Source: Endozoicomonas sp. G2_2
GTDB taxonomy: Bacteria; Pseudomonadota; Gammaproteobacteria; Nevskiales; Salinisphaeraceae
Length of the DNA: 64,000 bases
Assembly (NCBI RefSeq): GCF_017744135.1
Contig: NZ_JAGHQU010000001.1
Span: 186,001 to 250,000, forward strand
Direction: 5' to 3'
Every line of letters starts with the position of its first letter. Position 1 is the first letter of the stretch. Below are positions 1 through 64,000 of this stretch, piece by piece. The position numbers and the translations under genes were made by a program. The notes beneath the pieces were generated by a model. It ran no database searches. It was given only the letters and a program-made list of their open reading frames with translations, and was not told the origin of the DNA.

Positions 1-1023
1 CTTGTCCTGCATGTAGCCGACCAGGCGGCCGTTCTCGATCAGCGTGTTGCAGGCAGCGGGGCTGCCTTCGTCATCGATTGCCAGCGAGCCGCGGCGGCCG
101 TCGAGCGTGCCGTCGTCCACGATCGTGCACAGGTCGGAGGCCACCTTTTCGCCGATCCGGCCGGAATAGTTGGACGAGCCGCGACGGTTGAAATCGCCTT
201 CCAGCCCGTGGCCGACCGCCTCGTGCAGCAGCACGCCCGGCCAACCCGCGCCCAGCACCACCGGCAGGCTGCCGGCCGGTGCGGGTTCGGCATGGAGGCG
301 CACCAGCGCGCGGCGTACGGCCTCGCGCGCATAGCCGGCCACGCGATCGGCGGCGTCGCCGGTCGCGGCGCCGAAATAGTCGTAGCCCATACGCGCACCG
401 CCGCCGGCACTGGCAGACTCGCGCAGACCGTTTTCTTCCACCTGCACCATCACGTTCACGCGCACCAGCGGGCGCACATCTCCGGCGAGCGTGCCGTCGC
501 TGGCCGCGACCAGCATGGTGTCGGAGGAGCCGGCCAGCGATACGGTCACTCGTACCACGCGGTCGTCCGCGTCGCGTGCGATCTTGTCGGCATGGTGGAG
601 CAGTGCAACCTTGGCATCGGCATCCAGCGTGGCGGCCGGATCGATCGGCGCATAGCGGGTGAGCGCGCCGCTGTCGCGACGCGTCAGGGCATTCGCACTC
701 GCGCTCTTGCCGTCACGGGCAATCGCCGCGGCCACCTTTGAGGCCTGGGTGAGTGCCGGAAAGGCCAGTTCGTCGGCATAGGCGAAGCCGGTCTGTTCGC
801 CGGCAAGCGCGCGTACACCCACGCCTTGGGCCGTGGAGGCCCCGGCGCTGCGCACCACGCCGTCCTCGAGCATCCAGGATTCGTTCTTCAAAATCTGGAA
901 ATACAGATCGGCGTAATCCACGCCCGGCACCATCAGGCCGGCCAAGGTGGACTGCAGCTGCGACGCGTCGATCCCGGCGGTGCCGAGCAGCGTATCGGAG
1001 GCGATATCGATTGCGTTGTTCAT
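1..1023 (-). CDS. tldD: Metalloprotease TldD, partial (C-terminus beyond window)
   Basis: TldD/PmbA family zinc metalloprotease; in E. coli TldD works with TldE (PmbA) in maturing the microcin B17 peptide and degrading CcdA. The frame is open for 341 codons from an ATG at 1023 to the window edge, so the last third or so is missing. Near residue 300 lies the family's metal-binding signature HEAVGHGLEGDF (HExxxH), followed by the family-typical S-N-Y-S-G-R-I-G segment. It closes the block tldD-nit-yhdP-rng, an order common in gammaproteobacteria. Confidence 0.93.
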   Translation of the reverse strand, partial: MNNAIDIASDTLLGTAGIDASQLQSTLAGLMVPGVDYADLYFQILKNESWMLEDGVVRSAGASTAQGVGVRALAGEQTGFAYADELAFPALTQASKVAAAIARDGKSASANALTRRDSGALTRYAPIDPAATLDADAKVALLHHADKIARDADDRVVRVTVSLAGSSDTMLVAASDGTLAGDVRPLVRVNVMVQVEENGLRESASAGGGARMGYDYFGAATGDAADRVAGYAREAVRRALVRLHAEPAPAGSLPVVLGAGWPGVLLHEAVGHGLEGDFNRRGSSNYSGRIGEKVASDLCTIVDDGTLDGRRGSLAIDDEGSPAACNTLIENGRLVGYMQDK

Positions 1024-1048
1024 GGCGTCAGGTTAACACCGCGCAGGT

Positions 1049-1513
1049 TTACGCACCGAGCGGCTTTGCCATATAGATCCGGCGGTATCCGGCTTCGCGC
1101 CGGCGTGCGACTTCGACGTAGCCCAGGCGGCGATACAGCGCGATGTTCTCGGTCATCTGCTCGTTCGTATAGAGCGTGATGTGGTCGTGTTCGCGCGTGC
1201 GAGCCTGGTTCTCGGCAAAGTCGATCAGCGCACGGCCGATGCCGCGGCCTTGGGCATCGGGTGCAACAGCGAGGTTGTTGAGCAGGCATCCGGCATCGGT
1301 ATCCGCGAGGGCCACCACGCCCACGACCGCGCCACGGTGAATCGCGACGTGCACGCCGCCGGCGGCCACCGCCCGCGCATGATCGACCCCCATGGCCGCC
1401 GGTGCCCGTCCGATACGCGGGATATAGATTTGATAGGCCAATCGCACGATCGCCGCGATCGTTGCCGCATCCTCGGCGACGGCCGGTCTGATGGCGACAT
1501 CGGATCGTTTCAT
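1049..1513 (-). CDS. GNAT family N-acetyltransferase
   Basis: About 154 residues with a GNAT fold. The acetyl-CoA pyrophosphate loop is visible as the Q-G-R-G-I-G-R-A motif in the middle, preceded by the beta-strand L-L-N-N-L-A-V and followed by the typical C-terminal N-I-A-L-Y-R-R-L-G-Y segment. The substrate cannot be told from sequence. The ATG at 1513 was preferred; an in-frame ATG at 1540 would add nine residues. It lies 25 bp upstream of tldD on the same strand and may be co-transcribed. Confidence 0.85.
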   Translation of the reverse strand: MKRSDVAIRPAVAEDAATIAAIVRLAYQIYIPRIGRAPAAMGVDHARAVAAGGVHVAIHRGAVVGVVALADTDAGCLLNNLAVAPDAQGRGIGRALIDFAENQARTREHDHITLYTNEQMTENIALYRRLGYVEVARRREAGYRRIYMAKPLGA

Positions 1514-1568
1514 GGTGGGCGCCCTGATCGCGGCGCCCATACGATGCGCACGGCGCGCCGCGCGTGCG

Positions 1569-2543
1569 TCACAGCGTCAGAATGGTCGACCCGGTGGTTT
1601 CGCGATTCGCGAGCGCGCGGTGGGCGTCGGCCGCCTGTTCGAGGCCGAAACGCTGGCCGATGCGGATCTTGACGTCGCCCGATTCGATCACGGCGAACAG
1701 GTCGTCGCACATCATCTCGAAGCGTTCGCGGGTGTCGGCATAGCCGTTCAGGCTGGGCCGCGTGACGAACAGCGAGCCGCCCTTGTTGAGTTCGGCGAGA
1801 TTCACGCCTTCCACCGGGCCCGAGGCATTGCCGAACGACACCATCAGCCCGCGCTTGGCCAGACAGGCGAGCGAGTCGGCCCAGGTGTCCTTGCCGACCG
1901 AGTCGTAGACGACCGGCACCATGGCGCCGTCGGTGAGCTCGCGTACGCGTTCCGGCACGGACTCGCGGGTGTAGTCGATGGTCATCCAGGCGCCGTTGCG
2001 ATGCGCGGTCGAGGCCTTGTCCTCGTTCGATACCGTGCCGATCACATGGGCGCCGAGTGCGTGCGCCCACTGGCAGGCAATGGAACCCACGCCGCCGGCG
2101 GCAGCGTGGAACAGGATCGTGTCGTCTTCGCCGATCGCGTAGGTCTGACGGATGAGGTACTGAACGGTCAGGCCCTTGAGCATGCCGGCCGCCGCGGTCT
2201 CGAAGTCGATCGCTGCGGGCAGCGCGATCGCCTTGTCCACGGGCATGACGGTGAAATCGGCGTACGAGCCCAGCGGCGCCTGCGCATAGGCCACACGATC
2301 GCCCTCGGCGAAATCGTCCACGCCGTCGCCGACGGCTTCCACAACGCCGGCGCCCTCGGTGCCCAGGCCGCTGGGCGGATTGGCTGGATACAGGCCGGTG
2401 CGCACGTAGATGTCGATGAAGTTGAGACCGACCGCGCGGTTGGCGACGCGGATCTCGCCCGGGCCGGGGTCGCGCGGTGTGACGTCGGCCACTTCGAGAA
2501 CCTCGGGACCACCGGTCGCGTTGAACAGGATCTGTCGGGCCAT
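1569..2543 (-). CDS. NADPH:quinone oxidoreductase (zinc-free MDR family)
   Basis: A 324-residue zinc-free medium-chain dehydrogenase/reductase, closest in pattern to quinone oxidoreductase QorA: an N-terminal GroES-like domain (G-L-N-F-I-D-I-Y-V-R-T-G-L-Y) and a Rossmann domain with the nucleotide-binding loop A-A-A-G-G-V-G-S. The catalytic zinc-binding cysteines of alcohol dehydrogenases are absent. It would reduce quinones or other alpha,beta-unsaturated carbonyls with NADPH in the cytoplasm. The ATG at 2543 was chosen because it begins the conserved N-terminal strand and an AGGAGC-type ribosome site precedes it. It lies 32 bp downstream of the nitrilase-like gene. Confidence 0.9.
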   Translation of the reverse strand: MARQILFNATGGPEVLEVADVTPRDPGPGEIRVANRAVGLNFIDIYVRTGLYPANPPSGLGTEGAGVVEAVGDGVDDFAEGDRVAYAQAPLGSYADFTVMPVDKAIALPAAIDFETAAAGMLKGLTVQYLIRQTYAIGEDDTILFHAAAGGVGSIACQWAHALGAHVIGTVSNEDKASTAHRNGAWMTIDYTRESVPERVRELTDGAMVPVVYDSVGKDTWADSLACLAKRGLMVSFGNASGPVEGVNLAELNKGGSLFVTRPSLNGYADTRERFEMMCDDLFAVIESGDVKIRIGQRFGLEQAADAHRALANRETTGSTILTL

Positions 2544-2575
2544 GAAGCGCTCCTTGCTGGGTTCGAAAGAGGGGC

Positions 2576-3439
2576 TTAGAACAGCCGCCGGTGCGACAGG
2601 CAGGGAAAGCCGTCGCGCAGTTTTTCCACGCGGCTGCGATCGATGCGGGCGACAACGACCTCGTTGGCGTCGCTGCGGGCTTCGGCCTTGATCTGCCCCC
2701 AGCTGTCGACGATCAGGCTGTGACCGTAGGTCTGGCGCCCGTTGGCGTGATGGCCGGCCTGGTTCGGCGCCACGATGGTGGCCAGGTTTTCGATCGCGCG
2801 GGCGCGGGTCAGCACGTGCCAGTGGGCACTGCCGGTGGTATGCGTGAACGCCGAAGGCGCGACGATGATCTCGGCGCCGTCGGCCGCCAGGGCCCGGTAG
2901 AGCTCGGGAAAGCGCAGGTCGTAGCACACCGTCAGGCCCAGCCGCCCGAAGGGCGTGTCGATCACCTGTGGTGCCGGCGTGCCGGCCACGAACGTCGCGG
3001 ATTCGCGATATGCCTCGGCCGAGTCCGGTACGCCGACATCGAACAGGTGGATCTTGTCGTAGCGGGCGACGCGCGCGCCGCTGTCGTCGTAGACGCAGCA
3101 GGCGGGATAGACGCGGTCCGGCTCGCTGCTCGCGATGGGAATCGTGCCGGCCACGATCCACAGGCCGTGCTCGCGCGCGGCGGCGGCGAGAAAGTCCTGG
3201 ATCGGCGTCGGTGTATCGGCCGCGCCCGGGTCGGCGGCATCGGGCTCGGCCACGCCGAGCTTGTCGGTTTCGTGGGCGCCCATGAGTGCAAAGTTCTCGG
3301 GCAGCACGGCCAGCCCGGCGCCGCGTTTGGCGGCATCGGCAAGTAGGTCGTTGGCGCGGGCGAGGTTGGGGGCGACCTCGCCCAGCGAATTCATCTGAAT
3401 GGCGGCGATCAGCGGCGTATTGGAATCGGCGGCGGTCAT
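2576..3439 (-). CDS. Carbon-nitrogen hydrolase (Nit1/YbeM-type omega-amidase)
   Basis: Nitrilase-superfamily amidohydrolase of 287 residues. The Glu-Lys-Cys catalytic triad is visible: E48 in L-P-E-N-F, K129 in Y-D-K-I-H-L-F-D and C172 in V-C-Y-D-L-R-F-P-E. Nit1-type members hydrolyse deaminated glutathione or related alpha-ketoacid amides, a metabolite-repair role. It sits between yhdP and a quinone oxidoreductase gene in the conserved rng-yhdP-nit-tldD neighbourhood, which supports the Nit1/YbeM assignment rather than a true nitrilase. Confidence 0.9.
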   Translation of the reverse strand: MTAADSNTPLIAAIQMNSLGEVAPNLARANDLLADAAKRGAGLAVLPENFALMGAHETDKLGVAEPDAADPGAADTPTPIQDFLAAAAREHGLWIVAGTIPIASSEPDRVYPACCVYDDSGARVARYDKIHLFDVGVPDSAEAYRESATFVAGTPAPQVIDTPFGRLGLTVCYDLRFPELYRALAADGAEIIVAPSAFTHTTGSAHWHVLTRARAIENLATIVAPNQAGHHANGRQTYGHSLIVDSWGQIKAEARSDANEVVVARIDRSRVEKLRDGFPCLSHRRLF

Positions 3440-3501
3440 GACGGTTTTCGGGTGCAGCGGGCGGGTGAATCGTTTATGTCGCGGCAGTGCGCCGTTCGAC
3501 G

Positions 3502-6500
3502 TTATTCCTCGGTGCTGGGTTCCTCAATACGCGGATCGTCCCAGCTGCCTTTCAGGGTATACGCGATGCTCGAGAATTTCTGTATCGGTTTCTTGAGCAG
3601 CTCCTGCATCGCGAACACGGCAGCGCCGACGAGCGGGCCGCCGAGGACCGTGCTGGCGATGGTCACGCCGCTGCCCACCTTCGGGGTAATCGTCACGCGT
3701 TCGTCGTAATCGCGCGCGGCGAGGCCAATGCGGCCGTTCATGTGGATCTTCGACGACGGCGTTTCGATGCGCACGTTGTTGCTGTAGGCATCGCCGTTGC
3801 GGATATCGAAGTCGGCGCGGACCTTGTCGAAGGCCAGCCCCTCGTCGACCACATCACGAAAATCCAGACGCAGCCGACGCGGCAGTACGTAGAGGTTAAC
3901 CAGCCCGAGCACGCGCGCCGCGCCCGGTTCCACCGCCGTGAAGGTGCCGTCGTCGAGCGCCAGTTCCACGCTGCCGTCGAGCGCGCGCAGATCGAGCCCG
4001 GCCGGGTTCGGCGCAATGTCGAGCCGGGCATGGACCCGCGCGGTGTCCGCGCGCACGGTCGAGGCATAGCCCAGGCTGCGCAGCAGGCCCGACAGGCCGT
4101 GGCCCTCGAAGCGCGTCTGTGCGCTGGCCTGGGTGGTGCCGCCGTCTTGTAGCCAGCGGCCGGTCGCCCAGCCCGCCAGCGCGCCGTCGCGCAGCTGGAA
4201 ACGGTCGAGTTGCCAGCCGTCGGGCAGGGCGGTGGCGTTGAGCTCGGCTTCGCCGAAGTCGGTCGCGTCCACGAGCACCTTGCCGACGAAGATGTCGAGA
4301 TGCGGCAGGTCGACAGGGTTCACATCCTTCCAGATCACCGTTTCGTCGTTGTCGGCGGGAGCCGGCGGATCCTGTTCGCGCGTCTTGAGCGCCAGGCGCG
4401 CCAGATTGCCGGCAATATTGATGTTGCCGCCCGCCGGCTGGGTCCATGTGATCTGGCCCTGGGTGTTCGGGCCTTCGAAGTCGATACGCCAGCCGGGCCG
4501 CGCGGACATGGTCTGGGCGCGCAGGTGGGTGTTCTCGAAATAGCGGTTGTCGAGATTCAGCTCACCGATGCGCAGATCCCCGCCGGTGAACGCCAGTGGC
4601 GAAGCGCCCGTGCCGTCGTCGTCCCGTGCCGCGGCCTGGACTTGATCGCGTACCACGGTGAACCAGCCAAGCCCGTCGGCAGATTGGGTCTGCCCGCCGA
4701 TCCAGATGCCGTCGACGTCCGGCGGTTCGAGGCTGTCGTCGTTGAATACGGCCTGCACCCGCGTCGGTTTCCCGTCGTTCAGCCGCACGGCCAGATCGAC
4801 GCGATCGTCGTAGTCCACATCCACACGCGACGTGTCGCCGGCAATGGTCAGCGCCAAGGGCGCGGCGTCGTCGGCCGCCTTGGTGAGCGGGTCCGGCAGT
4901 TCGAGCGCCATGCCCTGGAGGTCGCTGTCGAGGGTGATGTCGGACAGCCCGCCGTCGCGTGCGACTTCGAAGGCGACGTCGATATTCGTGGCGCCGCGGG
5001 CGTAGCGTTGCCAGGTTTCCGGCAGATAGTGGGCAAGTGCGGCGCTGTCCTGGGGCAGTTCGAGCCGCGCCCGGCTGACGATCCGCTGGCGATCGTCAGC
5101 GACCGGCTTGAGGTCCGTATCCAGCGCCACGCCGAGCAGGTTTCCCTGCAACCCGTGGGCATGCAGACCCTTGGCGTCGAACCGCAGGCGTCCCGTAATC
5201 CGGGTGATCGGGCCGGGCAGGGCCTTCTGGCGCAGAGTGGCGCCGCGCGCATCGACCGTGCCGGCGACCACCGGGTCGCCCAGTTCGGGCTTGAGCGGGA
5301 TACGCAGGTCGAGCGTGAGGTCCGCGGGACCGTTGACCTCGATGGCTTCGAGCACCTTGGCGAAGCGATCACGCAGCGGCGATTGCGACAAGAACGACAG
5401 CATCTTCTTCGATTCGCCGCCTCGCGCCTTGCCGTCGATGAGCAGTATCGGCTCGCGCACGTTGGCGACCCGGCCGGTAGCCGGGCCCAGCGCCACGCCC
5501 AGCATCTCGGCGGCGCTCACGTCCACGCGCAGGTCGTCGCCCTCGAGCGAGAGCGTGCCGCGGGCATTGTCGAGCGAAGGCCAGCCATCCTTGTAGGTGA
5601 CGTCGACCCCGTGGCCGGTCAGCTCGAGGCGAAAACGCTCGCCGTCGCGCGGTACGGCAAATGGAAAACGATCGAGCGCGCCGGCAATCTGCAGCCGGGC
5701 GTCGTCCAGGACACCGGCGGTGATCGCCTTCGGCAGCCAGTCCCGCAGTCGCTCGTTGGGCAGATCATCGGCCTGGGGAATATGCTGCAGCAGGCGGGCG
5801 CCATCGGGCGCGCTCGCGTGCGCGTCGATATCCACGACCGGCGCGCCGGCACGCGGCAGCCGGACGTTGCCGCTGGCCTGCACTTCGGCGGTGCCGCTCT
5901 TGAGTCGCAGCTTGCGTGCATCGACCTGCCAGCCATCCTCGCGGGGGTGCCAGCTCAGTTCGCCATCGAGGTCGTCGAGCGGCAGTTCGCCGCGTAAGAA
6001 ACGGGGCACCCGGAGGCGGCCGCCGGCCTCGGAAAACTGCAGCACATGGGTATCCGCCTGCTGGTAATAGCTGCCGGCCAGCGGCCCGACGGCGAGCTTC
6101 GGATCGTCGATCGTCAGGGTGTCGAAGTCGAAGGCGATCCGGGCGGGCGTGTCGGCGCCGATGGCGAAGCTGAGGTCGTCGACGCGCGCATCGATTTCGG
6201 ATTCGGCAAGCCGTTCGAACTTGAGCCGTGCCAGGCGCAGCGCCAGTGCAACCGGCACATGCCGGGCATCGAGACGCACCGCGGGCTCGTCGACATCCAC
6301 CGCGCCCGTGAGGCTGAATGCGTCCAGACCGTCGAGGTCGCCTTTGAGTTGCGACACGACAATGCTGAAGTCGTCGTCGCCGGCGTCAGCGCCGGGCGTC
6401 TTCGGTATGCCGGCGGCCTTGAGCGTGGTCGACAATGCCGGCAGCAAGGGGGCGTCGTGCGCGGCGTCCTCGACTGCCGCCAGGTCGACCTGCGCGCGTG

Positions 6501-7320
6501 CCGATGTCAGGCGTTGCGATTGCCACTGGCCTTCGACGGTCGTGGACAGCGCGCCGCCCGAGAGTCGTTGCGCGAGCGCGGGCTCGAGCAGGTCGGCGCC
6601 GCGTGCGATATCGAGCGCCTGGACGCCGCCGAGCGAGATACGGAAGTCCGCGTCGTCCGGCGCCGGCAGCGGGCCGGTGAAATGGCCCTCGCCGTCGAGT
6701 TCTTCGAACCAGTCCGGCCCGTTCGCGTCGACCTGCCAGGCGTAACCGGCGTCTCCCTGCGTGACACGCGCGTCGGCGTGCTCGATGACCGCTTTCCCAC
6801 CGGGCAGGGCGGCATCCTTGAGCGTGAGATGGGCATTGTCGACACGTATCGAGCGCATCCGGCTCAGCGCGTCGTTGACGGGCTGCCAGTCGAGCGGCTC
6901 GTCGCCCGGTCGCGACCAGTGCGCGACCCGCGGCCGATTGTCGGCACCGCGCCGCAGCGTCAGCCGCGGGCTTTCAAGCACGAGACCGTCCGGCAGACGC
7001 TGGCCGTGGATCAGGTCGTTGAAGGAAAAGTGCAGGCCGAGCGTATCGAGCGTGGCGGCCGGCCGGTCGTTGCCGCGGCGGGTGATGCGGACATCGGCGA
7101 GTTCCAGCAGCGGTCCGTGCCATTGCCAGCGCAGTTCGATCGCGCCGATGTCGATATCGGCGTCCATGCGGCCGCCGATGCGCTCGGCCAGCGCCTCTCG
7201 GTAGCTTGGCACGAGATGGTCGATCAGACGCACGCCGCCGACCATGAGCCCGGCCAGGATCACCACGCTGGCCAGCGCGATCACGAACGTGCGTTTGATC
7301 AAGAGACGCTTGGCGGGCAT
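3502..7320 (-). CDS. yhdP: YhdP family AsmA-like phospholipid transport protein
   Basis: A 1272-residue protein with one N-terminal transmembrane segment (about residues 9-29) followed by a very long periplasmic region built of repeated beta-rich AsmA/DUF3971-like modules, ending in the YhdP C-terminal motif region G-P-L-V-G-A-A-V-F-A-M-Q. E. coli YhdP is 1266 residues, so the length matches. YhdP, with TamB and YdbH, is thought to form a periplasmic lipid-conducting groove carrying phospholipids from inner to outer membrane. The gene lies directly downstream of rng on the same strand, as in many gammaproteobacteria. Confidence 0.95.
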   Translation of the reverse strand: MPAKRLLIKRTFVIALASVVILAGLMVGGVRLIDHLVPSYREALAERIGGRMDADIDIGAIELRWQWHGPLLELADVRITRRGNDRPAATLDTLGLHFSFNDLIHGQRLPDGLVLESPRLTLRRGADNRPRVAHWSRPGDEPLDWQPVNDALSRMRSIRVDNAHLTLKDAALPGGKAVIEHADARVTQGDAGYAWQVDANGPDWFEELDGEGHFTGPLPAPDDADFRISLGGVQALDIARGADLLEPALAQRLSGGALSTTVEGQWQSQRLTSARAQVDLAAVEDAAHDAPLLPALSTTLKAAGIPKTPGADAGDDDFSIVVSQLKGDLDGLDAFSLTGAVDVDEPAVRLDARHVPVALALRLARLKFERLAESEIDARVDDLSFAIGADTPARIAFDFDTLTIDDPKLAVGPLAGSYYQQADTHVLQFSEAGGRLRVPRFLRGELPLDDLDGELSWHPREDGWQVDARKLRLKSGTAEVQASGNVRLPRAGAPVVDIDAHASAPDGARLLQHIPQADDLPNERLRDWLPKAITAGVLDDARLQIAGALDRFPFAVPRDGERFRLELTGHGVDVTYKDGWPSLDNARGTLSLEGDDLRVDVSAAEMLGVALGPATGRVANVREPILLIDGKARGGESKKMLSFLSQSPLRDRFAKVLEAIEVNGPADLTLDLRIPLKPELGDPVVAGTVDARGATLRQKALPGPITRITGRLRFDAKGLHAHGLQGNLLGVALDTDLKPVADDRQRIVSRARLELPQDSAALAHYLPETWQRYARGATNIDVAFEVARDGGLSDITLDSDLQGMALELPDPLTKAADDAAPLALTIAGDTSRVDVDYDDRVDLAVRLNDGKPTRVQAVFNDDSLEPPDVDGIWIGGQTQSADGLGWFTVVRDQVQAAARDDDGTGASPLAFTGGDLRIGELNLDNRYFENTHLRAQTMSARPGWRIDFEGPNTQGQITWTQPAGGNINIAGNLARLALKTREQDPPAPADNDETVIWKDVNPVDLPHLDIFVGKVLVDATDFGEAELNATALPDGWQLDRFQLRDGALAGWATGRWLQDGGTTQASAQTRFEGHGLSGLLRSLGYASTVRADTARVHARLDIAPNPAGLDLRALDGSVELALDDGTFTAVEPGAARVLGLVNLYVLPRRLRLDFRDVVDEGLAFDKVRADFDIRNGDAYSNNVRIETPSSKIHMNGRIGLAARDYDERVTITPKVGSGVTIASTVLGGPLVGAAVFAMQELLKKPIQKFSSIAYTLKGSWDDPRIEEPSTEE

Positions 7321-7415
7321 TGACGTGTGGGTCGGCGGTCAGGCGGGCGCGAATCGCGCCGGGCCGGAAGTTCCGGCGCACCGGCCCGGTAGGCGCACGG
7401 CACGAGCCCCACAGC

Positions 7416-8915
7416 TTACATCACCACCAGATCGAACTGTTCCGGTGTATACAGCTGTTCGGCCTGCAGCCGAACCGACAGGCCGGTCTCGGTGCACACG
7501 GCATTGAAGGCGCCCGACAGTTCGTCGAGCAGCAGACCGATGATGTCCGGCGCGGCGAGTATCAGCAGCTCTTCGGCGGCACGGGCGCGCGTCAGCCGGC
7601 TCATTTCGCGGAACAGGGCGAAGCACACCGTCTCGCCGGTCTTGATGAAACCGCGCCCGTTGCAGGCCTCGCAGGCGCTGCACATGAGTTGCTGCAGGGA
7701 TTCGCGGGTACGCTTGCGCGTGATCTCGACCAGGCCGAGCGGCGAGATGTCGCCCACCGTGGTCTTGGCCGGGTCGGCGTCGAGCGCGTCGCGCAGCGCG
7801 GCGAGCACCTGTTGCTTGTGATCGGCATCGACCATGTCGATGAAGTCGATGACGATGATGCCGCCCAGATTGCGCAGTCGCAGCTGGCGCGCGACGGTAT
7901 TGGCGGCCTCGACGTTGGTTCGCAGCACGGTCTGTTCCAGGCTGCGGGTACCGACATAGCCGCCGGTGTTCACATCGACCGTGACCATGGCCTCGGTCTG
8001 CTCGATGATCAGAAAGCCGCCCGATCGCAGCGGCACCTTGGGTTGCAGCGCGCGCTCGATGGCTTCCTCGACGCCGTACTGCGAGAACAGCGGCACGGGC
8101 TTGGTGTAGTGCAGGGCGCGATCGGTGAACTCGGGCGCGAAGCGCTGGGTGAAGGCGACCATCTCGCGCCAGGCGTCTTCGTCGTCGATGGTGATCGCGG
8201 CGACATCCGGCGTGAGCATGTCACGGAGCATGCGAATGGGCAGCGCGAGATCGCCGTAGAGCAGGGTTTCCGGCGCCACGATCCGGCTCTGGGTGAGGAT
8301 GTCTTTCCACACCGTCGCTAGAAAGCGCATGTCGGCCGCGAGCGCATGATGTGGCGCGCCGTCGCCCACGGTACGCACGATGAAACCGCCCTCGAGCCCG
8401 AGTTCCTCGCGAATACCGGCGACGGCGCTGCTCAATCGATCGCGCTCGGCCTCGTTCTCGATACGCGCCGACACGCCGATGCGCGGGTTATAGGGCATGT
8501 AGACGAGAAAACGCGACGGAATCGCCAGGTCGGTCGTAAGGCGCGCGCCCTTGGTGCTCATCGCGTCCTTGGAGACCTGGACCAGTACGCGATCGCCCTG
8601 GCTGAGACGGTTCTGGATGCGCGGCGCGACATCCTGTGTCTCGGCCGGTCGGCGCACCATATCGGATATCTGCAGAAAGGCGGCCCGTTGCAGGCCGATA
8701 TCCACGAAGGCGGCCTGCATGCCGGCCAGCACACGCTGGACCTTGCCGAGATAGATATTGCCGACAACGCTGCCGGTGGCGTCGCGCTGCACGTGAATCT
8801 CCTGGAGTACCCCGTTCTCCAGATGCGCGGCCCGCGTCTCGCCGGTGGATACGTTGACGAGTATCTCGATGCGCGGCTCCTCGGTGCGCGGTATGGCCAT
8901 GCTCGAGGCGCTCAT
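7416..8915 (-). CDS. rng: Ribonuclease G
   Basis: RNase E/G family endoribonuclease, 499 residues from the ATG at 8915 (E. coli RNase G has 489). An N-terminal S1 RNA-binding domain (N-I-Y-L-G-K-V, then G-M-Q-A-A-F-V-D-I-G) is followed by the DNase I-like catalytic core with the metal-site region V-T-V-D-V-N-T-G and I-V-I-D-F-I-D-M. The zinc-link motif C-E-A-C-N-G-R-G follows. It matures 16S rRNA 5' ends and takes part in mRNA decay. A second in-frame ATG at 8900 is possible. The maf gene often found between rlmH and rng is absent here. Confidence 0.95.
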   Translation of the reverse strand: MSASSMAIPRTEEPRIEILVNVSTGETRAAHLENGVLQEIHVQRDATGSVVGNIYLGKVQRVLAGMQAAFVDIGLQRAAFLQISDMVRRPAETQDVAPRIQNRLSQGDRVLVQVSKDAMSTKGARLTTDLAIPSRFLVYMPYNPRIGVSARIENEAERDRLSSAVAGIREELGLEGGFIVRTVGDGAPHHALAADMRFLATVWKDILTQSRIVAPETLLYGDLALPIRMLRDMLTPDVAAITIDDEDAWREMVAFTQRFAPEFTDRALHYTKPVPLFSQYGVEEAIERALQPKVPLRSGGFLIIEQTEAMVTVDVNTGGYVGTRSLEQTVLRTNVEAANTVARQLRLRNLGGIIVIDFIDMVDADHKQQVLAALRDALDADPAKTTVGDISPLGLVEITRKRTRESLQQLMCSACEACNGRGFIKTGETVCFALFREMSRLTRARAAEELLILAAPDIIGLLLDELSGAFNAVCTETGLSVRLQAEQLYTPEQFDLVVM

Positions 8916-9040
8916 CGGCGCGTGTCCCGCACGGCGGTCGCGGCCGACAATATTTTTTGATTCAGTGCCATGACTTCGATTGTCTGCGTAGCACGTTGTG
9001 CCTGCAAGCACCGTGCATGGTCATGGTGCCGCGTTTCGAC

Positions 9041-9520
9041 TCAGCCGCGGTGGTAGGGATGGCCGGTGAGAATACTGTGCGCGCGGAACAACTGTTCGGC
9101 CAGAATCACGCGTACCAGCGGATGCGGCAGGGTCAGGGGAGACAGCGACCAGCGCCGGTTGGCCCGCGCCAGACTGTTTGGGCCGAGCCCTTCCGGCCCG
9201 CCCACCAGCAGGGCGCGATCGCGGCCGTCGGCCATCCATTCGCGCATATGGGCGGCCAGTTGCTCGGTGGACCAGGGTTTGCCGTCGACCGAGAGCGCGA
9301 TGACGTCCAGGTCGCCGTCGAGGCTGTCGCAGATACGCCGGTCCTCGTCGGCGATCGCGCGGTCGGCGGTATTGTTCTTGCCCTTGCCTTTGCGGTTGCC
9401 CGGCGCGATCTCGGTCAGGTCGAGTCGGCATTCATGCGGTAGGCGCCGTGCGTAGTCGTTGTAGGCGGTGTCCACCCAGGCCGGCATGCGCCGGCCGACC
9501 GCCAGCAGGCGAATACGCAT
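9041..9520 (-). CDS. rlmH: 23S rRNA (pseudouridine1915-N3)-methyltransferase RlmH
   Basis: A 159-residue SPOUT methyltransferase (E. coli 155). The knotted SAM-binding region is seen as L-L-V-G-G-P-E-G-L-G, and the C-terminus carries the RlmH signature H-P-L-V-R-V-I-L-A-E-Q-L-F-R-A followed by G-H-P-Y-H-R. It methylates pseudouridine 1915 in helix 69 of 23S rRNA on assembled ribosomes. It lies 15 bp downstream of rsfS, the usual pairing in this operon. Confidence 0.97.
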   Translation of the reverse strand: MRIRLLAVGRRMPAWVDTAYNDYARRLPHECRLDLTEIAPGNRKGKGKNNTADRAIADEDRRICDSLDGDLDVIALSVDGKPWSTEQLAAHMREWMADGRDRALLVGGPEGLGPNSLARANRRWSLSPLTLPHPLVRVILAEQLFRAHSILTGHPYHRG

Positions 9521-9535
9521 CAGGGGCCGGGCCGG

Positions 9536-9928
9536 CTAGTGTGCGGTCGGTGTCTCGCCGGTGGCCGCGTCCATGTCCCACAGCTTTTCGAGCTGGTAGT
9601 AGGCGCGCGTTACCGGCTGCATGATGTGCACCACAACGCCGTTGAGATCGATGAGCACCCACTCGGCCTGGTTCAGGCCCTCCACGCGCGGCTGGATGCC
9701 GGCGTCCTTGGCGTGGGCGATGACGGTCTCGCCAAGACGCTTGACGTGGCGCGCCGAGCGGCCACTGCAGATCACCATGTGATCGGCGATGGTCGTCAGA
9801 TCGGCGACGTCCAGTACCTGCACGGATTCGCCCTTGAGCTCGTCGACCGCCTCGATGGCGAGATCGAGCAGCTTGCGGGTCTGCGGATCGATCGTCTTCG
9901 CGTTGTCGGGTTTGTCTTGTAGGTTCAT
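9536..9928 (-). CDS. rsfS: Ribosomal silencing factor RsfS
   Basis: A 130-residue protein of the Iojap/RsfS family, which binds ribosomal protein uL14 and blocks 30S-50S joining in stationary phase or starvation. Family motifs are visible: L-D-V-A-D-L-T-T-I-A-D-H-M-V-I-C-S-G-R-S in the first half and A-E-W-V-L-I-D-L-N-G-V-V-V-H-I-M in the second. The ATG at 9928 overlaps the nadD stop by four bases, so translation is probably coupled. Confidence 0.96.
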   Translation of the reverse strand: MNLQDKPDNAKTIDPQTRKLLDLAIEAVDELKGESVQVLDVADLTTIADHMVICSGRSARHVKRLGETVIAHAKDAGIQPRVEGLNQAEWVLIDLNGVVVHIMQPVTRAYYQLEKLWDMDAATGETPTAH

Positions 9929-10590
9929 TGAGTCGCGGCCGTGGCCGGTTGGGGCTGATAGACGCCTGCATCCATGATGTCGTCGAGCACCGCCGTCGGC
10001 AAGAGATAGCGCGGACTCTGGTTTTCGGCGAGCAGCTGGCGGATATAGCTTGCCGAAATGGCAAGCGGCGGCGGCGTATAGGTGTATATGTGGCCGCAAA
10101 GCGTGTCATGCAACGCCTGGACATCGTCGACCGCACGCTCGGCCAGGGCTGTGCTGGCCTCGGGGTCGAGCGTGGCATCGATATCCGGTCGATCGATGAG
10201 CACGATATGGGCGCTGTCGAAGATGCGCTCCCACTGGTGCCATTGCGGCAGTTTCGCGAACACGTCACGACCCATGATCAGGCACAGCGGCGTGTCGGGC
10301 ATGTCCTTGCGCATCGAGGCGAGCGTATCGACGGTGTAGGACGGGCCGTCGCGCAGCAGTTCGCGATCATCCAGACGCAGGCGCGGTTCCGTGCTCACCG
10401 CCACCCGGATCCATTTCGCGCGCTGGCCGGGCGACGCGACGGGTGCGTCGCGGTGCGGTGGCCGCGCGCAGGGCACCAGCCGCACGTGCGCCATGTCCAG
10501 CGCCGTGGCCATTTCCATCGCCAGGCGCAGGTGGCCGTTGTGAACCGGGTCGAAGGTGCCACCCAGGACACCCACCGGGTGGTTGCTCAC
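9925..10590 (-). CDS. nadD: Nicotinate-nucleotide adenylyltransferase NadD
   Basis: A 221-residue enzyme of the nucleotidyltransferase superfamily that adenylates nicotinate mononucleotide in NAD synthesis. The N-terminal G-G-T-F-D-P-V-H-N-G-H-L motif carries the T/HxGH nucleotide-binding residues, and I-S-A-S-Y-I-R near the C-terminus is the ISxSxIR motif. The start is taken as GTG at 10590: it lies just before the conserved first strand and four bases after a GGAGGT ribosome site. An upstream ATG at 10635 would instead run through the intergenic repeat. Overlaps rsfS by four bases. Confidence 0.94.
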   Translation of the reverse strand: MSNHPVGVLGGTFDPVHNGHLRLAMEMATALDMAHVRLVPCARPPHRDAPVASPGQRAKWIRVAVSTEPRLRLDDRELLRDGPSYTVDTLASMRKDMPDTPLCLIMGRDVFAKLPQWHQWERIFDSAHIVLIDRPDIDATLDPEASTALAERAVDDVQALHDTLCGHIYTYTPPPLAISASYIRQLLAENQSPRYLLPTAVLDDIMDAGVYQPQPATAATQ

Positions 10591-10904
10591 GGGGACCTCC
10601 ACATGAATCTTCGCGGATCGCGTTCGAGACCCCAAAGGCGTAGATACAAGGCGTCCGAGCGCAGAGTCCGGCTCGCTGCCGGACCAAGCTCGGCAACGCT
10701 GTAGCTGCGCCTTTGGGGCCGAACCCTTTCGGGGCCGGGGCTCTGCGCGCGCCTGGACGGCGTCACTCGTCGTTCATGTGCAATGAGCACATTTCTCTCC
10801 TCGTTTCTTGTCAGTCGCGCGCAGAGCACGCCGGCGCGACCGTGAAGATTCATGTGGAGGTGCCCATAGCTCCCCTCGTGAATACAGCGCATGGTTGCGC
10901 GCAG
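10591..10904. repeat. Intergenic element with inverted-repeat ends between proA and nadD
   Basis: A 314-bp gap within a same-strand gene run. Its ends carry a 17-base inverted repeat: ACCTCCACATGAATCTT at 10595-10611 and its complement at about 10844-10860. Inside are a second inverted pair (ACCCCAAAGGCG near 10630 and CGCCTTTGGGGC near 10708) and an ATGTGC/GCACAT dyad near 10774-10791. A related CATGT...GCACAT core occurs at 19243-19258 in the trp operon, so this looks like one copy of a dispersed palindromic intergenic repeat. No gene is seen in it. Confidence 0.55.
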
Positions 10905-12194
10905 CTAGCGGACGTGGCCGTCGCCGAAGACGACGTACTTGAGCGTGGTCAGGCCTTCGAGGCCGACCGGCCCGCGCGCGTGCAGCTTGTCGGTGGAAAT
11001 GCCGATCTCGGCGCCCAGGCCGTATTCGAAGCCGTCGGCGAAACGGGTCGACGCGTTGACCATCACCGAGGACGAGTCCACGGCGCGCATGAACGCCCGC
11101 GCGCGGGTGACATTCTCCGTGACGATGGCATCGGTATGGTGCGACCCCCAGGCCTCGATATGCTCGATGGCGGCGTCCATGTCGTCGACGATCCTGATCG
11201 CCAGAATCGGCGCCAGGTATTCCTCGCCCCAGTCCGAATCGTTGGCCGGCTTGATGCCCGGGCCGAGCAGTTTACGGGTTCGCTCGCAGCCGCGCAGTTC
11301 GACCCCGGCCTGGCGCAGATCCTGGACCAGGGGTTCCAGCACTTTCTTGGCGATCGGCTCGGCGACCAGCAGCGTTTCCATGGTGTTGCAGGTGCCGTAG
11401 CGCTGGGTCTTGGCGTTGACCGCGATGGCGACGGCCTTGTCGATGTCCGCCGCTTCGTCGATGAACACGTGGCAGACGCCGTCGAGATGCTTGATCACCG
11501 GCATCTGCGCGTTCTTGGACACGAACTCGATCAGGCCCTTGCCGCCGCGCGGCACGATGACGTCCACATAGTCCGGCATGCGCAGCAGCGCGCCGACCGC
11601 GGCGCGGTCGGTCGTCTCGACCACCTGCACGGCGTCGGCCGGCAGGCCGGCATCGGTGAGCCCGCGGCTGATGCAAGAGGCGATGGCCTGATTGCTGTAG
11701 GCGGCCTCCGAACCACCGCGCAGGATCGCCGCGTTACCGGATTTCAGGCACAGAGCGGCCGCATCGGCGGTCACGTTCGGGCGCGATTCGTAGATGATGC
11801 CGATCACGCCCAGCGGCACGCGCATGCGACCGACCTGAATGCCGGAGGGGCGATAGTTCAGGTCGGTGATACCGCCGATCGGATCGGCCAGGGCCGCGAC
11901 CTGGCGCAGGCCTTCCGCCATCTGCTCGATGCGTTTTTCGTTGAGTTCGAGCCGTTCCAGCAGCGCGGTGTCCAGCTCATCCTTGCCTTCGCGCATGTCG
12001 CGGGCGTTGGCCGAGAGGATCGCGCTGCGGTTGGCGACCAGTGCTTCGGCGATCGCGAACAACGCGGCGTTCTTGGCACCCGGCTCAGCGGCTGCCATCG
12101 TGCGGGCGGCCTTGCGGGCGCGCTTGCCCATGGCCTGCATCTGGCGGTCGACGCGGGAGTCGTTGTTGTCGCGGTCGCTTAGATTGGCGCTCAT
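10905..12194 (-). CDS. proA: Gamma-glutamyl phosphate reductase ProA
   Basis: A 429-residue aldehyde-dehydrogenase-fold enzyme (E. coli 417) that reduces L-glutamyl 5-phosphate with NADPH to glutamate semialdehyde in proline synthesis. Seen in the sequence are the strand [15 protein letters not shown], the G-N-A-A-I-L-R-G-G nucleotide loop, [10 protein letters not shown] and the catalytic cysteine region T-Q-R-Y-G-T-C-N-T. The C-terminus [10 protein letters not shown] is typical. proA-nadD-rsfS-rlmH is a common gammaproteobacterial order. Confidence 0.97.
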
Positions 12195-12206
12195 GATCCT
12201 TTGAAT

Positions 12207-13247
12207 TCAGGGACGGTTGGCGATGATGACGGACTCGCGGGCGGGTTTGCCGGAAAGCCCCAGCGTCAATGTTACCAGTTCGTCCCAGGCGCGACCGGCG
12301 GCGGCGCCCTTGTTGATCTGATCGAGCCGCGCCGCGCGACGCAGCAGATCGGCGAGCATCGTCGGGTCGGCCTGGCCGGCGGCGTCGCCCAGCTGGCGCT
12401 TGCGTGCCGGTGGCATGAATATCTTGCCGAGCATGGCATCGAGCCGATTCGCCCGAGCGGCGAGCGCGGCCTGATAGAGCATGCGGATTTCGCGTACCAG
12501 CGCCCAGGTGATGGGCACCGCGTCCACGCCTTCGGCACGCAGGCGCGACAGAGTACGCAGCGCGCCTGCGGTATCACCCGCCATCGCCTTGGCCGGCAGG
12601 TCGAAGATGCCGAAGCGGGTGTGGTCACTCGCCGCGGCCGCGATTTCTGGCGCGCCGATGGTCTCCTGCGGGTGCAGCAGCGCCAGGCGGTCGATCTCCT
12701 GGGCGGCGGCAAGCAGGTTGCCTTCGGTCTGTTCGGCAAGCAGGGCCACGGCGTCGCGGTCTAGCGTCAGCCCGTTCTCGCGGGCGCGTTGTCCGACCCA
12801 CTGCGCCATGCGGCTGCCCGGCAACGGCCAGGCATACATCGCGACCCCGGCCTTGACGATGGCCTTGTACCAAGCGCTCTTGCGGGCGCTCGCGGCCAGT
12901 GGCGTGGCCAGAATCAACAGCAGCGTGGTGTCGGGCGCGTTCTTAGCGTAGTCGCTAATCGCAGCGCTGCCGGGCTTGCCGGGGCCCTTGTCGGTGAGAT
13001 GCACCTCGAGCATGCGTTTTTCCGCGAACAGCGACAGACTGGCACCGGCGCTGGCGAGCTGACCCCAGTCGAACCCGGGTTCGGCATGCAGGACCTCGCG
13101 CTCGTCGAAACCCTGGGCGCGTGCGGCGGCGCGCAGCGCGTCGGCGGCTTCGAGTACCTGCAGCGGTTCGTCGCCGGCGAGCAGGTAGCAGCGCGCCAGC
13201 GGCTGGGTGTCGAGCTGTCGCTGAAACTGGTCGGCGCGCAATTCCAT
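12207..13247 (-). CDS. holA: DNA polymerase III subunit delta
   Basis: A 346-residue clamp-loader delta subunit (E. coli HolA 343). The N-terminal P-L-A-R-C-Y-L-L-A-G-D-E-P-L-Q-V matches the degenerate AAA+ fold start, and the middle R-A-R-E-N-G-L and E-G-N-L-L-A-A-A-Q-E-I-D-R-L-A-L-L motifs are family hallmarks. It opens the beta sliding clamp. The usual partner lptE is not directly upstream; the next gene is speD. It ends 12 bp before proA. Confidence 0.95.
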   Translation of the reverse strand: MELRADQFQRQLDTQPLARCYLLAGDEPLQVLEAADALRAAARAQGFDEREVLHAEPGFDWGQLASAGASLSLFAEKRMLEVHLTDKGPGKPGSAAISDYAKNAPDTTLLLILATPLAASARKSAWYKAIVKAGVAMYAWPLPGSRMAQWVGQRARENGLTLDRDAVALLAEQTEGNLLAAAQEIDRLALLHPQETIGAPEIAAAASDHTRFGIFDLPAKAMAGDTAGALRTLSRLRAEGVDAVPITWALVREIRMLYQAALAARANRLDAMLGKIFMPPARKRQLGDAAGQADPTMLADLLRRAARLDQINKGAAAGRAWDELVTLTLGLSGKPARESVIIANRP

Positions 13248-13345
13248 GGCTGTGTCTTATCCGGTCGGTCGCGGTCGGGGCAGGCGATCAGAACACATCA
13301 CGACTTTGGACACGCAATCAATGCGCCGATTCGCCGGCGCCCGTG

Positions 13346-14131
13346 TCAGTCCGCGTCGCCCGCCGGCTCGCTGGTGAAGTTGCGACCGTAGAAGATCTCG
13401 TTGACCTCGGCCTCGATCCGGTCGGTGAGCTCGGCGGCCTCGGCTTCGGAGAGATCCTCCGCCTTTTCGGCGAACAGGTAGTCGTTGAGCGAGAACTCGG
13501 TGAGCCGCATCTTGGTATGGAAGATGCGCTCGGCGAGCACGTTCACGTCGATCATCTGGTAGCGATTGCGAATATCTTCCGGGATGTAGTCCTGGATCGA
13601 GTTGATCTCGTGATCGATGAAGTGCTTCACGCCATCGACGTCGCGGGTGAAGCCGCGTACGCGATAGTCCATAGACACCACGTCGGACTCGAAGCTGTGG
13701 ATCAGGTGGTCGAGCGCTTTCAGCGGCGAGATCAGGCCGCAGGTCGAGACGTCGATATCCGCGCGAAATGTCGAGATGCCGTTATCGGGATGGAACTCCG
13801 GATACGTATGCACCGTGATATGGCTCTTGTCCAAATGGCCGACCACGGCATCCGGCGTGGGGCCGTCGTAGGCGGCTTCCTCGGCAATCAGGATGGTGAC
13901 GCTCGCGCCTTCCGGCTCGTAGTCCTGGCGCGCAATGTTCAGGATATGCGCACCAATGATGTCGGATACTTCGGAAAGAATCTGCGTCAGCCGATCCGCG
14001 TTGAACACCTCGTCAAGATAGGCGATATACGCTTTCTTCTGCTCGCGGGTACGCGCGTGACAAATATCGTAGATGTTGAACGACAGCGACTTGGTCAGGT
14101 TGTTGAAGCCGTGCAGGCGCAGTTTTTCCAT
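13346..14131 (-). CDS. speD: S-adenosylmethionine decarboxylase proenzyme
   Basis: A 261-residue pyruvoyl-dependent enzyme (E. coli SpeD 264) that makes decarboxylated SAM, the aminopropyl donor for spermidine. The self-cleavage site is clear at K102-S103 in [12 protein letters not shown]; Ser103 would become the pyruvoyl group. The start ATG at 14131 begins the family-typical [12 protein letters not shown]. No speE follows; the reverse-oriented neighbour downstream is holA. Confidence 0.97.
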
Positions 14132-14233
14132 GGCGTATTCGCGATGCGGGCCGAACGAAGAAGGGCAGTATCCGCACCCATACGCTGGCGTCAAGCGTGC
14201 GCCGGCGCGCCAGTGCGGGTGATGCGGATGCGC

Positions 14234-14653
14234 TCAGTCCGCGGGCTCGATTGTGTAATCGTGGGTGATGTTCACGCTGGCCTGCAGCATGATCGAGGCC
14301 GAGCAGTATTTCTCGGCTGACAGCTGCACGGCGCGGGCGACGTGCTTTTCGTTGAGATCGCGGCCGGACACAACGAATTGCAGATGGATATCGGTGAACA
14401 CCTTCGGGTCGGTGCTCGCCCGTGTGCCGTCCACTTCGATGCGACACCCGGCCACGTCCTGACGCGATTTCTTGAGGATGTGCATCACGTCCATGGCGCT
14501 GCAACCACCCACGCCCAGAAGAATCATCTCCATGGGACGAAAGCCGGCGTTCTCGCCGCCGATGTCCGGCGGGCCGTCGATGGTCAGCTGGTGTCCGCTG
14601 TCGGCGGTGCCGGAAAACTGCAGCTGGCCCTGCCAGTCGATGGTTGCTTTCAT
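14234..14653 (-). CDS. OsmC/YhfA family peroxiredoxin-like protein
   Basis: A 139-residue OsmC-superfamily protein. The two conserved cysteines of the family, which form the peroxidatic pair, are seen in V-G-G-C-S-A-M-D-V and E-K-Y-C-S-A-S. The N-terminal pattern and length fit the YhfA subgroup better than canonical OsmC. In such proteins the dimer reduces organic hydroperoxides. A strong ribosome site is not obvious. The gene is separated from the upstream lipoprotein gene by two stem-loops. Confidence 0.9.
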   Translation of the reverse strand: MKATIDWQGQLQFSGTADSGHQLTIDGPPDIGGENAGFRPMEMILLGVGGCSAMDVMHILKKSRQDVAGCRIEVDGTRASTDPKVFTDIHLQFVVSGRDLNEKHVARAVQLSAEKYCSASIMLQASVNITHDYTIEPAD

Positions 14654-14701
14654 TTTTAATCGCGCTTTTGGTGCCTGTTTGAATCATGGGGCTACCCACA
14701 G

Positions 14702-14731
14702 ACAAAAAAAGAGGCGCGGATATCCGCGCCT
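14702..14731 (-). terminator. Rho-independent terminator after the repeat lipoprotein
   Basis: Read on the minus strand, the 22-base perfect palindrome GAGGCGCGGATATCCGCGCCTC (14710-14731) is followed at once by a run of seven T. A second stem (GCCGGCCCT / AGGGCCGGC, about 14747-14774) lies just upstream of it. It ends transcription from the lipoprotein gene before the OsmC gene. Confidence 0.85.
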
Positions 14732-14795
14732 CCCGGGGGAACGCCCTGCCGGCCCTGGGGGAATAGGGCCGGCGGGGCGCGTTTCGTCGTCGCGT

Positions 14796-17027
14796 CTAGC
14801 GCAGGCCGAGACCTGAGCCACCCGACGTCAAGCCGCCCAGCAGCCCGCCGAGCAGACCTTCCAGCGTGCCCTGGAGCTGGGCCAGAGCGCCTTCCAGAGG
14901 CGAACCGCTGCCGTCATCCAGACTCAATCCGCTGAGAGCGCTGGTGATCTGGTCGACCGCGTCATTGATCTGGCTGGCGCCGCTGTTTTCATCCAAGCCC
15001 AGATCGCTCAGCGTACTGGTCAGCTGATCGACTGCACTTGCCAGCGGCGCCGGTAGATCGGCACCTCCGTTCGACGCCAGATCCTCCAGCGTGTCGGTGA
15101 GGCCCAGGACCGCACTTCTGAGCACGTCCGGGTTGACGCTGTCGCCGCTTCCCACATCCAGAGCATCAGTGATCTGCGTCACGGCACTGGTCAGTGCTGC
15201 TGTGGGATCAGTGTCACCGCCGCCGAGGAGGCCACTCAAGGTGCTCTCCAGCGTGGTTTGCAGCTGTGCCAGGCCTTGGGTCAGCGGATTGTCACCGGCA
15301 TCACCTGGAGAGAAGTCGCTCAGTGCATTTGTCAGGCGCTGAACGACGTCCTGCAGCGCAGTTGCCGGGTCGGCGTCGTTGCCGCCGCCTAGGTCGAGGC
15401 CCATCAGCGTGCCCTGCAGCTGATCAAGAACCTGCGTCAGCTGTGAGGGTAGACCGCTGTCGCCATCGCCTGATGGGTCCAGCTGGCTCAACGCACCGGT
15501 GAGTTGGCTGACTGCCGACTGCAGCGCTTGCGTTCCATCACCTTCAGACAGGCCCGATAGGGCGCCCTGGAGTTGGGCCAGACCATTGGTTATCGCCGTC
15601 TGCGGGTCGGTGCCTCCGTCGAGCAGTCCGGTTAGCGTGCCTTGCAGCTGGGTCAGCGCCTGGCTCAGCGGATTGTCCTCCAGTTCGCCGGGGGTCAGGC
15701 CCGCCAGGGCGTCCTGAAGGGCACTCACCAGCATGTCGGGCGATGGCGTCTCGCCTTCGTTGTCCGGGGTCAGTCCCGACAGTGCCATTTGCAGATTGGC
15801 CAGTAACGTGTTCACGCCCGCCGACAGGTCGGTGTTGCCGCCGCTCGGGTTGAGCTGCTCAAGTGCGCCCACGAGCTGTTCGACCGTCGTATTGAGCGCA
15901 TCGGAAACCGGGTTGTCGTTACCCAGGCCGGTGAGCAGATCGGTGAGCTGGCCAAGGCCGTCGGTGACGGCGGCCGCTGCGCCGCCCATGCCGTCTTCGC
16001 CGCCTTCGGGGATCGTGCCGTTTTGCACGCAGGCCGAGTAGACGTCGAGATTCGACAGGACATTCACAGCCCCATTCAGGCGCAGGCGTACCGAGTCGAA
16101 CTCCTCGGGCGCGGTCACCAGCAGCAGCTGCCGGCGGTTGTCACCGATCAGCCCGAGCAAGTCGAGGTTAAGCAGGCCCGTATCGGACGAGTTCGCGACT
16201 TCGCTGCCGTCGTTGAACAGCGTGACATCGAGACTGCGGATTACGTCCAGAGTGAGCAGTGCGTCGGGTTGTGATACGACGAAGCCCACGCGCCGGTCGC
16301 CGCTGAACGACTGCGTGCCGTCGGTGACGGTGATGAAGCTGGCGCCGCCGAGAAGGCCGACGGTGGTGTTCATGCGCGCCGCGTTGTCCAGGTTCTCGTC
16401 AATGAGGTTGCCGTCGTCCTGGACGCCGCAGAGAACGCAGACGCCGGAAGAACCGCTGTCCACGCTTACGTTGCTACTGCCATCGGCGTTGGCCAGCGGC
16501 ATGTAGGGCGAGTTCTCGCCGAAGGTGCACGCGGTTGCGGGGACATCGCTGTCCGGGTCGCAGACATCGCCGACGCCGTCACCATCGGTATCCAGCTGAT
16601 CCGGATTCGGCGTGGTGGGGCAGTTGTCTTCGTCGTCGGGGACGCCGTCGCCGTCGGCATCGTCGTCGCCGTTGCCCATGTCGTCGTCACAGGCGTCGCC
16701 GATGCCGTCGCCGTCCGTGTCGGTCTGGTCCGGATTCGAGACCAGCGGGCAGTTGTCGACGTCGTCGGCGATATCGTCGTTGTCGTCGTCGTTGTCACAG
16801 GCGTCGCCGATACCGTCGCCGTCGGTGTCTGTCTGATCCGGATTGGCTACGGTGGGACAATTGTCCTCGTCGTCTGGCGTGCCGTCGTCATCGGTGTCTT
16901 GAGAACCGTCGTCCTCGCTGCCGTTGTCGTTGCCGATTGGCAGCGTGACGTCTTTATCATCGCTACAGCCTGCCAGTGCCAGTACCAGGCTCAGCAGCAG
17001 GAGTGCGAGTATCTGTTTCGCCCTCAT
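14796..17027 (-). CDS. Secreted lipoprotein with thrombospondin type-3 repeats and a long amphipathic repeat domain
   Basis: A 743-residue predicted outer-membrane lipoprotein: a hydrophobic signal ends in the lipobox L-A-G-C (Cys21). Residues about 40-160 hold four thrombospondin type-3 calcium-binding repeats ([11 protein letters not shown] and D-N-C-P types). Residues about 165-345 form a separate domain with several cysteines. The C-terminal 390 residues are around a dozen imperfect 28-35 residue units of the form Q-L-x-x-A-L-S-G-L-x-x-G-D, giving amphipathic helices joined by Gly/Asp-rich turns. Only the type-3 repeats are a known family; function is unknown, with adhesion or surface structure likely. 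It has its own AT-rich upstream region and its own terminator. Confidence 0.8.
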
Positions 17028-17318
17028 GGTGGGTGTCTCCCTTGGTGTGTGATAGGTCCGCTAACTTGTTATCGGCAGCCCCTGGAAAGACGATACCATC
17101 AGGTGACAAAAAAAGTCAGTTATTGGCACAGAGAAGTCGATGGCGCGTTCTATTATCGCGTTTAAATAAATTGCGCACATTGGAAAATATGAAATGTTGT
17201 TTTGACATATAGCGCTTCTGGCTAATAGCAACAAGCATTTAGGCACCGCGTCCGTCGGCGTCACGCGGCGCAAATCAGGGTGACAAATTACGTCACATGG
17301 CCTTGCGGCCAGAGGGGT
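17028..17318 (-). promoter_or_regulatory. AT-rich promoter region of the repeat lipoprotein gene
   Basis: This 291-bp gap between trpC and the lipoprotein gene is strikingly AT-rich for the window. Read on the minus strand it offers a sigma70-like pair TTGTTG - 17 bp - TATATG around 17205-17235, and a second possible -10 box (GATAAT/TAATAG) near 17150. No gene is seen in it. Which box is used cannot be decided from sequence. Confidence 0.4.
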
Positions 17319-18116
17319 TCAGGCGAGCAGAGTCGCGATCGCGGCGCCCGGGTCGGACGCGCGCATGAACGACTCGCCGATCAGAAAGGCGCCGAAGTCG
17401 GCGTGTGCGAGTCTTTCGAGGTCGGCCGGGGTATGGATGCCGCTTTCGCTGACCAGCAGGCGATCGCCGGGAATGGCGTCGCGCAGCGTGAGGCTGGTGT
17501 CGAGCGTGGTATCGAACGTACGCAGGTCGCGGTTGTTGATGCCCAGGATCGTGCGCTCGGGCAGTTCGAGCGTGCGCACGAGCTCGTCGCTGTCGTGTAC
17601 TTCGGCCAGCACGTCCATGCCGAGTTCGAAGGCGCGGGCCGCCAGGGTCTGCATGAGGTCGGTCGAGAGGGCGGCCGCGATCAACAGGATGCAGTCCGCC
17701 CCAAGCGCGCGCGCCTGGTCGACCTGAATCGGGTCGATCATGAAGTCCTTGCGCAGTACCGGCAGGCCGCATGCGCCGCGCGCGGCGGCGAGGAAGTCGT
17801 TGTCGCCCTGAAAGAAATCGCGGTCGGTGAGTACCGACAGGCAGGCCGCGCCGCCCGCGGCGTAGCGCTCGGCCAGCCAGGCCACGTCGAAGTCCTCGCG
17901 GATCAGGCCCTTGCTGGGCGAGGCTTTCTTGATCTCGGCGATTACCGCCCGCGGGGCTTTGGCACGCAAGGCGTCGGCGAAGCCACGCGGCGTGTCGGCG
18001 GCCGCGACCGCGCGCGCCAGTTCGGCGTCCGGGGTGGCAGCGCGAAAGGCTTCGATCTCCTCGCGCTTGCGGGCAAGGATGCGATCGAGAATCGTATCGG
18101 TCGTGCGTACGTTCAT
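17319..18116 (-). CDS. trpC: Indole-3-glycerol phosphate synthase
   Basis: A 265-residue TIM-barrel enzyme closing the indole ring from CdRP in tryptophan synthesis. Conserved elements are I-K-K-A-S-P-S-K-G (substrate phosphate and catalytic Lys), S-V-L-T-D-R-D-F-F-Q-G, V-L-R-K-D-F-M-I-D and G-I-N-N-R-D-L-R-T-F. It is a stand-alone TrpC, not fused to TrpF. The ATG at 18116 overlaps the trpD stop in an ATGA, so the two are translationally coupled. Confidence 0.97.
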   Translation of the reverse strand: MNVRTTDTILDRILARKREEIEAFRAATPDAELARAVAAADTPRGFADALRAKAPRAVIAEIKKASPSKGLIREDFDVAWLAERYAAGGAACLSVLTDRDFFQGDNDFLAAARGACGLPVLRKDFMIDPIQVDQARALGADCILLIAAALSTDLMQTLAARAFELGMDVLAEVHDSDELVRTLELPERTILGINNRDLRTFDTTLDTSLTLRDAIPGDRLLVSESGIHTPADLERLAHADFGAFLIGESFMRASDPGAAIATLLA

Positions 18117-19165
18117 GGCTGGACGACGCCGCTCGCGCCGGTCATGGTCTGGGTGAGTTCGGCGAGTGCGGCCATGCGCTCGCCGGCCGCGCCGCTGAGC
18201 AGCACGTCGCGGGCCTTGTTCACGCCGGCGGTGATATCCACGGCATGGCCGGATACATATAGCGCCGCACCGGCGTTGAAGGCGACCATGTCGAGCGCCA
18301 GGCCCGGCTTGCCAGTCAGCACCTCGTGCACGATTTCCAGACTCTGCGCGGCGGAGTCGACACGCAGGCCGTCCAGCGAGCCGCGCTCGAGGCCGACATC
18401 CTCCGGCGCGATCTTGTAGGTCTCGATCTTGCCGTCCTTGAGTTCGGCGACCCGGCTGGGGGCGTTGATGGACAGTTCGTCGAGACCGTCCTCGCCATGC
18501 ACGATCATCACGTGCCGGCTGCCCAGCCGGTGCAGAACCTCGGCCAGCGGCTCGCACAGATGACCGTTGAACACGCCCATCACCTGATTGCGCGCGCCGG
18601 CCGGGTTGGTGAGGGGACCGATGATATTGAAGATGGTGCGCACGCCCAGTTCCCGGCGCGGGCCCACCGCGTATTTCATCGCACCGTGGTGGGCCGGCGC
18701 GAACATGAAGCCCACGCCCAGGCGACGAATGCATTCGGCGACCTGGTCCGGTGAGGTATTGATCGCCACGCCCGCGGCCTCGAGCAGATCGGAGCTGCCT
18801 GACGAACTCGAGACCGAGCGGTTGCCGTGCTTGGCGACACGGCCGCCGGCCGCGGCAACCGCAAAGGCAGCCGCGGTGGAGACATTGAACAGCCCGGCCG
18901 CGTCGCCGCCGGTACCGCAGGTATCCACGAGCTGCTCGGCGAGGTCCGCATCCACCGGCACATCGGTGGCCAGTTCGCGCATTACGGCAGTGGCCGCGGC
19001 GATTTCGGGCACGGTTTCGCCCTTCATGCGCATGGCGATCAGAAAACCGCCGATCTGTGCTTCGGTGGCTTCGCCGGTCATGATCGCGCGCATGGCGTCG
19101 TGCATGCGGTCCGCGCTGAGGTCGCGGCCGGCGACGATGTGATTCATCAGTTCGCGATCGATCAT
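18113..19165 (-). CDS. trpD: Anthranilate phosphoribosyltransferase
   Basis: A 350-residue stand-alone TrpD that transfers the phosphoribosyl group of PRPP to anthranilate. The glycine-rich PRPP loop D-T-C-G-T-G-G-D and the K-H-G-N-R-S-V-S-S-S-S-G-S segment are intact, and G-P-L-T-N-P-A-G-A-R occurs in the C-terminal domain. The gene ends in a four-base overlap with trpC. A 154-bp repeat-bearing gap separates it from trpG. Confidence 0.97.
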   Translation of the reverse strand: MIDRELMNHIVAGRDLSADRMHDAMRAIMTGEATEAQIGGFLIAMRMKGETVPEIAAATAVMRELATDVPVDADLAEQLVDTCGTGGDAAGLFNVSTAAAFAVAAAGGRVAKHGNRSVSSSSGSSDLLEAAGVAINTSPDQVAECIRRLGVGFMFAPAHHGAMKYAVGPRRELGVRTIFNIIGPLTNPAGARNQVMGVFNGHLCEPLAEVLHRLGSRHVMIVHGEDGLDELSINAPSRVAELKDGKIETYKIAPEDVGLERGSLDGLRVDSAAQSLEIVHEVLTGKPGLALDMVAFNAGAALYVSGHAVDITAGVNKARDVLLSGAAGERMAALAELTQTMTGASGVVQP

Positions 19166-19319
19166 GGTGAGACCTCCGAATGACTACTTCGCTCGATATC
19201 CTGAGCGCCGGCGGTGCTCCCTGAATGTCGACTAGGGCTCATGTATTCGCACATACACTGCGCTTGCTGCGCTCCGGCGGCGCTCAACCTCTCTTCGCTC
19301 GTGACGTCATTCAGCGGTC
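19166..19319. repeat. Palindromic intergenic repeat between trpG and trpD
   Basis: A 154-bp spacer inside an otherwise tightly packed trp operon. Its two ends are imperfect inverted repeats (GAGACCTCCGAATGAC at the left; the complement of GAGACCGCTGAATGAC at the right), and its centre has CATGTATTCGCACATACA followed by a CTGCGCTTGCTGCGCT tract. The core resembles that of the element at 10591-10904. No coding sequence is supported. Confidence 0.55.
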
Positions 19320-19934
19320 TCATGCCTCGTTCTCCTCGGCCGGGCGGCCCTCGCCGCAGCGCTTGAGAAAGGTGCGCAGCATCTCGTGGCCGTGTTCCGA
19401 CAGGATCGACTCGGGGTGGAACTGCACCCCTTCGGCACCCGTGGGGGTGTGAATGAGGCCCATGATCTCGTCCATCTCGCCGTCGTCCGTTTCGGTCCAG
19501 GCGGTGATCTCGAAATCGTCCGGCAGGCCGTCGCGCGCAACGATGAGCGAATGGTAGCGGGTCGCGGTGAGCGGGTCGGCGAGATTCTCGAATACGCCGC
19601 GGCCAGTGTGTCGGATCGTCGATGTCTTGCCATGCATGACCTGGCGCGCGCGCGTGACCTGGCCGCCGTAGGCCTGGCCCAGCGCCTGATGGCCCAGGCA
19701 CACGCCGAAGATCGGCAGGCGATGGGCCAGGCGCTGGATCAACTCGATCGACACGCCGGCCTCGTCCGGCGAGCAGGGCCCGGGCGACACGACAATGCCG
19801 GCGGGCGCGAGCTGTTCGATGTCCTCGACCGTGACCTGATCGTTGCGCACCACGTGCACCTCGGCCTCGAGCTCGCCGAGATATTGCACCAGGTTGTAGG
19901 TGAAGGAGTCGTAGTTGTCGAGCATGAGAATCAT
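19320..19934 (-). CDS. trpG: Anthranilate synthase component II (glutamine amidotransferase)
   Basis: A 204-residue class I glutamine amidotransferase that supplies ammonia to TrpE. The nucleophile is in [11 protein letters not shown] and the catalytic His in V-Q-F-H-P-E-S. The N-terminal [11 protein letters not shown] is typical of TrpG/PabA. The ATG overlaps the trpE stop by four bases. Because it sits between trpE and trpD it is assigned as TrpG, though it may also serve p-aminobenzoate synthesis. Confidence 0.97.
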
Positions 19935-21451
19935 GCGTCACCCCCGTTGTTCGGCGTATCGGCCTTCGCGCGTGCGGTCAGGCCGCGCTCGGCGATCGCG
20001 GCTGCCTTCATGACCGCCTTGGCCTTGTTCATGGTCTCTTCCCATTCGGCCGTGGGCTGCGAGTCGGCCACGATGCCGCCGCCGGCCTGGACGTGTATCT
20101 CGCCGTCCTTGAGCACGGCGGTGCGGATGGCGATCGCCAGATCCATGCTGCCGTTGCCGGCCAGATAGCCCACGGCGCCGCCGTAGACGCCGCGTTTTAC
20201 GGTCTCGATCTCGTCGATGATCTCCATTGCGCGGATCTTGGGCGCGCCGGAGAGCGTGCCGGCTGGGAAGGCCGCGCGCAGGGCATCCATCGGCGTCAGA
20301 TCATCGCGCAGCCTGCCGGTGACGTTCGACACGATATGCATGACGTGCGAATAGCGCTCGATGGCCATGCGTTCGGTCAGCTTCACGCTGCCGGGTCGCG
20401 ACACGCGGCCGACATCGTTGCGGCCGAGGTCGATGAGCATGAGGTGTTCGGCGATCTCTTTCGGATCGTCCAGCAGATCTTGCGCGAGCGCGATGTCTTC
20501 GGCTTCATTGGCGCCGCGCTTGCGCGTGCCGGCGATCGGTCGCACCGTGACCTCGCCGTCCATAGTCCGCACGAGAATCTCCGGTGACGCGCCCACGACG
20601 TGGTGATCACCGAAATTGAAGTAATACATATAGGGCGACGGGTTCAGGCTGCGCAGCGCGCGATACAGCGACATCGCCTCGGCATTGAAAGGCGCGGACA
20701 GGCGCTGGCTGGGCACCACCTGCATCACGTCGCCGGCCTGGGTGTAGTCGCGAATGCGCCGTACCGCGTCTTCGTAGCCGGCCTGGGTCAGCCCGGAGAC
20801 GAAACGGTCGTCGTCGAGCGTCGCCCCCGTTTCGTCGCGGGCCGCGCCACGCGTGGTGCTGGCGGTCAACGGCCGCTCGAGTGCGTCGAGCAGTTCGTCG
20901 AGACGCTGTTCGACACGTGCCCGGTCGTCTTCATCGCCGTCGACATGGTGGGCCACGCAATAGAGCTTGCCCGAAAGGTTGTCGAAGATGACCAGTTCCT
21001 CGGCCACCAGCAGCAGGATGTCCGGCAGATCGAGCGGATCATCCTTGTTCGCGCCCTTGGCCAGGCGCGGCTCGATATAGCGGATGGTGTCGTAGCCGAA
21101 ATAGCCCACCAGGCCGCCGGTCAGGCGCGGCAGCTCCGGCAGACGCGGCAACGGGCGCGCGTCGTTGAACGCCTGGATCCAGGCCAGCGGATCGTCGGTT
21201 TCGATTTCCTCGAGGATCTTGTCATCGCGCTCGTGGATGAGCGTGGTGCCGCGTACGCGAATACGTTCCGCGCAGGGCAGGCCGATGATCGAATAGCGGC
21301 CCCAGCGTTCGCCGCCCTGTACCGATTCCAGCAGGAAGGAATAGGGCGCGTCGGCCAGCTTGAGATAGGTCGACAGCGGGGTGTCGAGATCGGCGAGGGC
21401 TTCGACGACCAGCGGTACACGGGCCGCGTGGGGATCAACTTGATAGGTCAT
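19931..21451 (-). CDS. trpE: Anthranilate synthase component I
   Basis: A chorismate-binding enzyme of 506 residues that makes anthranilate from chorismate with TrpG. The catalytic C-terminal half shows [19 protein letters not shown] and [12 protein letters not shown]. The N-terminal S-Y-L-K-type region ([18 protein letters not shown]) contains the tryptophan feedback-site residues. The ATG at 21451 was preferred over one 33 bases upstream because it begins nearer the conserved region. It overlaps trpG by four bases. Confidence 0.97.
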
Positions 21452-21484
21452 GGCAAAACTCGATCGGTCGGGCAGAAAACGCAT

Positions 21485-21504
21485 GCCGCACGGTCACGCG
21501 CGGC
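21485..21504 (-). promoter_or_regulatory. Possible attenuator hairpin upstream of trpE
   Basis: On the minus strand an 8-bp stem (GCCGCGCG / CGTGCGGC, one G-U pair) with loop TGAC is followed five bases later by a TTTT run, 34 bases before the trpE start and just after the stop of a Trp-rich small reading frame. The arrangement fits transcription attenuation, but the T-run is short and offset. Confidence 0.3.
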
Positions 21505-21524
21505 CAACTTCAACGGGCGGGCTG

Positions 21525-21608
21525 TCAGCCGCGCCAGCCGGTCGTCTGCCATCGCCAGCACGTGTGGGGCACACGGGCGGCGGTATGCTGCGATCGATTC
21601 GGGTCCAT
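21525..21608 (-). CDS. Candidate trp leader peptide (Trp-rich, 27 residues)
   Basis: A small frame from ATG 21608 to TGA 21525 whose last 11 residues, C-W-R-W-Q-T-T-G-W-R-G, contain three Trp, an amino acid that is rare overall. It lies in the 267-bp gap between rpe and trpE, followed by a possible terminator hairpin. This matches the logic of trpL attenuation. Weak points are the poor ribosome site and the longer open frame (to 21710) in which it lies, so chance is not excluded. Confidence 0.35.
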   Translation of the reverse strand: MDPNRSQHTAARVPHTCWRWQTTGWRG

Positions 21609-21718
21609 GCCCTGGTCCGTTGCGATGTGATCCGTGGCAGTGCCGCCGTGGATGCGACGCAGTGCCGTTCCGCGGTTATAACGATCGTGGACGCGAATCA
21701 CAAGAGCCACCGCTGCGA

Positions 21719-22408
21719 TCAGTCGCCGAGTTCGGCACGCATGTCGGCGATCACCTGCGCATAGTCGGGCTGGCCGAAGATGGCCGAGCCGGCCACGAAG
21801 GTGTCCGCGCCGGCTGCTGCGACGCGGCCGATGTTGCTGGTCTTGATGCCGCCGTCGACCTCGAGGCGGATATCGCGTCCCGATGCATCGATGATCTCGC
21901 GGGCTTCGGCGATCTTGCCGATCGCTTCCTCGATGAAGCTCTGGCCGCCGAAACCGGGGTTCACCGACATGATCAGCACGATGTCGATCTTGTCGAGCAC
22001 GTACTTGAGGTATTCCAGCGGCGTGGCCGGGTTGAATACCAGGCCCGTCTTGCAGCCGGCATCGATGGCCAGCTGCAGGCTGCGGTCGATGTGCTCGCTG
22101 GCTTCCGGGTGGAAGGTGATGGAATCCGCGCCGGCGTCGGCGAAGGCGCTGATCAGCGCGTCCACCGGCTTGACCATCAGATGCACGTCGATCGGCACGT
22201 TCGGGTGCTTGGCCTTCAGCCGCTTGGCCAGGGCTGCGCAGACCGGCGGGCCGAAGGTGAGGTTGGGCACGTAATGGTTGTCCATCACGTCGAAATGGAT
22301 CCAGTCAGCGCCGGCGTCGATGACGGCTTCGCACTCGTCGCCCAGGGCGGCCAGATCGGCCGCGAGAATCGAGGGCGCAATGACAGGCGAGAACTTGGAT
22401 ACGGGCAT
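21719..22408 (-). CDS. rpe: Ribulose-phosphate 3-epimerase
   Basis: A 229-residue TIM-barrel epimerase of the pentose phosphate pathway, interconverting ribulose 5-phosphate and xylulose 5-phosphate. The N-terminal A-P-S-I-L-A-A-D, the metal and catalytic region [22 protein letters not shown] and the C-terminal phosphate loop V-A-G-S-A-I-F are present. In relatives rpe is followed by gph and then trpE; gph is missing here. Confidence 0.97.
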
Positions 22409-22556
22409 GATGAAAACCGTGGATCAGCGGGCGGCGCTAGTTTACGCTCTGCGCATTACCCCTGTCAGTCCACCGGGCTGCGCCGCCGCGCCCCTCTGTG
22501 CCACGTGCCAAGAGAAACGGCGCCGCGGTGCATGAACGAATTGAAAGGTTTGCTGA

Positions 22557-23012
22557 ATGGCATATCTCATTGCGTTGCACACGCTGGCCGCCGTGATCTG
22601 GGTCGGCGGGCTGTTCTTCATGGTCGGCATCCTCCGTCCGGCCGCTTCGGCGGTGCCGCTGGCGGAACGGCTGCCGCTGCTGTCGAGCGCGATGGGGCGT
22701 TTCTTTCTCTGGGTCTGGATCGCGATGATCGTGCTGCTGGTCACCGGCAACACGATGATTTTCCTGCTCGGCGGCATGGGCGCCGTGCCTATCTATATCC
22801 ATCTCATGCAGGCGCTTGGCTGGGTGATGTTCCTGCTGTTCGGCCACATGTTCTTCGCGCCGTGGCGGCGCGTGCGCGTGGCGTTGAGTGCCGGCGCGCT
22901 TGCCGACGCCAGCCGGGCGATGAACCAGCTGCGCTTTTTTGCCACGGTGAATCTCGTGATCGGCCTGGTCGTGGTGGTGATCGCCAGCGGCGGTCGCTAC
23001 GGCCTGATCTGA
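22557..23012 (+). CDS. CopD-like four-helix membrane protein
   Basis: A 151-residue integral membrane protein with about four transmembrane helices. The first helix has H8 and the W-V-G-G-L-F-F motif seen in the CopD superfamily. A role in copper or heme handling is suggested by family only. It is divergent from rpe, starts behind a GAAAGG ribosome site and lies 72 bp upstream of purC, so it may share that transcript. Confidence 0.7.
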   Translation: MAYLIALHTLAAVIWVGGLFFMVGILRPAASAVPLAERLPLLSSAMGRFFLWVWIAMIVLLVTGNTMIFLLGGMGAVPIYIHLMQALGWVMFLLFGHMFFAPWRRVRVALSAGALADASRAMNQLRFFATVNLVIGLVVVVIASGGRYGLI

Positions 23013-23084
23013 CCGCGGTGCGGCCGTTGCACTGCTAGAATTTCAGCCGCCACGTTCACAGCTGCGCGCTCTAGCGCTCGTTCC

Positions 23085-23969
23085 ATGCCCGATACGCTCT
23101 TCGAATCCGACCTGCACAGCATTCCGCTGCTCATGCGCGGCAAGGTGCGCGATGTCTACGCGGTGGGCGACGACCATCTGCTGATCGTGGCCACCGACCG
23201 GCTGTCGGCGTTCGACGTGATCCTGCCCGACCCGATTCCGGGCAAGGGCGTGGTGCTCACGGCGGTCTCGAATTTCTGGTTCGATCGCTTCGCGGGCGAT
23301 ATCGCCAATCATCGGGCCGACATGCCGCTGGCGGATATTCTCACCGCCGACGAGATCGAACAGGTGGGCACGCGCGCGATGCTGGTCAAGCGTCTCGAGG
23401 CGTTGCCGGTGGAGGCCGTGGCGCGCGGTTATATCATCGGCTCCGGCTGGAAGGACTATCAGGCGACCGGCGCGGTGTCGGGCATCGGATTGCCGGCCGG
23501 CCTGGCGCAGGCTGAACAGCTGCCGGACCCGATCTTCACGCCATCAACCAAGGCCGAAGCCGGTGAACACGACGAGGCCATTGACTTCGACGCCGTGATC
23601 GAGCTCGTCGGCCGTGAGCGCGCGCTGCAGATTCGCCACGCTACCCTGTCCATCTACAAGCGTGCGGCCGCTTATGCCCGCGAGTGCGGCATCATCATTG
23701 CCGACACCAAGTTCGAGTTCGGCGTCGACAAGGCCGGCGAACTGGTGCTCATCGACGAGGTGCTGACCCCGGATTCCTCGCGCTTCTGGCCGGTATCGGA
23801 CTATGCGACCGGCATGAGCCCGCCCAGCTTCGACAAGCAGTACGTCCGCGACTATCTGGAAACGCTGGACTGGGACAAGACCGCGCCGGGACCGCGTCTG
23901 CCGCAGCAGGTGATCGACAACACGGCGGCCAAGTATCGCGAGGCCTGCGAGCGCCTGATGGCGCGCTAG
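23085..23969 (+). CDS. purC: Phosphoribosylaminoimidazole-succinocarboxamide synthase
   Basis: SAICAR synthase of purine synthesis, joining CAIR and aspartate with ATP. At 294 residues it is the longer, yeast-ADE1-like form rather than the ~237-residue E. coli form. Conserved stretches are [11 protein letters not shown] (ATP loop), [22 protein letters not shown] and [14 protein letters not shown] possible terminator follows at about 24046-24068. Confidence 0.97.
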
Positions 23970-24045
23970 GCGCGCCGTGTTATCTGGATAACCCGTTGTT
24001 CATAGGCGCGTTTTTGCGCAGAAACGCGCAAACGGCCTGATCTTT

Positions 24046-24068
24046 CGGCCCTCGGGCCGCCAATTTTT
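24046..24068 (+). terminator. Possible terminator after purC
   Basis: The 344-bp gap 23970-24313 contains no gene. It holds a stem GCGCGTTT/AAACGCGC (24006-24029) and then CGGCC-CTCG-GGCCG (24046-24059) followed by a T-run, a plausible weak intrinsic terminator for purC. The remainder carries the promoter of the OmpW-family gene, whose ribosome site GGGAGGAG precedes the ATG at 24314. Confidence 0.5.
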
Positions 24069-24313
24069 CTCTTCCTTGCACCGCCGCGACGCCCGTCGCG
24101 ACGCGGTTTCCTGTGGTTCGCACGCCTGCGCGTAGCTGAAAAGGCATGTTTTCCCGGCGCCGTCGTTGCTAGTCTCCGCGGCGTCGTTCGTGCGGATTTG
24201 TGCGCGAAAAGCGAATCAAAAACAAATGGTTACAAATTCCCAAACAGTTCGGGAAAGCGTAGCCGAAAACCGCGACGACGGACGCAGAGGGTTACACGCG
24301 AGGGAGGAGATGC

Positions 24314-25351
24314 ATGCCTCGATACGGGAATGAACGCGCGGGTTATGTCCGTGCGATGTCGATCGGTCTGGCCCTGGTGCTGATCGCAGGGTTCGCGCCG
24401 GCCCAAGCCGCCGAGGAGACCGCCAGAGACGATGTGCCGGACACCGGCGAGCCGATCGAGTCGCCGGGGTTCTACGATCGCTATATCAAGGACCGGCTCT
24501 ATCTCAAGCCGGGCGTCAGCTATCTGGATTTCGGCCGGCTCGAAAGCACCGATCTGAAGCTTTCCGGAGTGAAATTTCCGGCGACGCTCGCGATCCAGAA
24601 TGGCGGTATCGAGGGTGCCAAGGCCTCGATCAGCAACCAGTACATCGGCACCATCGCCCTGGGGTACAACATTCCCGGCACCGGCCGGCATCTGTCGTTT
24701 GAAACCATCATCGGCAAGCCGATCGATATCAACTTCGTCGCTCAGCCGGGCACGCTCCGGGATGAATCGCTGGCGCCAACGGCGCGGCTCGGCAATGTGG
24801 TGCCCGAGGGCATCATCGGCGGGGAGGCGTTGCAGGATCTGCTCAACGATTTGGGCGGCGCGGTCAACGACGCCACCGGCCTGCTCGATACCGGCATCCC
24901 GCCGCTCGGAAGCGAGTTGGGTTCGGTGAAGAGCCTGCCGATCATGATGACGTTGCTCTACCACCCGTTTCCGGATTCCTATTTCCGGCCCTATATCGGC
25001 GGCGGCGCGGTGTATCTCTACAACTACGACTCCGAAATCACCAACGACGTACTCACCCAGGTCAACGACCCCGGCTTCGACGTGTCATCCACGCCGGGCT
25101 ATGTCCTGCAGGCCGGCATCGATATCGGTAATCCCGAACAGGGCTTCTTCGGCTTTGCCGACGTGCGCTATATCGGCGACGCCACGGTCAAGGGCGAGCT
25201 CAGCGACGTGAACGTGCGGGTACGCAACCCGGCGCTCGGCACCACGCTCGACGCGCTGGGTTACGGCGAGGACATCGCGGTCGGTGATGCCGATATCGAG
25301 CTCGATATCAACCCGATCATCTATACGGTGGGCGTGGGTTACCGGTTCTAG
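24314..25351 (+). CDS. OmpW family outer membrane protein
   Basis: A 345-residue protein with an N-terminal signal peptide ending near A-Q-A-A, followed by L-Y-L-K-P-G-V-S-Y-L-D-F typical of the first OmpW strand. It has Y-F-R-P-Y-I-G-G-G-A-V-Y-L-Y-N-Y in the second half and the C-terminal beta-barrel ending V-G-Y-R-F. It is longer than E. coli OmpW (212 residues) because of an insertion at about residues 150-210. OmpW relatives such as AlkL pass hydrophobic molecules; with an alkane hydroxylase operon 7 kb away, hydrocarbon uptake is a reasonable guess only. Confidence 0.8.
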   Translation: MPRYGNERAGYVRAMSIGLALVLIAGFAPAQAAEETARDDVPDTGEPIESPGFYDRYIKDRLYLKPGVSYLDFGRLESTDLKLSGVKFPATLAIQNGGIEGAKASISNQYIGTIALGYNIPGTGRHLSFETIIGKPIDINFVAQPGTLRDESLAPTARLGNVVPEGIIGGEALQDLLNDLGGAVNDATGLLDTGIPPLGSELGSVKSLPIMMTLLYHPFPDSYFRPYIGGGAVYLYNYDSEITNDVLTQVNDPGFDVSSTPGYVLQAGIDIGNPEQGFFGFADVRYIGDATVKGELSDVNVRVRNPALGTTLDALGYGEDIAVGDADIELDINPIIYTVGVGYRF

Positions 25352-25398
25352 GCGAAGTGGGGCGCCGGCGGGATGCCGGCGCCCTCGGGTTGGTCGTG

Positions 25399-27396
25399 CT
25401 AGACGTCGTTGTCGACGATGTCTTCGGCCGCGATCAGCGGCAGTTCGACTGTGCCGTTCAGGGTCGCCGCCAGGATCAATACATCGCGCGAGAAGCTGAT
25501 CGGGTACTGCGGATGAAAGCCGTAGATCAGAAAGCCCACTTCGTCGCCCGGTTCGAGCCGCTCTGCCACCGCGGTCATATCGAGCGTGTGCTGACCGTAA
25601 CCGCGTACCGGCGTCAACTGGTCGTCTATCAACTGCCAGTCGTTGCTATCGACCGTACGTTTGCCCAGTCCGAAGAAGAAGATCGGATCGCAGCCGAGCG
25701 GCAATATCTCCACCGCACACGAATCGGGCGGTCCCAGTATATCCAGCAGATCCAGCGGATCGAGCGGCTCGCCGATAGTGATATCCAGCGTGGGGATGCC
25801 CGCAAGCACCGCGCTGCTGCCTTCCTGCGTGAACAACGGCTGACTTTGCAGCAGACGCTCGCGGGCCTCGCCGCCGAGCACCGCGCCGAGCGCGCCGGTA
25901 ACCGCGCCGGAGAAGGCCGGCGTATCGACGGCCAGCTCGAATGCTTCGCCGCCACGCGGTACCGAATCCACGGCGACGGCGTCGTCTTCGTCCAGGCTCA
26001 GGCATACATCGTCACCCAAAGGTAGGGCGGCATCGATGGCACCGCCCTGGCCGCGGAGCTTCTCCTCGAACCAGGCGAAAGTGACGGACTCCAGATCGAG
26101 GCTGCCGCAGGTCAGTGAACCGCCAGGGCCCTGGAATTCGGGGATGTTAACCAGGGCGCCGGCCAACGCTTCCAGCTGATCGCCTTGGGGCACGCTGTCG
26201 ATGCTCACCGGCAGGACGTGGCCGGTCTGGTGGGTGAGCAGGCGCACGTCGCCGCCCAATGCCTTGAGGCAGTCGTAGCTGTTAGCTGCTTCGTTGACGT
26301 TGAACAGCGTGTCCTTGAAACCCTGTGTCAGCAGCGCGTCGATCTTGTGCAGACCGCCCGGCGCGACCGAGCGCGGATCGGGTTGACCGATGGTGAAGCC
26401 GTCCTGCGGGGCCGCGGCCTCGGTTTCGCAGAAGTAACGCAGGCTGTGGTAGCGAAACAGGTTGGCGGCGGCATCCGGTAGATTGTTGGTGAGCGCGCCG
26501 CGCACCACGCTCTCGTAGATGAGCGGATCTTGGCGCAGGCCTTCGCCGCGCTCGACCTGTTCCTGGACGGCTTGCAGCACCACGCTGGGGTCACCGCCGG
26601 TAGCCAGGCCCAGCACCGGCACTTCGCCGCCGCCCACGAGCGCAAGAATCCAGCCGGTCTTGATCACGTCGTTCGGGTTCAGCGAATAGGTCAGATCAAA
26701 CGGCGCGATGTCTGGCGCGATCACGCGCAGGCGCTCCTCGGGGTCGGCGCCGGCGAGCAGCCACTGAAACATGCCGCCGTAGGAGCCGCCGTAGGAGCCG
26801 ACCTTCATCTTGCCGTTGGCGCGGCGGGCGAGGCCTTCCAGATTCTCGGCCCAGTCGAGCAGGGCGATCAGGCTTTGGCCTTCGAAGTCGGGCGACATCA
26901 CGCGCACGGTGCCGGACGATTCGCCGAAGCCGCGCTGATCGATGGAGATCACATAGTAGCCGGCGTCGCGCAGGCGCTGCTGGAATGTGCTGGGGGCGGT
27001 GTCGCGGCTGCCGCCGTAGCCGTGCCCGTGCAGCACCAGCGGATAACTCTCGCCCGCGGTGAGTTCGGCCGGTTCCATAACCTGCACGACCAGCGTGTCG
27101 GTGCTGGCGTCGGCGTTGGTGACCGCGATTTCCTGGCGATACACCTCGCCCGCTCGCGTCTGCGCCACGGGCACGGTGGGCGGGGCGTTGTCGTCTTCCG
27201 GTTCGGGGTCGTCGGGCGTGCCATCGTCGTTGTCGTTCTGGCCGCCATTGCCGCTATTGCCGCCATCGGCCTCGGTGGCTTGCTGGCCGAGCGTGACGTT
27301 ACTGCCGTCGCTGCAGCCGCTCAGTGCGACCACGAGACACAGACACCCGAGCACGAGCAGGTGCCGTGCGCCCGCATACAGATCGGATCCGATCAT
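25399..27396 (-). CDS. Lipoprotein alpha/beta hydrolase (CocE/X-Pro dipeptidase S15-like)
   Basis: A 665-residue lipoprotein with the lipobox L-S-G-C (Cys28), an acidic low-complexity tether, then an alpha/beta-hydrolase domain. The oxyanion region H-G-H-G-Y-G-G, the nucleophile elbow G-S-Y-G-G-S-Y-G-G and a likely catalytic His in T-H-Q-T-G-H are visible. A C-terminal beta-rich region of about 250 residues resembles the jelly-roll of S15/CocE enzymes. It would act as a surface or periplasmic esterase or peptidase; the substrate is unknown. The ATG at 27396 was chosen to give a normal lipoprotein signal. Confidence 0.75.
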   Translation of the reverse strand: MIGSDLYAGARHLLVLGCLCLVVALSGCSDGSNVTLGQQATEADGGNSGNGGQNDNDDGTPDDPEPEDDNAPPTVPVAQTRAGEVYRQEIAVTNADASTDTLVVQVMEPAELTAGESYPLVLHGHGYGGSRDTAPSTFQQRLRDAGYYVISIDQRGFGESSGTVRVMSPDFEGQSLIALLDWAENLEGLARRANGKMKVGSYGGSYGGMFQWLLAGADPEERLRVIAPDIAPFDLTYSLNPNDVIKTGWILALVGGGEVPVLGLATGGDPSVVLQAVQEQVERGEGLRQDPLIYESVVRGALTNNLPDAAANLFRYHSLRYFCETEAAAPQDGFTIGQPDPRSVAPGGLHKIDALLTQGFKDTLFNVNEAANSYDCLKALGGDVRLLTHQTGHVLPVSIDSVPQGDQLEALAGALVNIPEFQGPGGSLTCGSLDLESVTFAWFEEKLRGQGGAIDAALPLGDDVCLSLDEDDAVAVDSVPRGGEAFELAVDTPAFSGAVTGALGAVLGGEARERLLQSQPLFTQEGSSAVLAGIPTLDITIGEPLDPLDLLDILGPPDSCAVEILPLGCDPIFFFGLGKRTVDSNDWQLIDDQLTPVRGYGQHTLDMTAVAERLEPGDEVGFLIYGFHPQYPISFSRDVLILAATLNGTVELPLIAAEDIVDNDV

Positions 27397-27532
27397 CTTG
27401 TCCCCCCGTGCCGCGGTCGGCGGCATCGCCATTGTTATGTTGATTCTTCAGCGTATGCCGCGGCTCGCGGCATTGCGAAAATGATTATTGGCAGAATCGG
27501 GGAGGTGGCGCAACACGCGCCGCCGGGGGGGG

Positions 27533-28183
27533 TCAGGAAGAGTCGGCCGCGGCGGCCTGGCGGGTGAGAGCACCGTCCAGGATGCCGATGATCTCGTTGC
27601 GATCGATGCGCTGGTCCTTGAGCGCGAGGTAGTAGGCATAGCCCATGGCGCGCGTGTCCTTGGGGCCGGCCCGTTTTTCCAGATCGGCGTCGTGCGCGAT
27701 CATGAAGCGCAGCATTTTCGGGTCGTTGCGCTGGATGGCGTAGAACAGCCCGGTCAGCGGCTCGGTGTCGTCGCGTTCGTCGACCGCGTCGATGTCGAGA
27801 CCGTGGGCGAGATAGAAGTCGGCACAACCGTAGGGGTCTTCGAGCCGTGCTTCGCGTTCGAAGATATGCACCAGCCCGCCGGCAGCCTGCAGGTCGGGCA
27901 CATCGGCCTCGCGCGCGTCGACCTGCTCGAAATCGCGTTCGCAGAAACCCTTGGGTGCCGTCGCGGCCTGGGCGTTGGCCGCATCACCGGCGGCGGTCGC
28001 CCCATTCGACGAAGCCGGCGCGTTGGCGCCGGCTTCGGTGGTGGTCTCGGTGTCGGCCGGCTGCTCTATCGCAGCCGATGCGCGGTCGGCGTTGACCTGG
28101 CCGGGGTCGCGCGCAAGCCAGAAGATGATGCCGGCCATGACGACGGCGACGATGGCCGTAATGATGGCGATGGGTTTCCACAT
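27533..28183 (-). CDS. Membrane-anchored ankyrin-like protein of unknown function
   Basis: A 216-residue protein with an N-terminal membrane anchor (residues about 4-23), a low-complexity Ala/Thr/Glu linker to about residue 75 and a C-terminal domain exposed to the periplasm. The domain has ankyrin-like helices: H-G-L-D-I-D-A-V-D followed by L-F-Y-A-I-Q-R-N-D and M-L-R-F-M-I-A-H-D-A-D-L. Two cysteines (C-E-R-D, G-C-A-D) may form a disulfide. No function is known. It may be in one transcript with the prpB-like gene, 29 bp upstream. Confidence 0.6.
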   Translation of the reverse strand: MWKPIAIITAIVAVVMAGIIFWLARDPGQVNADRASAAIEQPADTETTTEAGANAPASSNGATAAGDAANAQAATAPKGFCERDFEQVDAREADVPDLQAAGGLVHIFEREARLEDPYGCADFYLAHGLDIDAVDERDDTEPLTGLFYAIQRNDPKMLRFMIAHDADLEKRAGPKDTRAMGYAYYLALKDQRIDRNEIIGILDGALTRQAAAADSS

Positions 28184-28212
28184 GGGCGGGTCTCCGGCGT
28201 GTGCGGGGCGAA

Positions 28213-29082
28213 TCAGCCGTTCTTGTCGCGGCCGAAGAGCGCGTCGAGCTTGTCTTCGTATTCGTGATAGCCGAGGTGTTCGTAGAGTTCGCTGCGTGTC
28301 TGCATGCGATCCACGACGTTCTTCTGCGTGCCTTCGGCGCGGATCGCGGCATAGACGTCGAGCGCGGCATTGGCCATCGCGCGCGAGGCCGACAGCGGGT
28401 ACAGCACCATGGATACGCCCTGGCTGGCGAGTTCATCGGTGGTGTAGAGATCGGTCGACCCGAACTCGGTGATATTGGCCAGAACCGGCGCGCCGAGATC
28501 GGTGAAGCGCTTGTACATTTCCAGGTCGGTCATGGCTTCGGCGAAGATGAAGTCCGCGCCCGCTTCGATGCACGCGGCCGCGCGGTCGACGGCGGCGTCC
28601 AGGCCTTCCACGGCCAGCGCATCGGTGCGCGCCATGATGAGCATGTCGTCCCGGGCGTCGGCCGCGGCGGTCACGCGTTCGACCATTTCCTCCTTGGAGA
28701 TGATCTCCTTGCCCGGCCGGTGGCCACAGCGCTTGGCCGCGACCTGGTCCTCGATATGCACGCAGGCCGCGCCCGCACCCTCGAACAGCTTGACGGTGCG
28801 CGCGATATTGAAGGCGCTGCCCCAGCCGGTGTCGATGTCCACGAGCAGCGGCACATCGGTGGCATAGGTGATGCGGCGTACGTCTTCGAGCACGTCGTTC
28901 ATGGTCGTCATGCCGAGATCCGGCAGGCCGTAGGACCAGTTGGCCACGCCGCCGCCGGACAGGTAGATCGCCTTGAAGCCGCTGTGCTCGGCGAGCATGG
29001 CGGAATAGGCGTTGATGGCACCGGCGATCTGGAGCGGTTTCTCGGTTTCGAGGGCGGAGAGAAAACGTTGGGCTGCGGTCAT
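28213..29082 (-). CDS. prpB: Methylisocitrate lyase (PrpB-type)
   Basis: A 289-residue PEP mutase/isocitrate lyase superfamily enzyme. The catalytic loop K-R-C-G-H-R-P-G-K matches PrpB; D-I-D-T-G-W-G-S and I-E-D-Q-V carry the Mg2+ site. It would split 2-methylisocitrate into pyruvate and succinate in the 2-methylcitrate cycle, used for propionyl-CoA from odd-chain alkanes and fatty acids. It is not in a prp operon: prpD lies 18 kb away and no prpC is in the window. The ATG at 29082 gives the usual length. Confidence 0.88.
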
Positions 29083-29129
29083 GGGCGATCCTGCGAAGAC
29101 ATCGAAAATCGTGGGCTTGAAGTCATGGC

Positions 29130-29152
29130 GCCCGGCCGCTGAGCGGCCGGGC
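29130..29152 (-). terminator. Stem-loop between the aldehyde dehydrogenase gene and prpB
   Basis: An 11-bp perfect inverted repeat (GCCCGGCCGCT / AGCGGCCGGGC) with a single-base centre, just past the aldehyde dehydrogenase stop on the minus strand. No clear T-run follows, so it may be a weak terminator or an mRNA-stabilising hairpin. Confidence 0.4.
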
Positions 29153-29169
29153 GGTGACACCTTACCCGA

Positions 29170-30615
29170 TCAGTTGAGGTATTTGACCGCGAAACGGATG
29201 AACCATTTCGTGAAGCCCTTGTAGGGCGGCAGAAACAGGAAACTCAGCGAGAAGCGTTCGCGCACGACGGCCCGCTCGTGCGAGAACGCCTTGAAGCCGT
29301 AATGGCCATGCGAATTGCCGATGCCGGAGTTGTTCACGCCACCGAAGGGCAGGTTGGCGTGCAGGAACTGCACCATGGAATGGTTCACGCAGGTGCCGCC
29401 GGCGGTGGTGTTGTCCAGCACCTTGTCGATGAAGTCGTTGTCGCGCGCGAACACGTACAGGGCCAGCGGCTTCGGCTTGGCGTTGATGTCGGCCAGTATG
29501 CGGTCGGTATCGGTGAAGGCGATGATCGGGAGGACCGGGCCGAAGATCTCTTCCTCGAGCACGCGCGAATTCGCGTCCACATCGGTGAGGATGGTGGGGG
29601 CGATGTAGTTGTCGTCGTTGGCCGGCGAGCCGCCCGTGGATACCCGCGCGCCGCGCTCGGTGGCGTCGTCGATCAGCGCCTTCACGCGGCCGTGATGCCG
29701 GTCGTTGACGATGCGGCAGTAGTCGGTATTCGACGCCATCGCCTGCTGGTCGCCGTACAGACGCTTGAGTGCCTTGCCCATGGCTTCGACGAAGGCGTCG
29801 GCCACATCGGCATGCACATAGAGATAGTCCGGCGCGATACAGGTCTGCCCGTTATTGGCGAACTTGCCCCAGACCAGGTTCTGCGCCGTCTTGGCGATAT
29901 CCGCGGTCTTGTCCACGATCACCGGCGACTTGCCGCCGAGCTCGAGGGTGACCGAGGTCAGATGCTCGGCTGCCGCACGCATGACGATCTTGCCGACCGC
30001 CGGCGAGCCGGTGAAGAAGATATGGTCGAAGGGTAGGCCGAGCAAATGCTGCGAGGTCTCCACCGCGCCCTGCACGACGCTGACCTCGTTCTCGTCGAAG
30101 ACGTCGTCCACGATCTCGGCCATCAGCTGCGCGCAGTGCGGCGTCATCTCGGAAGGCTTGAGGATCACGGTGTTGCCGGCGGCAATCGCCGAGATCAGCG
30201 GCCCGAAGCTGAGGTTGATCGGGTAATTCCAGGGCGAAATGATCAGGCATACGCCGCGCGGCTCGTAGCGCACTTCGGCCGAGGTGCCGAACATGAGCAG
30301 CGTCGGGCGCTTGCGCTCCGGCTTCATCCAGCCCTTGAGATGGCGGATCGCGTGGTTCGCCTCCATGACCACCGGCAGGATCTCGGTGATGTCGACTTCC
30401 GGTGCGGGCTTGGCGAAGTCGGCGTGACAGGCGGCGTAGATCTGGTCGGTGCGATCGAACATCGCCTGACGCAGGCGCTTGATCTTCTCGATGCGATCGG
30501 CCGCGGTCGAAACGCGCAGGGCCAGGGCGCGGCCGCGCTGGGCTTCGAACAGGCGCTCGGTTTGCGCGGTATCGGCCTCGGACTGGGCGGCGATATCGTG
30601 AACGGCGGTACTCAT
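29170..30615 (-). CDS. Class 3 aldehyde dehydrogenase (fatty or coniferyl aldehyde type)
   Basis: A 481-residue NAD(P)+-dependent aldehyde dehydrogenase. The general base E225 is in T-L-E-L-G-G-K-S-P and the nucleophile C259 in N-N-G-Q-T-C-I-A-P. The short length and motifs fit the ALDH3 class, which includes fatty aldehyde dehydrogenases. The C-terminal residues are hydrophobic and aromatic, a possible membrane-contacting tail as in fatty aldehyde dehydrogenase. Placed 83 bp downstream of a TetR gene that is divergent from alkB, it probably oxidises the alkanal step of alkane breakdown. An AGGAGG ribosome site precedes the ATG. Confidence 0.88.
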   Translation of the reverse strand: MSTAVHDIAAQSEADTAQTERLFEAQRGRALALRVSTAADRIEKIKRLRQAMFDRTDQIYAACHADFAKPAPEVDITEILPVVMEANHAIRHLKGWMKPERKRPTLLMFGTSAEVRYEPRGVCLIISPWNYPINLSFGPLISAIAAGNTVILKPSEMTPHCAQLMAEIVDDVFDENEVSVVQGAVETSQHLLGLPFDHIFFTGSPAVGKIVMRAAAEHLTSVTLELGGKSPVIVDKTADIAKTAQNLVWGKFANNGQTCIAPDYLYVHADVADAFVEAMGKALKRLYGDQQAMASNTDYCRIVNDRHHGRVKALIDDATERGARVSTGGSPANDDNYIAPTILTDVDANSRVLEEEIFGPVLPIIAFTDTDRILADINAKPKPLALYVFARDNDFIDKVLDNTTAGGTCVNHSMVQFLHANLPFGGVNNSGIGNSHGHYGFKAFSHERAVVRERFSLSFLFLPPYKGFTKWFIRFAVKYLN

Positions 30616-30657
30616 GGGGTTCCTCCTGCGGCCGGTTATTGTGGCTTTGCGCGATGC

Positions 30658-30678
30658 GCTCGATCGGCCGATCTGAGC
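30658..30678. promoter_or_regulatory. Dyad upstream of the aldehyde dehydrogenase gene
   Basis: A near-perfect inverted repeat, GCTCGATCGGCCGATCTGAGC, with the perfect core GATCGGCCGATC, lies in the 83-bp gap between tetR and the aldehyde dehydrogenase gene, about 45 bases before the start codon. It could be an operator for a dimeric regulator; it is not the same sequence as the palindrome at the alkB promoter. Confidence 0.35.
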
Positions 30679-30698
30679 TTAGTCTAGTTTCAACGGCA

Positions 30699-31355
30699 TC
30701 AGGCGCTGGGCTGGCTTTCCAGCCGTCGTGCGGCGCGTGCTGCCAGTTCCGGTGCCCGTGCGTGCGCCTGAAAGAAGATATGCGCGAGTACGCGCACCAG
30801 CCGGCGGTGATCGCGCGCGCTGCGATGCCCCAGCGGCAGCACGATCGCCTCCATGAGCGCGATGAAGGCACGGGCCATGTCGTGGGTCGAGCCTTCGACG
30901 CCGAGCGCGCCGGTATCGCGCGCCTCGTCGAGTGCGATCTCGATCGCCTCGGCCGCGCTCGCTTCGAAATCGTCCTGTACCGCGGTGGCATGGGCCACGT
31001 CGGCGGTGCTGGGTCGAAGCCAGAAGCCGGCGATGCCTTCGGCCAGGCGCGGGTCGTCGACGAGCTGCTCCAGCCCCGAAAACATCGCGAAAACTCGCTC
31101 CACCGGGTCGCGCTCGCGCGCCAGCGCTTCGAAGACATGCGTCTCGAAGACATTGACCAGATGCCGCATGGCCTCTGCGTAGAGCGTCTCCTTGCTCTCG
31201 AAATGCCAGTAGAGGGCCGCCTTGGTCACACCGGACTCGGTGGCCACGCGCGTCATCGAGACCCCGTCATAGCCGAAGCGCCCGAACAGGCGAAAGGCCG
31301 CCTCATGGATGCGTTTGCGTGTTTCGCCGGGATTGACGTCCGCCGGTCGCGCCAT
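30699..31355 (-). CDS. TetR family regulator, probable control of the alk genes
   Basis: A 218-residue TetR-family repressor. Residues about 10-57 form the helix-turn-helix domain with the typical A-A-F-R-L-F-G-R-F-G-Y-D-G-V-S-M and G-V-T-K-A-A-L-Y-W-H-F-E-S-K-E. The rest is the ligand-binding helical domain; the inducer is unknown, a fatty acid or alkane product being likely. It is transcribed divergently from alkB across a 152-bp region holding a palindrome at the alkB promoter, so autoregulation and control of alkB are expected. Confidence 0.88.
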   Translation of the reverse strand: MARPADVNPGETRKRIHEAAFRLFGRFGYDGVSMTRVATESGVTKAALYWHFESKETLYAEAMRHLVNVFETHVFEALARERDPVERVFAMFSGLEQLVDDPRLAEGIAGFWLRPSTADVAHATAVQDDFEASAAEAIEIALDEARDTGALGVEGSTHDMARAFIALMEAIVLPLGHRSARDHRRLVRVLAHIFFQAHARAPELAARAARRLESQPSA

Positions 31356-31401
31356 CGATGCGTTGTAAACCGTGAATTTCTCGGGACGTTAGCACAGGGA
31401 G

Positions 31402-31421
31402 TTGACTGACCGGTCGGTTAA
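31402..31421. promoter_or_regulatory. TetR-type operator overlapping the alkB promoter
   Basis: TTGACTGACCGGTCGGTTAA is a 20-bp inverted repeat in which 16 positions are symmetric, centred on the perfect core GACCGGTC. Its first six bases, TTGACT, also form a good -35 box, with TACGCT 18 bp downstream as a possible -10. Binding of the adjacent TetR protein here would block RNA polymerase. Confidence 0.6.
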
Positions 31422-31507
31422 TGGCTACGCTTACAGCGCACAATGTAAAAAACAGTATCCGACTGCGCAATGTTGCATTGCGACGTTCCGGAGCGAGGAG
31501 CATAAAG

Positions 31508-32689
31508 ATGAGCACCATGACCCTGGCCGAAGCACGGGCCCACGACCGCAAGCGCTGGCTGTGGCCGATGGGCTTCGGCATCATCATCATCGTCGCCGTT
31601 GCCGCACTCACCGGCTGGTTTACCGGCATTACACCGTTGATCTATGCCGGGCCGCTCATGGTCTACGTGATCGTGCCGCTGCTCGATTTCTTCATCGGCA
31701 AGGACAGCAGCAACCCGCCCGAGCGGGTAATGGAGATTCTCGAGCACGACCCCTTCTATCGTTATTCCACCTATGTGTACGTGGTGGTGCAGATGGGCCT
31801 GTTCGTCGGTGCCTCCGCGATCGTCGGCACCCAGGAGATGACGTTCTGGCAATGGCTCGGTTTCGCGACCACGATCGGCATGCTGTCCGGCATTTCCATC
31901 AACACGGCACACGAGCTCGGGCACAAGCGCACCTGGCTGGAAAGCTGGCTCGCCAAGATCGCGCTCGCACCGGTTGCCTACGGTCACTTTTACGTCGAGC
32001 ACAATCGCGGCCATCACGCCCGCGTGGCCACGCCGGAAGACCCGGCCAGTGCCCGCATGGGCGAATCCTTCTGGGCTTTTCTGCCGCGTACCGTCATGGG
32101 CAGCCTGCGTTCGGCCTGGGAAATCGAGAAGGCCACGCTGGCGCGCAAGGGCCGTGGCGTGTGGAGCGTGCATAACGAAGTGTTGCAGGCCTGGGGCATG
32201 ACCGCCGTGCTCTGGGGCGGGCTCATGCTGGCGTTCGGCATCGAGCTGCTGCCGTTTCTGATTCTTCAGGCAGTGCTGGGCGCCTCCCTGCTGGAAGCGG
32301 TCAACTACGCCGAGCACTATGGTCTGCTGCGCAAGAAGCGCGAAGACGGCCGCTACGAGCGCTGTCAGCCGGAGCACTCCTGGAACAACGATCACATCGT
32401 GACCAACATCATGCTGTTCCATCTGCAGCGGCATTCGGATCATCACGCGCATCCGACGCGTCGCTACCAGTCGCTGCGTCATTTCGACGAAGCACCGGAA
32501 CTGCCGACCGGCTATGCCGGCATGATCGTGCTCGCCTATTTCCCGCCGCTCTGGTATCGGGTCATGGACAAGCGCGTGGTCGCCCACTACGACGGCGATC
32601 TGCGCCAGGCCAATCTGCAGCCCGGCCAGCGCGCGCGGCTGCTGGCGAAATACCCGCCGCCTGCAACCCGCGGCGATGCCGTGGCGTAA
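31508..32689 (+). CDS. alkB: Alkane 1-monooxygenase AlkB
   Basis: A 393-residue integral-membrane diiron hydroxylase that oxidises n-alkanes to 1-alkanols. All histidine boxes are present: HELGHK (residues 135-140), EHNRGHH (164-170) and LQRHSDHHAHPTRRYQ (306-321), plus the AlkB-specific NYAEHYGL (266-273). Several transmembrane helices lie between residues 20 and 130 and around 230-262. The ATG at 31508 follows a GAGGAG ribosome site. Rubredoxin and rubredoxin reductase genes follow, giving a complete electron chain. Confidence 0.97.
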   Translation: MSTMTLAEARAHDRKRWLWPMGFGIIIIVAVAALTGWFTGITPLIYAGPLMVYVIVPLLDFFIGKDSSNPPERVMEILEHDPFYRYSTYVYVVVQMGLFVGASAIVGTQEMTFWQWLGFATTIGMLSGISINTAHELGHKRTWLESWLAKIALAPVAYGHFYVEHNRGHHARVATPEDPASARMGESFWAFLPRTVMGSLRSAWEIEKATLARKGRGVWSVHNEVLQAWGMTAVLWGGLMLAFGIELLPFLILQAVLGASLLEAVNYAEHYGLLRKKREDGRYERCQPEHSWNNDHIVTNIMLFHLQRHSDHHAHPTRRYQSLRHFDEAPELPTGYAGMIVLAYFPPLWYRVMDKRVVAHYDGDLRQANLQPGQRARLLAKYPPPATRGDAVA

Positions 32690-32815
32690 GCCACTGGGCA
32701 ACGGCTGCAGATCGCCGCGACAAGGCGGTTTTGTTAGCCTTGGGCTCCACCGACTGGGCGCTGTCACGACAGCGCCCGTTTTTCGAGTTACGCGCAACGA
32801 GTCAAGGGACGTTCA

Positions 32816-32983
32816 ATGAAGAAGTGGCAATGCATCGTCTGCGGTTTCGAATACGATGAAGCCGAGGGCATGCCGGACGAGGGCATCGAGCCGGGTACCA
32901 AGTGGGAGGACATCCCCGACGACTGGACCTGCCCCGATTGCGGCGCCCCGAAAGACGACTTCGAAATGATGGAAGTCGACTAG
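32816..32983 (+). CDS. rubA: Rubredoxin (AlkG-type electron carrier)
   Basis: A 55-residue rubredoxin too short for many gene callers. The iron is bound by two C-x-x-C knuckles: C6-C9 (C-I-V-C-G) and C39-C42 (C-P-D-C-G). The motif E-x-E-G-x-P-D-x-G-I and W-E-D-I-P-D-D-W are typical of the single-domain AlkG2-type rubredoxins that pass electrons from the reductase to AlkB. It lies 126 bp downstream of alkB and 60 bp upstream of the reductase gene. Confidence 0.97.
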
Positions 32984-33043
32984 CGCCCACCATCCCGCGG
33001 GTCGTGCAAACGGCCCGTTTTCGATTCAACCGCAGGATATTGC

Positions 33044-34198
33044 ATGGATCCGATCATCATCGTCGGCACCGGGCTGGCCGGCTACGGCACCGCCCGCGAG
33101 TTTCGCAAGCACGACAAGGAAACGCCGCTGGTTCTGATCACGCGTGACGACGGCGCGAGCTACTACAAGCCCGATCTGTCCGAAGCGCATGCCAAGGACG
33201 CCGCGCCCGACGATCTGGTGAAGAAAAACGTCGACGCCATGGCCGAAGAGCTCGACGCGACGATCCATACCCACCGCCAGGTCGAATCCATCGATCCGCA
33301 GACGCGCACGCTCTCGCTCAATGGCGACAGCCTCCAGTATCACAAGCTGGTGCTGGCCTTCGGCGCCGATCCGATCATGCTCAAGCTTGCCGGCGACGCG
33401 ACCCAGGCGGTGCACAAGGTCAACAACCTGGCCGACTATCGCAGCTTTCGCAGCCACCTCGGCGACGCCAAGCATGTCGCGATTCTCGGCGCCGGGCTGA
33501 TCGGCTGCGAGTTCGCCAACGACCTCGTCGGCGCCGGCTACGAAGTATCGGTGCTGGACCCGGCCGGCTGGCCGCTGTCGCAGCTGCTGCCGGAGAAATG
33601 CGGCCAAGCCGTCGAGCGCGAACTCGACCGGGCCGGGGTGCACTGGCATCTGGGCCACGCGGCCGTTGCCGTGCACCACGACAACGACAGGCTTCAGGTC
33701 GTGCGCGACGACGACGACAGCGTCTACGCCGACGCCGTACTGTCGGCCGTGGGGCTGCGTGCCGGCGTCGAGCTGGCGCAGGCGGCCGGCCTGAAGACCG
33801 ACAAGGGCATTGTGGTGGACCGCACGCTGGTCACCAGCGACCCGCATATCTATGCGCTCGGCGACTGTGCCGAGGTCGACGGCCACTGGCGGCCCTATGT
33901 CGGCCCGCTCATGCAGTGCGCGCGCACGCTCGGCAAGACGCTCGCGGGCGGCGAGGGCGATACCGCGGGCGCGGTGAAATACCCCACGCTGCCGATCATC
34001 GTGAAAACCCACGTGTGCCCTGTGATCGTCTACCCGCCGGTCGACAAGCACGGCGAATGGCAGGTCGAGGGCGACGGTTCGAATCTCGAAGCACGCTTCG
34101 TGAACGAAGACGGCGACCTGCTCGGCTTCGCGCTCACCGGCGAAGCCACCAACAAGCGCCGTGACTACCTCAAGGACGCGCCGCCGCTGATGGGCTAG
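33044..34198 (+). CDS. rubB: Rubredoxin-NAD(P)+ reductase
   Basis: A 384-residue FAD-dependent reductase. The N-terminal G-T-G-L-A-G-Y-G binds FAD ADP, A-I-L-G-A-G-L-I-G-C-E-F binds NAD(P)H, and I-Y-A-L-G-D-C-A-E-V is the second FAD motif. It transfers electrons from NAD(P)H to the rubredoxin encoded just upstream, completing the AlkB system. The Rossmann motif begins four residues into the protein, so the start is secure. Confidence 0.94.
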   Translation: MDPIIIVGTGLAGYGTAREFRKHDKETPLVLITRDDGASYYKPDLSEAHAKDAAPDDLVKKNVDAMAEELDATIHTHRQVESIDPQTRTLSLNGDSLQYHKLVLAFGADPIMLKLAGDATQAVHKVNNLADYRSFRSHLGDAKHVAILGAGLIGCEFANDLVGAGYEVSVLDPAGWPLSQLLPEKCGQAVERELDRAGVHWHLGHAAVAVHHDNDRLQVVRDDDDSVYADAVLSAVGLRAGVELAQAAGLKTDKGIVVDRTLVTSDPHIYALGDCAEVDGHWRPYVGPLMQCARTLGKTLAGGEGDTAGAVKYPTLPIIVKTHVCPVIVYPPVDKHGEWQVEGDGSNLEARFVNEDGDLLGFALTGEATNKRRDYLKDAPPLMG

Positions 34199-34307
34199 TG
34201 TCTCGTGCGTTAACCGATATGCCGCCCACGCTGTTTCGGCTCGGTTCGCTAGGTCCCACTAGTTGAGGCAACCTTAGAGTGGTTTGATCATGTGAGGAAC
34301 CAGGACT

Positions 34308-35519
34308 GTGTCTCAATTCGCGGCGCCGAGACTTGTATTTGAGGATGGGGCATCTGAGCGGCTGCAGCGCGTGCCCTTGGCTGCGACAGACGGCGCAGGT
34401 GGCTTTTCGGAACTTTGGCTGCAACAGCTTTTGTTCAGCGACCCTTCGATTCTGCCGATTGAAGAAATCGACGTCTCTTTCGCCGAGCTCGTTCCGATCT
34501 GCATGGAGTTAGGGACGCGCGTCGGGCCAATCGACGCGCTGTTTGTGACCCCTGCCGGCAAGCTCGTTGTGCTTGAGACCAAGCTTTGGCGCAATCCCCA
34601 AGCGCGTCGAGAAGTCGTTGGCCAGGTTCTGGATTACGCGAAGGAGCTGCGACGGTGGGGATATGCGGATCTCCAGCGCGAGGTTTCGCGTCGTACGAGC
34701 CAGGCGGGTAACGCGCTATTTGATATTGCTAGAGCGCGTGTGCCGGAACTCGACGAGGCGACGTTCGTAGATAACGTCTCGAAAAGCCTGCGACATGGGG
34801 ACTTCCTGTTATTGATATGCGGCGACGGCATACGCGAAGAAGTGGAATCGATTGCTGAATATCTGGATCCGCATGGAACACTTCATTTCACTTTGGCCCT
34901 TATAGAGACGGCGGTTTACCAAGCCTCCGCTGGACATCGCTATGTGCAACCGCGTGTTCTGGCGAAAACTGAGATCATTCGCAGGACTGTAGTGACGCTC
35001 AAGTCCGACCATCTCACCGCGACCGAGGATCCGACCGACGAAGCGGAACAGGACGACAAGCAGCCGCGTAATGCGGAAGAAAGCTGGTACCTGAATTTCT
35101 GGCAAGACTTCATCGACCGAGTGGTATTCGACGACGTAACCCAGTCGAAACCGAACGCAACCCGCTTTACGCACGTTTTCATCCCGATGCCTAAAGGATC
35201 GACCGGCTGGATCACAGTTTATTTTTCATTGAGCGGCGGTGAGATTGGGCTGTTTTTGACTTTTACGCGCGGGCCTCTCGCCGATCGGATCTACGAAGAG
35301 CTCCACGCTCATAGGGAAGACATTGAGGAAGAGTTGGGGTTTGAGCTCGAATGGCAATCAAGCGCGGATAGCAAGTATCGAATTGCCCGCCGTCGCGAAT
35401 ACAGCGTGATGACTGACGACCAAGAGCGATCTGTGGCTATGCATTGGTTCCTCGCGCACGCCAACCCGCTTGTGAATGCGTTTCGCCATCGCATCAAGGA
35501 GATTGTCGAGGAGCGCTAG
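34308..35519 (+). CDS. PD-(D/E)XK nuclease-like protein with DUF4268-like C-terminus
   Basis: A 403-residue protein, start GTG behind GAGGAA. Residues 75-115 show a restriction-nuclease-like pattern: D77 in G-P-I-D-A-L-F, then E90-T-K92 in V-V-L-E-T-K-L-W, then a Q-x-x-x-Y helix (Q106 to Y110). The C-terminal half has the W-x-x-F-W-Q-D-F start, the I-E-E-E-L-G-F-E-L-E-W segment and K-Y-R-I-A-R-R as in DUF4268. It is lower in GC than its neighbours and stands alone between rubB and an unrelated convergent gene, so it is likely imported; a defence or repair role is possible but unproven. Confidence 0.6.
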   Translation: MSQFAAPRLVFEDGASERLQRVPLAATDGAGGFSELWLQQLLFSDPSILPIEEIDVSFAELVPICMELGTRVGPIDALFVTPAGKLVVLETKLWRNPQARREVVGQVLDYAKELRRWGYADLQREVSRRTSQAGNALFDIARARVPELDEATFVDNVSKSLRHGDFLLLICGDGIREEVESIAEYLDPHGTLHFTLALIETAVYQASAGHRYVQPRVLAKTEIIRRTVVTLKSDHLTATEDPTDEAEQDDKQPRNAEESWYLNFWQDFIDRVVFDDVTQSKPNATRFTHVFIPMPKGSTGWITVYFSLSGGEIGLFLTFTRGPLADRIYEELHAHREDIEEELGFELEWQSSADSKYRIARRREYSVMTDDQERSVAMHWFLAHANPLVNAFRHRIKEIVEER

Positions 35520-35526
35520 CGATCAG

Positions 35527-36702
35527 TTAAGCCGTGTTCCTCGTGGAAGAAGCCGTTAAGGAGTTTGATGCCAGTGGGGCGTCGTCCATGCGCTGTGCAA
35601 ACGCCGCCAGCCGTTTGCCGGCCAGTCGCGCGCCCTTGATGTTGCCGGCCATCGGGCCGAGTTGCAGGCTGGCCGGGCGGCCGAGCAGGTGCAGGCCGGG
35701 CGCGGCTTCCAGCGCCTCGTTCATGAAAACATGGCCGTCCTCGTCGCAGCGCAGATCGAGATCGCGGATGCCGCGGTCGAGCAGGCTGCCGGGCGCCGGG
35801 CGGTGTTCGAACCCGGTTGCAAGCACGATACGGTCCGCGGCCAGATGCCGGCCGTCGACAAAACGCAGCCCGTGCGCGTCGCGCGCTTCGATATGGTCGC
35901 GACGCCATGTGATGTCGCCAGCCGCGAGGGCGGCGGTAACGCGTGCGAACACGTCCGGCGGCAGCGTGCCGGGTTGCCGGGCGTGCGCCAGCAGGGTCGT
36001 GCGCCGGGCCATGGCGGCGCGCTGGAACGGTACGAGACAGCGCGGGCCGGCATAACAGGGGTCGCTATCGAAATCGGCCCGTCGTGGTCGTTCGCGCGTG
36101 ACCCAGCAGACGGCCTGGCCCGCCGCCTGCAACCGCAGCGCGAGCTGGGCGCCGGTGATCCCGCCGCCGACCACGGCGGTACGTGTGCCGGCCGGCATCG
36201 TGGCATCGAAATCTTCGTCGTAGACATGGGCGCAATCGCGCGTGGCCCAGGCTGGGCGATAGGGCGCGTTCGGGCCGAGTGCGAGCACCACGCGGGCGGC
36301 GTCGAAAAAGCGGCCGTCGGCGGTGTGTACGCGCCAGCCTCGGGCCAGGCGCTGCAGGTTGTCGGCACGGCCGGCGATGCGATCGGACGCGTCCAGTGCC
36401 TGCGCGGCATGGGCTTCGAACAGATCACGCGAGGGGCGGCGGTAATAGCCGAGCTCGTGGCCCGCGTCGAAATCGTGATCGGCGGCGAAGTGCCGCAAGG
36501 CATCGGCACGAATGCCGAGATGGTGCGCGTTGGAGGAACGCAGGTATTGCATGCCGCAGGCGCGCGCCCGGCGTTGCCAGGCCGCCAGCGGGGCCTGGTC
36601 GCCGAGCACGGCGAGCGTGGCCTGCGGCGCGGCGCAACGAATGGCCCGGGCGGCAAAAAGCCCGTGCAGCCCGCCGCCGACAATCAGCCAGTCGAGCATC
36701 AA
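35527..36702 (-). CDS. FAD/NAD(P)-binding oxidoreductase
   Basis: A 391-residue flavoprotein with the FAD dinucleotide fold at the very N-terminus (L-I-V-G-G-G-L-H-G-L-F), a second nucleotide motif V-V-G-G-G-I-T-G-A-Q near residue 175 and the A-T-G-F-E-H-R segment typical of flavin monooxygenase and ornithine/lysine hydroxylase relatives. The substrate is unknown. It ends eight bases from the convergent accessory gene and lies 16 bp downstream of sixA, so it is probably co-transcribed with sixA. Confidence 0.75.
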   Translation of the reverse strand: MMLDWLIVGGGLHGLFAARAIRCAAPQATLAVLGDQAPLAAWQRRARACGMQYLRSSNAHHLGIRADALRHFAADHDFDAGHELGYYRRPSRDLFEAHAAQALDASDRIAGRADNLQRLARGWRVHTADGRFFDAARVVLALGPNAPYRPAWATRDCAHVYDEDFDATMPAGTRTAVVGGGITGAQLALRLQAAGQAVCWVTRERPRRADFDSDPCYAGPRCLVPFQRAAMARRTTLLAHARQPGTLPPDVFARVTAALAAGDITWRRDHIEARDAHGLRFVDGRHLAADRIVLATGFEHRPAPGSLLDRGIRDLDLRCDEDGHVFMNEALEAAPGLHLLGRPASLQLGPMAGNIKGARLAGKRLAAFAQRMDDAPLASNSLTASSTRNTA

Positions 36703-36718
36703 GGAACCCGCGTAGCGC

Positions 36719-37228
36719 TTAGCCCAGCGCGCGCAGCTGGCGGGCCGCGAGCAGCCAGCGCAGGGTGCCGGTGCCGCCCTCCGGCGGGCCGGGGAATTCG
36801 AGCAGTGCCGCGCCGGCTTTCTTAAAGGCCATGAGGCGGTCGCGTCGACGCGTCAGGCTCCAGGACACCCAGGTCGCCAGATCTGGCTCATGGCCGACGA
36901 GCAGCAGCCGCCGATCGCCAAAATGCGAGTGCAGGAAAGCGTCTAGCGTTTCCATGTCGACCGGCGGCGCCAGCGCGTCGGATTCCTCGATGGTCGGGTC
37001 GTCGAGATAGCCGGCCAGGATTTCGGCGGTCTGCGTGGCGCGCAGCAGCGGGCTGGTGACGATATCGTCGATGGCCATATCGGCGAGCGTGGCACGCAGC
37101 CCGGCGGCCGCCGCGCGGGTGCGCCGCATGCCCTCGCGGGTGAGCGGTCGCTCGCCGTCGGACAGCCCGATACTGCGCGCCTTGTCGCCGTCGAGCGCGA
37201 TGCCGTGGCGGATTACGATGATTTCCAT
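36719..37228 (-). CDS. sixA: Phosphohistidine phosphatase SixA
   Basis: A 169-residue histidine phosphatase. The catalytic R-H-G motif is at residues 7-9 (I-V-I-R-H-G), with T-S-P-L-L-R-A-T-Q-T-A and V-G-H-E-P-D-L carrying the second Arg and His. SixA removes phosphate from histidine phosphotransfer proteins; E. coli SixA acts on the PTS-Ntr protein NPr and on ArcB. The ATG at 37228 was chosen because it is directly before the conserved first strand. Confidence 0.93.
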   Translation of the reverse strand: MEIIVIRHGIALDGDKARSIGLSDGERPLTREGMRRTRAAAAGLRATLADMAIDDIVTSPLLRATQTAEILAGYLDDPTIEESDALAPPVDMETLDAFLHSHFGDRRLLLVGHEPDLATWVSWSLTRRRDRLMAFKKAGAALLEFPGPPEGGTGTLRWLLAARQLRALG

Positions 37229-37528
37229 GGCCTTATTGTCGCCCGGGAAGATGACGTTCGCCATACGCATGTGCCGGTGCGGCGCTATCGAAAATGCGGC
37301 GAGCCATGAAAAAAATAATCGTCATTCGAGGCGCCGGGCGATGCGATCGTAAGACCATGTTTTAAAAGGCCGTATTCAGAAAGTGCCGGAATGATTCGAG
37401 GTTTGCGCCGCGCAGACGCGTCGTCGGCCCTTGGGCCGCGGCCGGTGAAGTGTGCTGTTGGCTGGCGATGGGGTGATCACCGCGCCGAAGCCTTGTGCCA
37501 TGCGGATTCGCGGATTTTCTACCCCAGT

Positions 37529-37537
37529 TTATCCACA
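37529..37537 (+). promoter_or_regulatory. DnaA box in the nrd promoter region
   Basis: TTATCCACA is a perfect match to the strong DnaA-binding box. It lies in the 504-bp gap (37229-37732) between sixA and nrdA, upstream of the NrdR-like sites. In E. coli DnaA boxes in the nrdAB promoter tie dNTP supply to replication initiation. Apart from these sites the gap shows no gene beyond a doubtful 19-codon frame at 37306. Confidence 0.6.
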
Positions 37538-37566
37538 GCGTTGTACACCTCTTGTTCACCGCCCGA

Positions 37567-37582
37567 CCACAACATATAGTCA
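37567..37582 (+). promoter_or_regulatory. NrdR box 1
   Basis: CCACAACATATAGTCA matches 12 of 16 positions of the NrdR consensus ACACWATATATWGTGT. It overlaps the -10 box TATAGT (37575-37580) of a promoter whose -35 is TTGTTC (37552-37557) at 17-bp spacing. NrdR, loaded with dATP/ATP, would repress here. Confidence 0.6.
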
Positions 37583-37608
37583 TGACAGGGCATAAAAACG
37601 GTGCTTGA

Positions 37609-37624
37609 CCACAGCATCTAGTGG
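37609..37624 (+). promoter_or_regulatory. NrdR box 2
   Basis: CCACAGCATCTAGTGG matches 11 of 16 positions of the NrdR consensus and begins 42 bp after box 1, four helical turns, so both boxes face one side of the DNA as NrdR tetramers need. It lies in the 16-bp spacer of a second promoter-like pair, TTGACC (37605-37610) and TAGAGT (37627-37632). Confidence 0.6.
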
Positions 37625-37732
37625 GGTAGAGTTCGATGTCAACGGCGTTGTCCCCAGGGCGGCGCCGTCGCGAGTCCAGGTTTTCAATCGGTGCGTCTTT
37701 CTCCCGACGGGCCGCTTACGCGAGGCATTGCC

Positions 37733-40700
37733 ATGGAGCAGACACAGGTTTCCGAGCGCGCGCAGACGCGCAGCCAGCAGCCGTCCGCAGACGCCTACGG
37801 CGCCAGCATCGAAGCCACCGCGCCCGGTGGCCACAAGGTCATCCGTCGTAACGGCAAGGTGACGCCGTTCGATGCGTCCAAGATCGAGCTCGCCGTCACC
37901 AAGGCGTTCATCGACGTCGAGGGCCAGCAGGGCGCGGCCTCCAGCCGTATCCGCGAGACCGTCAAGGACATCACCCAGCAGGTGGTCCAGGGCGTGACCC
38001 GCAGTCTGCCCGGCGGCGGCGCGGTGCATATCGAGGACATCCAGGACTACGTCGAGCTCGCGCTCATGCGCTCCGGCGAGCACAAGGTCGCCCGCTCGTA
38101 CGTGCTCTATCGCGAAGAGCGCGCCCACGAGCGTGCCGCCAAGCAGGCGGAGAAGGGAGCGACCGGCGCCGCCGCGGCCGAAACCGCGGATATCAACGTC
38201 GCCTTCAAGGACGGCACCACCCGCGCGCTGGATCGCGATCGTCTCGGCCGCGTGATCGACGAAGCCTGTGCCGGTATTGACGGCGTGTCCGCCGAGCAGG
38301 TCCTCAAGGACACGCTCAAGAACGCCTTCGACGGCATTTCCGAAGACGAGCTGTCGACCGCCCTCGTACTGTCCGCACGCCAGCGCCTGGAAGCCGAGCC
38401 CAACTACGGCATGGTCGCCGCGCGCCTGCTGATGGACAAGATCCGTCACGAAGGCCTGACCTTCCTCGCCGAAGGCGCGGTGGAATACGCCACCCACGCC
38501 GAGATGCGCGAACGCTATCCGCAGTACTTCAAGGACTTCATCGCCACCGGCGTTCAGCACGAGCTGCTGGATTCCGAACTGCTCGAGTACGACCTCGACA
38601 AGCTTGGCCAGGCCCTGATCGCCGATCGCGACCTGCAGTTCACCTATCTCGGCCTGCAGACGCTCTACGACCGCTACTTCATCCACTATGAGTCCAAGCG
38701 CTTCGAGCTGCCGCAGGCGTTCTACATGCGCGTGGCGATGGGCCTGGCGATCAACGAGATCGAGCGCGAGGAACGCGCGATCGAGTTCTACAAGCTGCTG
38801 AGCTCCTTCGACTTCATGAGCAGCACGCCGACGCTGTTCAATTCCGGCACGCTGCGCCCGCAGCTGTCGAGCTGCTATCTCACCAGCGTGTCCGACGACC
38901 TGCACGGCATCTACGGCGCGGTTCAGGACAACGCCATGCTGTCCAAGTTTGCCGGCGGTCTCGGCAACGACTGGACGCCGGTGCGTGCCATGGGCGCGCA
39001 TATCAAGGGCACCAACGGCAAGTCGCAGGGCGTCGTCCCGTTCCTGAAGGTGGTCAACGACACGGCCGTGGCCGTGAACCAGGGCGGCAAGCGCAAGGGC
39101 GCGGTCTGTGCCTATCTGGAAACCTGGCACAAGGACATCGAGGAATTCCTCGACCTGCGCAAGAACACCGGCGACGACCGTCGTCGCTGCCACGACATGA
39201 ACACCGCGAACTGGATCCCGGATCTGTTCGTCAAGCGCGTGCTCAATGACGAGCAGTGGACGCTGTTCTCGCCCAACGACGTGCCGGACCTGCACGACCT
39301 CACCGGCGCCGCCTTCGAGGAAGCCTATAAAGGCTACGAAGAAAAGGCCGCCCGCGGCGAGATCAAGAACTACAAGACACTCTCCGCCGTGAATCTGTGG
39401 CGCAAGATGCTGAGCCTGCTGTTCGAAACGGGCCACCCCTGGTTCACCTTCAAGGACCCGTGCAACCTGCGCAGCCCGCAGCAGCATCGCGGTGTCGTGC
39501 ATTCATCGAATCTGTGCACCGAGATCACGCTCAACACCTCGCCGGGCAAGGAAATCGCGGTCTGCAACCTGGGTTCGGTGAACCTGCCGCAGCACATTGA
39601 AGACGGTGAACTGAACGTGGCCAAGCTGGAGTCCACGATCAACACCGCCATGCGCATGCTCGACAACGTCATCGAGTACAACTACTACAGCGTCAAGACC
39701 GCGCGGGACTCCAACCTGCGTCACCGCCCGGTCGGCCTGGGCCTGATGGGCTTCCAGGACGCGCTCTACAAGCTCAAGCTGCCGTACGAATCCAGCGAGG
39801 CCGTCGAGTTCGCCGATCGCTCCATGGAGCAGATCAGCTATTTCGCCATCAAGGCCTCCACCAACCTGTCGGAAGAGCGCGGCGCCTACAGCTCCTTCAA
39901 GGGCAGCCTGTGGGATCAGGGCATCCTGCCGATCGACTCGATCAAGATCCTGCGCGAGAACCGCGGCGCCGACTATCTCGATCAGGACGAGACGCAGACG
40001 CTGGACTGGGAAGCCCTGCGTACGCGCATCGGCCAGGTCGGCATGCGCAACTCCAACTGCATGGCCATCGCGCCCACCGCGACCATTGCCAACATCACCG
40101 GCGTGAGCCAGTCGATCGAGCCGACGTATCAGAACCTGTACGTCAAATCGAACCTGTCCGGCGAGTTCACGGTGGCCAACCCGTACCTGGTCGAAGACCT
40201 CAAGCAGCTCGACCTCTGGGACGAGGTCATGGCCAACGACCTCAAGTATTACGACGGCTCCGTGCAGGCCATCGACCGCATTCCGGACAACCTCAAGGTG
40301 CTCTACAAATGCGCCTTCGAGATCGATCCGCGCTGGCTGGTGGAAGCCGGTTCGCGTCGCCAGAAGTGGCTGGATCAGGCCCAGAGTCTGAACCTCTACA
40401 TGGCCGAGCCGTCGGGTCGCAAGCTGGACGAACTCTACAAGTTCGCCTGGACCAAGGGCCTGAAGACGACCTACTACCTGCGCACCATGGGCGCGACCCA
40501 CGTGGAGAAATCCACGGTCACCGACCACCGCCTGAACGCGGTTGGCAACGGCGGCCAGGGCAGCGGCGGCGGTGCCGGTGCGGGCGGCTCGGTAACGGGT
40601 GCGGCGAGCGGCGGCAGCCGTCCGGCCCCGGCCGGCGCCTCGGCCAGCAACGGCGCAACGAACGGTGCGGCCGCCAAGCCGACGCCGGCGCCGGAAGCCC

Positions 40701-40759
40701 AGCCGACCGCGCCGATGGCCTGCGCCATCGACGACCCGGACTGCGAAGCCTGTCAATAA
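37733..40759 (+). CDS. nrdA: Ribonucleoside-diphosphate reductase alpha subunit with two ATP-cones
   Basis: A 1008-residue class I catalytic subunit (E. coli NrdA 761). Two N-terminal ATP-cone allosteric domains (about residues 33-135 and 148-240) explain most of the extra length. The catalytic barrel shows S-S-C-Y-L, S-N-L-C-T-E-I (thiyl cysteine and Glu), V-C-N-L-G-S-V-N-L (second redox Cys) and the radical-transfer tyrosine pair in T-Y-Y-L-R-T-M-G. A Gly/Ala/Pro-rich linker leads to the mobile C-terminal redox pair C-E-A-C. The ATG at 37733 follows GAGG; a GTG at 37691 is possible. First gene of nrdA-small ORF-nrdB. Confidence 0.96.
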   Translation: MEQTQVSERAQTRSQQPSADAYGASIEATAPGGHKVIRRNGKVTPFDASKIELAVTKAFIDVEGQQGAASSRIRETVKDITQQVVQGVTRSLPGGGAVHIEDIQDYVELALMRSGEHKVARSYVLYREERAHERAAKQAEKGATGAAAAETADINVAFKDGTTRALDRDRLGRVIDEACAGIDGVSAEQVLKDTLKNAFDGISEDELSTALVLSARQRLEAEPNYGMVAARLLMDKIRHEGLTFLAEGAVEYATHAEMRERYPQYFKDFIATGVQHELLDSELLEYDLDKLGQALIADRDLQFTYLGLQTLYDRYFIHYESKRFELPQAFYMRVAMGLAINEIEREERAIEFYKLLSSFDFMSSTPTLFNSGTLRPQLSSCYLTSVSDDLHGIYGAVQDNAMLSKFAGGLGNDWTPVRAMGAHIKGTNGKSQGVVPFLKVVNDTAVAVNQGGKRKGAVCAYLETWHKDIEEFLDLRKNTGDDRRRCHDMNTANWIPDLFVKRVLNDEQWTLFSPNDVPDLHDLTGAAFEEAYKGYEEKAARGEIKNYKTLSAVNLWRKMLSLLFETGHPWFTFKDPCNLRSPQQHRGVVHSSNLCTEITLNTSPGKEIAVCNLGSVNLPQHIEDGELNVAKLESTINTAMRMLDNVIEYNYYSVKTARDSNLRHRPVGLGLMGFQDALYKLKLPYESSEAVEFADRSMEQISYFAIKASTNLSEERGAYSSFKGSLWDQGILPIDSIKILRENRGADYLDQDETQTLDWEALRTRIGQVGMRNSNCMAIAPTATIANITGVSQSIEPTYQNLYVKSNLSGEFTVANPYLVEDLKQLDLWDEVMANDLKYYDGSVQAIDRIPDNLKVLYKCAFEIDPRWLVEAGSRRQKWLDQAQSLNLYMAEPSGRKLDELYKFAWTKGLKTTYYLRTMGATHVEKSTVTDHRLNAVGNGGQGSGGGAGAGGSVTGAASGGSRPAPAGASASNGATNGAAAKPTPAPEAQPTAPMACAIDDPDCEACQ

Positions 40760-40791
40760 GGCCATAGGCCAAAAGCGACAAGGGAAACGCC

Positions 40792-40950
40792 ATGTCGAAC
40801 AACAGCGACAACGCCGCTTCCGACACCGCCGAGGCCGCCACGGCCGAGCCGGTTCGCCCCACCCTCGGGGCGAGCCGGCCGCGCCGGGCCAACGCCATCC
40901 GTCAGACGATCAAGAGCCGCCGCGTGATCCATCACCGGCGCCGCAAGTAA
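40792..40950 (+). CDS. Small basic protein encoded between nrdA and nrdB
   Basis: A 52-residue reading frame with a good AAGGGA ribosome site, 32 bp after nrdA and 31 bp before nrdB. The first half is acidic/Ala-rich; the second half is strongly basic, with R-P-R-R-A-N and the tail [12 protein letters not shown]. Its leader (GGGAAACGCC-ATG) resembles that of nrdB (GGACAACGCC-ATG), suggesting matched translation. I do not recognise a family. It could be a regulator or assembly partner of the reductase, or nucleic-acid binding. Confidence 0.6.
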
Positions 40951-40981
40951 CAGCGAACGTTCAGCGAACAAGGACAACGCC

Positions 40982-42190
40982 ATGCTCGACTTCGAAGACA
41001 CCCCCCGCCAGGACCACAACCCCGGCACGCCCAAGCCGACCACGGCCAACCCGAACCCGACCGGCGAAGGCGTCTCGCCCGATCCGTACGCGCTGAACAA
41101 GCAGGCCGAAAAGACCAATCAGTCCGGCGCGGACGAAGCCGTCACCGGCCTGGAGCAGGTCGAGCTCGGCGGCGACCGTGTCTCGGTGGACGACAAGCGC
41201 ATCATCAACTGCCGTGCGGACGTCAACCAGCTCGTACCCTTCAAGTACACCTGGGCCTGGGAGAAATACCTCAACGCCTGCGCCAACCACTGGATGCCGC
41301 AGGAAGTGAACATGTCCGCCGACATCGCCATGTGGAACGACCCGGACGCGCTCACCGACGACGAACGCCTGATCCTCAAGCGCGGCTTCGGCTTCTTCGC
41401 CTCCAGTGAATCGCTGGTCGCCAACAACATCGTGCTCGGCGTCTACAAGCACCTCACCAACCCCGAATGCCGCCAGTACCTGCTGCGCCAGGCCTTCGAG
41501 GAAGCCGTGCACGGCCACACCTTCCAGTACATCGTGGAAAGCCTCAACCTCGACGAGGGCGAGATCTTCAACATGTACCGCGAGTTGCCCAGCGTGCACA
41601 ACAAGGCCGCCTGGGCCATGCAGTACACCCAGAGCCTGAACGACCCGGACTTCAAGACCGGCACCCACGAAAACGACCAGATCTTCCTGCGGGATCTCAT
41701 TGCCTTCTACGTCATCTTCGAAGGCATCTGGTTCTATGCCGGCTTCGTGCAGTACCTGTCCTTCGGCCGCCGCAACAAGATGACCGGCACCGCCGAGCAG
41801 ATGCAGTACATCATGCGCGACGAGTCCATGCACCTGAACTTCGGCATCGACGTCATCAACCAGATCAAGATCGAGAACCCCAACCTCTGGACCGACGAAT
41901 TCCAGAGTGAGGTTCGCGCGATGATCGACGAAGCCATGCACCTCGAAATCGAATACGCCCACGACACCATGCCCCGCGGCGTGCTCGGCCTCAACGCCGC
42001 CATGTTCGACGAGTACATGAAGTTCATCGCCAACCGCCGTTGCTCGCAGATCGGCCTGGCCGAACTCTACCCCGGTGCGGAAAACCCGTTCCCGTGGATG
42101 AGCGAGATGATGGATCTCAAGAAAGAGAAGAATTTCTTTGAGACGAGAGTGATCGAATATCAATCTGGCGGCGCTCTAAGCTGGGATTGA
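40982..42190 (+). CDS. nrdB: Ribonucleoside-diphosphate reductase beta subunit, class Ic type
   Basis: A 402-residue R2 protein. Metal ligands are E143, E174, H177, E247, E281 and H284. The usual first ligand Asp is Glu (S-S-E143-S-L) and the radical Tyr is Phe (H177-G-H-T-F181-Q-Y183). The spacing between these residues equals that of Chlamydia trachomatis R2 (E89, E120, H123, F127, E193, E227, H230), with the chlamydial radical-path residues W51, Y129 and Y222 matched by W104, Y183 and Y276. Such enzymes use an Mn(IV)/Fe(III) centre instead of a tyrosyl radical. The last 20 codons, from about 42129, use AT-rich codons (AGA, CTA, TCT) unlike the rest. Confidence 0.95.
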
Positions 42191-42247
42191 TATTAAGACG
42201 TTTTAAATTTTTCCTGCTATCCGAAGAGTTAAACATGCGGTGAATTA

Positions 42248-43126
42248 ATGGCTCAGCAATCTAAAATCACTGTTTTCCCGGGAGCTGCGCGCGGTCTCGC
42301 GCGCAATCACTTGCCACGACGACCCGAGCAACTTGGCCTCTGGCCGTTTCCGGTTCAGCGATTTTATCCTGCTGATGACACGCGCGGGAGTGGATACTTT
42401 GGGGAGGCGCTAGCGAACGGCCACCGTTATTATCTCCGAGGCACTCAAGCGCACCGATTAGCTCCTTTTTCGGACCTTTTTGCGTACGATTTATGTCGTG
42501 CATGCGAAATTACCACGCCGCCATGCGATAGCATTGAATTGGATAGCGGCGATATTGTTTTTGGTTCGAGATACGAACGCGGATCGGTCGATGGATATGT
42601 GTTAAGTGAGCTTTTAGCTTCCGAGCCCGACCTTCGCTATACGCTAGCCTTACAATTTTCCCGCCTAGTAGCAGTAGACGCCTTTCTATCTAACTCAGAT
42701 CGATCCTTCTCTAATTTGTTATGGCTGCCTGAAGATTGCACGGTTGTACGGCCACCCGCCTACGATAACGGCGAAGCTGGTGGCGCGGTGATCGCCATAG
42801 ACTTTGCGAATTGCCTGTTTACTTCCGGAGAATCACTAGCTTCTCCCGGTTTTGACGCCAAGTCATCGTCAGATCGATTTTACACCGGGCTGGCTCGGGC
42901 CGGTTTTATAGAAGGTAGGCAAGTCGGCCATACTTTAAACGCTCTTTTAACGCTGCCGAACGGGTTCTTGGATATGGTGCTTCAGCGCTGTCCTAAACGA
43001 TGGCTCGACGGCGAGGACTTAACTCGAATTCACACTTGGTGGGCGTCTAGGCAACGTGGAAGCCGTGTCGATCAAACTGAGGAATGGTTAGCCAATGTCG
43101 CTAAAATTTCCATTCGTCATAGTTAA
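42248..43126 (+). CDS. HipA-like kinase domain protein
   Basis: A 292-residue protein in AT-rich DNA right after nrdB. The kinase-like core is seen as N149-S-D151-R-S-F-S-N156, matching the H/N-x-D-R-x-x-x-N catalytic loop of HipA-type kinases, followed by I-D185-F-A, the metal-binding Asp. The N-lobe has G-S-G-Y-F-G and Y-Y-L-R-G, with Arg where a Lys is expected. It fits the HipA_2-like group that is usually paired with DUF3037 proteins, as here: it overlaps the next gene by 32 bases. Codon use and GC mark it as imported. Role unknown; toxin-antitoxin or defence is suspected. Confidence 0.7.
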   Translation: MAQQSKITVFPGAARGLARNHLPRRPEQLGLWPFPVQRFYPADDTRGSGYFGEALANGHRYYLRGTQAHRLAPFSDLFAYDLCRACEITTPPCDSIELDSGDIVFGSRYERGSVDGYVLSELLASEPDLRYTLALQFSRLVAVDAFLSNSDRSFSNLLWLPEDCTVVRPPAYDNGEAGGAVIAIDFANCLFTSGESLASPGFDAKSSSDRFYTGLARAGFIEGRQVGHTLNALLTLPNGFLDMVLQRCPKRWLDGEDLTRIHTWWASRQRGSRVDQTEEWLANVAKISIRHS

Positions 43127-43958
43127 ATTTAAGCCTGGAAAAGGTAGAGGCGAGGCTCTCAATGTGGGGCTGCTAGCGCTTAAAGACGAGCGTGTCGATC
43201 TACGTCTAGGTGCAAATTATTCCAGAAAGCTAATTTTAAAAGAGTATGGCGCATTAGACGAGTTTTGGCGCCTTTCGGAGAATCTTAGCTACTGGATCTC
43301 GCTTTTCTCTCAATCTAAGGAGCTTCTGTTAGAGGAATTGCCAATTTTTCCTCGCTGGGCTTTTTCTCAAATCGGTTACTTTTACGCAAATACAAGTGCC
43401 GACTACGAGGCGGAAGTTCAAGAGATATTGGCGGATTTAGTTTCGCCGCTATCGATGGAGCCAAAAATTTCGCGTAAACGGCGCTTGTTATCGAGCTTTC
43501 GCCACGAGCTAGAGAAAATTGATATTCTTGGCGATAACGAACAAGATTTTAAAAATGGTTATATGGTTCCTAAAGTACCAATAAAAATAGGTGGCAGTAC
43601 ATTAAGTTTCGATTTTGGTGCGCATTCTAAAGAAATTGTTCTTATTCAGACGCTTGATCTTTCTGTTGTCGATTTATCAAATAAAATTAAAGATGCCTCT
43701 CTTAAGGCTATATCGTTTGATCGGGCGCAAAGTTATTTTGAGAGAAGAGTACGGCCCTTTTTTCTCGTAAGGTGGCCAGAAGTCCCCAATGAATGGAGCG
43801 ATACATGTTATGAGATCATGCATGCTTACTCGGATAAGATAGTCGATTTCGATAGAAGTAGGAGTAAGATAGAGTTTTTGTCTTATTTATCGAAGTTTAG
43901 GCCGAGATCTCGAGATTTATTTGCAGAAAAAAGGAACTCGTTAGCTAGTCGGGCCTAA
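43095..43958 (+). CDS. DUF3037-like protein paired with the HipA-like kinase
   Basis: A 287-residue protein, the most AT-rich gene in the window. Its N-terminus (F-V-I-V-K-F-K-P-G then R-G-E-A-L-N-V-G-L-L-A-L) has the shape of DUF3037 proteins, which begin with a V-R-x-V-P...R-x-E-x-x-N-V-G pattern. The remainder is helical with no motif I recognise. The start codon lies inside the end of the kinase gene, so the two are translationally coupled and surely act together. Function is not known; the pair is a candidate undescribed system. Confidence 0.6.
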   Translation: MSLKFPFVIVKFKPGKGRGEALNVGLLALKDERVDLRLGANYSRKLILKEYGALDEFWRLSENLSYWISLFSQSKELLLEELPIFPRWAFSQIGYFYANTSADYEAEVQEILADLVSPLSMEPKISRKRRLLSSFRHELEKIDILGDNEQDFKNGYMVPKVPIKIGGSTLSFDFGAHSKEIVLIQTLDLSVVDLSNKIKDASLKAISFDRAQSYFERRVRPFFLVRWPEVPNEWSDTCYEIMHAYSDKIVDFDRSRSKIEFLSYLSKFRPRSRDLFAEKRNSLASRA

Positions 43959-43980
43959 GGATGAACAAAAGGAGGAGCGA

Positions 43981-43994
43981 TGGGGTCAGATACC
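43981..43994 (+). repeat. REP-like GGGGTCAG motif, copy 1
   Basis: TGGGGTCAGATACC at the left end of the IS110 fragment. A similar TGGGGTCAGGTC lies at its other end (44421-44432) in the same orientation. Such GGGGTCAG units commonly accompany REP-associated tyrosine transposases. Confidence 0.5.
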
Positions 43995-44438
43995 CTCTTG
44001 AGTTTCAAGTCCCGCCATTGGTATTTCAGTCCGAAACGGCTGTCCTGATTTGATGACGCCATAGATCAGATGCACGAGCTTTCGCATGCTCGCGCCGACG
44101 ATCGCCTTCGGTGCTAAGCCTTTCTTTTCCAGTCGCTTTGCCATCGCGATGATGACCGGGTTGTGGCGTTTGGCCACCATGCCCGGCATATAGAGCGATT
44201 TTCGTGCTGCGGTGTGCCCGGCTCGCGAGATCATGGTGCGGCCGTGGATCGAGGTACCGGACTGTTTCTGTTTGGGCGTCACGCCGACGAAGGCTGCCAG
44301 CGCCTTGGCGCTTTTGAAGCGCCGAACATCGCCGATATAGGCCAAGAACTGGGCCGAAGCGCGGTTACCGACGCCGGGGATACTCTGCATCAGTTCAGCG
44401 GCAATGGGGTCCAGCGGCAATGGGGTCAGGTCTTGCAT
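43986..44438 (-). pseudogene. IS110 family transposase, truncated
   Basis: 150 residues homologous to the C-terminal half of IS110/IS116/IS902 transposases: I-P-G-V-G-N-R-A-S-A-Q, Y-I-G-D-V-R-R-F-K-S-A, F-V-G-V-T-P-K-Q-K-Q-S-G and R-K-S-L-Y-M-P carry the serine-containing catalytic region. The N-terminal DEDD RuvC-like domain is missing; IS110 enzymes are normally 300-400 residues. Both ends of the frame run into GGGGTCAG repeats, so the open frame is partly an artefact of the insertion and the element cannot be active. Confidence 0.8.
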
Positions 44439-44447
44439 TGTGCATGC
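44396..44447 (+). repeat. Tandem 16-bp duplication and REP-like unit before the RAYT gene
   Basis: CAGCGGCAATGGGGTC occurs twice in direct tandem (44396-44411 and 44412-44427). The second copy runs into GGGGTCAGGTCTTGCATTGTGCAT, a motif of the type found upstream of REP-associated tyrosine transposases. This is where the 5' part of the IS110 gene is lost, so it marks an insertion junction. Confidence 0.6.
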
Positions 44448-44489
44448 TCGCGGTTAAACTCAACATCAAACGGCAGCAGTTGATCCGCC

Positions 44490-45338
44490 ATGGCCCGCCC
44501 GTTACGCCTCGAATTCGCCGGCGCGCTCTACCACGTCACCGCGCGCGGCGATCGTCAGGAAGCGATCTACGAAGACGATGAAGATCGTCAGGTATTTCTT
44601 GATGTGCTCGCGGATGTCGCCGATCGCTTCAACTGGTTGGTGCACGCCTACTGCGAGATGACTAACCACTACCACCTGCTAATCGAAACGCCGGACGGCA
44701 ATCTGTCGAAGGGCATGCGACAGTTGAACGGGGTGTATACGCAGTACAGCAACCGTCGGCATCGCCGGGTGGGGCATTTGTTCCAGGGGCGCTACAAGGC
44801 GATTCTGGTGCAGAAGGAATCGTATCTGCTGGAAGTCGCGCGCTATATCGTGCTCAACCCGGTGCGGGCGCAGATGGTGCGTAGTGCCGGCGATTGGCCG
44901 TGGAGCAGTTATCGCGCGACGGCGGGGCGTGCGGGCGTGCCGCGTTTTTTGACGACGGAATGGATTTTGTCGGCGTTCGGCGGTCGGCTGAAAGAATCGC
45001 AGATTGCGTATCGACGATTTGTGAGTGAAGGGCGCGGCCAACCGGCGCCGTGGGCCGCGCTCGCTAACCAGGTTCTGCTGGGCGATGGCGCGTTCGTCGA
45101 TCAAATGCGTGCGAAACTTGAACAGTCCAACCGTTCGCTGGCCGAAGTGCCCCGCGCTCAGCGCGCCGGCCGTGCCAAGCCCTTGGCCGACTATGCGACG
45201 CAGAGCAACACACGCGATGAAGCCATTGTGGCCGCCTATGCGTCCGGCGGTTACAGCATGGCCGAGATCGGCGCGTATTTCGGTGTGCATTACTCAACGG
45301 TCAGTCGCGCGGTGCGTGCCGCCGAGCGTGGTTCGTAG
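44490..45338 (+). CDS. REP-associated tyrosine transposase (RAYT, IS200-like)
   Basis: A 282-residue Y1 transposase. The N-terminus A-R-P-L-R-L-E-F-A-G-A-L-Y-H-V-T-A-R-G is the RAYT signature, H60-Y-H62 is the HUH metal motif (T-N-H-Y-H-L-L-I-E), and the helix S-Y-L-L-E-V-A-R-Y-I-V-L-N-P carries candidate catalytic tyrosines. The C-terminal 60 residues form a helix-turn-helix (G-G-Y-S-M-A-E-I-G-A-Y-F-G-V-H-Y-S-T-V-S) for DNA binding. The frame is intact, so it may be functional on REP-like units. Confidence 0.92.
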   Translation: MARPLRLEFAGALYHVTARGDRQEAIYEDDEDRQVFLDVLADVADRFNWLVHAYCEMTNHYHLLIETPDGNLSKGMRQLNGVYTQYSNRRHRRVGHLFQGRYKAILVQKESYLLEVARYIVLNPVRAQMVRSAGDWPWSSYRATAGRAGVPRFLTTEWILSAFGGRLKESQIAYRRFVSEGRGQPAPWAALANQVLLGDGAFVDQMRAKLEQSNRSLAEVPRAQRAGRAKPLADYATQSNTRDEAIVAAYASGGYSMAEIGAYFGVHYSTVSRAVRAAERGS

Positions 45339-45414
45339 GCGATGAGAATGGCGACTGCTTTTAGTATTTCGCTGCGGCCAGCCCATCCCGTGCTCGATAG
45401 TCGTTTCACTATCT

Positions 45415-45933
45415 TTAATTGCCGTGAGACGTCTTGTGGAGGCGCGCGATAGTGATGAGATTGGTCGCCAGAATCAGCGCTTCTGCCAACGTGCCGCCGA
45501 GCGAGCCGACGAGCAGGTTGCTGACGACCCAGCAGAACGCCGCCACGGCGAGCAGCCAACGCATGGGAATGCCTTCGAGCATGAACATGCCGTAGGTGCC
45601 GACGAGCCCGGCCGCCAGTGCCCAGGCATCGCGCGGCGCAGTCCAGGTGACGACTGCGGCAATGGCAGTCGCCGTCATCACGCCCAACATGATCGCGACG
45701 TTGCCCTTGTAGCGGCGAACAAGATGAATCCGCAGCACGATCAGCGCGGCGATGGCGGCTGCGACCCAACTGCGAAACATCACGAACTGAAGAGCGAACG
45801 CCACGTTCGCGAACAGCAGCAGAAAGAAAAGCCGGTCATCGCGCTTGCTGGCAAACCCCGCCACACACAAGGCGAGGGCGATCAGCCCGAATGCCTGACC
45901 GGCCAGCCAGCGAATCGAAAGGTCGTCGAACAC
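45415..45933 (-). CDS. YgjV family inner membrane protein
   Basis: A 172-residue integral membrane protein with five or six hydrophobic helices, matching the YgjV (Imp-YgjV) family in length and in motifs such as G-Q-A-F-G-L-I-A-L-A-L near the N-terminus, R-I-H-L-V-R-R and the C-terminal L-A-E-A-L-I-L-A-T-N-L-I-T-I-A-R. Its function is unknown. It lies beyond the mobile segment, on the opposite strand to the transposase. Confidence 0.75.
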   Translation of the reverse strand: MFDDLSIRWLAGQAFGLIALALCVAGFASKRDDRLFFLLLFANVAFALQFVMFRSWVAAAIAALIVLRIHLVRRYKGNVAIMLGVMTATAIAAVVTWTAPRDAWALAAGLVGTYGMFMLEGIPMRWLLAVAAFCWVVSNLLVGSLGGTLAEALILATNLITIARLHKTSHGN

Positions 45934-46071
45934 GTCGCGCGTTCCAGGGAAGGCGAGGCCGCTACGCTGCGGGAAGGCCCTGGCGCGATCAAGGGTTTTC
46001 GCGTTGCCGAGGTAATAACTCGATAAGCGGCGAAATAATGATATTGGTAACGCTTAAACTATGAATCCCGG

Positions 46072-46917
46072 TTACTGGCCGCCGAGGTTCTCCGTTGCTC
46101 GGCAATTTGGGAAGCGGCTGCAACCATAGAATGCGTTCCCGGCGTTTGCGCCTTTTCGTGCAATCCGCCTTACCATGTGTGCGCTGCAGCGTGGGCAAGT
46201 AGGCGTAGCTTGTTCAGAAACGGTCGGCGCGGAGCGCTGTGCTTGACCCGTTGCCGAGTTCCGACTGACGACGCGGCTCGCGTCAACGAGCTCGAGGTTG
46301 CGACCCGCCGCGAATTCTCTGGCCGCTTCAGTGAACTCGCCGATGCCCATCACGAATCCACCGGTAGCGCCTCGCGCCACCATCACGCCGTAGAGTTCGC
46401 GGACGACTGACACGCCGATGCGTGTCGCACGCCACTGCTTGCACTGAACCAGAAATGTTTCGCCGTGGCGCTTCAGGATTAGGTCGATACCGCCATCAGC
46501 GCCGGCGGGCGTGGCTACAACCGTATAGCCCTTTTCTTCGAACCAAGCGTGCATGAGTCGCTCGAAATCCTGCCAGCCCATGCCTCTAAGTGCTGCGGCG
46601 CCTTCGACGGTGCGTGATGTCTTGAGGAGGTGCCTGCGTCGGCGTCGCTCCATGAAGGACAAGAGCGCCGCAAGCAATAAAACGAGAGGCGCCATGTATT
46701 GGCCGAAAAGACCGATCACGCGAACAAACTGCGCGATGATGAGGCCGCTCATTTGTGTGGGGTCTGTGGGGTCTGCGGGGCGGGGCGATGGTAAATCTGC
46801 GAGTGCTGCGAACCCGATATATGCGATGGGTGCTAGTACGAGACAAATAACCCAAGGTAGCTTCGCGAATAGCTCGACCCACCGTTCGAGATCGGATTTT
46901 TTTCTCCGCCGTGTCAT
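46072..46917 (-). CDS. Membrane-anchored Mrr-like nuclease with topoisomerase zinc finger
   Basis: A 281-residue protein: two transmembrane helices (about 22-41 and 69-89), a restriction-endonuclease Mrr_cat domain (about 105-215) and a C-terminal C4 zinc finger of topoisomerase I type (C241, C244, C266, C272). The PD-(D/E)XK residues are D145 in G-G-I-D and Q158-C-K160. Similar proteins are found widely but their role is unsettled; DNA quality control at the membrane or defence is possible. The start at 46917 was chosen because it precedes a charged N-terminus and gives the usual length. Confidence 0.82.
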   Translation of the reverse strand: MTRRRKKSDLERWVELFAKLPWVICLVLAPIAYIGFAALADLPSPRPADPTDPTQMSGLIIAQFVRVIGLFGQYMAPLVLLLAALLSFMERRRRRHLLKTSRTVEGAAALRGMGWQDFERLMHAWFEEKGYTVVATPAGADGGIDLILKRHGETFLVQCKQWRATRIGVSVVRELYGVMVARGATGGFVMGIGEFTEAAREFAAGRNLELVDASRVVSRNSATGQAQRSAPTVSEQATPTCPRCSAHMVRRIARKGANAGNAFYGCSRFPNCRATENLGGQ

Positions 46918-47297
46918 CAATCGATCCCCGCTGCGATGTTGACATCGCGCCGACTGGTATTTTCTCGTGCCGAATGCTGTATCGACCAATTACACGGGCG
47001 ATTTAGTGTCAATTTGGTTGCGGGGATGCGCGACTGCCTTTATCGCGTAGTTCGTAACCTGATCGCTGGTACTCCAATAGCCACTAACATTGCGGACCTT
47101 GCAAAAGCGTTTCGTGTGACCCTGAGACGAATCGTTATGGCGTGTATAAGGCGGGGGAAGTTGCCGGTTCTCGGCCATGTCGGTCGAGTGGGCGAGGTCG
47201 TCCAAGTCGGAAAGCGCCTCAAATCGTTTAACATCCGGACCTCACGAAAAAGCCGCCCTTGGCGGGTAGCCCGTCCAATCGAAAAGGAATGTGTTGT
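46918..47297. other. Intergenic region between the Mrr-like gene and prpD
   Basis: A 380-bp divergent gap of moderate GC. It must hold promoters for both flanking genes, but no clear box, operator or RNA structure was seen. A 121-codon frame crosses it on the plus strand but overlaps both neighbours and lacks any recognisable motif, so it is not annotated. Confidence 0.5.
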
Positions 47298-48851
47298 ATG
47301 ACCGCTACGATTCACAGCGTTGCCGTCGAGAAAACCAGCGGCGATCTGGCCCGCGACGAGCAGTTGGCATGGAAGCTGGCCGAGCTGGCGACCCGCGCGA
47401 AGGACGCGCCGCAGGACGACGAAGCGGTGGCAATGGCCAAGAACCGGATCATCGACAACGCAGCCATTGCGCTGGGTGCAGCGAACGAAACGGCGGTGAA
47501 AGTGGCGCGCGCTGATGCGTTGGGCTCCAAGGGCACGGGCAAGGCAACCGTCTGGGGGCTCGAGGACAAGTTCGCGCCGGTGCCGGCCGCGTTCGCCAAC
47601 GCGGTGGGCGTGCGTTTTCTGGATAACGACGACTGCTACCTCGCGGCCGAGTATTCGCACCCGGACGACAACATCTCGCCGATTATCGCCGTCGGCCAGC
47701 ATCTAGGCGTAAGCGGTGCCGATATCCTGCGCGGCATCGTGGTGGCTTATGAAGTGCACGTGGCGCTCGTGGGCACAGGCGACGGCACCGGCATCTGCCT
47801 GCACAAGCACAAGGTCGACCACATGACCCATATCGCCGCGGGTACGGCGGCGGGTATTTCGTCCATGCTCGGGCTGACCACCGAGCAGACCTACCACGCG
47901 ATCAACTTCGCGGTGCACAACGCCATTTCCTCGCGCCAGTCCCGCAAGGGCGATATCGGCGCGCAGAAGGAATTCGTGCCCGGCTTTTCGGCGGAAATTT
48001 CCATCAAGGCCGTGCATCACGCCATGCACGGTCTCAAGGGGCCGAATCCGGTCTATGAAGGCGTGGACTCCATTATTCGCCGCTTCCTGAATGGCCGCGA
48101 TGACGAAAACGCGGTCTACAAGGTGGCGCTCGCCGAGCCGGGTGTCGACGCGCTGCGCAACATCATGAAGACCTATCCCAAGCAGCACGCTTTCGAGTAT
48201 CAGGGCCAGGCGATCATCGATCTGGCGCTGCAGCTGCGCGAACAGCTGCCGAAGAAGGGTGAGAGCGTGGATCTCGATCAGATCGAGAAGATCGTGCTGG
48301 AAACCAGCCATCACACCCATCACGTGATCGGCACCGATGCCCAGGACCCGCAGAAGATCGACCCGGATTCGCCGCGCGGCACGCTGGATCACAGCATCAT
48401 GTTCGCCATCGCCCGCTGCATCCAGACCGGCGAGTTCCACAAGGACCGCGCCTACCAGATGACCCAGCCGGAGAAGGACGAGCTGCGCGCGCTCATGGCC
48501 CGCATCGAAACCCAGTTCGACCAGCGCTGGGAGGACCTCTACCACGACCAGGATCCGAACGTGCAGGCCTATGGCGGGCGCATGATCGTGACCCTGGCCG
48601 ACGGCAGCGAAGTGGCGGACGAAAAGACCCGCGCCAACGCGCACCCCGGCGGCGACACGCCTTGGCAGCGTCCCGACTACGAAGCCAAGCTGGCCGACTA
48701 CACCAAGGACTTGGTGTCGGACGGCGAGCGTGCGCGCTTCATCAAGGCCGTGGACGGCATGGATTCGCTTTCCGGCGACGACTTGGCCACGATCAATCTG
48801 ATCGTGGATGCCGGCACGCTGGAAGCGCCCGAGACGCAGGGCATCTACTAA
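47298..48851 (+). CDS. prpD: MmgE/PrpD family protein, probable 2-methylcitrate dehydratase
   Basis: A 517-residue MmgE/PrpD family enzyme; E. coli PrpD is 483. The family segments D-N-D-D-C-Y-L-A-A-E-Y-S-H-P-D-D-N, K-V-D-H-M-T-H-I-A-A-G-T and R-Q-S-R-K-G-D-I are typical of PrpD, which dehydrates 2-methylcitrate to 2-methyl-cis-aconitate without an iron-sulfur cluster. It would act with the PrpB-type lyase encoded 18 kb away. The ATG at 47298 follows AAGGAA. A strong terminator follows. Confidence 0.9.
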   Translation: MTATIHSVAVEKTSGDLARDEQLAWKLAELATRAKDAPQDDEAVAMAKNRIIDNAAIALGAANETAVKVARADALGSKGTGKATVWGLEDKFAPVPAAFANAVGVRFLDNDDCYLAAEYSHPDDNISPIIAVGQHLGVSGADILRGIVVAYEVHVALVGTGDGTGICLHKHKVDHMTHIAAGTAAGISSMLGLTTEQTYHAINFAVHNAISSRQSRKGDIGAQKEFVPGFSAEISIKAVHHAMHGLKGPNPVYEGVDSIIRRFLNGRDDENAVYKVALAEPGVDALRNIMKTYPKQHAFEYQGQAIIDLALQLREQLPKKGESVDLDQIEKIVLETSHHTHHVIGTDAQDPQKIDPDSPRGTLDHSIMFAIARCIQTGEFHKDRAYQMTQPEKDELRALMARIETQFDQRWEDLYHDQDPNVQAYGGRMIVTLADGSEVADEKTRANAHPGGDTPWQRPDYEAKLADYTKDLVSDGERARFIKAVDGMDSLSGDDLATINLIVDAGTLEAPETQGIY

Positions 48852-48887
48852 AGGCCCGGCTGCGCCGCGATATCGTCGCGATGTGCT

Positions 48888-48928
48888 GCGGCCCCGGCGT
48901 TTGTGAACGCCGGGGCCGCTTTCGTTTT
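48888..48928 (+). terminator. Strong rho-independent terminator after prpD
   Basis: A perfect 12-bp stem (GCGGCCCCGGCG / CGCCGGGGCCGC) with an eight-base loop is followed by TTTCGTTTT. It starts 37 bases after the prpD stop. The rest of the 326-bp gap to 49177 shows no gene. Confidence 0.9.
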
Positions 48929-49177
48929 GCGGGCGCGACGGGGCTGAGTTACGGCTACGTATCGCGCTGAGGCAACGCACGCGGTCCACGCGCGTTCCGC
49001 CACGGCATGACAGCGCCGAGGTAAACGTTCGCTCGTGGTTGTTGCGGCGGTCGCGGCAATCGGTTTGCCCCGGGCGGCCGATCGCGTCCGCGTTTTCGGC
49101 GAGATCGGGAGCAGGCCGAAACGCGGTTTCGCTATGGCAAGCTGGTGTTTACCCGGCCCAGCAACGCAAGGCGATCG

Positions 49178-50311
49178 ATGCCCGACGAACCCGTGTCTCA
49201 TATTCTCTACGGTGCGCCGCATTCGCTCTACACCGGCAAGGCGCGATCCTATCTGCGCAATCAGCGGATTCGCTACGTGGAGCGGCCGACCTGGCACCCG
49301 GACTTCGGTGCCCGTATCGCGCCGCAGATCGGCCGCGCGATCATCCCGGTGCTCGAGACGCCGGACGGCGAGATCATCCAGGACACGATCGACATCATCG
49401 ATCACTTCGAGCGCCAGGGCGTGGATTATCCCGTTTATCCGCCCACGCCGCTCCAGCGCGTGCTCGCCATCGTGATCGAGTATTTCGGTTGCCAGGCGAT
49501 GCGCAAACACGCCATGCACTATCGCTGGTCGGTGCTGGACGAGCAAGCGCATTTCATGTGGCACGCCTTCTCCAGCGGCTCGGGGCCGGCGATCGCGGAA
49601 AAGGTGATGGGGCGTATGCATTCGTACCTGCCGATGCTGGGCGTGACCGAAAACACCGCGCCGCTCATCGAGCACTCGTTCGAGACGCTGCTCGACACCC
49701 TGGACGCGCATTTCGCGGTGCTGCCCTACATCCTCGGCGGCCGGCCGTCGATCGCCGATTACGGAATGATCGCGCCGCTGTTCGCCCATCTCGGGCGCGA
49801 CCCGGTGCCGGCCGAAATCATGAAAAAGCGCGCGCCTCGGGTCTACCGCTGGGTGGAGCGCATGAATGCGCCGGGGCTCGACGTGGTGGAGTATCCGGAT
49901 ACGGCCGCCGAGTTCGTCGCGGACGACGCGATTCCGCAATCGCTCGAGCCGTTTCTGGTCTATATGGCCGAAGACATGTGCCCCGAGTTGCCCGACAAGC
50001 TGGCCTTTTTCGACGACTGGATCGCCACCCAGCGGCCCGCCGACGGCGCGCCGGTTGCCGACAAGCCGCATCAGCGCCAGCTCGGCAGTGTGGCGACGCA
50101 CTATCGTGGCGAGCCGATCGAGGTCGGCGCCGAGCCGTATCTGCTGTATGTCTTGCAGCGCGCCGTGGATACGCTCGATGGGCTGGATGAGGCCGCGCCA
50201 CGACGTGTGATGGAGACACTCGCGCGTTTCGGCCTCGAGCGCGCGCTGCCGCTGGGGCGTGACTACCGTGTCGCGCGGGAAAACAATATCGAGGTTTGGC
50301 GTTTCGGCTAG
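49178..50311 (+). CDS. Glutathione S-transferase family protein (long form)
   Basis: A 377-residue protein with an N-terminal thioredoxin-like GST domain (L-Y-G-A-P-H-S-L-Y-T-G-K then I-I-P-V-L-E-T-P-D-G and Q-D-T-I-D-I-I-D) and a helical C-terminal domain with G-G-R-P-S-I-A-D-Y-G-M. About 150 extra residues follow, making it longer than a standard GST (about 210). The substrate is unknown. It converges on the DMSP-lyase-like gene. Confidence 0.8.
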   Translation: MPDEPVSHILYGAPHSLYTGKARSYLRNQRIRYVERPTWHPDFGARIAPQIGRAIIPVLETPDGEIIQDTIDIIDHFERQGVDYPVYPPTPLQRVLAIVIEYFGCQAMRKHAMHYRWSVLDEQAHFMWHAFSSGSGPAIAEKVMGRMHSYLPMLGVTENTAPLIEHSFETLLDTLDAHFAVLPYILGGRPSIADYGMIAPLFAHLGRDPVPAEIMKKRAPRVYRWVERMNAPGLDVVEYPDTAAEFVADDAIPQSLEPFLVYMAEDMCPELPDKLAFFDDWIATQRPADGAPVADKPHQRQLGSVATHYRGEPIEVGAEPYLLYVLQRAVDTLDGLDEAAPRRVMETLARFGLERALPLGRDYRVARENNIEVWRFG

Positions 50312-50329
50312 CCGCGGCCCACTGCGGGG

Positions 50330-50977
50330 CTATTGTTTGCGCTTGAAGTCCATCTTCTGCCCGACCAGCTTGTCGCGGTCGCCGGTCCAGGCGTAGGCGA
50401 GCAAGACCGGCTCGAAGTCGCCGGTGGTGATGCGGTGCATGTGGTTGGGCGGGTTGTAAAGCAGCGAGCCCGGCGCATACACGCCGACGTCGTTTTCCGA
50501 CAGCGTGCCGCTCAGACACAGATAGGATTCGGTAATGCCGTCGTGGGCGTGGGACGGATAGGTGCAGGTCGGCGCGAGCAGCACTAGCCCGAGAATCAGC
50601 CGTTCGCTGACCACGGGCCCGCTCGGGCCCATGATTTCAGCGAAGGCGTACTTGTTGCGCAGCCCGCGGGGAACCTTGTCGTAACCGTAGCGCCACGACA
50701 GCGCGGGGGCGATACGGGCCACGCTGCGTATCAGCGAAGCGGTGGGCGCCTGCGTTCCCTGATCCAGCGCGCGGCCCAGCCAATCGGTGACGGGCAGCCG
50801 TTGGGGCTCGAGTTCGAGCACGTTCGGATGCGCGAGCATTTCGGCGTTCAGCCGGTTGCGCACGTCCTTGAGATGCGCACGGATCGGCTTGCTGCCGCCG
50901 GCCGAGCCGAACCGGTAGGCCTGCCAGAGTTCGCGCAGCAGGTAGTGCCAGTCGATATGTTCGGCGAGCGTGCTCAT
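50330..50977 (-). CDS. DMSP lyase family cupin (DddL-like)
   Basis: A 215-residue single-cupin protein. The metal-binding cupin motif Y-P-S-H143-A-H145-D-G-I-T-E150-S-Y152 and the second motif N-H179-M-H181-R fit the DMSP lyase family (DddL/DddQ/DddW), in which two His, a Glu and a further His bind the metal and a Tyr acts as base. Such enzymes cleave dimethylsulfoniopropionate to dimethyl sulfide and acrylate. Overall length and the N-terminal helical extension are close to DddL. Which DMSP lyase subfamily, or whether it is active, cannot be settled by eye. Confidence 0.7.
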   Translation of the reverse strand: MSTLAEHIDWHYLLRELWQAYRFGSAGGSKPIRAHLKDVRNRLNAEMLAHPNVLELEPQRLPVTDWLGRALDQGTQAPTASLIRSVARIAPALSWRYGYDKVPRGLRNKYAFAEIMGPSGPVVSERLILGLVLLAPTCTYPSHAHDGITESYLCLSGTLSENDVGVYAPGSLLYNPPNHMHRITTGDFEPVLLAYAWTGDRDKLVGQKMDFKRKQ

Positions 50978-51065
50978 GTCATGCGCCGTGGGTTTGGCTT
51001 GTCTATTCTGCCCGGCCAGTGCCCGTGTCGCGACCGGCGCCTAGTGGGCTGCGAGGCGTCGACGA

Positions 51066-51827
51066 TCAGCTAAAAGCGCCGGCCAGGTCGAGATACGCGC
51101 CGCTTTGTGCGTGAACGGTTTGGCCCTGTGCGTCGATCTCCTGCGAGACATCCCGAAAATGCCGGCGGTTTGCCATCGCGTCGAGCCAGCGCCCGAGCTG
51201 TGGAAAGCCGTCGAAGCGATAACCCACGGCCGCAATCTGATAGAGCTCGCAGGCGATGACCAGATCGGCCAGCGTGGGCTGTTCGCCGCCGCATAGCGTG
51301 GGTGCGGCGCCGGACGACGGGTTTTCCTGGTTCTCGAGATGATGCTCCAGTGTGGCGAGCCCGGCGCGCAGGCCATCCTGCAGCGGCTTGAGCGCGGTGG
51401 ATTGCAGCTCGTATTTGAGCATTGGCAGCGTGAGGTGCAGGTTCATGATGTCGTGAAACATGTCGTAGGCGCGCACGTTGTTGTGGTGCCAGGCCATCCA
51501 CAGATCTACCGGCGCGCAGCGCTCGGCGTCGTCACTCGGATACCACTGCGCTGCCAGATCCCGATTGCGCGCCGTGCGGCACAGATAGCGCAGAATCGCG
51601 TGGCTTTCGCCGAGCGTGAATGGCGCCGCGTTCGCCGTGGTGTCGCGGACCACCAGCGTGGGAATGGTCTGCAGCGGATTGATCTGTGCGGCGAATGTGT
51701 CGGTGCGGGTCTCGCCGTTGGCAAAGTCGACCGTGTGCCAGGCGTAGGGTATGTCGAGTTCGCGCAGCAGGATTTCCACGGCGCGGCTTGGCTGCGACAG
51801 GCGGTGGGCATAAAGATGAACCGTCAT
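51066..51827 (-). CDS. Glutathione S-transferase family protein (theta-like)
   Basis: A 253-residue GST. The N-terminal L-Y-A-H-R-L-S-Q-P-S-R-A-V carries the active-site Ser typical of theta-class enzymes, and I-N-P-L-Q-T-I-P-T-L followed by L-G-E-S-H-A-I-L-R-Y-L is the glutathione-binding region. The C-terminal domain has P-T-L-A-D-L-V-I-A-C-E. It probably conjugates glutathione to electrophiles; acrylate from DMSP cleavage would be one candidate by context only. Confidence 0.85.
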   Translation of the reverse strand: MTVHLYAHRLSQPSRAVEILLRELDIPYAWHTVDFANGETRTDTFAAQINPLQTIPTLVVRDTTANAAPFTLGESHAILRYLCRTARNRDLAAQWYPSDDAERCAPVDLWMAWHHNNVRAYDMFHDIMNLHLTLPMLKYELQSTALKPLQDGLRAGLATLEHHLENQENPSSGAAPTLCGGEQPTLADLVIACELYQIAAVGYRFDGFPQLGRWLDAMANRRHFRDVSQEIDAQGQTVHAQSGAYLDLAGAFS

Positions 51828-52018
51828 GGTGGATCCGGACGTCGGTACGAGTGTCGAAGCGCATGGTACGAGCACAGGCACGGTGATTCTGTGCGCATTT
51901 ATCCCGACCCATGCCGCTTGCGACCGCCGCATCGATCGCGAAGGCTGCGACGGCATGGCATATTGAGCGCAAGCGTGAACCGGCGTAGGCTGTTCGCGAA
52001 AGGCCAAGGCAGAACGTC

Positions 52019-52132
52019 ATGCACACCATGCAATTCACAAAAGGGCAGATGACTGCTGCGACGCGCAGCGTGGATGCGCGCGCGATGGCGATTTATTTCT
52101 ACGGGTATTGGTTTAGCCGCTCAGGCGTCTGA
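52019..52132 (+). CDS. Aromatic-rich leader peptide of the DAHP synthase gene
   Basis: A 37-codon frame ending in A-I-Y-F-Y-G-Y-W-F-S-R-S-G-V-stop: six of seven consecutive residues are Tyr, Phe or Trp. Internal ATGs at 52049 (after AAAGGG) and 52085 could be the true start. It stops 48 bases before a strong terminator hairpin and 258 bases before the DAHP synthase gene. This is the classic layout of ribosome-mediated attenuation sensing all three aromatic charged tRNAs, fitting the first step of aromatic synthesis. An AGGCGTC segment at the end of the frame (52123-52129) can pair with GACGCCT at 52161-52167. Confidence 0.75.
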   Translation: MHTMQFTKGQMTAATRSVDARAMAIYFYGYWFSRSGV

Positions 52133-52180
52133 TCCGACCCGGACAGGCGCCCCGCAAAGGGACGCCTACCGACGAGTTGA

Positions 52181-52214
52181 AACCCCCGGTTGGCGTGCCA
52201 ACCGGGGGTTTTTT
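52181..52214 (+). terminator. Attenuator terminator upstream of DAHP synthase
   Basis: A 13-bp perfect stem (AACCCCCGGTTGG / CCAACCGGGGGTT) with loop CGTG is followed by a T-run. It lies between the aromatic leader peptide and the structural gene, so it is best read as a regulated attenuator rather than the end of a transcript. The competing antiterminator was not modelled. Confidence 0.85.
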
Positions 52215-52262
52215 CGTTTCCAGGGCCGAACATTGCGGCCGTCATGCAAAAGGAGAGCACTC

Positions 52263-52418
52263 ATGTATCGCAACAACCGCTACGACTTCGCCGGCTGGCG
52301 ATTTATTGCCGGCTACACCGCCACCGACAACTGCACCCCATCGATGTCCCTGCGTGCCGCCGGCACGCCCGAAAGTACAAGGAACGGCAATGAACACGTC
52401 TGTCGCCACAGCGGTTAA
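52263..52418 (+). CDS. Second small aromatic-rich reading frame overlapping the DAHP synthase start
   Basis: A 51-codon frame with a near-perfect AAAGGAGAG ribosome site, beginning M-Y-R-N-N-R-Y-D-F-A-G-W-R-F and thus again rich in Tyr, Phe and Trp in its first 20 residues. Its stop lies 29 bases inside the DAHP synthase gene, in another frame, so translation of the two could be coupled. It may be a second sensor of aromatic supply. It resembles no family I know, and expression is unproven. Confidence 0.5.
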   Translation: MYRNNRYDFAGWRFIAGYTATDNCTPSMSLRAAGTPESTRNGNEHVCRHSG

Positions 52419-53451
52419 CGAATTCGACACCCCGCTTGTCACTCCCGCGCGCCGCGCCTTTGCGCTGAACACGCCCGCCGCGCTGCGCGAGGCGTTGCCT
52501 GTATCGATCGATACGGCAGCACGTATCCAGAACCAGCGTGCCGCGATCCGGGCGGTGCTCTCGGGCGAGGACGATCGCCTGCTGGTGATCGCCGGGCCCT
52601 GCTCGCTGCACGACCGGGAATCCGCGCTCGACTACGGCCGTCGCCTGGCCCGCTTGGCCGATGAACTGAGTGATCGCCTGCTCGTCGTCATGCGGGCCTA
52701 TGTCGAAAAGCCGCGTACGACGGTGGGCTGGAAAGGGCTGTTGCACGATCCCCGTCTCGACGGGGGCAACGACCTCGCTACCGGTCTGCGCACCGCGCGC
52801 GGCCTGCTGATCGAGCTGGCCGAACTCGGCTTGCCGCTGGCCACCGAACTGCTCAGCCCCATGGCCGCGCCGTATCTGGAAGACACGCTTGCCTGGGCTG
52901 CCATCGGTGCGCGCACGACCGAGTCGCAGACCCATCGCGAACTGGTCAGCGGTCTGGATATGCCGGTCGGTTTCAAGAACGGGACCGACGGCGAACTGGC
53001 GACCGCGCGCGATGCGATGCAGGCGGCCGCGCACCCGCACACCCAGTTCGGCACCGATGACGACGGCCGTGCCGCGCTCGTCGCCACGGCCGGCAATCCA
53101 AATACGCATCTCATCCTGCGCGGCGGGCGTGCCGGGCCGAACTGCGATGCGCACAGCGTGCACGGTGCATCGCGGATGCTCGCCGATGCGGGCCTGAACC
53201 CGCGCCTGCTCGTCGACTGCAGCCATGCCAACAGCGGCAAGGATCCGCTGCGCCAGCGCCGGGTGGCCGCTGAACTGCTCGCCCAACGCCGCGCCGGCGA
53301 GCGTGCGGTCGCCGGCCTCATGCTCGAAAGCCACCTCGAGACGGGCAAACAGGCCATCGGCGCGGATATGCGCTACGGCGTCTCGGTGACCGATGCCTGC
53401 CTCGGCTGGACCGAGACGCGCGCACTGCTCGAAACCCTGGCGGCCGGCTGA
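52390..53451 (+). CDS. 3-deoxy-7-phosphoheptulonate synthase (DAHP synthase, class I)
   Basis: A 353-residue class I alpha DAHP synthase (AroF/AroG/AroH type) that joins PEP and erythrose 4-phosphate in the first shikimate-pathway step. Conserved are A-G-P-C-S-L-H-D (metal Cys and PEP site), R-A-Y-V-E-K-P-R-T-T-V-G-W-K-G, G-A-R-T-T-E-S-Q-T-H-R, G-F-K-N-G-T-D-G and V-D-C-S-H-A-N-S-G-K. Which of Phe, Tyr or Trp inhibits it cannot be read safely. The leader region indicates attenuation by aromatic amino acids. Confidence 0.95.
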   Translation: MNTSVATAVNEFDTPLVTPARRAFALNTPAALREALPVSIDTAARIQNQRAAIRAVLSGEDDRLLVIAGPCSLHDRESALDYGRRLARLADELSDRLLVVMRAYVEKPRTTVGWKGLLHDPRLDGGNDLATGLRTARGLLIELAELGLPLATELLSPMAAPYLEDTLAWAAIGARTTESQTHRELVSGLDMPVGFKNGTDGELATARDAMQAAAHPHTQFGTDDDGRAALVATAGNPNTHLILRGGRAGPNCDAHSVHGASRMLADAGLNPRLLVDCSHANSGKDPLRQRRVAAELLAQRRAGERAVAGLMLESHLETGKQAIGADMRYGVSVTDACLGWTETRALLETLAAG

Positions 53452-53458
53452 CCGGCAC

Positions 53459-53490
53459 GCGCTCGCCGGGTGGGCCCACCCGGCGAGCGC
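53459..53490. terminator. Perfect 32-bp palindrome after DAHP synthase
   Basis: GCGCTCGCCGGGTGGG is followed directly by its exact reverse complement, a 16-bp stem centred on GGGCCC, eight bases after the gene stop. No T-run follows. It may act as a transcript end or a mRNA 3' hairpin. Confidence 0.5.
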
Positions 53491-53608
53491 GACGGCCGGT
53501 AGATATTTACCTGTCCCGTGGCCGCTGAAGATCGCTTCGGCGGTGCTAGGCTCGTTTTATTCGAGCGTCGTGTCAGGCGCCACGTGCATGACGGGGGGAG
53601 GCTGCCGT

Positions 53609-55087
53609 ATGAAGATGATGGTCCACGGGCTGTTCTGGTCGCTGGCTGCGGGGCTGTTGCTCACGGCCTGCAACAGCGACGACGCCGACATCGCGTTCGC
53701 CAACGGCGAAACGGTGGCATCCGAGGAGAACGACAGCATCGCCGACCCGCCAACGGACGACGCGCCGGGCGAAGACGACAATGCGCTACGCAGCGTTATG
53801 TTCGTGGGCAACAACTGGGACGGTACTGCCACCGTCGTGGATGCGAACACGTTCGAGGTGCTGCGTACCGGTATCAACCTCATTCCCGACGAGGATCAGG
53901 AGTTCGCCGATATCGCGGCCAACCCTGTGGATCTGGCCTTTTACCAGCTCATCAAGTTCGGCCCGGGCGAGGGCAACGAGCAGTACGTCGACGACATGTT
54001 CACGACCACGGACGGCCGCTACCTGGCCGTTTCGCGGCCGAGCTTCGCCGACGTGATCTGGGTCGATATCGAAAAGATCACCAACGGCGGCGGCGTCGAC
54101 GCCATCGTGCGCGAACAGGATATGGACGGGCAGCGCACCGATCACATGGCCCTGTCGCCGGACGGCCGGCGTTTGCTGGTGTCCGATTCCACCTCGCGCC
54201 AGGTCATCGAATATTCGATGGTCGACGAGACCCGGGACGACGGTAGCGAGGTGAAAATCGGCGACCGCCTGCGCACTTTCGAATCCGGCGAAACGCCGCA
54301 TGAAAGCAATTACAACGAGGCCGGCGACACCATCTATCACGCGTCGATTGGCCGCGTTTATACGCCGGGCGACAACCCCGAGCTGTTGCCCGAACTGCTC
54401 GGCCCGGCCCGCGATGCGCTCAAGGGCGATCGCTGGTACCAGATCGTGAACAACGACGATTTCGGGATTCGCGCCCGCTGGGACATGCGCGCCGAACTCG
54501 CGGAGGCGGGCTATCCGAACATGAGCCCGGCCGTTCGGCCCATGGCGGTGTCGAAGGACGAACGCTTCATCTATTTCCAGGTGTCCTATTTCCACGGTCT
54601 GGTGGAATTCGACACCGAGGCTGCGGACGTGAACGCGAACGTCGACTACACGCTCGGCGGCGTGCCCGAACCGGCGTTCGGTGCCGTGCGGCGCGTCGTG
54701 TCGCTGCCCAACTTCGTGCCCGAAGTGCCGCGCGAGACGTATGTGAACGACTCGGCCCACCACGGCCTTTCGCTCAACGACGCGGGCGATACGCTCTGCG
54801 TGGCCGGCACGGTGGACGACTACGCCGCACTCGTCGATCGCCAGACCATGGCATACAGCCTGTTCAACGCGACCACCACCGACCATACCTATCTCAAGCC
54901 GTACTGGACGACCGAGGGGCCGAACGACACCTGCTGGGTTTCGCTGAGCGGCTCGGACGCCGTGGCCGTGCTCGATACCCGGATGCACGAGGAACTGGCC
55001 TATCTGGACGTCGGCAATCACCCGCAGCGCATACGGCTGGGGTCGGTGCCCGAGCGTGTCGTGGCCGGTTGGGCGCAGACGCCGTAG
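53609..55087 (+). CDS. Beta-propeller lipoprotein
   Basis: A 492-residue lipoprotein (lipobox L-L-T-A-C, Cys21) with an acidic tether of about 45 residues, then a WD/YVTN-like beta-propeller. Repeating phrases such as D-G-R-Y-L-A-V-S-R-P, M-A-L-S-P-D-G-R-R-L-L-V-S-D-S, S-K-D-E-R-F-I-Y-F-Q and L-S-G-S-D-A-V-A-V-L-D-T mark blades. The ribosome site GGGGGGAGG is strong. The function is unknown; surface propellers of this sort often bind ligands or metals. It is monocistronic by spacing. Confidence 0.75.
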   Translation: MKMMVHGLFWSLAAGLLLTACNSDDADIAFANGETVASEENDSIADPPTDDAPGEDDNALRSVMFVGNNWDGTATVVDANTFEVLRTGINLIPDEDQEFADIAANPVDLAFYQLIKFGPGEGNEQYVDDMFTTTDGRYLAVSRPSFADVIWVDIEKITNGGGVDAIVREQDMDGQRTDHMALSPDGRRLLVSDSTSRQVIEYSMVDETRDDGSEVKIGDRLRTFESGETPHESNYNEAGDTIYHASIGRVYTPGDNPELLPELLGPARDALKGDRWYQIVNNDDFGIRARWDMRAELAEAGYPNMSPAVRPMAVSKDERFIYFQVSYFHGLVEFDTEAADVNANVDYTLGGVPEPAFGAVRRVVSLPNFVPEVPRETYVNDSAHHGLSLNDAGDTLCVAGTVDDYAALVDRQTMAYSLFNATTTDHTYLKPYWTTEGPNDTCWVSLSGSDAVAVLDTRMHEELAYLDVGNHPQRIRLGSVPERVVAGWAQTP

Positions 55088-55187
55088 CGGCCGATCTGCG
55101 TTCAGACGTACGCCGTCGGCGTTGCCGTGTCGGGCCGCCGCGGCTAGGCTGGCGCGCTTCGCGTTTGCGCCGGATGTGTGACGCCCC

Positions 55188-55880
55188 ATGCCGCTACCCG
55201 AATCTCAACGCCTGGCCTTTCGTGAGCTGGCCGGCGACACCGATGGCATCGATCGCGATGTCTATGCCCGCTTCGACCGGGATCCACGGGAGCCGATCAT
55301 CGGCCTGGGCCGCGCGAATGCGCGCGTTGGCTTTTTCGGGCGCGATCCGGGGCGCGAGGAAGTCCGGTACGGCGAGCCGTTCATCGGCGCCGGCGGGCAA
55401 CTCGTGCGTCGGACCGTGTATCGCCATCTCCACGGCGAGGCGATGCCGGATTTCGAAGCCTCGCGGCGGCTGGGCGAATCCTTCTTCTGGATTAACACGG
55501 TCCCGTACAAGCCGGTGGGCAACAAGGCCTGGTCGATGAAGGTGAAGCGGCGTTTTCACCCGTTGATGAACGCGCTTCTGGTGGAGCAGTGGCAGGGGCG
55601 GTCACTGATCACGCTCGGGCGCGAAGCATTTCTGTGGTTCGGTATCGGCCAGTCCAGGGACGAGCGGGCGCGCATCGAGGCGTTCTGGAAACGCGACGAC
55701 CGCTTCGAACGTGCGATCGACGTAACGCTGGCCGCGCCCGATGGCACGACACGGGTGTTCGATATTCATCCGCTGCCGCATCCCTCGCCCTTGAACGCCA
55801 CCTGGTACAAACGGTTCCCAGCGCTGTTGCAGCAGCGGCTCACGCAGTTGGATGTGCGCGCCGACAATCTGATGACGTGA
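55188..55880 (+). CDS. Uracil-DNA glycosylase family protein
   Basis: A 230-residue protein of the UDG superfamily. Motif 1 appears as F-F-G-R-D-P-G-R-E-E followed by G-E-P-F-I-G-A-G-G-Q-L, the family 4-like pattern, and motif 2 as H-P-L-P-H-P-S-P-L-N. The four cysteines of iron-sulfur family 4 enzymes are not present, so it is a more distant member. A base-excision repair role is inferred from the fold motifs only. Confidence 0.75.
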   Translation: MPLPESQRLAFRELAGDTDGIDRDVYARFDRDPREPIIGLGRANARVGFFGRDPGREEVRYGEPFIGAGGQLVRRTVYRHLHGEAMPDFEASRRLGESFFWINTVPYKPVGNKAWSMKVKRRFHPLMNALLVEQWQGRSLITLGREAFLWFGIGQSRDERARIEAFWKRDDRFERAIDVTLAAPDGTTRVFDIHPLPHPSPLNATWYKRFPALLQQRLTQLDVRADNLMT

Positions 55881-56004
55881 TGCCGGCGGGCGAGCCGGGG
55901 CGGGCGCGCGCCGTCGTGCCTGTATTGCGCAGCTAAGCCGGGGCCACGACAATAGCGGGCCGTTTTCTCCCGGCGGCCGCGTTGCCGCCGATCGGATCGC
56001 CCGC

Positions 56005-57201
56005 ATGTCGCGTACTCGTCCCGCTCGTCATGTCGTTCTCATGCTGCTGGGGCTGATTCTCGTCGGGCTGAACCTGCGCCCGGCGCTGACCAGCGTCTCG
56101 CCGGTGCTGGTCGAGATCGGGCGTAGCCTCGGGCTGGGGTCGATGGGCCAGGGCGTTCTCACCACGCTGCCGGTCCTGTGTCTCGGCCTAGCGGCGCCGC
56201 TGGCACCCCGCGCGGCGCGGCGCATCGGCGACGAAACCACCATTCTTCTCACGCTGGGTGTGCTGGCATTGGCGCTGCTCGTGCGTCCGTGGTCGGGCGT
56301 GGTCGGGCTGTTTGCCGGCACCGCGTTGGCGGGCGGCTGCATCGGCGTGATGGGCGTGTTGCTGCCGGGCCTGGTCAAACGGGATTTTCCCGATCAGGTC
56401 GGCGTGATGACCGGCTTGTACACCATGGCGCTGTGTACCGGCGCCTCCATCGCCGCGGGTGCGACCGAGCCGCTGCGGCTGTTGTTCGCCGGCGAATGGC
56501 GCTGGGCGCTGACGTTCTGGCTCACGCCCGCGATTGTTGCAGGCCTCGTATGGCTGCCGCAGCTGGCACGCGGGCACCCACCCGCGCCGCGCAGGACGGG
56601 CGAGGCCACGCGCCTGCGTACCAGCCGGCTGGCATGGCAGGTCACCCTGTTCATGGGCCTGCAATCGTCGTTGGCCTATTCGGTGTTCGGTTGGCTGCCG
56701 ACGATCCTGCACGATCGCGGCCTGAGCGAAGTCGACGCGGGGCTGATGCTGTCGCTGTCGATCATCGTGCAGCTGATTTCGGCGATCGCGGCACCGTGGA
56801 TCGGCGGGCGCTGTCGAGATCAGCGCGGCGTCGTCGTCGCGGTCATGCTGCTCACGCTGGCGGGTCTGCTGGGCTGTCTTTATGCGTCGATCGAAAGCGT
56901 TGCGCTATGGGCCGTGGTGCTGGGTCTGGGTCAGGGCGGCACGTTCAGCATGGGGCTGACGCTGATCGCGCTGCGCGCCGCGGACAGCCGTATCGCGGCC
57001 GAGCTGTCGGGCATGGCGCAGGGTATCGGCTATGTGCTGGCTGCCCTCGGCCCGCTGCTGGTCGGCATTCTGCATGACCTCACCGGCGGCTGGCAGAGCA
57101 CCGGCGTGCTGTTCGGCGTCATCGTGGGCGTGGGGTTGATCGCCGGCCTCGGCGCCGGGCGGGATCTACAGGTGGGCGCCGTGCCCGAACCCGGCGCATG
57201 A
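56005..57201 (+). CDS. MFS transporter, CynX/NimT family
   Basis: A 398-residue major facilitator with about twelve transmembrane helices. The start of helix 1 reads L-G-L-I-L-V-G-L-N-L-R-P-A-L-T-S-V-S-P, the hallmark of the CynX/NimT (cyanate and 2-nitroimidazole) transporter family. The C-half has the matching R-G-V-V-V-A-V loop. The substrate is unknown, and no cyanase gene lies nearby. Confidence 0.88.
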   Translation: MSRTRPARHVVLMLLGLILVGLNLRPALTSVSPVLVEIGRSLGLGSMGQGVLTTLPVLCLGLAAPLAPRAARRIGDETTILLTLGVLALALLVRPWSGVVGLFAGTALAGGCIGVMGVLLPGLVKRDFPDQVGVMTGLYTMALCTGASIAAGATEPLRLLFAGEWRWALTFWLTPAIVAGLVWLPQLARGHPPAPRRTGEATRLRTSRLAWQVTLFMGLQSSLAYSVFGWLPTILHDRGLSEVDAGLMLSLSIIVQLISAIAAPWIGGRCRDQRGVVVAVMLLTLAGLLGCLYASIESVALWAVVLGLGQGGTFSMGLTLIALRAADSRIAAELSGMAQGIGYVLAALGPLLVGILHDLTGGWQSTGVLFGVIVGVGLIAGLGAGRDLQVGAVPEPGA

Positions 57202-57221
57202 CGCACGTATGCGGTCGGTCG

Positions 57222-57497
57222 CTAGCGCCTAGGCGGCGGGTTGCGTCCGAGGGCATGGCGCCAGGTCTCGCTGGCCACGCCGCGGCCGACCACGCGCGCA
57301 AAGGCCACGCAGAAACCGCTCACGGCTGCCCAGGCCAGTATATGGGGCCAACTCACGTCGGCGTCCTCGACGTTCAAGGGCGGCTCTTCGTCGAGCGTGC
57401 GTCGCCAGGCAGCGGAGGCGCCGCGTCGTGCGAGCATGCCGGCGCCGATCGCGGCGCCCGCGCCCAGGGCGAGCCAGAGGGTGCGTTCTCGATCCAT
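57222..57497 (-). CDS. DUF4235 small membrane protein
   Basis: A 91-residue protein with two hydrophobic helices. It has W-R-R-T-L-D-E-E-P-P-L-N-V-E-D-A-D-V-S-W followed by A-W-A-A-V-S-G-F and ends near W-R-H-A-L-G-R-N-P-P, a pattern I associate with DUF4235. Function unknown. It converges on the MFS gene. Confidence 0.72.
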   Translation of the reverse strand: MDRERTLWLALGAGAAIGAGMLARRGASAAWRRTLDEEPPLNVEDADVSWPHILAWAAVSGFCVAFARVVGRGVASETWRHALGRNPPPRR

Positions 57498-57675
57498 GAC
57501 GTGCTGCGACCGTATAGTCGCGTGTTGCGTAAGCGTATGGTCTGCATCGTACCGCAGATCGTTGTCGCATCCATGCGTACGACGCCGGATGCCGGTAGCG
57601 GCCGGCGCCCGTGGCGTGAACGGGTGATAGCGTCCGGTACGCTGGCCCGTTCGGATACCACATGATCGCAGTCGT

Positions 57676-58428
57676 ATGAATCTCGGTCGCTATCGTTTTT
57701 CGCCGCCCTGGTGGGGCGTGTTGCTGTTCTGTGTCGGGGCTGCGATCTTCTGTGCGCTTGGCGTGTGGCAGGTCGAACGAGCGCACTACAAGGAAGGACT
57801 GGTCGCCGCCCGTCAGGCCGCGCGGCAGGCCGGACGCGCGCCGATGCAACCGCAAGGCGCGCCGGCAGAAGGCAACGCGCGCGTGGCCGATCTCGTCTAT
57901 GGTCGCGAGTATGTCGCGACCGGCCGGTATGAACCGGGTCGCCAGATTCTGCTCGCCGATCAGCTACGCGGTGCGCGCACCGGCTATCGCGTATGGACGC
58001 CGCTGCGCCTCGACAACGGCATCCGCCTGATGGTCGATCGCGGCTGGATCGAGAAACCGGCAGCCGGCGAGCCGCTACCCGACCCGCCCGCGCCGACAAC
58101 GCCGGTGCAAGTCACGGGATTCTGGCGCAGCTTCGTTCAGCCGGCCCTGCAATGGGGCGGCACGGTGGACTGCACGGACCGGGACTGGCCACGGGTTCTG
58201 AGCTATCCCGACGCCGCGGCCGTGCGTTGCCAGTACGGCGCGCCCGTGGTCGACGGGCTGCTGTTGCTCGACCCGCAGGCGCCCGATGGTTTCGTACGCG
58301 AATGGGAAGATGACCGGGATACGGTCGGCCTGCGGCCCTTCGGGCACTACGCCTATGCTTCGCAGTGGTTCCTGATGGCGATCGTCGCCGGCATCATTCT
58401 CGTGGTGGTCAATCTCAGGCGTCGCTGA
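57676..58428 (+). CDS. SURF1 family protein
   Basis: A 250-residue protein with one transmembrane helix at each end (about 12-33 and 231-247) and a periplasmic middle region, the SURF1 layout. Conserved pieces are L-G-V-W-Q-V-E-R, G-R-Y-E-P-G-R-Q-I-L-L, R-L-M-V-D-R-G-W-I-E and H-Y-A-Y-A-S-Q-W-F. SURF1 helps insert heme a into cytochrome c oxidase subunit I. The usual cox genes are not beside it in this window. Confidence 0.9.
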   Translation: MNLGRYRFSPPWWGVLLFCVGAAIFCALGVWQVERAHYKEGLVAARQAARQAGRAPMQPQGAPAEGNARVADLVYGREYVATGRYEPGRQILLADQLRGARTGYRVWTPLRLDNGIRLMVDRGWIEKPAAGEPLPDPPAPTTPVQVTGFWRSFVQPALQWGGTVDCTDRDWPRVLSYPDAAAVRCQYGAPVVDGLLLLDPQAPDGFVREWEDDRDTVGLRPFGHYAYASQWFLMAIVAGIILVVVNLRRR

Positions 58429-58680
58429 CGCGCGGCTGCCGGTCGCGCCCGAGACTGCTTATAGTTCATCGGGCAACGGTATGCGTCGCGGTCCGGCTTG
58501 GCTGACCCCAGCCGGGGGCAACGTGCACGAAGCGTTCGGGTTGCGGTGTGCTCCGGGGGGAGGCGCGGACTCGAGGTGGTCGCGTAAAACGCCTGTCCGG
58601 TCTGTTGTTCGACGTCGATGGCCGCGGTATCCCGCATGGCCCGGCCGACCCATCCGACCGGCAGGCACGCCGGGGGACCC

Positions 58681-59847
58681 ATGTCGCTTGAAACAACACC
58701 GCGTCGCACGACGGCGCATTCAGCGTTCTGGATGATGGTGCGACGCGTAACGGTGCTGGCCAGTTGCGTGGATGTCGGCTTCTTCTTTTTCTTTCTGGCT
58801 GCCGGCTCGCCGATTCTGGCCTGGATCAATGTCCTGAGCGTGGCGATGTATATCGTCGCCTATCGACTGCTCGGACAGCGACGAAACCGACCGGCGCTGA
58901 TGCTGATCTGGGCCGAGGTGCTCGGCCATGCCTTCATCGGCACGCTGCTGACCGGCTGGGATGCCGGTTTCAACTACTACCTGCTCATGTTCATTCCCGC
59001 GATCATGGTCAGCGGCGACTGGCGCAGCGTACGGCTACCGTTGCTGGTGCTGTTCAGTGCCTATCTCGCACTCCACGAAGTATCACGATTCACCGGGCCG
59101 CTCGAGCCGCTCGCGCCCGCGGCACTTACCGCGCTGTATATCTTCAATGTGTCGGTGTTTTTCGCCATGGCCAGCTCTACGGCCAGTTTCTATTACCGCA
59201 TGGTGCGCAAGACCGAAGGCAAGCTGCGTGATCTGGCCACCCGCGACACGCTGACCGGTTTGTTCAACCGTCGCCACCTCATGGAGACCGCACAGCAGGA
59301 GCGTACGCGCTCGAGCCGCAGCGGCGCGCCGTTGTCGCTGGTGATCGCCGATATCGACGACTTCAAGCAGATCAACGACCGGTTGGGTCACGATGCGGGC
59401 GATCTCGTGTTGCGCCGGGTCAGCGCCGTCTTGCGTGAACGCTGTCGCAGCCACGATACGGTCGCTCGTTGGGGCGGCGAGGAGTTTCTCTTTCTGCTGC
59501 CGCAGACGGGCGGCCAGGCCGCGGCCGATTTCGCCGAGCGGGTACGGGCCGACGTTGGCGTACTGGAAATCGCGGCGGGCGTCGAGCCGATCCGCTGTAC
59601 GGTGTCGCTCGGCGTGGCGGTCGTGGCGGTCGGTGAGTCGCTGGAGGATGCGATCGGGCGTGCCGATCATGCCCTCTATCGCAGCAAGGCCGAGGGCCGG
59701 AATCGGGTCACGATTGCAGAGAGCGCGTCCGCTATTGCCGACGCACACGACAGTGCGCAGGTGCGCGATCTGCATCCCGCGGCGAATGCGCCGGACGACG
59801 GGCCCGACGATTCGCCCGGCCCCGGCGGTATGCGCGCCGCGAGTTAG
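58681..59847 (+). CDS. Membrane-bound diguanylate cyclase (GGDEF) 1
   Basis: A 388-residue protein with about six transmembrane helices in residues 15-175 and a C-terminal GGDEF domain that makes cyclic di-GMP. The active-site signature is G-G-E-E-F, and the product-inhibition I-site R-S-H-D lies five residues before it. A-D-I-D-D-F-K-Q-I-N-D holds the first metal Asp. Both active and inhibitory sites are intact. The ATG at 58681 was chosen over an upstream one because it precedes the first helix by a normal distance. The sensory input is unknown. Confidence 0.92.
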   Translation: MSLETTPRRTTAHSAFWMMVRRVTVLASCVDVGFFFFFLAAGSPILAWINVLSVAMYIVAYRLLGQRRNRPALMLIWAEVLGHAFIGTLLTGWDAGFNYYLLMFIPAIMVSGDWRSVRLPLLVLFSAYLALHEVSRFTGPLEPLAPAALTALYIFNVSVFFAMASSTASFYYRMVRKTEGKLRDLATRDTLTGLFNRRHLMETAQQERTRSSRSGAPLSLVIADIDDFKQINDRLGHDAGDLVLRRVSAVLRERCRSHDTVARWGGEEFLFLLPQTGGQAAADFAERVRADVGVLEIAAGVEPIRCTVSLGVAVVAVGESLEDAIGRADHALYRSKAEGRNRVTIAESASAIADAHDSAQVRDLHPAANAPDDGPDDSPGPGGMRAAS

Positions 59848-59849
59848 AA

Positions 59850-59873
59850 GAACGCCGCCCAAGGGCGGCGTTC
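59850..59873. terminator. Bidirectional stem-loop between convergent genes
   Basis: GAACGCCGCCC and its exact complement, separated by AA, form an 11-bp stem three bases after the cyclase stop and before the convergent glycine-zipper gene's end. It can serve transcripts from either side; on the minus strand TTCTT follows. Confidence 0.6.
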
Positions 59874-59897
59874 ATGCACTCGCGGGGTAACAGCCGA

Positions 59898-60215
59898 TCA
59901 ACGGAAGCTGCCATAGCGCCCGTAGCCGCGGTGGCGTTCGCTGCGATAGCGACGGTTGTCGTAGTCGCGGTCGTAGTAGCGATCGTCGTTGCGCTCGTTG
60001 ATCAGCCACGAGCCGCCGGCTGCGCCCGCGGCGGCACCGATCAGCGCGCCTTTCTGGCCGCCGATCTCGTTGCCGACAGCCGCGCCCAGCGCGCCGCCGA
60101 TGCCGCCGCCGAGCGCCTGGGACATCGTGTTGTTATCGAGTGCCAGCGCCGGTGTGCTGGCGAAGGCCGTCAGCAGGGTGGCGGCCGCGATGCGATTGCG
60201 AAGGGTGGTGTTCAT
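59898..60215 (-). CDS. Glycine-zipper outer envelope protein
   Basis: A 105-residue protein with a signal peptide (cleavage near A-L-A-L), then a glycine-zipper 2TM stretch (G-G-G-I-G-G-A-L-G-A-A-V-G then G-A-L-I-G-A-A-A-G-A-A-G-G) and a charged Arg/Tyr/Asp-rich tail. Such small proteins sit in the outer envelope and are often stress-induced. An AGGAGA ribosome site and an AT-rich promoter-like stretch lie just upstream. Confidence 0.8.
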   Translation of the reverse strand: MNTTLRNRIAAATLLTAFASTPALALDNNTMSQALGGGIGGALGAAVGNEIGGQKGALIGAAAGAAGGSWLINERNDDRYYDRDYDNRRYRSERHRGYGRYGSFR

Positions 60216-60523
60216 GATGTGTCTCCTGTTCTGAGTTATGGATCGTCTCGTTCGTTCAGTATTAATTTAACGATAGGGCGCATGAATCGTTCATGAACCG
60301 GCTGCATGCCAGTGCATGGGCGCCGGTTCATCCTGTGGCGCCGGGCCGGCTTTTGCGGTCCGCGTCCGGGTTGGGCGCCGTCGCGGCGTGCGCTGCGAGG
60401 GCTCTATTCGCACCGGAACGGGAGGCCAACGCGGCGATCGTGACCGGCCCGCCGCCGGGCGTCGCTGTCCCGTAATCGACGCGGTAGGGTGGAGGTGCCA
60501 CCGCCACCGCTTCGGAGTCGAAC
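60216..60523. other. Intergenic region, divergent
   Basis: 308 bp between the glycine-zipper gene and the M24-fold gene. The left part is AT-rich (TTAAATTAATA on the minus strand near 60262) and fits a promoter for the glycine-zipper gene. The right part is GC-rich without a recognisable box. A 60-codon frame at 60293-60475 shows no motif and was not annotated. Confidence 0.5.
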
Positions 60524-61723
60524 ATGGACTATGCCGCGTATCGCGATTGCCTGATCGAGCGCCTCGACGGGCCCGATCTCGCCTTCGATGTCGGCGAATA
60601 CGAGGCGCGCCTGGCAGCGTTGCGGTCTGCAATGGCGCGCGACGGGTTCGATCTGCTGACGCTCAGCGACCCGTCCGACCTGTGTTATCTGACCGGTTAC
60701 ACGACTTTCGAGGTATCCGTTCAGTGCCTGCTGCTGGTTTCCGCGAGCGCGACGGTGCTGTTCGTACCGGCCATCGAGATCGGCCCTGCGGTCTATCTGA
60801 GCCGGGTGGATGCGGTGGTCGGCTATGCCTGGGAATCACCGATGTCCGTGGCGCGACAAGTCGACGAACAGGCGCGCGCGCTCGCACCGGGGCCGGCGCA
60901 GCGTATCGGCGTGAGCCTGTGGAGCGGCTCGCTGCGGCCCGGGTTGCTCTCGGCCTTGCAGGGTGCGATGCCCGGCGCGCAGTTCGAGGACATGGGCCTG
61001 CTGCTCGACCGGATCCGGCTGGTGAAATCAGCGGCCGAGCTGGATTATCTCGCCGCAAGCGCCGCGCTTACCGGCCGCGGTCTGGACGCCGCCGCGGATG
61101 TGATTCGGGATGGTGTGGTCGACCATGAAATAGCCCGCGCGGGCGCCAACGCCATGCTCGGGGGCGGCAGCGAATTCATGAGCATGCAGCCCATCGTGAC
61201 CACCGGTTTTCGTAGCGGGATCATCCACACCAACCACGCCGGGCACCGCGTGGACCGCGGCGATGTGGTGTTCATGGAATTCGGTGCGGTACGACGTCGC
61301 TATACCGCGCCCATGATGCGCACGGCGACCGTCGGCCCGCCCAACGACGAGGTGCGGCGTTTCCACGCGGTCGGCCGGGCCGTGCTCGAGGCGGTGATGG
61401 AACACGCGCGTACCGGCGCGACCTTCGACGAGGCTGCGCGTGCGGGGGGCGCGGCACTGGCGCCGATCGTGGACCAGGCCTTCTTTTCCGGCGTGTACGG
61501 TTATCCGGTGGGTATCCAGTTTCCGCCGTCGTGGGTGGCGGGTTCGATGTTCATCGCCCGCGGCAACGAGGCTTTGTTCGAAACGAACATGGTGTTTCAT
61601 CTGCCGATCTGTCTGCGCAAGCCGGGCGAATTTGGCGTTGGCTTCAGCGAGACCGTGCGCGTGACGCCGCGCGGCGCGGTGCGTATCACCACGAACGATC
61701 TGGATCTGCAAAGCGTCGACTGA
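60524..61723 (+). CDS. M24-fold hydrolase lacking metal ligands (creatinase/ectoine-hydrolase-like)
   Basis: A 399-residue protein with the creatinase N-domain (residues about 25-160) and an M24 pita-bread domain. The canonical metal ligands are replaced: E252 and A262 stand where two Asp are expected (F-M-E-F-G ... T-A-P-M-M-R-T), and G-Y-P-V-G-I replaces G-H-G-x-G. Creatinase and ectoine hydrolase (DoeA) share this loss, and the G-Y-P-x-G-I and N-M-V-F-H features recall DoeA. A metal-independent amide hydrolase, perhaps for ectoine or a similar osmolyte, is likely; no doeB is next to it. Confidence 0.75.
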   Translation: MDYAAYRDCLIERLDGPDLAFDVGEYEARLAALRSAMARDGFDLLTLSDPSDLCYLTGYTTFEVSVQCLLLVSASATVLFVPAIEIGPAVYLSRVDAVVGYAWESPMSVARQVDEQARALAPGPAQRIGVSLWSGSLRPGLLSALQGAMPGAQFEDMGLLLDRIRLVKSAAELDYLAASAALTGRGLDAAADVIRDGVVDHEIARAGANAMLGGGSEFMSMQPIVTTGFRSGIIHTNHAGHRVDRGDVVFMEFGAVRRRYTAPMMRTATVGPPNDEVRRFHAVGRAVLEAVMEHARTGATFDEAARAGGAALAPIVDQAFFSGVYGYPVGIQFPPSWVAGSMFIARGNEALFETNMVFHLPICLRKPGEFGVGFSETVRVTPRGAVRITTNDLDLQSVD

Positions 61724-61838
61724 GGACAGCACTGGGGTACGCCACTGTTTCACCCACGGCGAGCGGCGCGATGACGTGCGCCGCGAAATCGCGCCGCGCA
61801 TACGGCTAGAATGCGTTAAAGCCCGCTTTCGCGATGCC

Positions 61839-62867
61839 ATGCCTGCCGTCTCCCGGATTGACGACCCCACTCATGCGTTCGCCCATCGTCGCGCGGTTCT
61901 GCAGGTGCTGCTGTGGTTCACCGGGATTTTCGGGGTGCTGTTCGCGATCCTGAATTTTCGCAACGCCAGCTACGGCCTCATGACGCTGGAACTGCTCATG
62001 GCCGGTTTCGCGTTCACGCTCTTGCCGGTGATCGCCCGCACGGCGTATCTGCAGCGCTGGATCGTGGTCTATCTGGTGCCGTTCTTTTCCGTGATGATGT
62101 ACTCGCTGACCACGGCCGTCGCGGCGCCGACCGTGTTTGCGTGGGTACTGCTCATTCCCATTCTCTGCCACCTGCTGCTCGGACGCTGGATCGGCGGCGG
62201 CGTGGCGGCGTTCTACATGGCGATCGCCGGTGCGATCTTCTTCTGGAAGTTCGGTGTCGACCCCGGTTATGGCAATACCCGGTCGGTCGCCAACGTCGCG
62301 CTCGCCTCGGTCTGCATCTTCGGCTTTTCCCATGTCTACGAGATCAGCCGCGAACGTGCCGAGAATCGATTGCGCGAGATCGCGATGACCGATCCTTTGA
62401 CCGGGCTGGCGAACCGCGCTCGCCTGGGCGACGTGTTCGCGGCCGAGCGCGCGCGTCACGCCCGGCACGGCGCGCGCCTGTGTCTGCTGATGATCGACCT
62501 CGATCATTTCAAGCAGGTCAACGACCGCCATGGCCATGATGCCGGCGACAGGGTGTTGCGCCATGTGGCCGACCGTATCCGCGAGCGTGTGCGGCCAAGT
62601 GATGTCGTCTGCCGGCTCGGCGGCGAGGAGTTCTGCATCTTTCTCGCCGATACCGGCGCCGAGCAGGGGCGACACGTGGCCGACGATCTGCGGCATACGA
62701 TCGAAACGAGCCCGTTCCGCCATGCGGGTCAGGATATTGCGCTGACAACCAGCATCGGCATCGCGGAACTCGGGCGCGATGGCGATACGCTGGAAGCGTT
62801 GTTTGGCGCAGCGGATCGGCGCCTCTACGACGCCAAGCAGTCCGGGCGCAATCGGGTGGTCAGCTGA
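61839..62867 (+). CDS. Membrane-bound diguanylate cyclase (GGDEF) 2
   Basis: A 342-residue protein with five or six transmembrane helices (about 22-175) and a GGDEF domain. The signature is G-G-E-E-F with an I-site R-P-S-D five residues upstream; D-L-D-H-F-K-Q-V-N-D is the metal and substrate strand. The ATG at 61839 was chosen to begin just before the first helix. It converges on a third cyclase gene 18 bp away. Confidence 0.9.
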   Translation: MPAVSRIDDPTHAFAHRRAVLQVLLWFTGIFGVLFAILNFRNASYGLMTLELLMAGFAFTLLPVIARTAYLQRWIVVYLVPFFSVMMYSLTTAVAAPTVFAWVLLIPILCHLLLGRWIGGGVAAFYMAIAGAIFFWKFGVDPGYGNTRSVANVALASVCIFGFSHVYEISRERAENRLREIAMTDPLTGLANRARLGDVFAAERARHARHGARLCLLMIDLDHFKQVNDRHGHDAGDRVLRHVADRIRERVRPSDVVCRLGGEEFCIFLADTGAEQGRHVADDLRHTIETSPFRHAGQDIALTTSIGIAELGRDGDTLEALFGAADRRLYDAKQSGRNRVVS

Positions 62868-62883
62868 CCGGCCGGCCGGTTTT
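62868..62883 (+). terminator. Short palindrome and T-run after GGDEF 2
   Basis: CCGGCCGGCCGG followed by TTTT directly after the stop codon. The stem can form only with a tight loop, so it is a weak terminator at best. Confidence 0.35.
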
Positions 62884-62885
62884 GC

Positions 62886-64000
62886 TCAGCAGGTGCTGTC
62901 GGCGAGTTTCACGCAGTTGCGGCCGGCGGCCTTGGCCGCATAGAGCGCCTTGTCGGCGCGACGCAGGATCGCGTTCGTCTCGTGCGCGGCATCCGCAGCG
63001 CTGGTGGCCACTCCGATAGAAACCGTTACCTCGAAGGCATCGCCCTCGTCGTCGATGAACTTCAGCGCCGCGATGCGTTTGCGAAGCCGGTTGGCTGCGA
63101 TCGAGGCCGCGTCCGCGTTGGTCATCGGCATGATGAGCAAGAATTCCTCGCCGCCGAAGCGGCCGAACGTATCCACGTTGCGGATCAGCCCCTCGACGGC
63201 GGCTGCGCAGTCGCTGAGCACCCGGTCGCCGATTGGATGGCCGCGCTTGTCGTTGATCTGCTTGAAGTAGTCGAGGTCGAACAGGCAGATGCTGAACTGC
63301 GCATCGCCGCGCGCGGCGCGGGCGACCTCGCCCTGGAGTACCTCAATGAGACGGCGGCGGTTGTAGATGCCGGTGAGCTCGTCGCGCACGGCCATGTTGG
63401 AGATCCGCTCCATCGCCTGGTTCAGCTGCAGGTTCTTGCGGCGTAGCGTGCCGCGCAGGCCGCTGATGAAACCGCCGATCATCCCGATCTGCACGAGCAA
63501 AACGCCGAGCGTAATCAGCACGATCCACTCGTTCGGATTGTCGTAGTAGGTCAAATCGCGCCCGCCGGCGAGCAAAAACACCCCGAAATAGCCGGCGAAA
63601 TAGGCCATCGCGGCGGCAAGAAAACGCGGTATGGATAGATCGAGAATGCCGTAGAGCAGCGGCACCATGACGGTCAGAAGGATGCCCGCCCGTACCGGCA
63701 GCGACTCGATCTGGTAGAGCAGATAGACCGCCGGCAGCAGCGGGCTGACCACCTGTATGAACGTCAGGTTGGGTTCGGCGGAGCGCAGGTTCAGATCGCT
63801 GAGAAAGATGACGAAAAAGAATGCCACCACCGCGGCCAGACCGAGCGCGTAGATCAGTGCGGCCGACCAGGCGACGCCGCCCAATGCCGCGGCAGCCGCG
63901 ACCACGAGCGCTTGTAGCACGTACGACGCGCCGGCCATGGCCACGCGTCGCAGGCGAATCTTCTGATGTTCGCGTACCCGTGAACGTTGTTCCTGGCGCA
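62886..64000 (-). CDS. Membrane-bound diguanylate cyclase (GGDEF) 3, partial at N-terminus
   Basis: The frame is open to the window edge without a stop, and the residues before the internal starts at 63944 (GTG) and 63938 (ATG) look like the charged N-terminal segment of such proteins (R-V-R-E-H-Q-K-I-R-L-R-R), so the true start is probably outside. Six transmembrane helices precede a GGDEF domain with G-G-E-E-F and I-site R-N-V-D. D-L-D-Y-F-K-Q-I-N-D is the metal strand. All key residues for cyclic di-GMP synthesis are present. Confidence 0.9.
   Translation of the reverse strand, partial: RQEQRSRVREHQKIRLRRVAMAGASYVLQALVVAAAAALGGVAWSAALIYALGLAAVVAFFFVIFLSDLNLRSAEPNLTFIQVVSPLLPAVYLLYQIESLPVRAGILLTVMVPLLYGILDLSIPRFLAAAMAYFAGYFGVFLLAGGRDLTYYDNPNEWIVLITLGVLLVQIGMIGGFISGLRGTLRRKNLQLNQAMERISNMAVRDELTGIYNRRRLIEVLQGEVARAARGDAQFSICLFDLDYFKQINDKRGHPIGDRVLSDCAAAVEGLIRNVDTFGRFGGEEFLLIMPMTNADAASIAANRLRKRIAALKFIDDEGDAFEVTVSIGVATSAADAAHETNAILRRADKALYAAKAAGRNCVKLADSTC

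Follow-up and report, generated by a model that had tools for sequence, protein, structure and literature searches.

The nrdAB locus and its surroundings

On the forward strand of the window, i.e. the whole stretch of 64,000 nucleotides analysed here, we found the genes for both subunits of a class I ribonucleotide reductase (RNR). The gene nrdB (40982..42190, ATG start) codes for the radical-generating R2 subunit, a protein of 402 amino acids with class Ic-type residues. Its product matched the Pfam family PF00268 with E = 1.1e-90 and scored 675 bits with the NCBIfam model NF005550/PRK07209, against a cut-off of 309; membership in the Ribonuc_red_sm family and the adjoining nrdA gene identify it as the radical subunit of a class I RNR. 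The nrdA gene (37733..40759, + strand) lies upstream, with a gap of 225 bases, and codes for a catalytic subunit containing two ATP-cone stretches. Its start is given as GTG 37691 in the list of open reading frames, but ATG 37733 is likelier. The YY dyad and the Cys motifs are present in NrdA, and we take them to have their functional roles there.

The gap between the two genes holds an Arg-rich ORF of 52 codons (40792-40950), and a similar end (RRVIHH) occurs in the corresponding gap at locus L195 of genome G001. A conserved small gene at this place was considered and rejected, because the ORFs found there in the other species compared differ or are missing. Directly 3' of nrdB follow two ORFs without a Pfam family (42248-43958), which we presume to look like a HipA-like kinase and a DUF3037-like partner. 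A kinase-fold match of the first (PI3_PI4_kinase, E = 0.0028) was weak and below the threshold; the second gave no Pfam match at E values up to 5, which speaks against this reading. Close to the nrd operon, at 43986-45338, lie part of an IS110-type transposase (PF02371) and a transposase of IS200-like type (PF01797). Elsewhere in the window, a DUF4268 protein and one matching an Mrr-like nuclease (34308-35519 and 46072-46989) gave hits to PDC-S11 and PDC-S02, two PADLOC models of candidate defence systems.

Because NrdB is the sole R2 found in the source genome, which likewise carries a single PF02867 large subunit, and because a search for NrdD in this genome (99.78% complete) found none, the NrdAB enzyme presumably has to be active. 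One PF02867 gene is also the rule in the family Salinisphaeraceae (15 of 17 genomes, two of them with the gene in two pieces on one contig). The other two genomes carry a second copy, possibly of a class II RNR (G008, C33:41894-43540; G012, C12:88685-90331).

Cofactor-site residues and subclass of NrdB

The R2 subclasses are distinguished by the residue at the radical position and the first metal ligand, with Phe/Glu representing class Ic, Tyr/Asp classes Ia and Ib, and Tyr/Glu class Id (PMC8463856). In HMMER alignments to solved chains, Glu143 (codon GAA, 41408..41410, + strand) and Phe181 (codon TTC, 41522..41524, + strand) fall opposite the Glu and Phe of 6y2n, 1syy and 4d8f, so that Glu143 takes the place of the first metal ligand, an Asp in classes Ia and Ib, and Phe181 that of the class Ia radical Tyr. 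The five other ligands are kept on the same strand, namely Glu174 and His177 (ExxH, 41501..41512), Glu247 (41720..41722), and Glu281 and His284 (ExxH, 41822..41833, with Asp280 just before), as is the C-terminal Tyr393 of the radical path (42158..42160), which we take to be the counterpart of E. coli Y356. The solved chains most similar to NrdB are themselves of the Glu/Phe kind (6y2n with 3.5e-177; 1syy, 4d8f and 2ani with about 1e-132), and the best solved chain outside this group reached 148 bits. We assume 1syy to be the Chlamydia R2c; 4d8f belongs to the same sequence group as 4m1i, a Chlamydia R2c chain. An AlphaFold model of NrdB had a mean pLDDT of 56.7 and was poor around the metal site (block pLDDT of 40-59).

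The class Ic residue set claimed in the preliminary description was borne out by these alignments to solved Glu/Phe R2 chains, with Phe181 opposite Phe at the radical position, and all ten residues it had named (W104, E143, E174, H177, F181, Y183, E247, Y276, E281 and H284) were found as described. Its chlamydial spacing held from E143 on, the alignment to 1syy being gap-free as far as H284, but not before, where a single one-residue gap precedes E143. The counterparts of chlamydial W51, Y129 and Y222 are present as W104 (41291..41293, + strand), Y183 and Y276, but do not discriminate between the types and were rejected as class Ic evidence, since they are common to both. W104 and Y276 occur in all 272 Asp/Tyr loci, save one unreadable cell at 276, Y183 in 249 of these 272 and in 52/52 Glu/Phe loci, and W104, Y276 and Y393 in both types alike, a few truncated or unreadable cells aside. 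All three counterparts are also found in the P. aeruginosa NrdB from a plasmid record (L170).

The residues that mark the type were determined from 327 loci in which positions 143 and 181 could be read, several genomes being counted more than once. We observed Asp/Tyr in 272, Glu/Phe in 52, Glu/Tyr in three and Asp/Phe in none, and the pair 143/181 is therefore the type marker, strictly coupled but for the three Glu/Tyr loci. Among loci of at least 55% identity, position 180 is Thr or Cys in 50/50 Glu/Phe and Ala or Ser in 269/269 Asp/Tyr loci; position 184 is Ile in 50/50 Glu/Phe loci, but also in 74 Asp/Tyr loci, and the haloarchaeal Glu/Phe locus L166 has Cys there. W250 is common to the Salinisphaeraceae and the Saccharopolyspora group and is absent from family f90, the outlying Glu/Phe rows and the Asp/Tyr loci. 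The three Glu/Tyr proteins, which have the pairing reported for class Id, are gammaproteobacterial members of the P. aeruginosa/Chlamydia-type NrdB family (L273 and L279 of f113, L280 of f181) and form one clade with a starred support of 99. They would be enzymes either on the way between Asp/Tyr and Glu/Phe or with a different cofactor.

With Glu143 and Phe181, NrdB has neither the Asp ligand and radical Tyr of class Ia nor, because of Phe181, the Tyr/Glu pair of class Id. R2lox proteins come without the C-terminal Tyr and without a partner R1 (PMC3824934), whereas NrdB has Tyr393, is encoded next to nrdA and scored 675 bits with the best RNR model vs. 49 bits with that of R2lox. NF005550 and NF005544 were the best models, and the NrdB tree holds both the P. 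aeruginosa and the Chlamydia kinds; on these NCBIfam models and our own NrdB tree, NrdB may belong to the NrdAz/NrdBz clade, which comprises the P. aeruginosa and Chlamydia sequences. Judged by its sequence, NrdB is a predicted class Ic R2 of the Phe/Glu, Mn/Fe type.

Among the closest known systems, the R2 of Saccharopolyspora erythraea (6y2n, PMC7467353) shares the Glu/Phe pair, the ligands and the C-terminus with NrdB (73% identity over 337 residues), but has lineage residues that the Salinisphaeraceae NrdB lacks. As for its cofactor, the words metal and manganese do not occur in the text of PMC7467353. The R2c of Chlamydia trachomatis (1syy, 4d8f, 4m1h, 4m1i) likewise has the Glu/Phe pair and all ligands, but is more distant from NrdB than 6y2n (446 vs. 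592 bits). Its Mn(IV)/Fe(III) centre has been established by experiment; MnII/FeII and O2 give MnIV/FeIII, and the Mn of site 1 replaces the tyrosyl radical (PMC8463856, PMC11883743). The class Ia NrdB of P. aeruginosa is about 69% identical over positions 56-402, as judged from L170, a plasmid record that may not be the protein studied by EPR. It differs in having Asp/Tyr, and a diferric-tyrosyl radical was detected by EPR (PMC6754346).

NrdB combines all six metal ligands, with Glu for Asp at the first, with Phe instead of the radical Tyr, conserved radical-transfer residues and an adjacent NrdA. By analogy with C. trachomatis R2c, site 1 would hold Mn and site 2 Fe, O2 would convert the MnII/FeII form to Mn(IV)/Fe(III), and the active-site Cys of NrdA would be oxidised by this centre instead of by a tyrosyl radical. 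The Mn/Fe centre and the resistance to oxidants that the preliminary description had associated with class Ic are predictions for the Salinisphaeraceae NrdB. We regard it as highly probable that NrdB is a class Ic-type R2 with a C. trachomatis-like Mn/Fe site and that a family-level change from Asp/Tyr to Glu/Phe gave rise to it. A protein that works without a tyrosyl radical but uses Fe2 or Mn2 in vivo is rather unlikely. In favour of such a reading, neither the Glu ligand alone nor the first-sphere residues in general dictate which metals are bound (PMC4118035), and class Ic proteins readily take up the wrong metals; against it, Phe/Glu is the class Ic pairing, whereas the Mn2 enzymes of class Id have Tyr/Glu (PMC8463856). 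A degenerate or mis-sequenced class Ia R2 is barely conceivable, unless another RNR was missed: a missing radical Tyr, taken alone, might reflect damage, but Phe181 is coupled to a Glu ligand at 143, the product belongs to the sole RNR found in the genome, and a sequencing error is dismissed because Glu/Phe occurs in 17/17 genomes of the family.

Distribution of the Glu/Phe pair and of associated traits

The nearest named locus is that of Salinisphaera orenii (87% identity). Its NrdB core does not differ from that of G006, a genome of the same genus as the source, and the genus and family names used here follow from this match. All 17 Salinisphaeraceae genomes were matched and all 17 have Glu/Phe, with the gene split over two contigs in one of them. 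Of 85 genomes searched in the order, 81 were matched and 67 read, yielding 17 Glu/Phe genomes, all within the Salinisphaeraceae, and 50 Asp/Tyr genomes, all outside. The Asp/Tyr NrdBs of the order are about 65-77% identical to ours over most of the protein and their NrdA partners fall into one clade with ours, but all 50 differ by Asp143 and Tyr181.

For the class, the sequence of 6y2n served as query against 369 genomes, of which 214 matched. The 119 genomes read, which were mostly those scoring best to this Glu/Phe query and are not a random sample, comprised 104 with Asp/Tyr, 12 with Glu/Phe and three with Glu/Tyr; the corresponding numbers for the 76 families in this non-random sample are 68, six and two. 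Beyond the class, we found Glu/Phe on plasmids, three of them alphaproteobacterial (Phyllobacterium, Methylocella and Aureimonas) and two haloarchaeal, as well as in six genomes from elsewhere in the phylum. The exchange of Tyr for Phe in haloarchaea has already been published (PMC3019208). From these sequences, the class Ic state appears uncommon but recurrent in this RNR clade. In the open-licence literature, a search for the RNR of Salinisphaera returned nothing on the subject (one match, unrelated by title) and F127Y gave no match, and the words Nevskiales and Salinisphaeraceae were absent from the papers listed among the matches of a further search.

The preliminary description had called a class Ic enzyme with a two-cone NrdA notable for a gammaproteobacterium, a view that does not hold against the 12 Glu/Phe genomes among the 119 of the non-random sample read in the class. 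Two ATP-cones were present in four of five relatives tested (2/2 Asp/Tyr and 2/3 Glu/Phe), the haloarchaeal Glu/Phe protein having none. PMC9669993 describes class Ic-like and multi-ATP-cone sequences as frequent in NrdAz and reports two cones, as here, for the class Ia enzyme of P. aeruginosa, but three for C. trachomatis. Class Ic enzymes in this RNR clade are not new, and the same is true of two ATP-cones.

The source genome codes for two Nramp-family transporters, and hits over the cut-off were obtained in 16 of 17 genomes of the family vs. 17 of the 68 genomes from elsewhere in the order. In other lineages they were found in 8/15 Glu/Phe, 0/3 Glu/Tyr and 12/62 Asp/Tyr genomes. The enrichment in the family is circumstantial, as the contrast rests on a single clade. 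Nramp was rejected as a general class Ic marker, being below the cut-off in 7/15 other Glu/Phe genomes and in one of the 17 of the family.

History of the operon and its significance

For the history of the genes, we leaned on AU tests, careful trees and NrdA. In the NrdA tree, six Salinisphaeraceae rows and nine Asp/Tyr rows of the order form one clade with a starred SH-aLRT support of 100. In tests with quick trees (LG+G4), a single clade of all Glu/Phe NrdAs was rejected with p of about 3e-56 (AU). The nrdA gene has been inherited vertically. Because all 50 genomes read in the order outside the family have Asp/Tyr and NrdA nests with theirs, Glu/Phe entered a vertically inherited, probably tyrosyl-type operon, either by substitution or by transfer or conversion of nrdB only. 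In this view, an Asp/Tyr nrdAB of the order, class Ia-like, would be the origin of the operon, with nrdB changing to Glu/Phe in the ancestor of the Salinisphaeraceae. Acquisition of Glu/Phe within the Salinisphaeraceae lineage is the best reading.

The NrdB trees were calculated without the trait columns (residues 139-146 and 170-190). Placement in an R2 phylogeny had been suggested in the preliminary description. The careful 73-row tree put the family together with f90 (91/87) beside the order (92/87), but placement and the number of Glu/Phe origins vary with the row set, with two or three changes required, and the NrdB trees are compatible with substitution as well as with transfer of nrdB only. 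The 73-row tree needs three changes, at least two of them forced by starred branches, 0% of 200 bootstraps needed only one, and a single clade of all Glu/Phe NrdBs had p = 0.033 in the AU test. The 52-row set, from which distant rows were left out, needs two changes (one in 2% of bootstraps), and starred branches in the 91-row and 52-row trees force only one origin.

We consider the chances about even that the radical chemistry of this essential enzyme changed in place, a class Ic site arising or re-arising through a few substitutions (D143E, Y181F, A180C/T, C184I and F250W) in a class Ia operon of vertical descent, and that the change from Asp/Tyr to Glu/Phe happened more than once in this RNR family. 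Somewhat doubtful, but to be taken seriously, is that the same class Ic-type enzyme arose when another Glu/Phe lineage supplied all or part of nrdB, through transfer or gene conversion, nrdA remaining vertical. In residues 166-195, the family resembles the Saccharopolyspora type more than the order (0.83 vs. 0.71), one quick NrdB tree joins family and Saccharopolyspora type with a support of 91, and AU tests did not reject this grouping, either with f90 (p 0.278 and 0.615, the constrained tree in the second case surpassing the free quick one by 2.9 log units) or without f90 (p 0.291). Outside the site, however, the family is without the Saccharopolyspora-type residues 85L, 87L, 107T, 283I and others, inside it has residues of its own (G178, N189), and holding family and order together gave likelihoods above the free NrdB search (+13.6 quick, +6.7 careful, 52-row set).

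The conflicting histories of f90 also favour a replacement of nrdB. At its Glu/Phe loci L172, L173 and L202 (genomes G393, G168 and G291), NrdB groups with the Salinisphaeraceae, whereas NrdA does not: grouping f90 with the family was rejected for NrdA (AU p 0.007), while f90 joining family and order together was not (p 0.51). NrdB in turn rejects f90 with the Chromatiaceae/Ectothiorhodospiraceae rows (p 0.015). This conflict suggests that nrdB alone may move or converge.

By its residues, the Salinisphaeraceae NrdB would be a new class Ic member whose value lies in its position inside a tyrosyl-type clade. Why one R2 acquires Mn/Fe and another Fe2-Tyr has yet to be answered (PMC4118035), and the evolutionary relationships of the R2 subclasses are listed as a goal (PMC8463856). 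Here, a whole Glu/Phe family stands beside Asp/Tyr sister families with NrdBs of about 65-77% identity and related NrdA partners, which would offer an example from nature of an enzyme whose metal centre has changed and, in an environmental bacterium, a ready-made pair in which to find the few residues that switch the cofactor.
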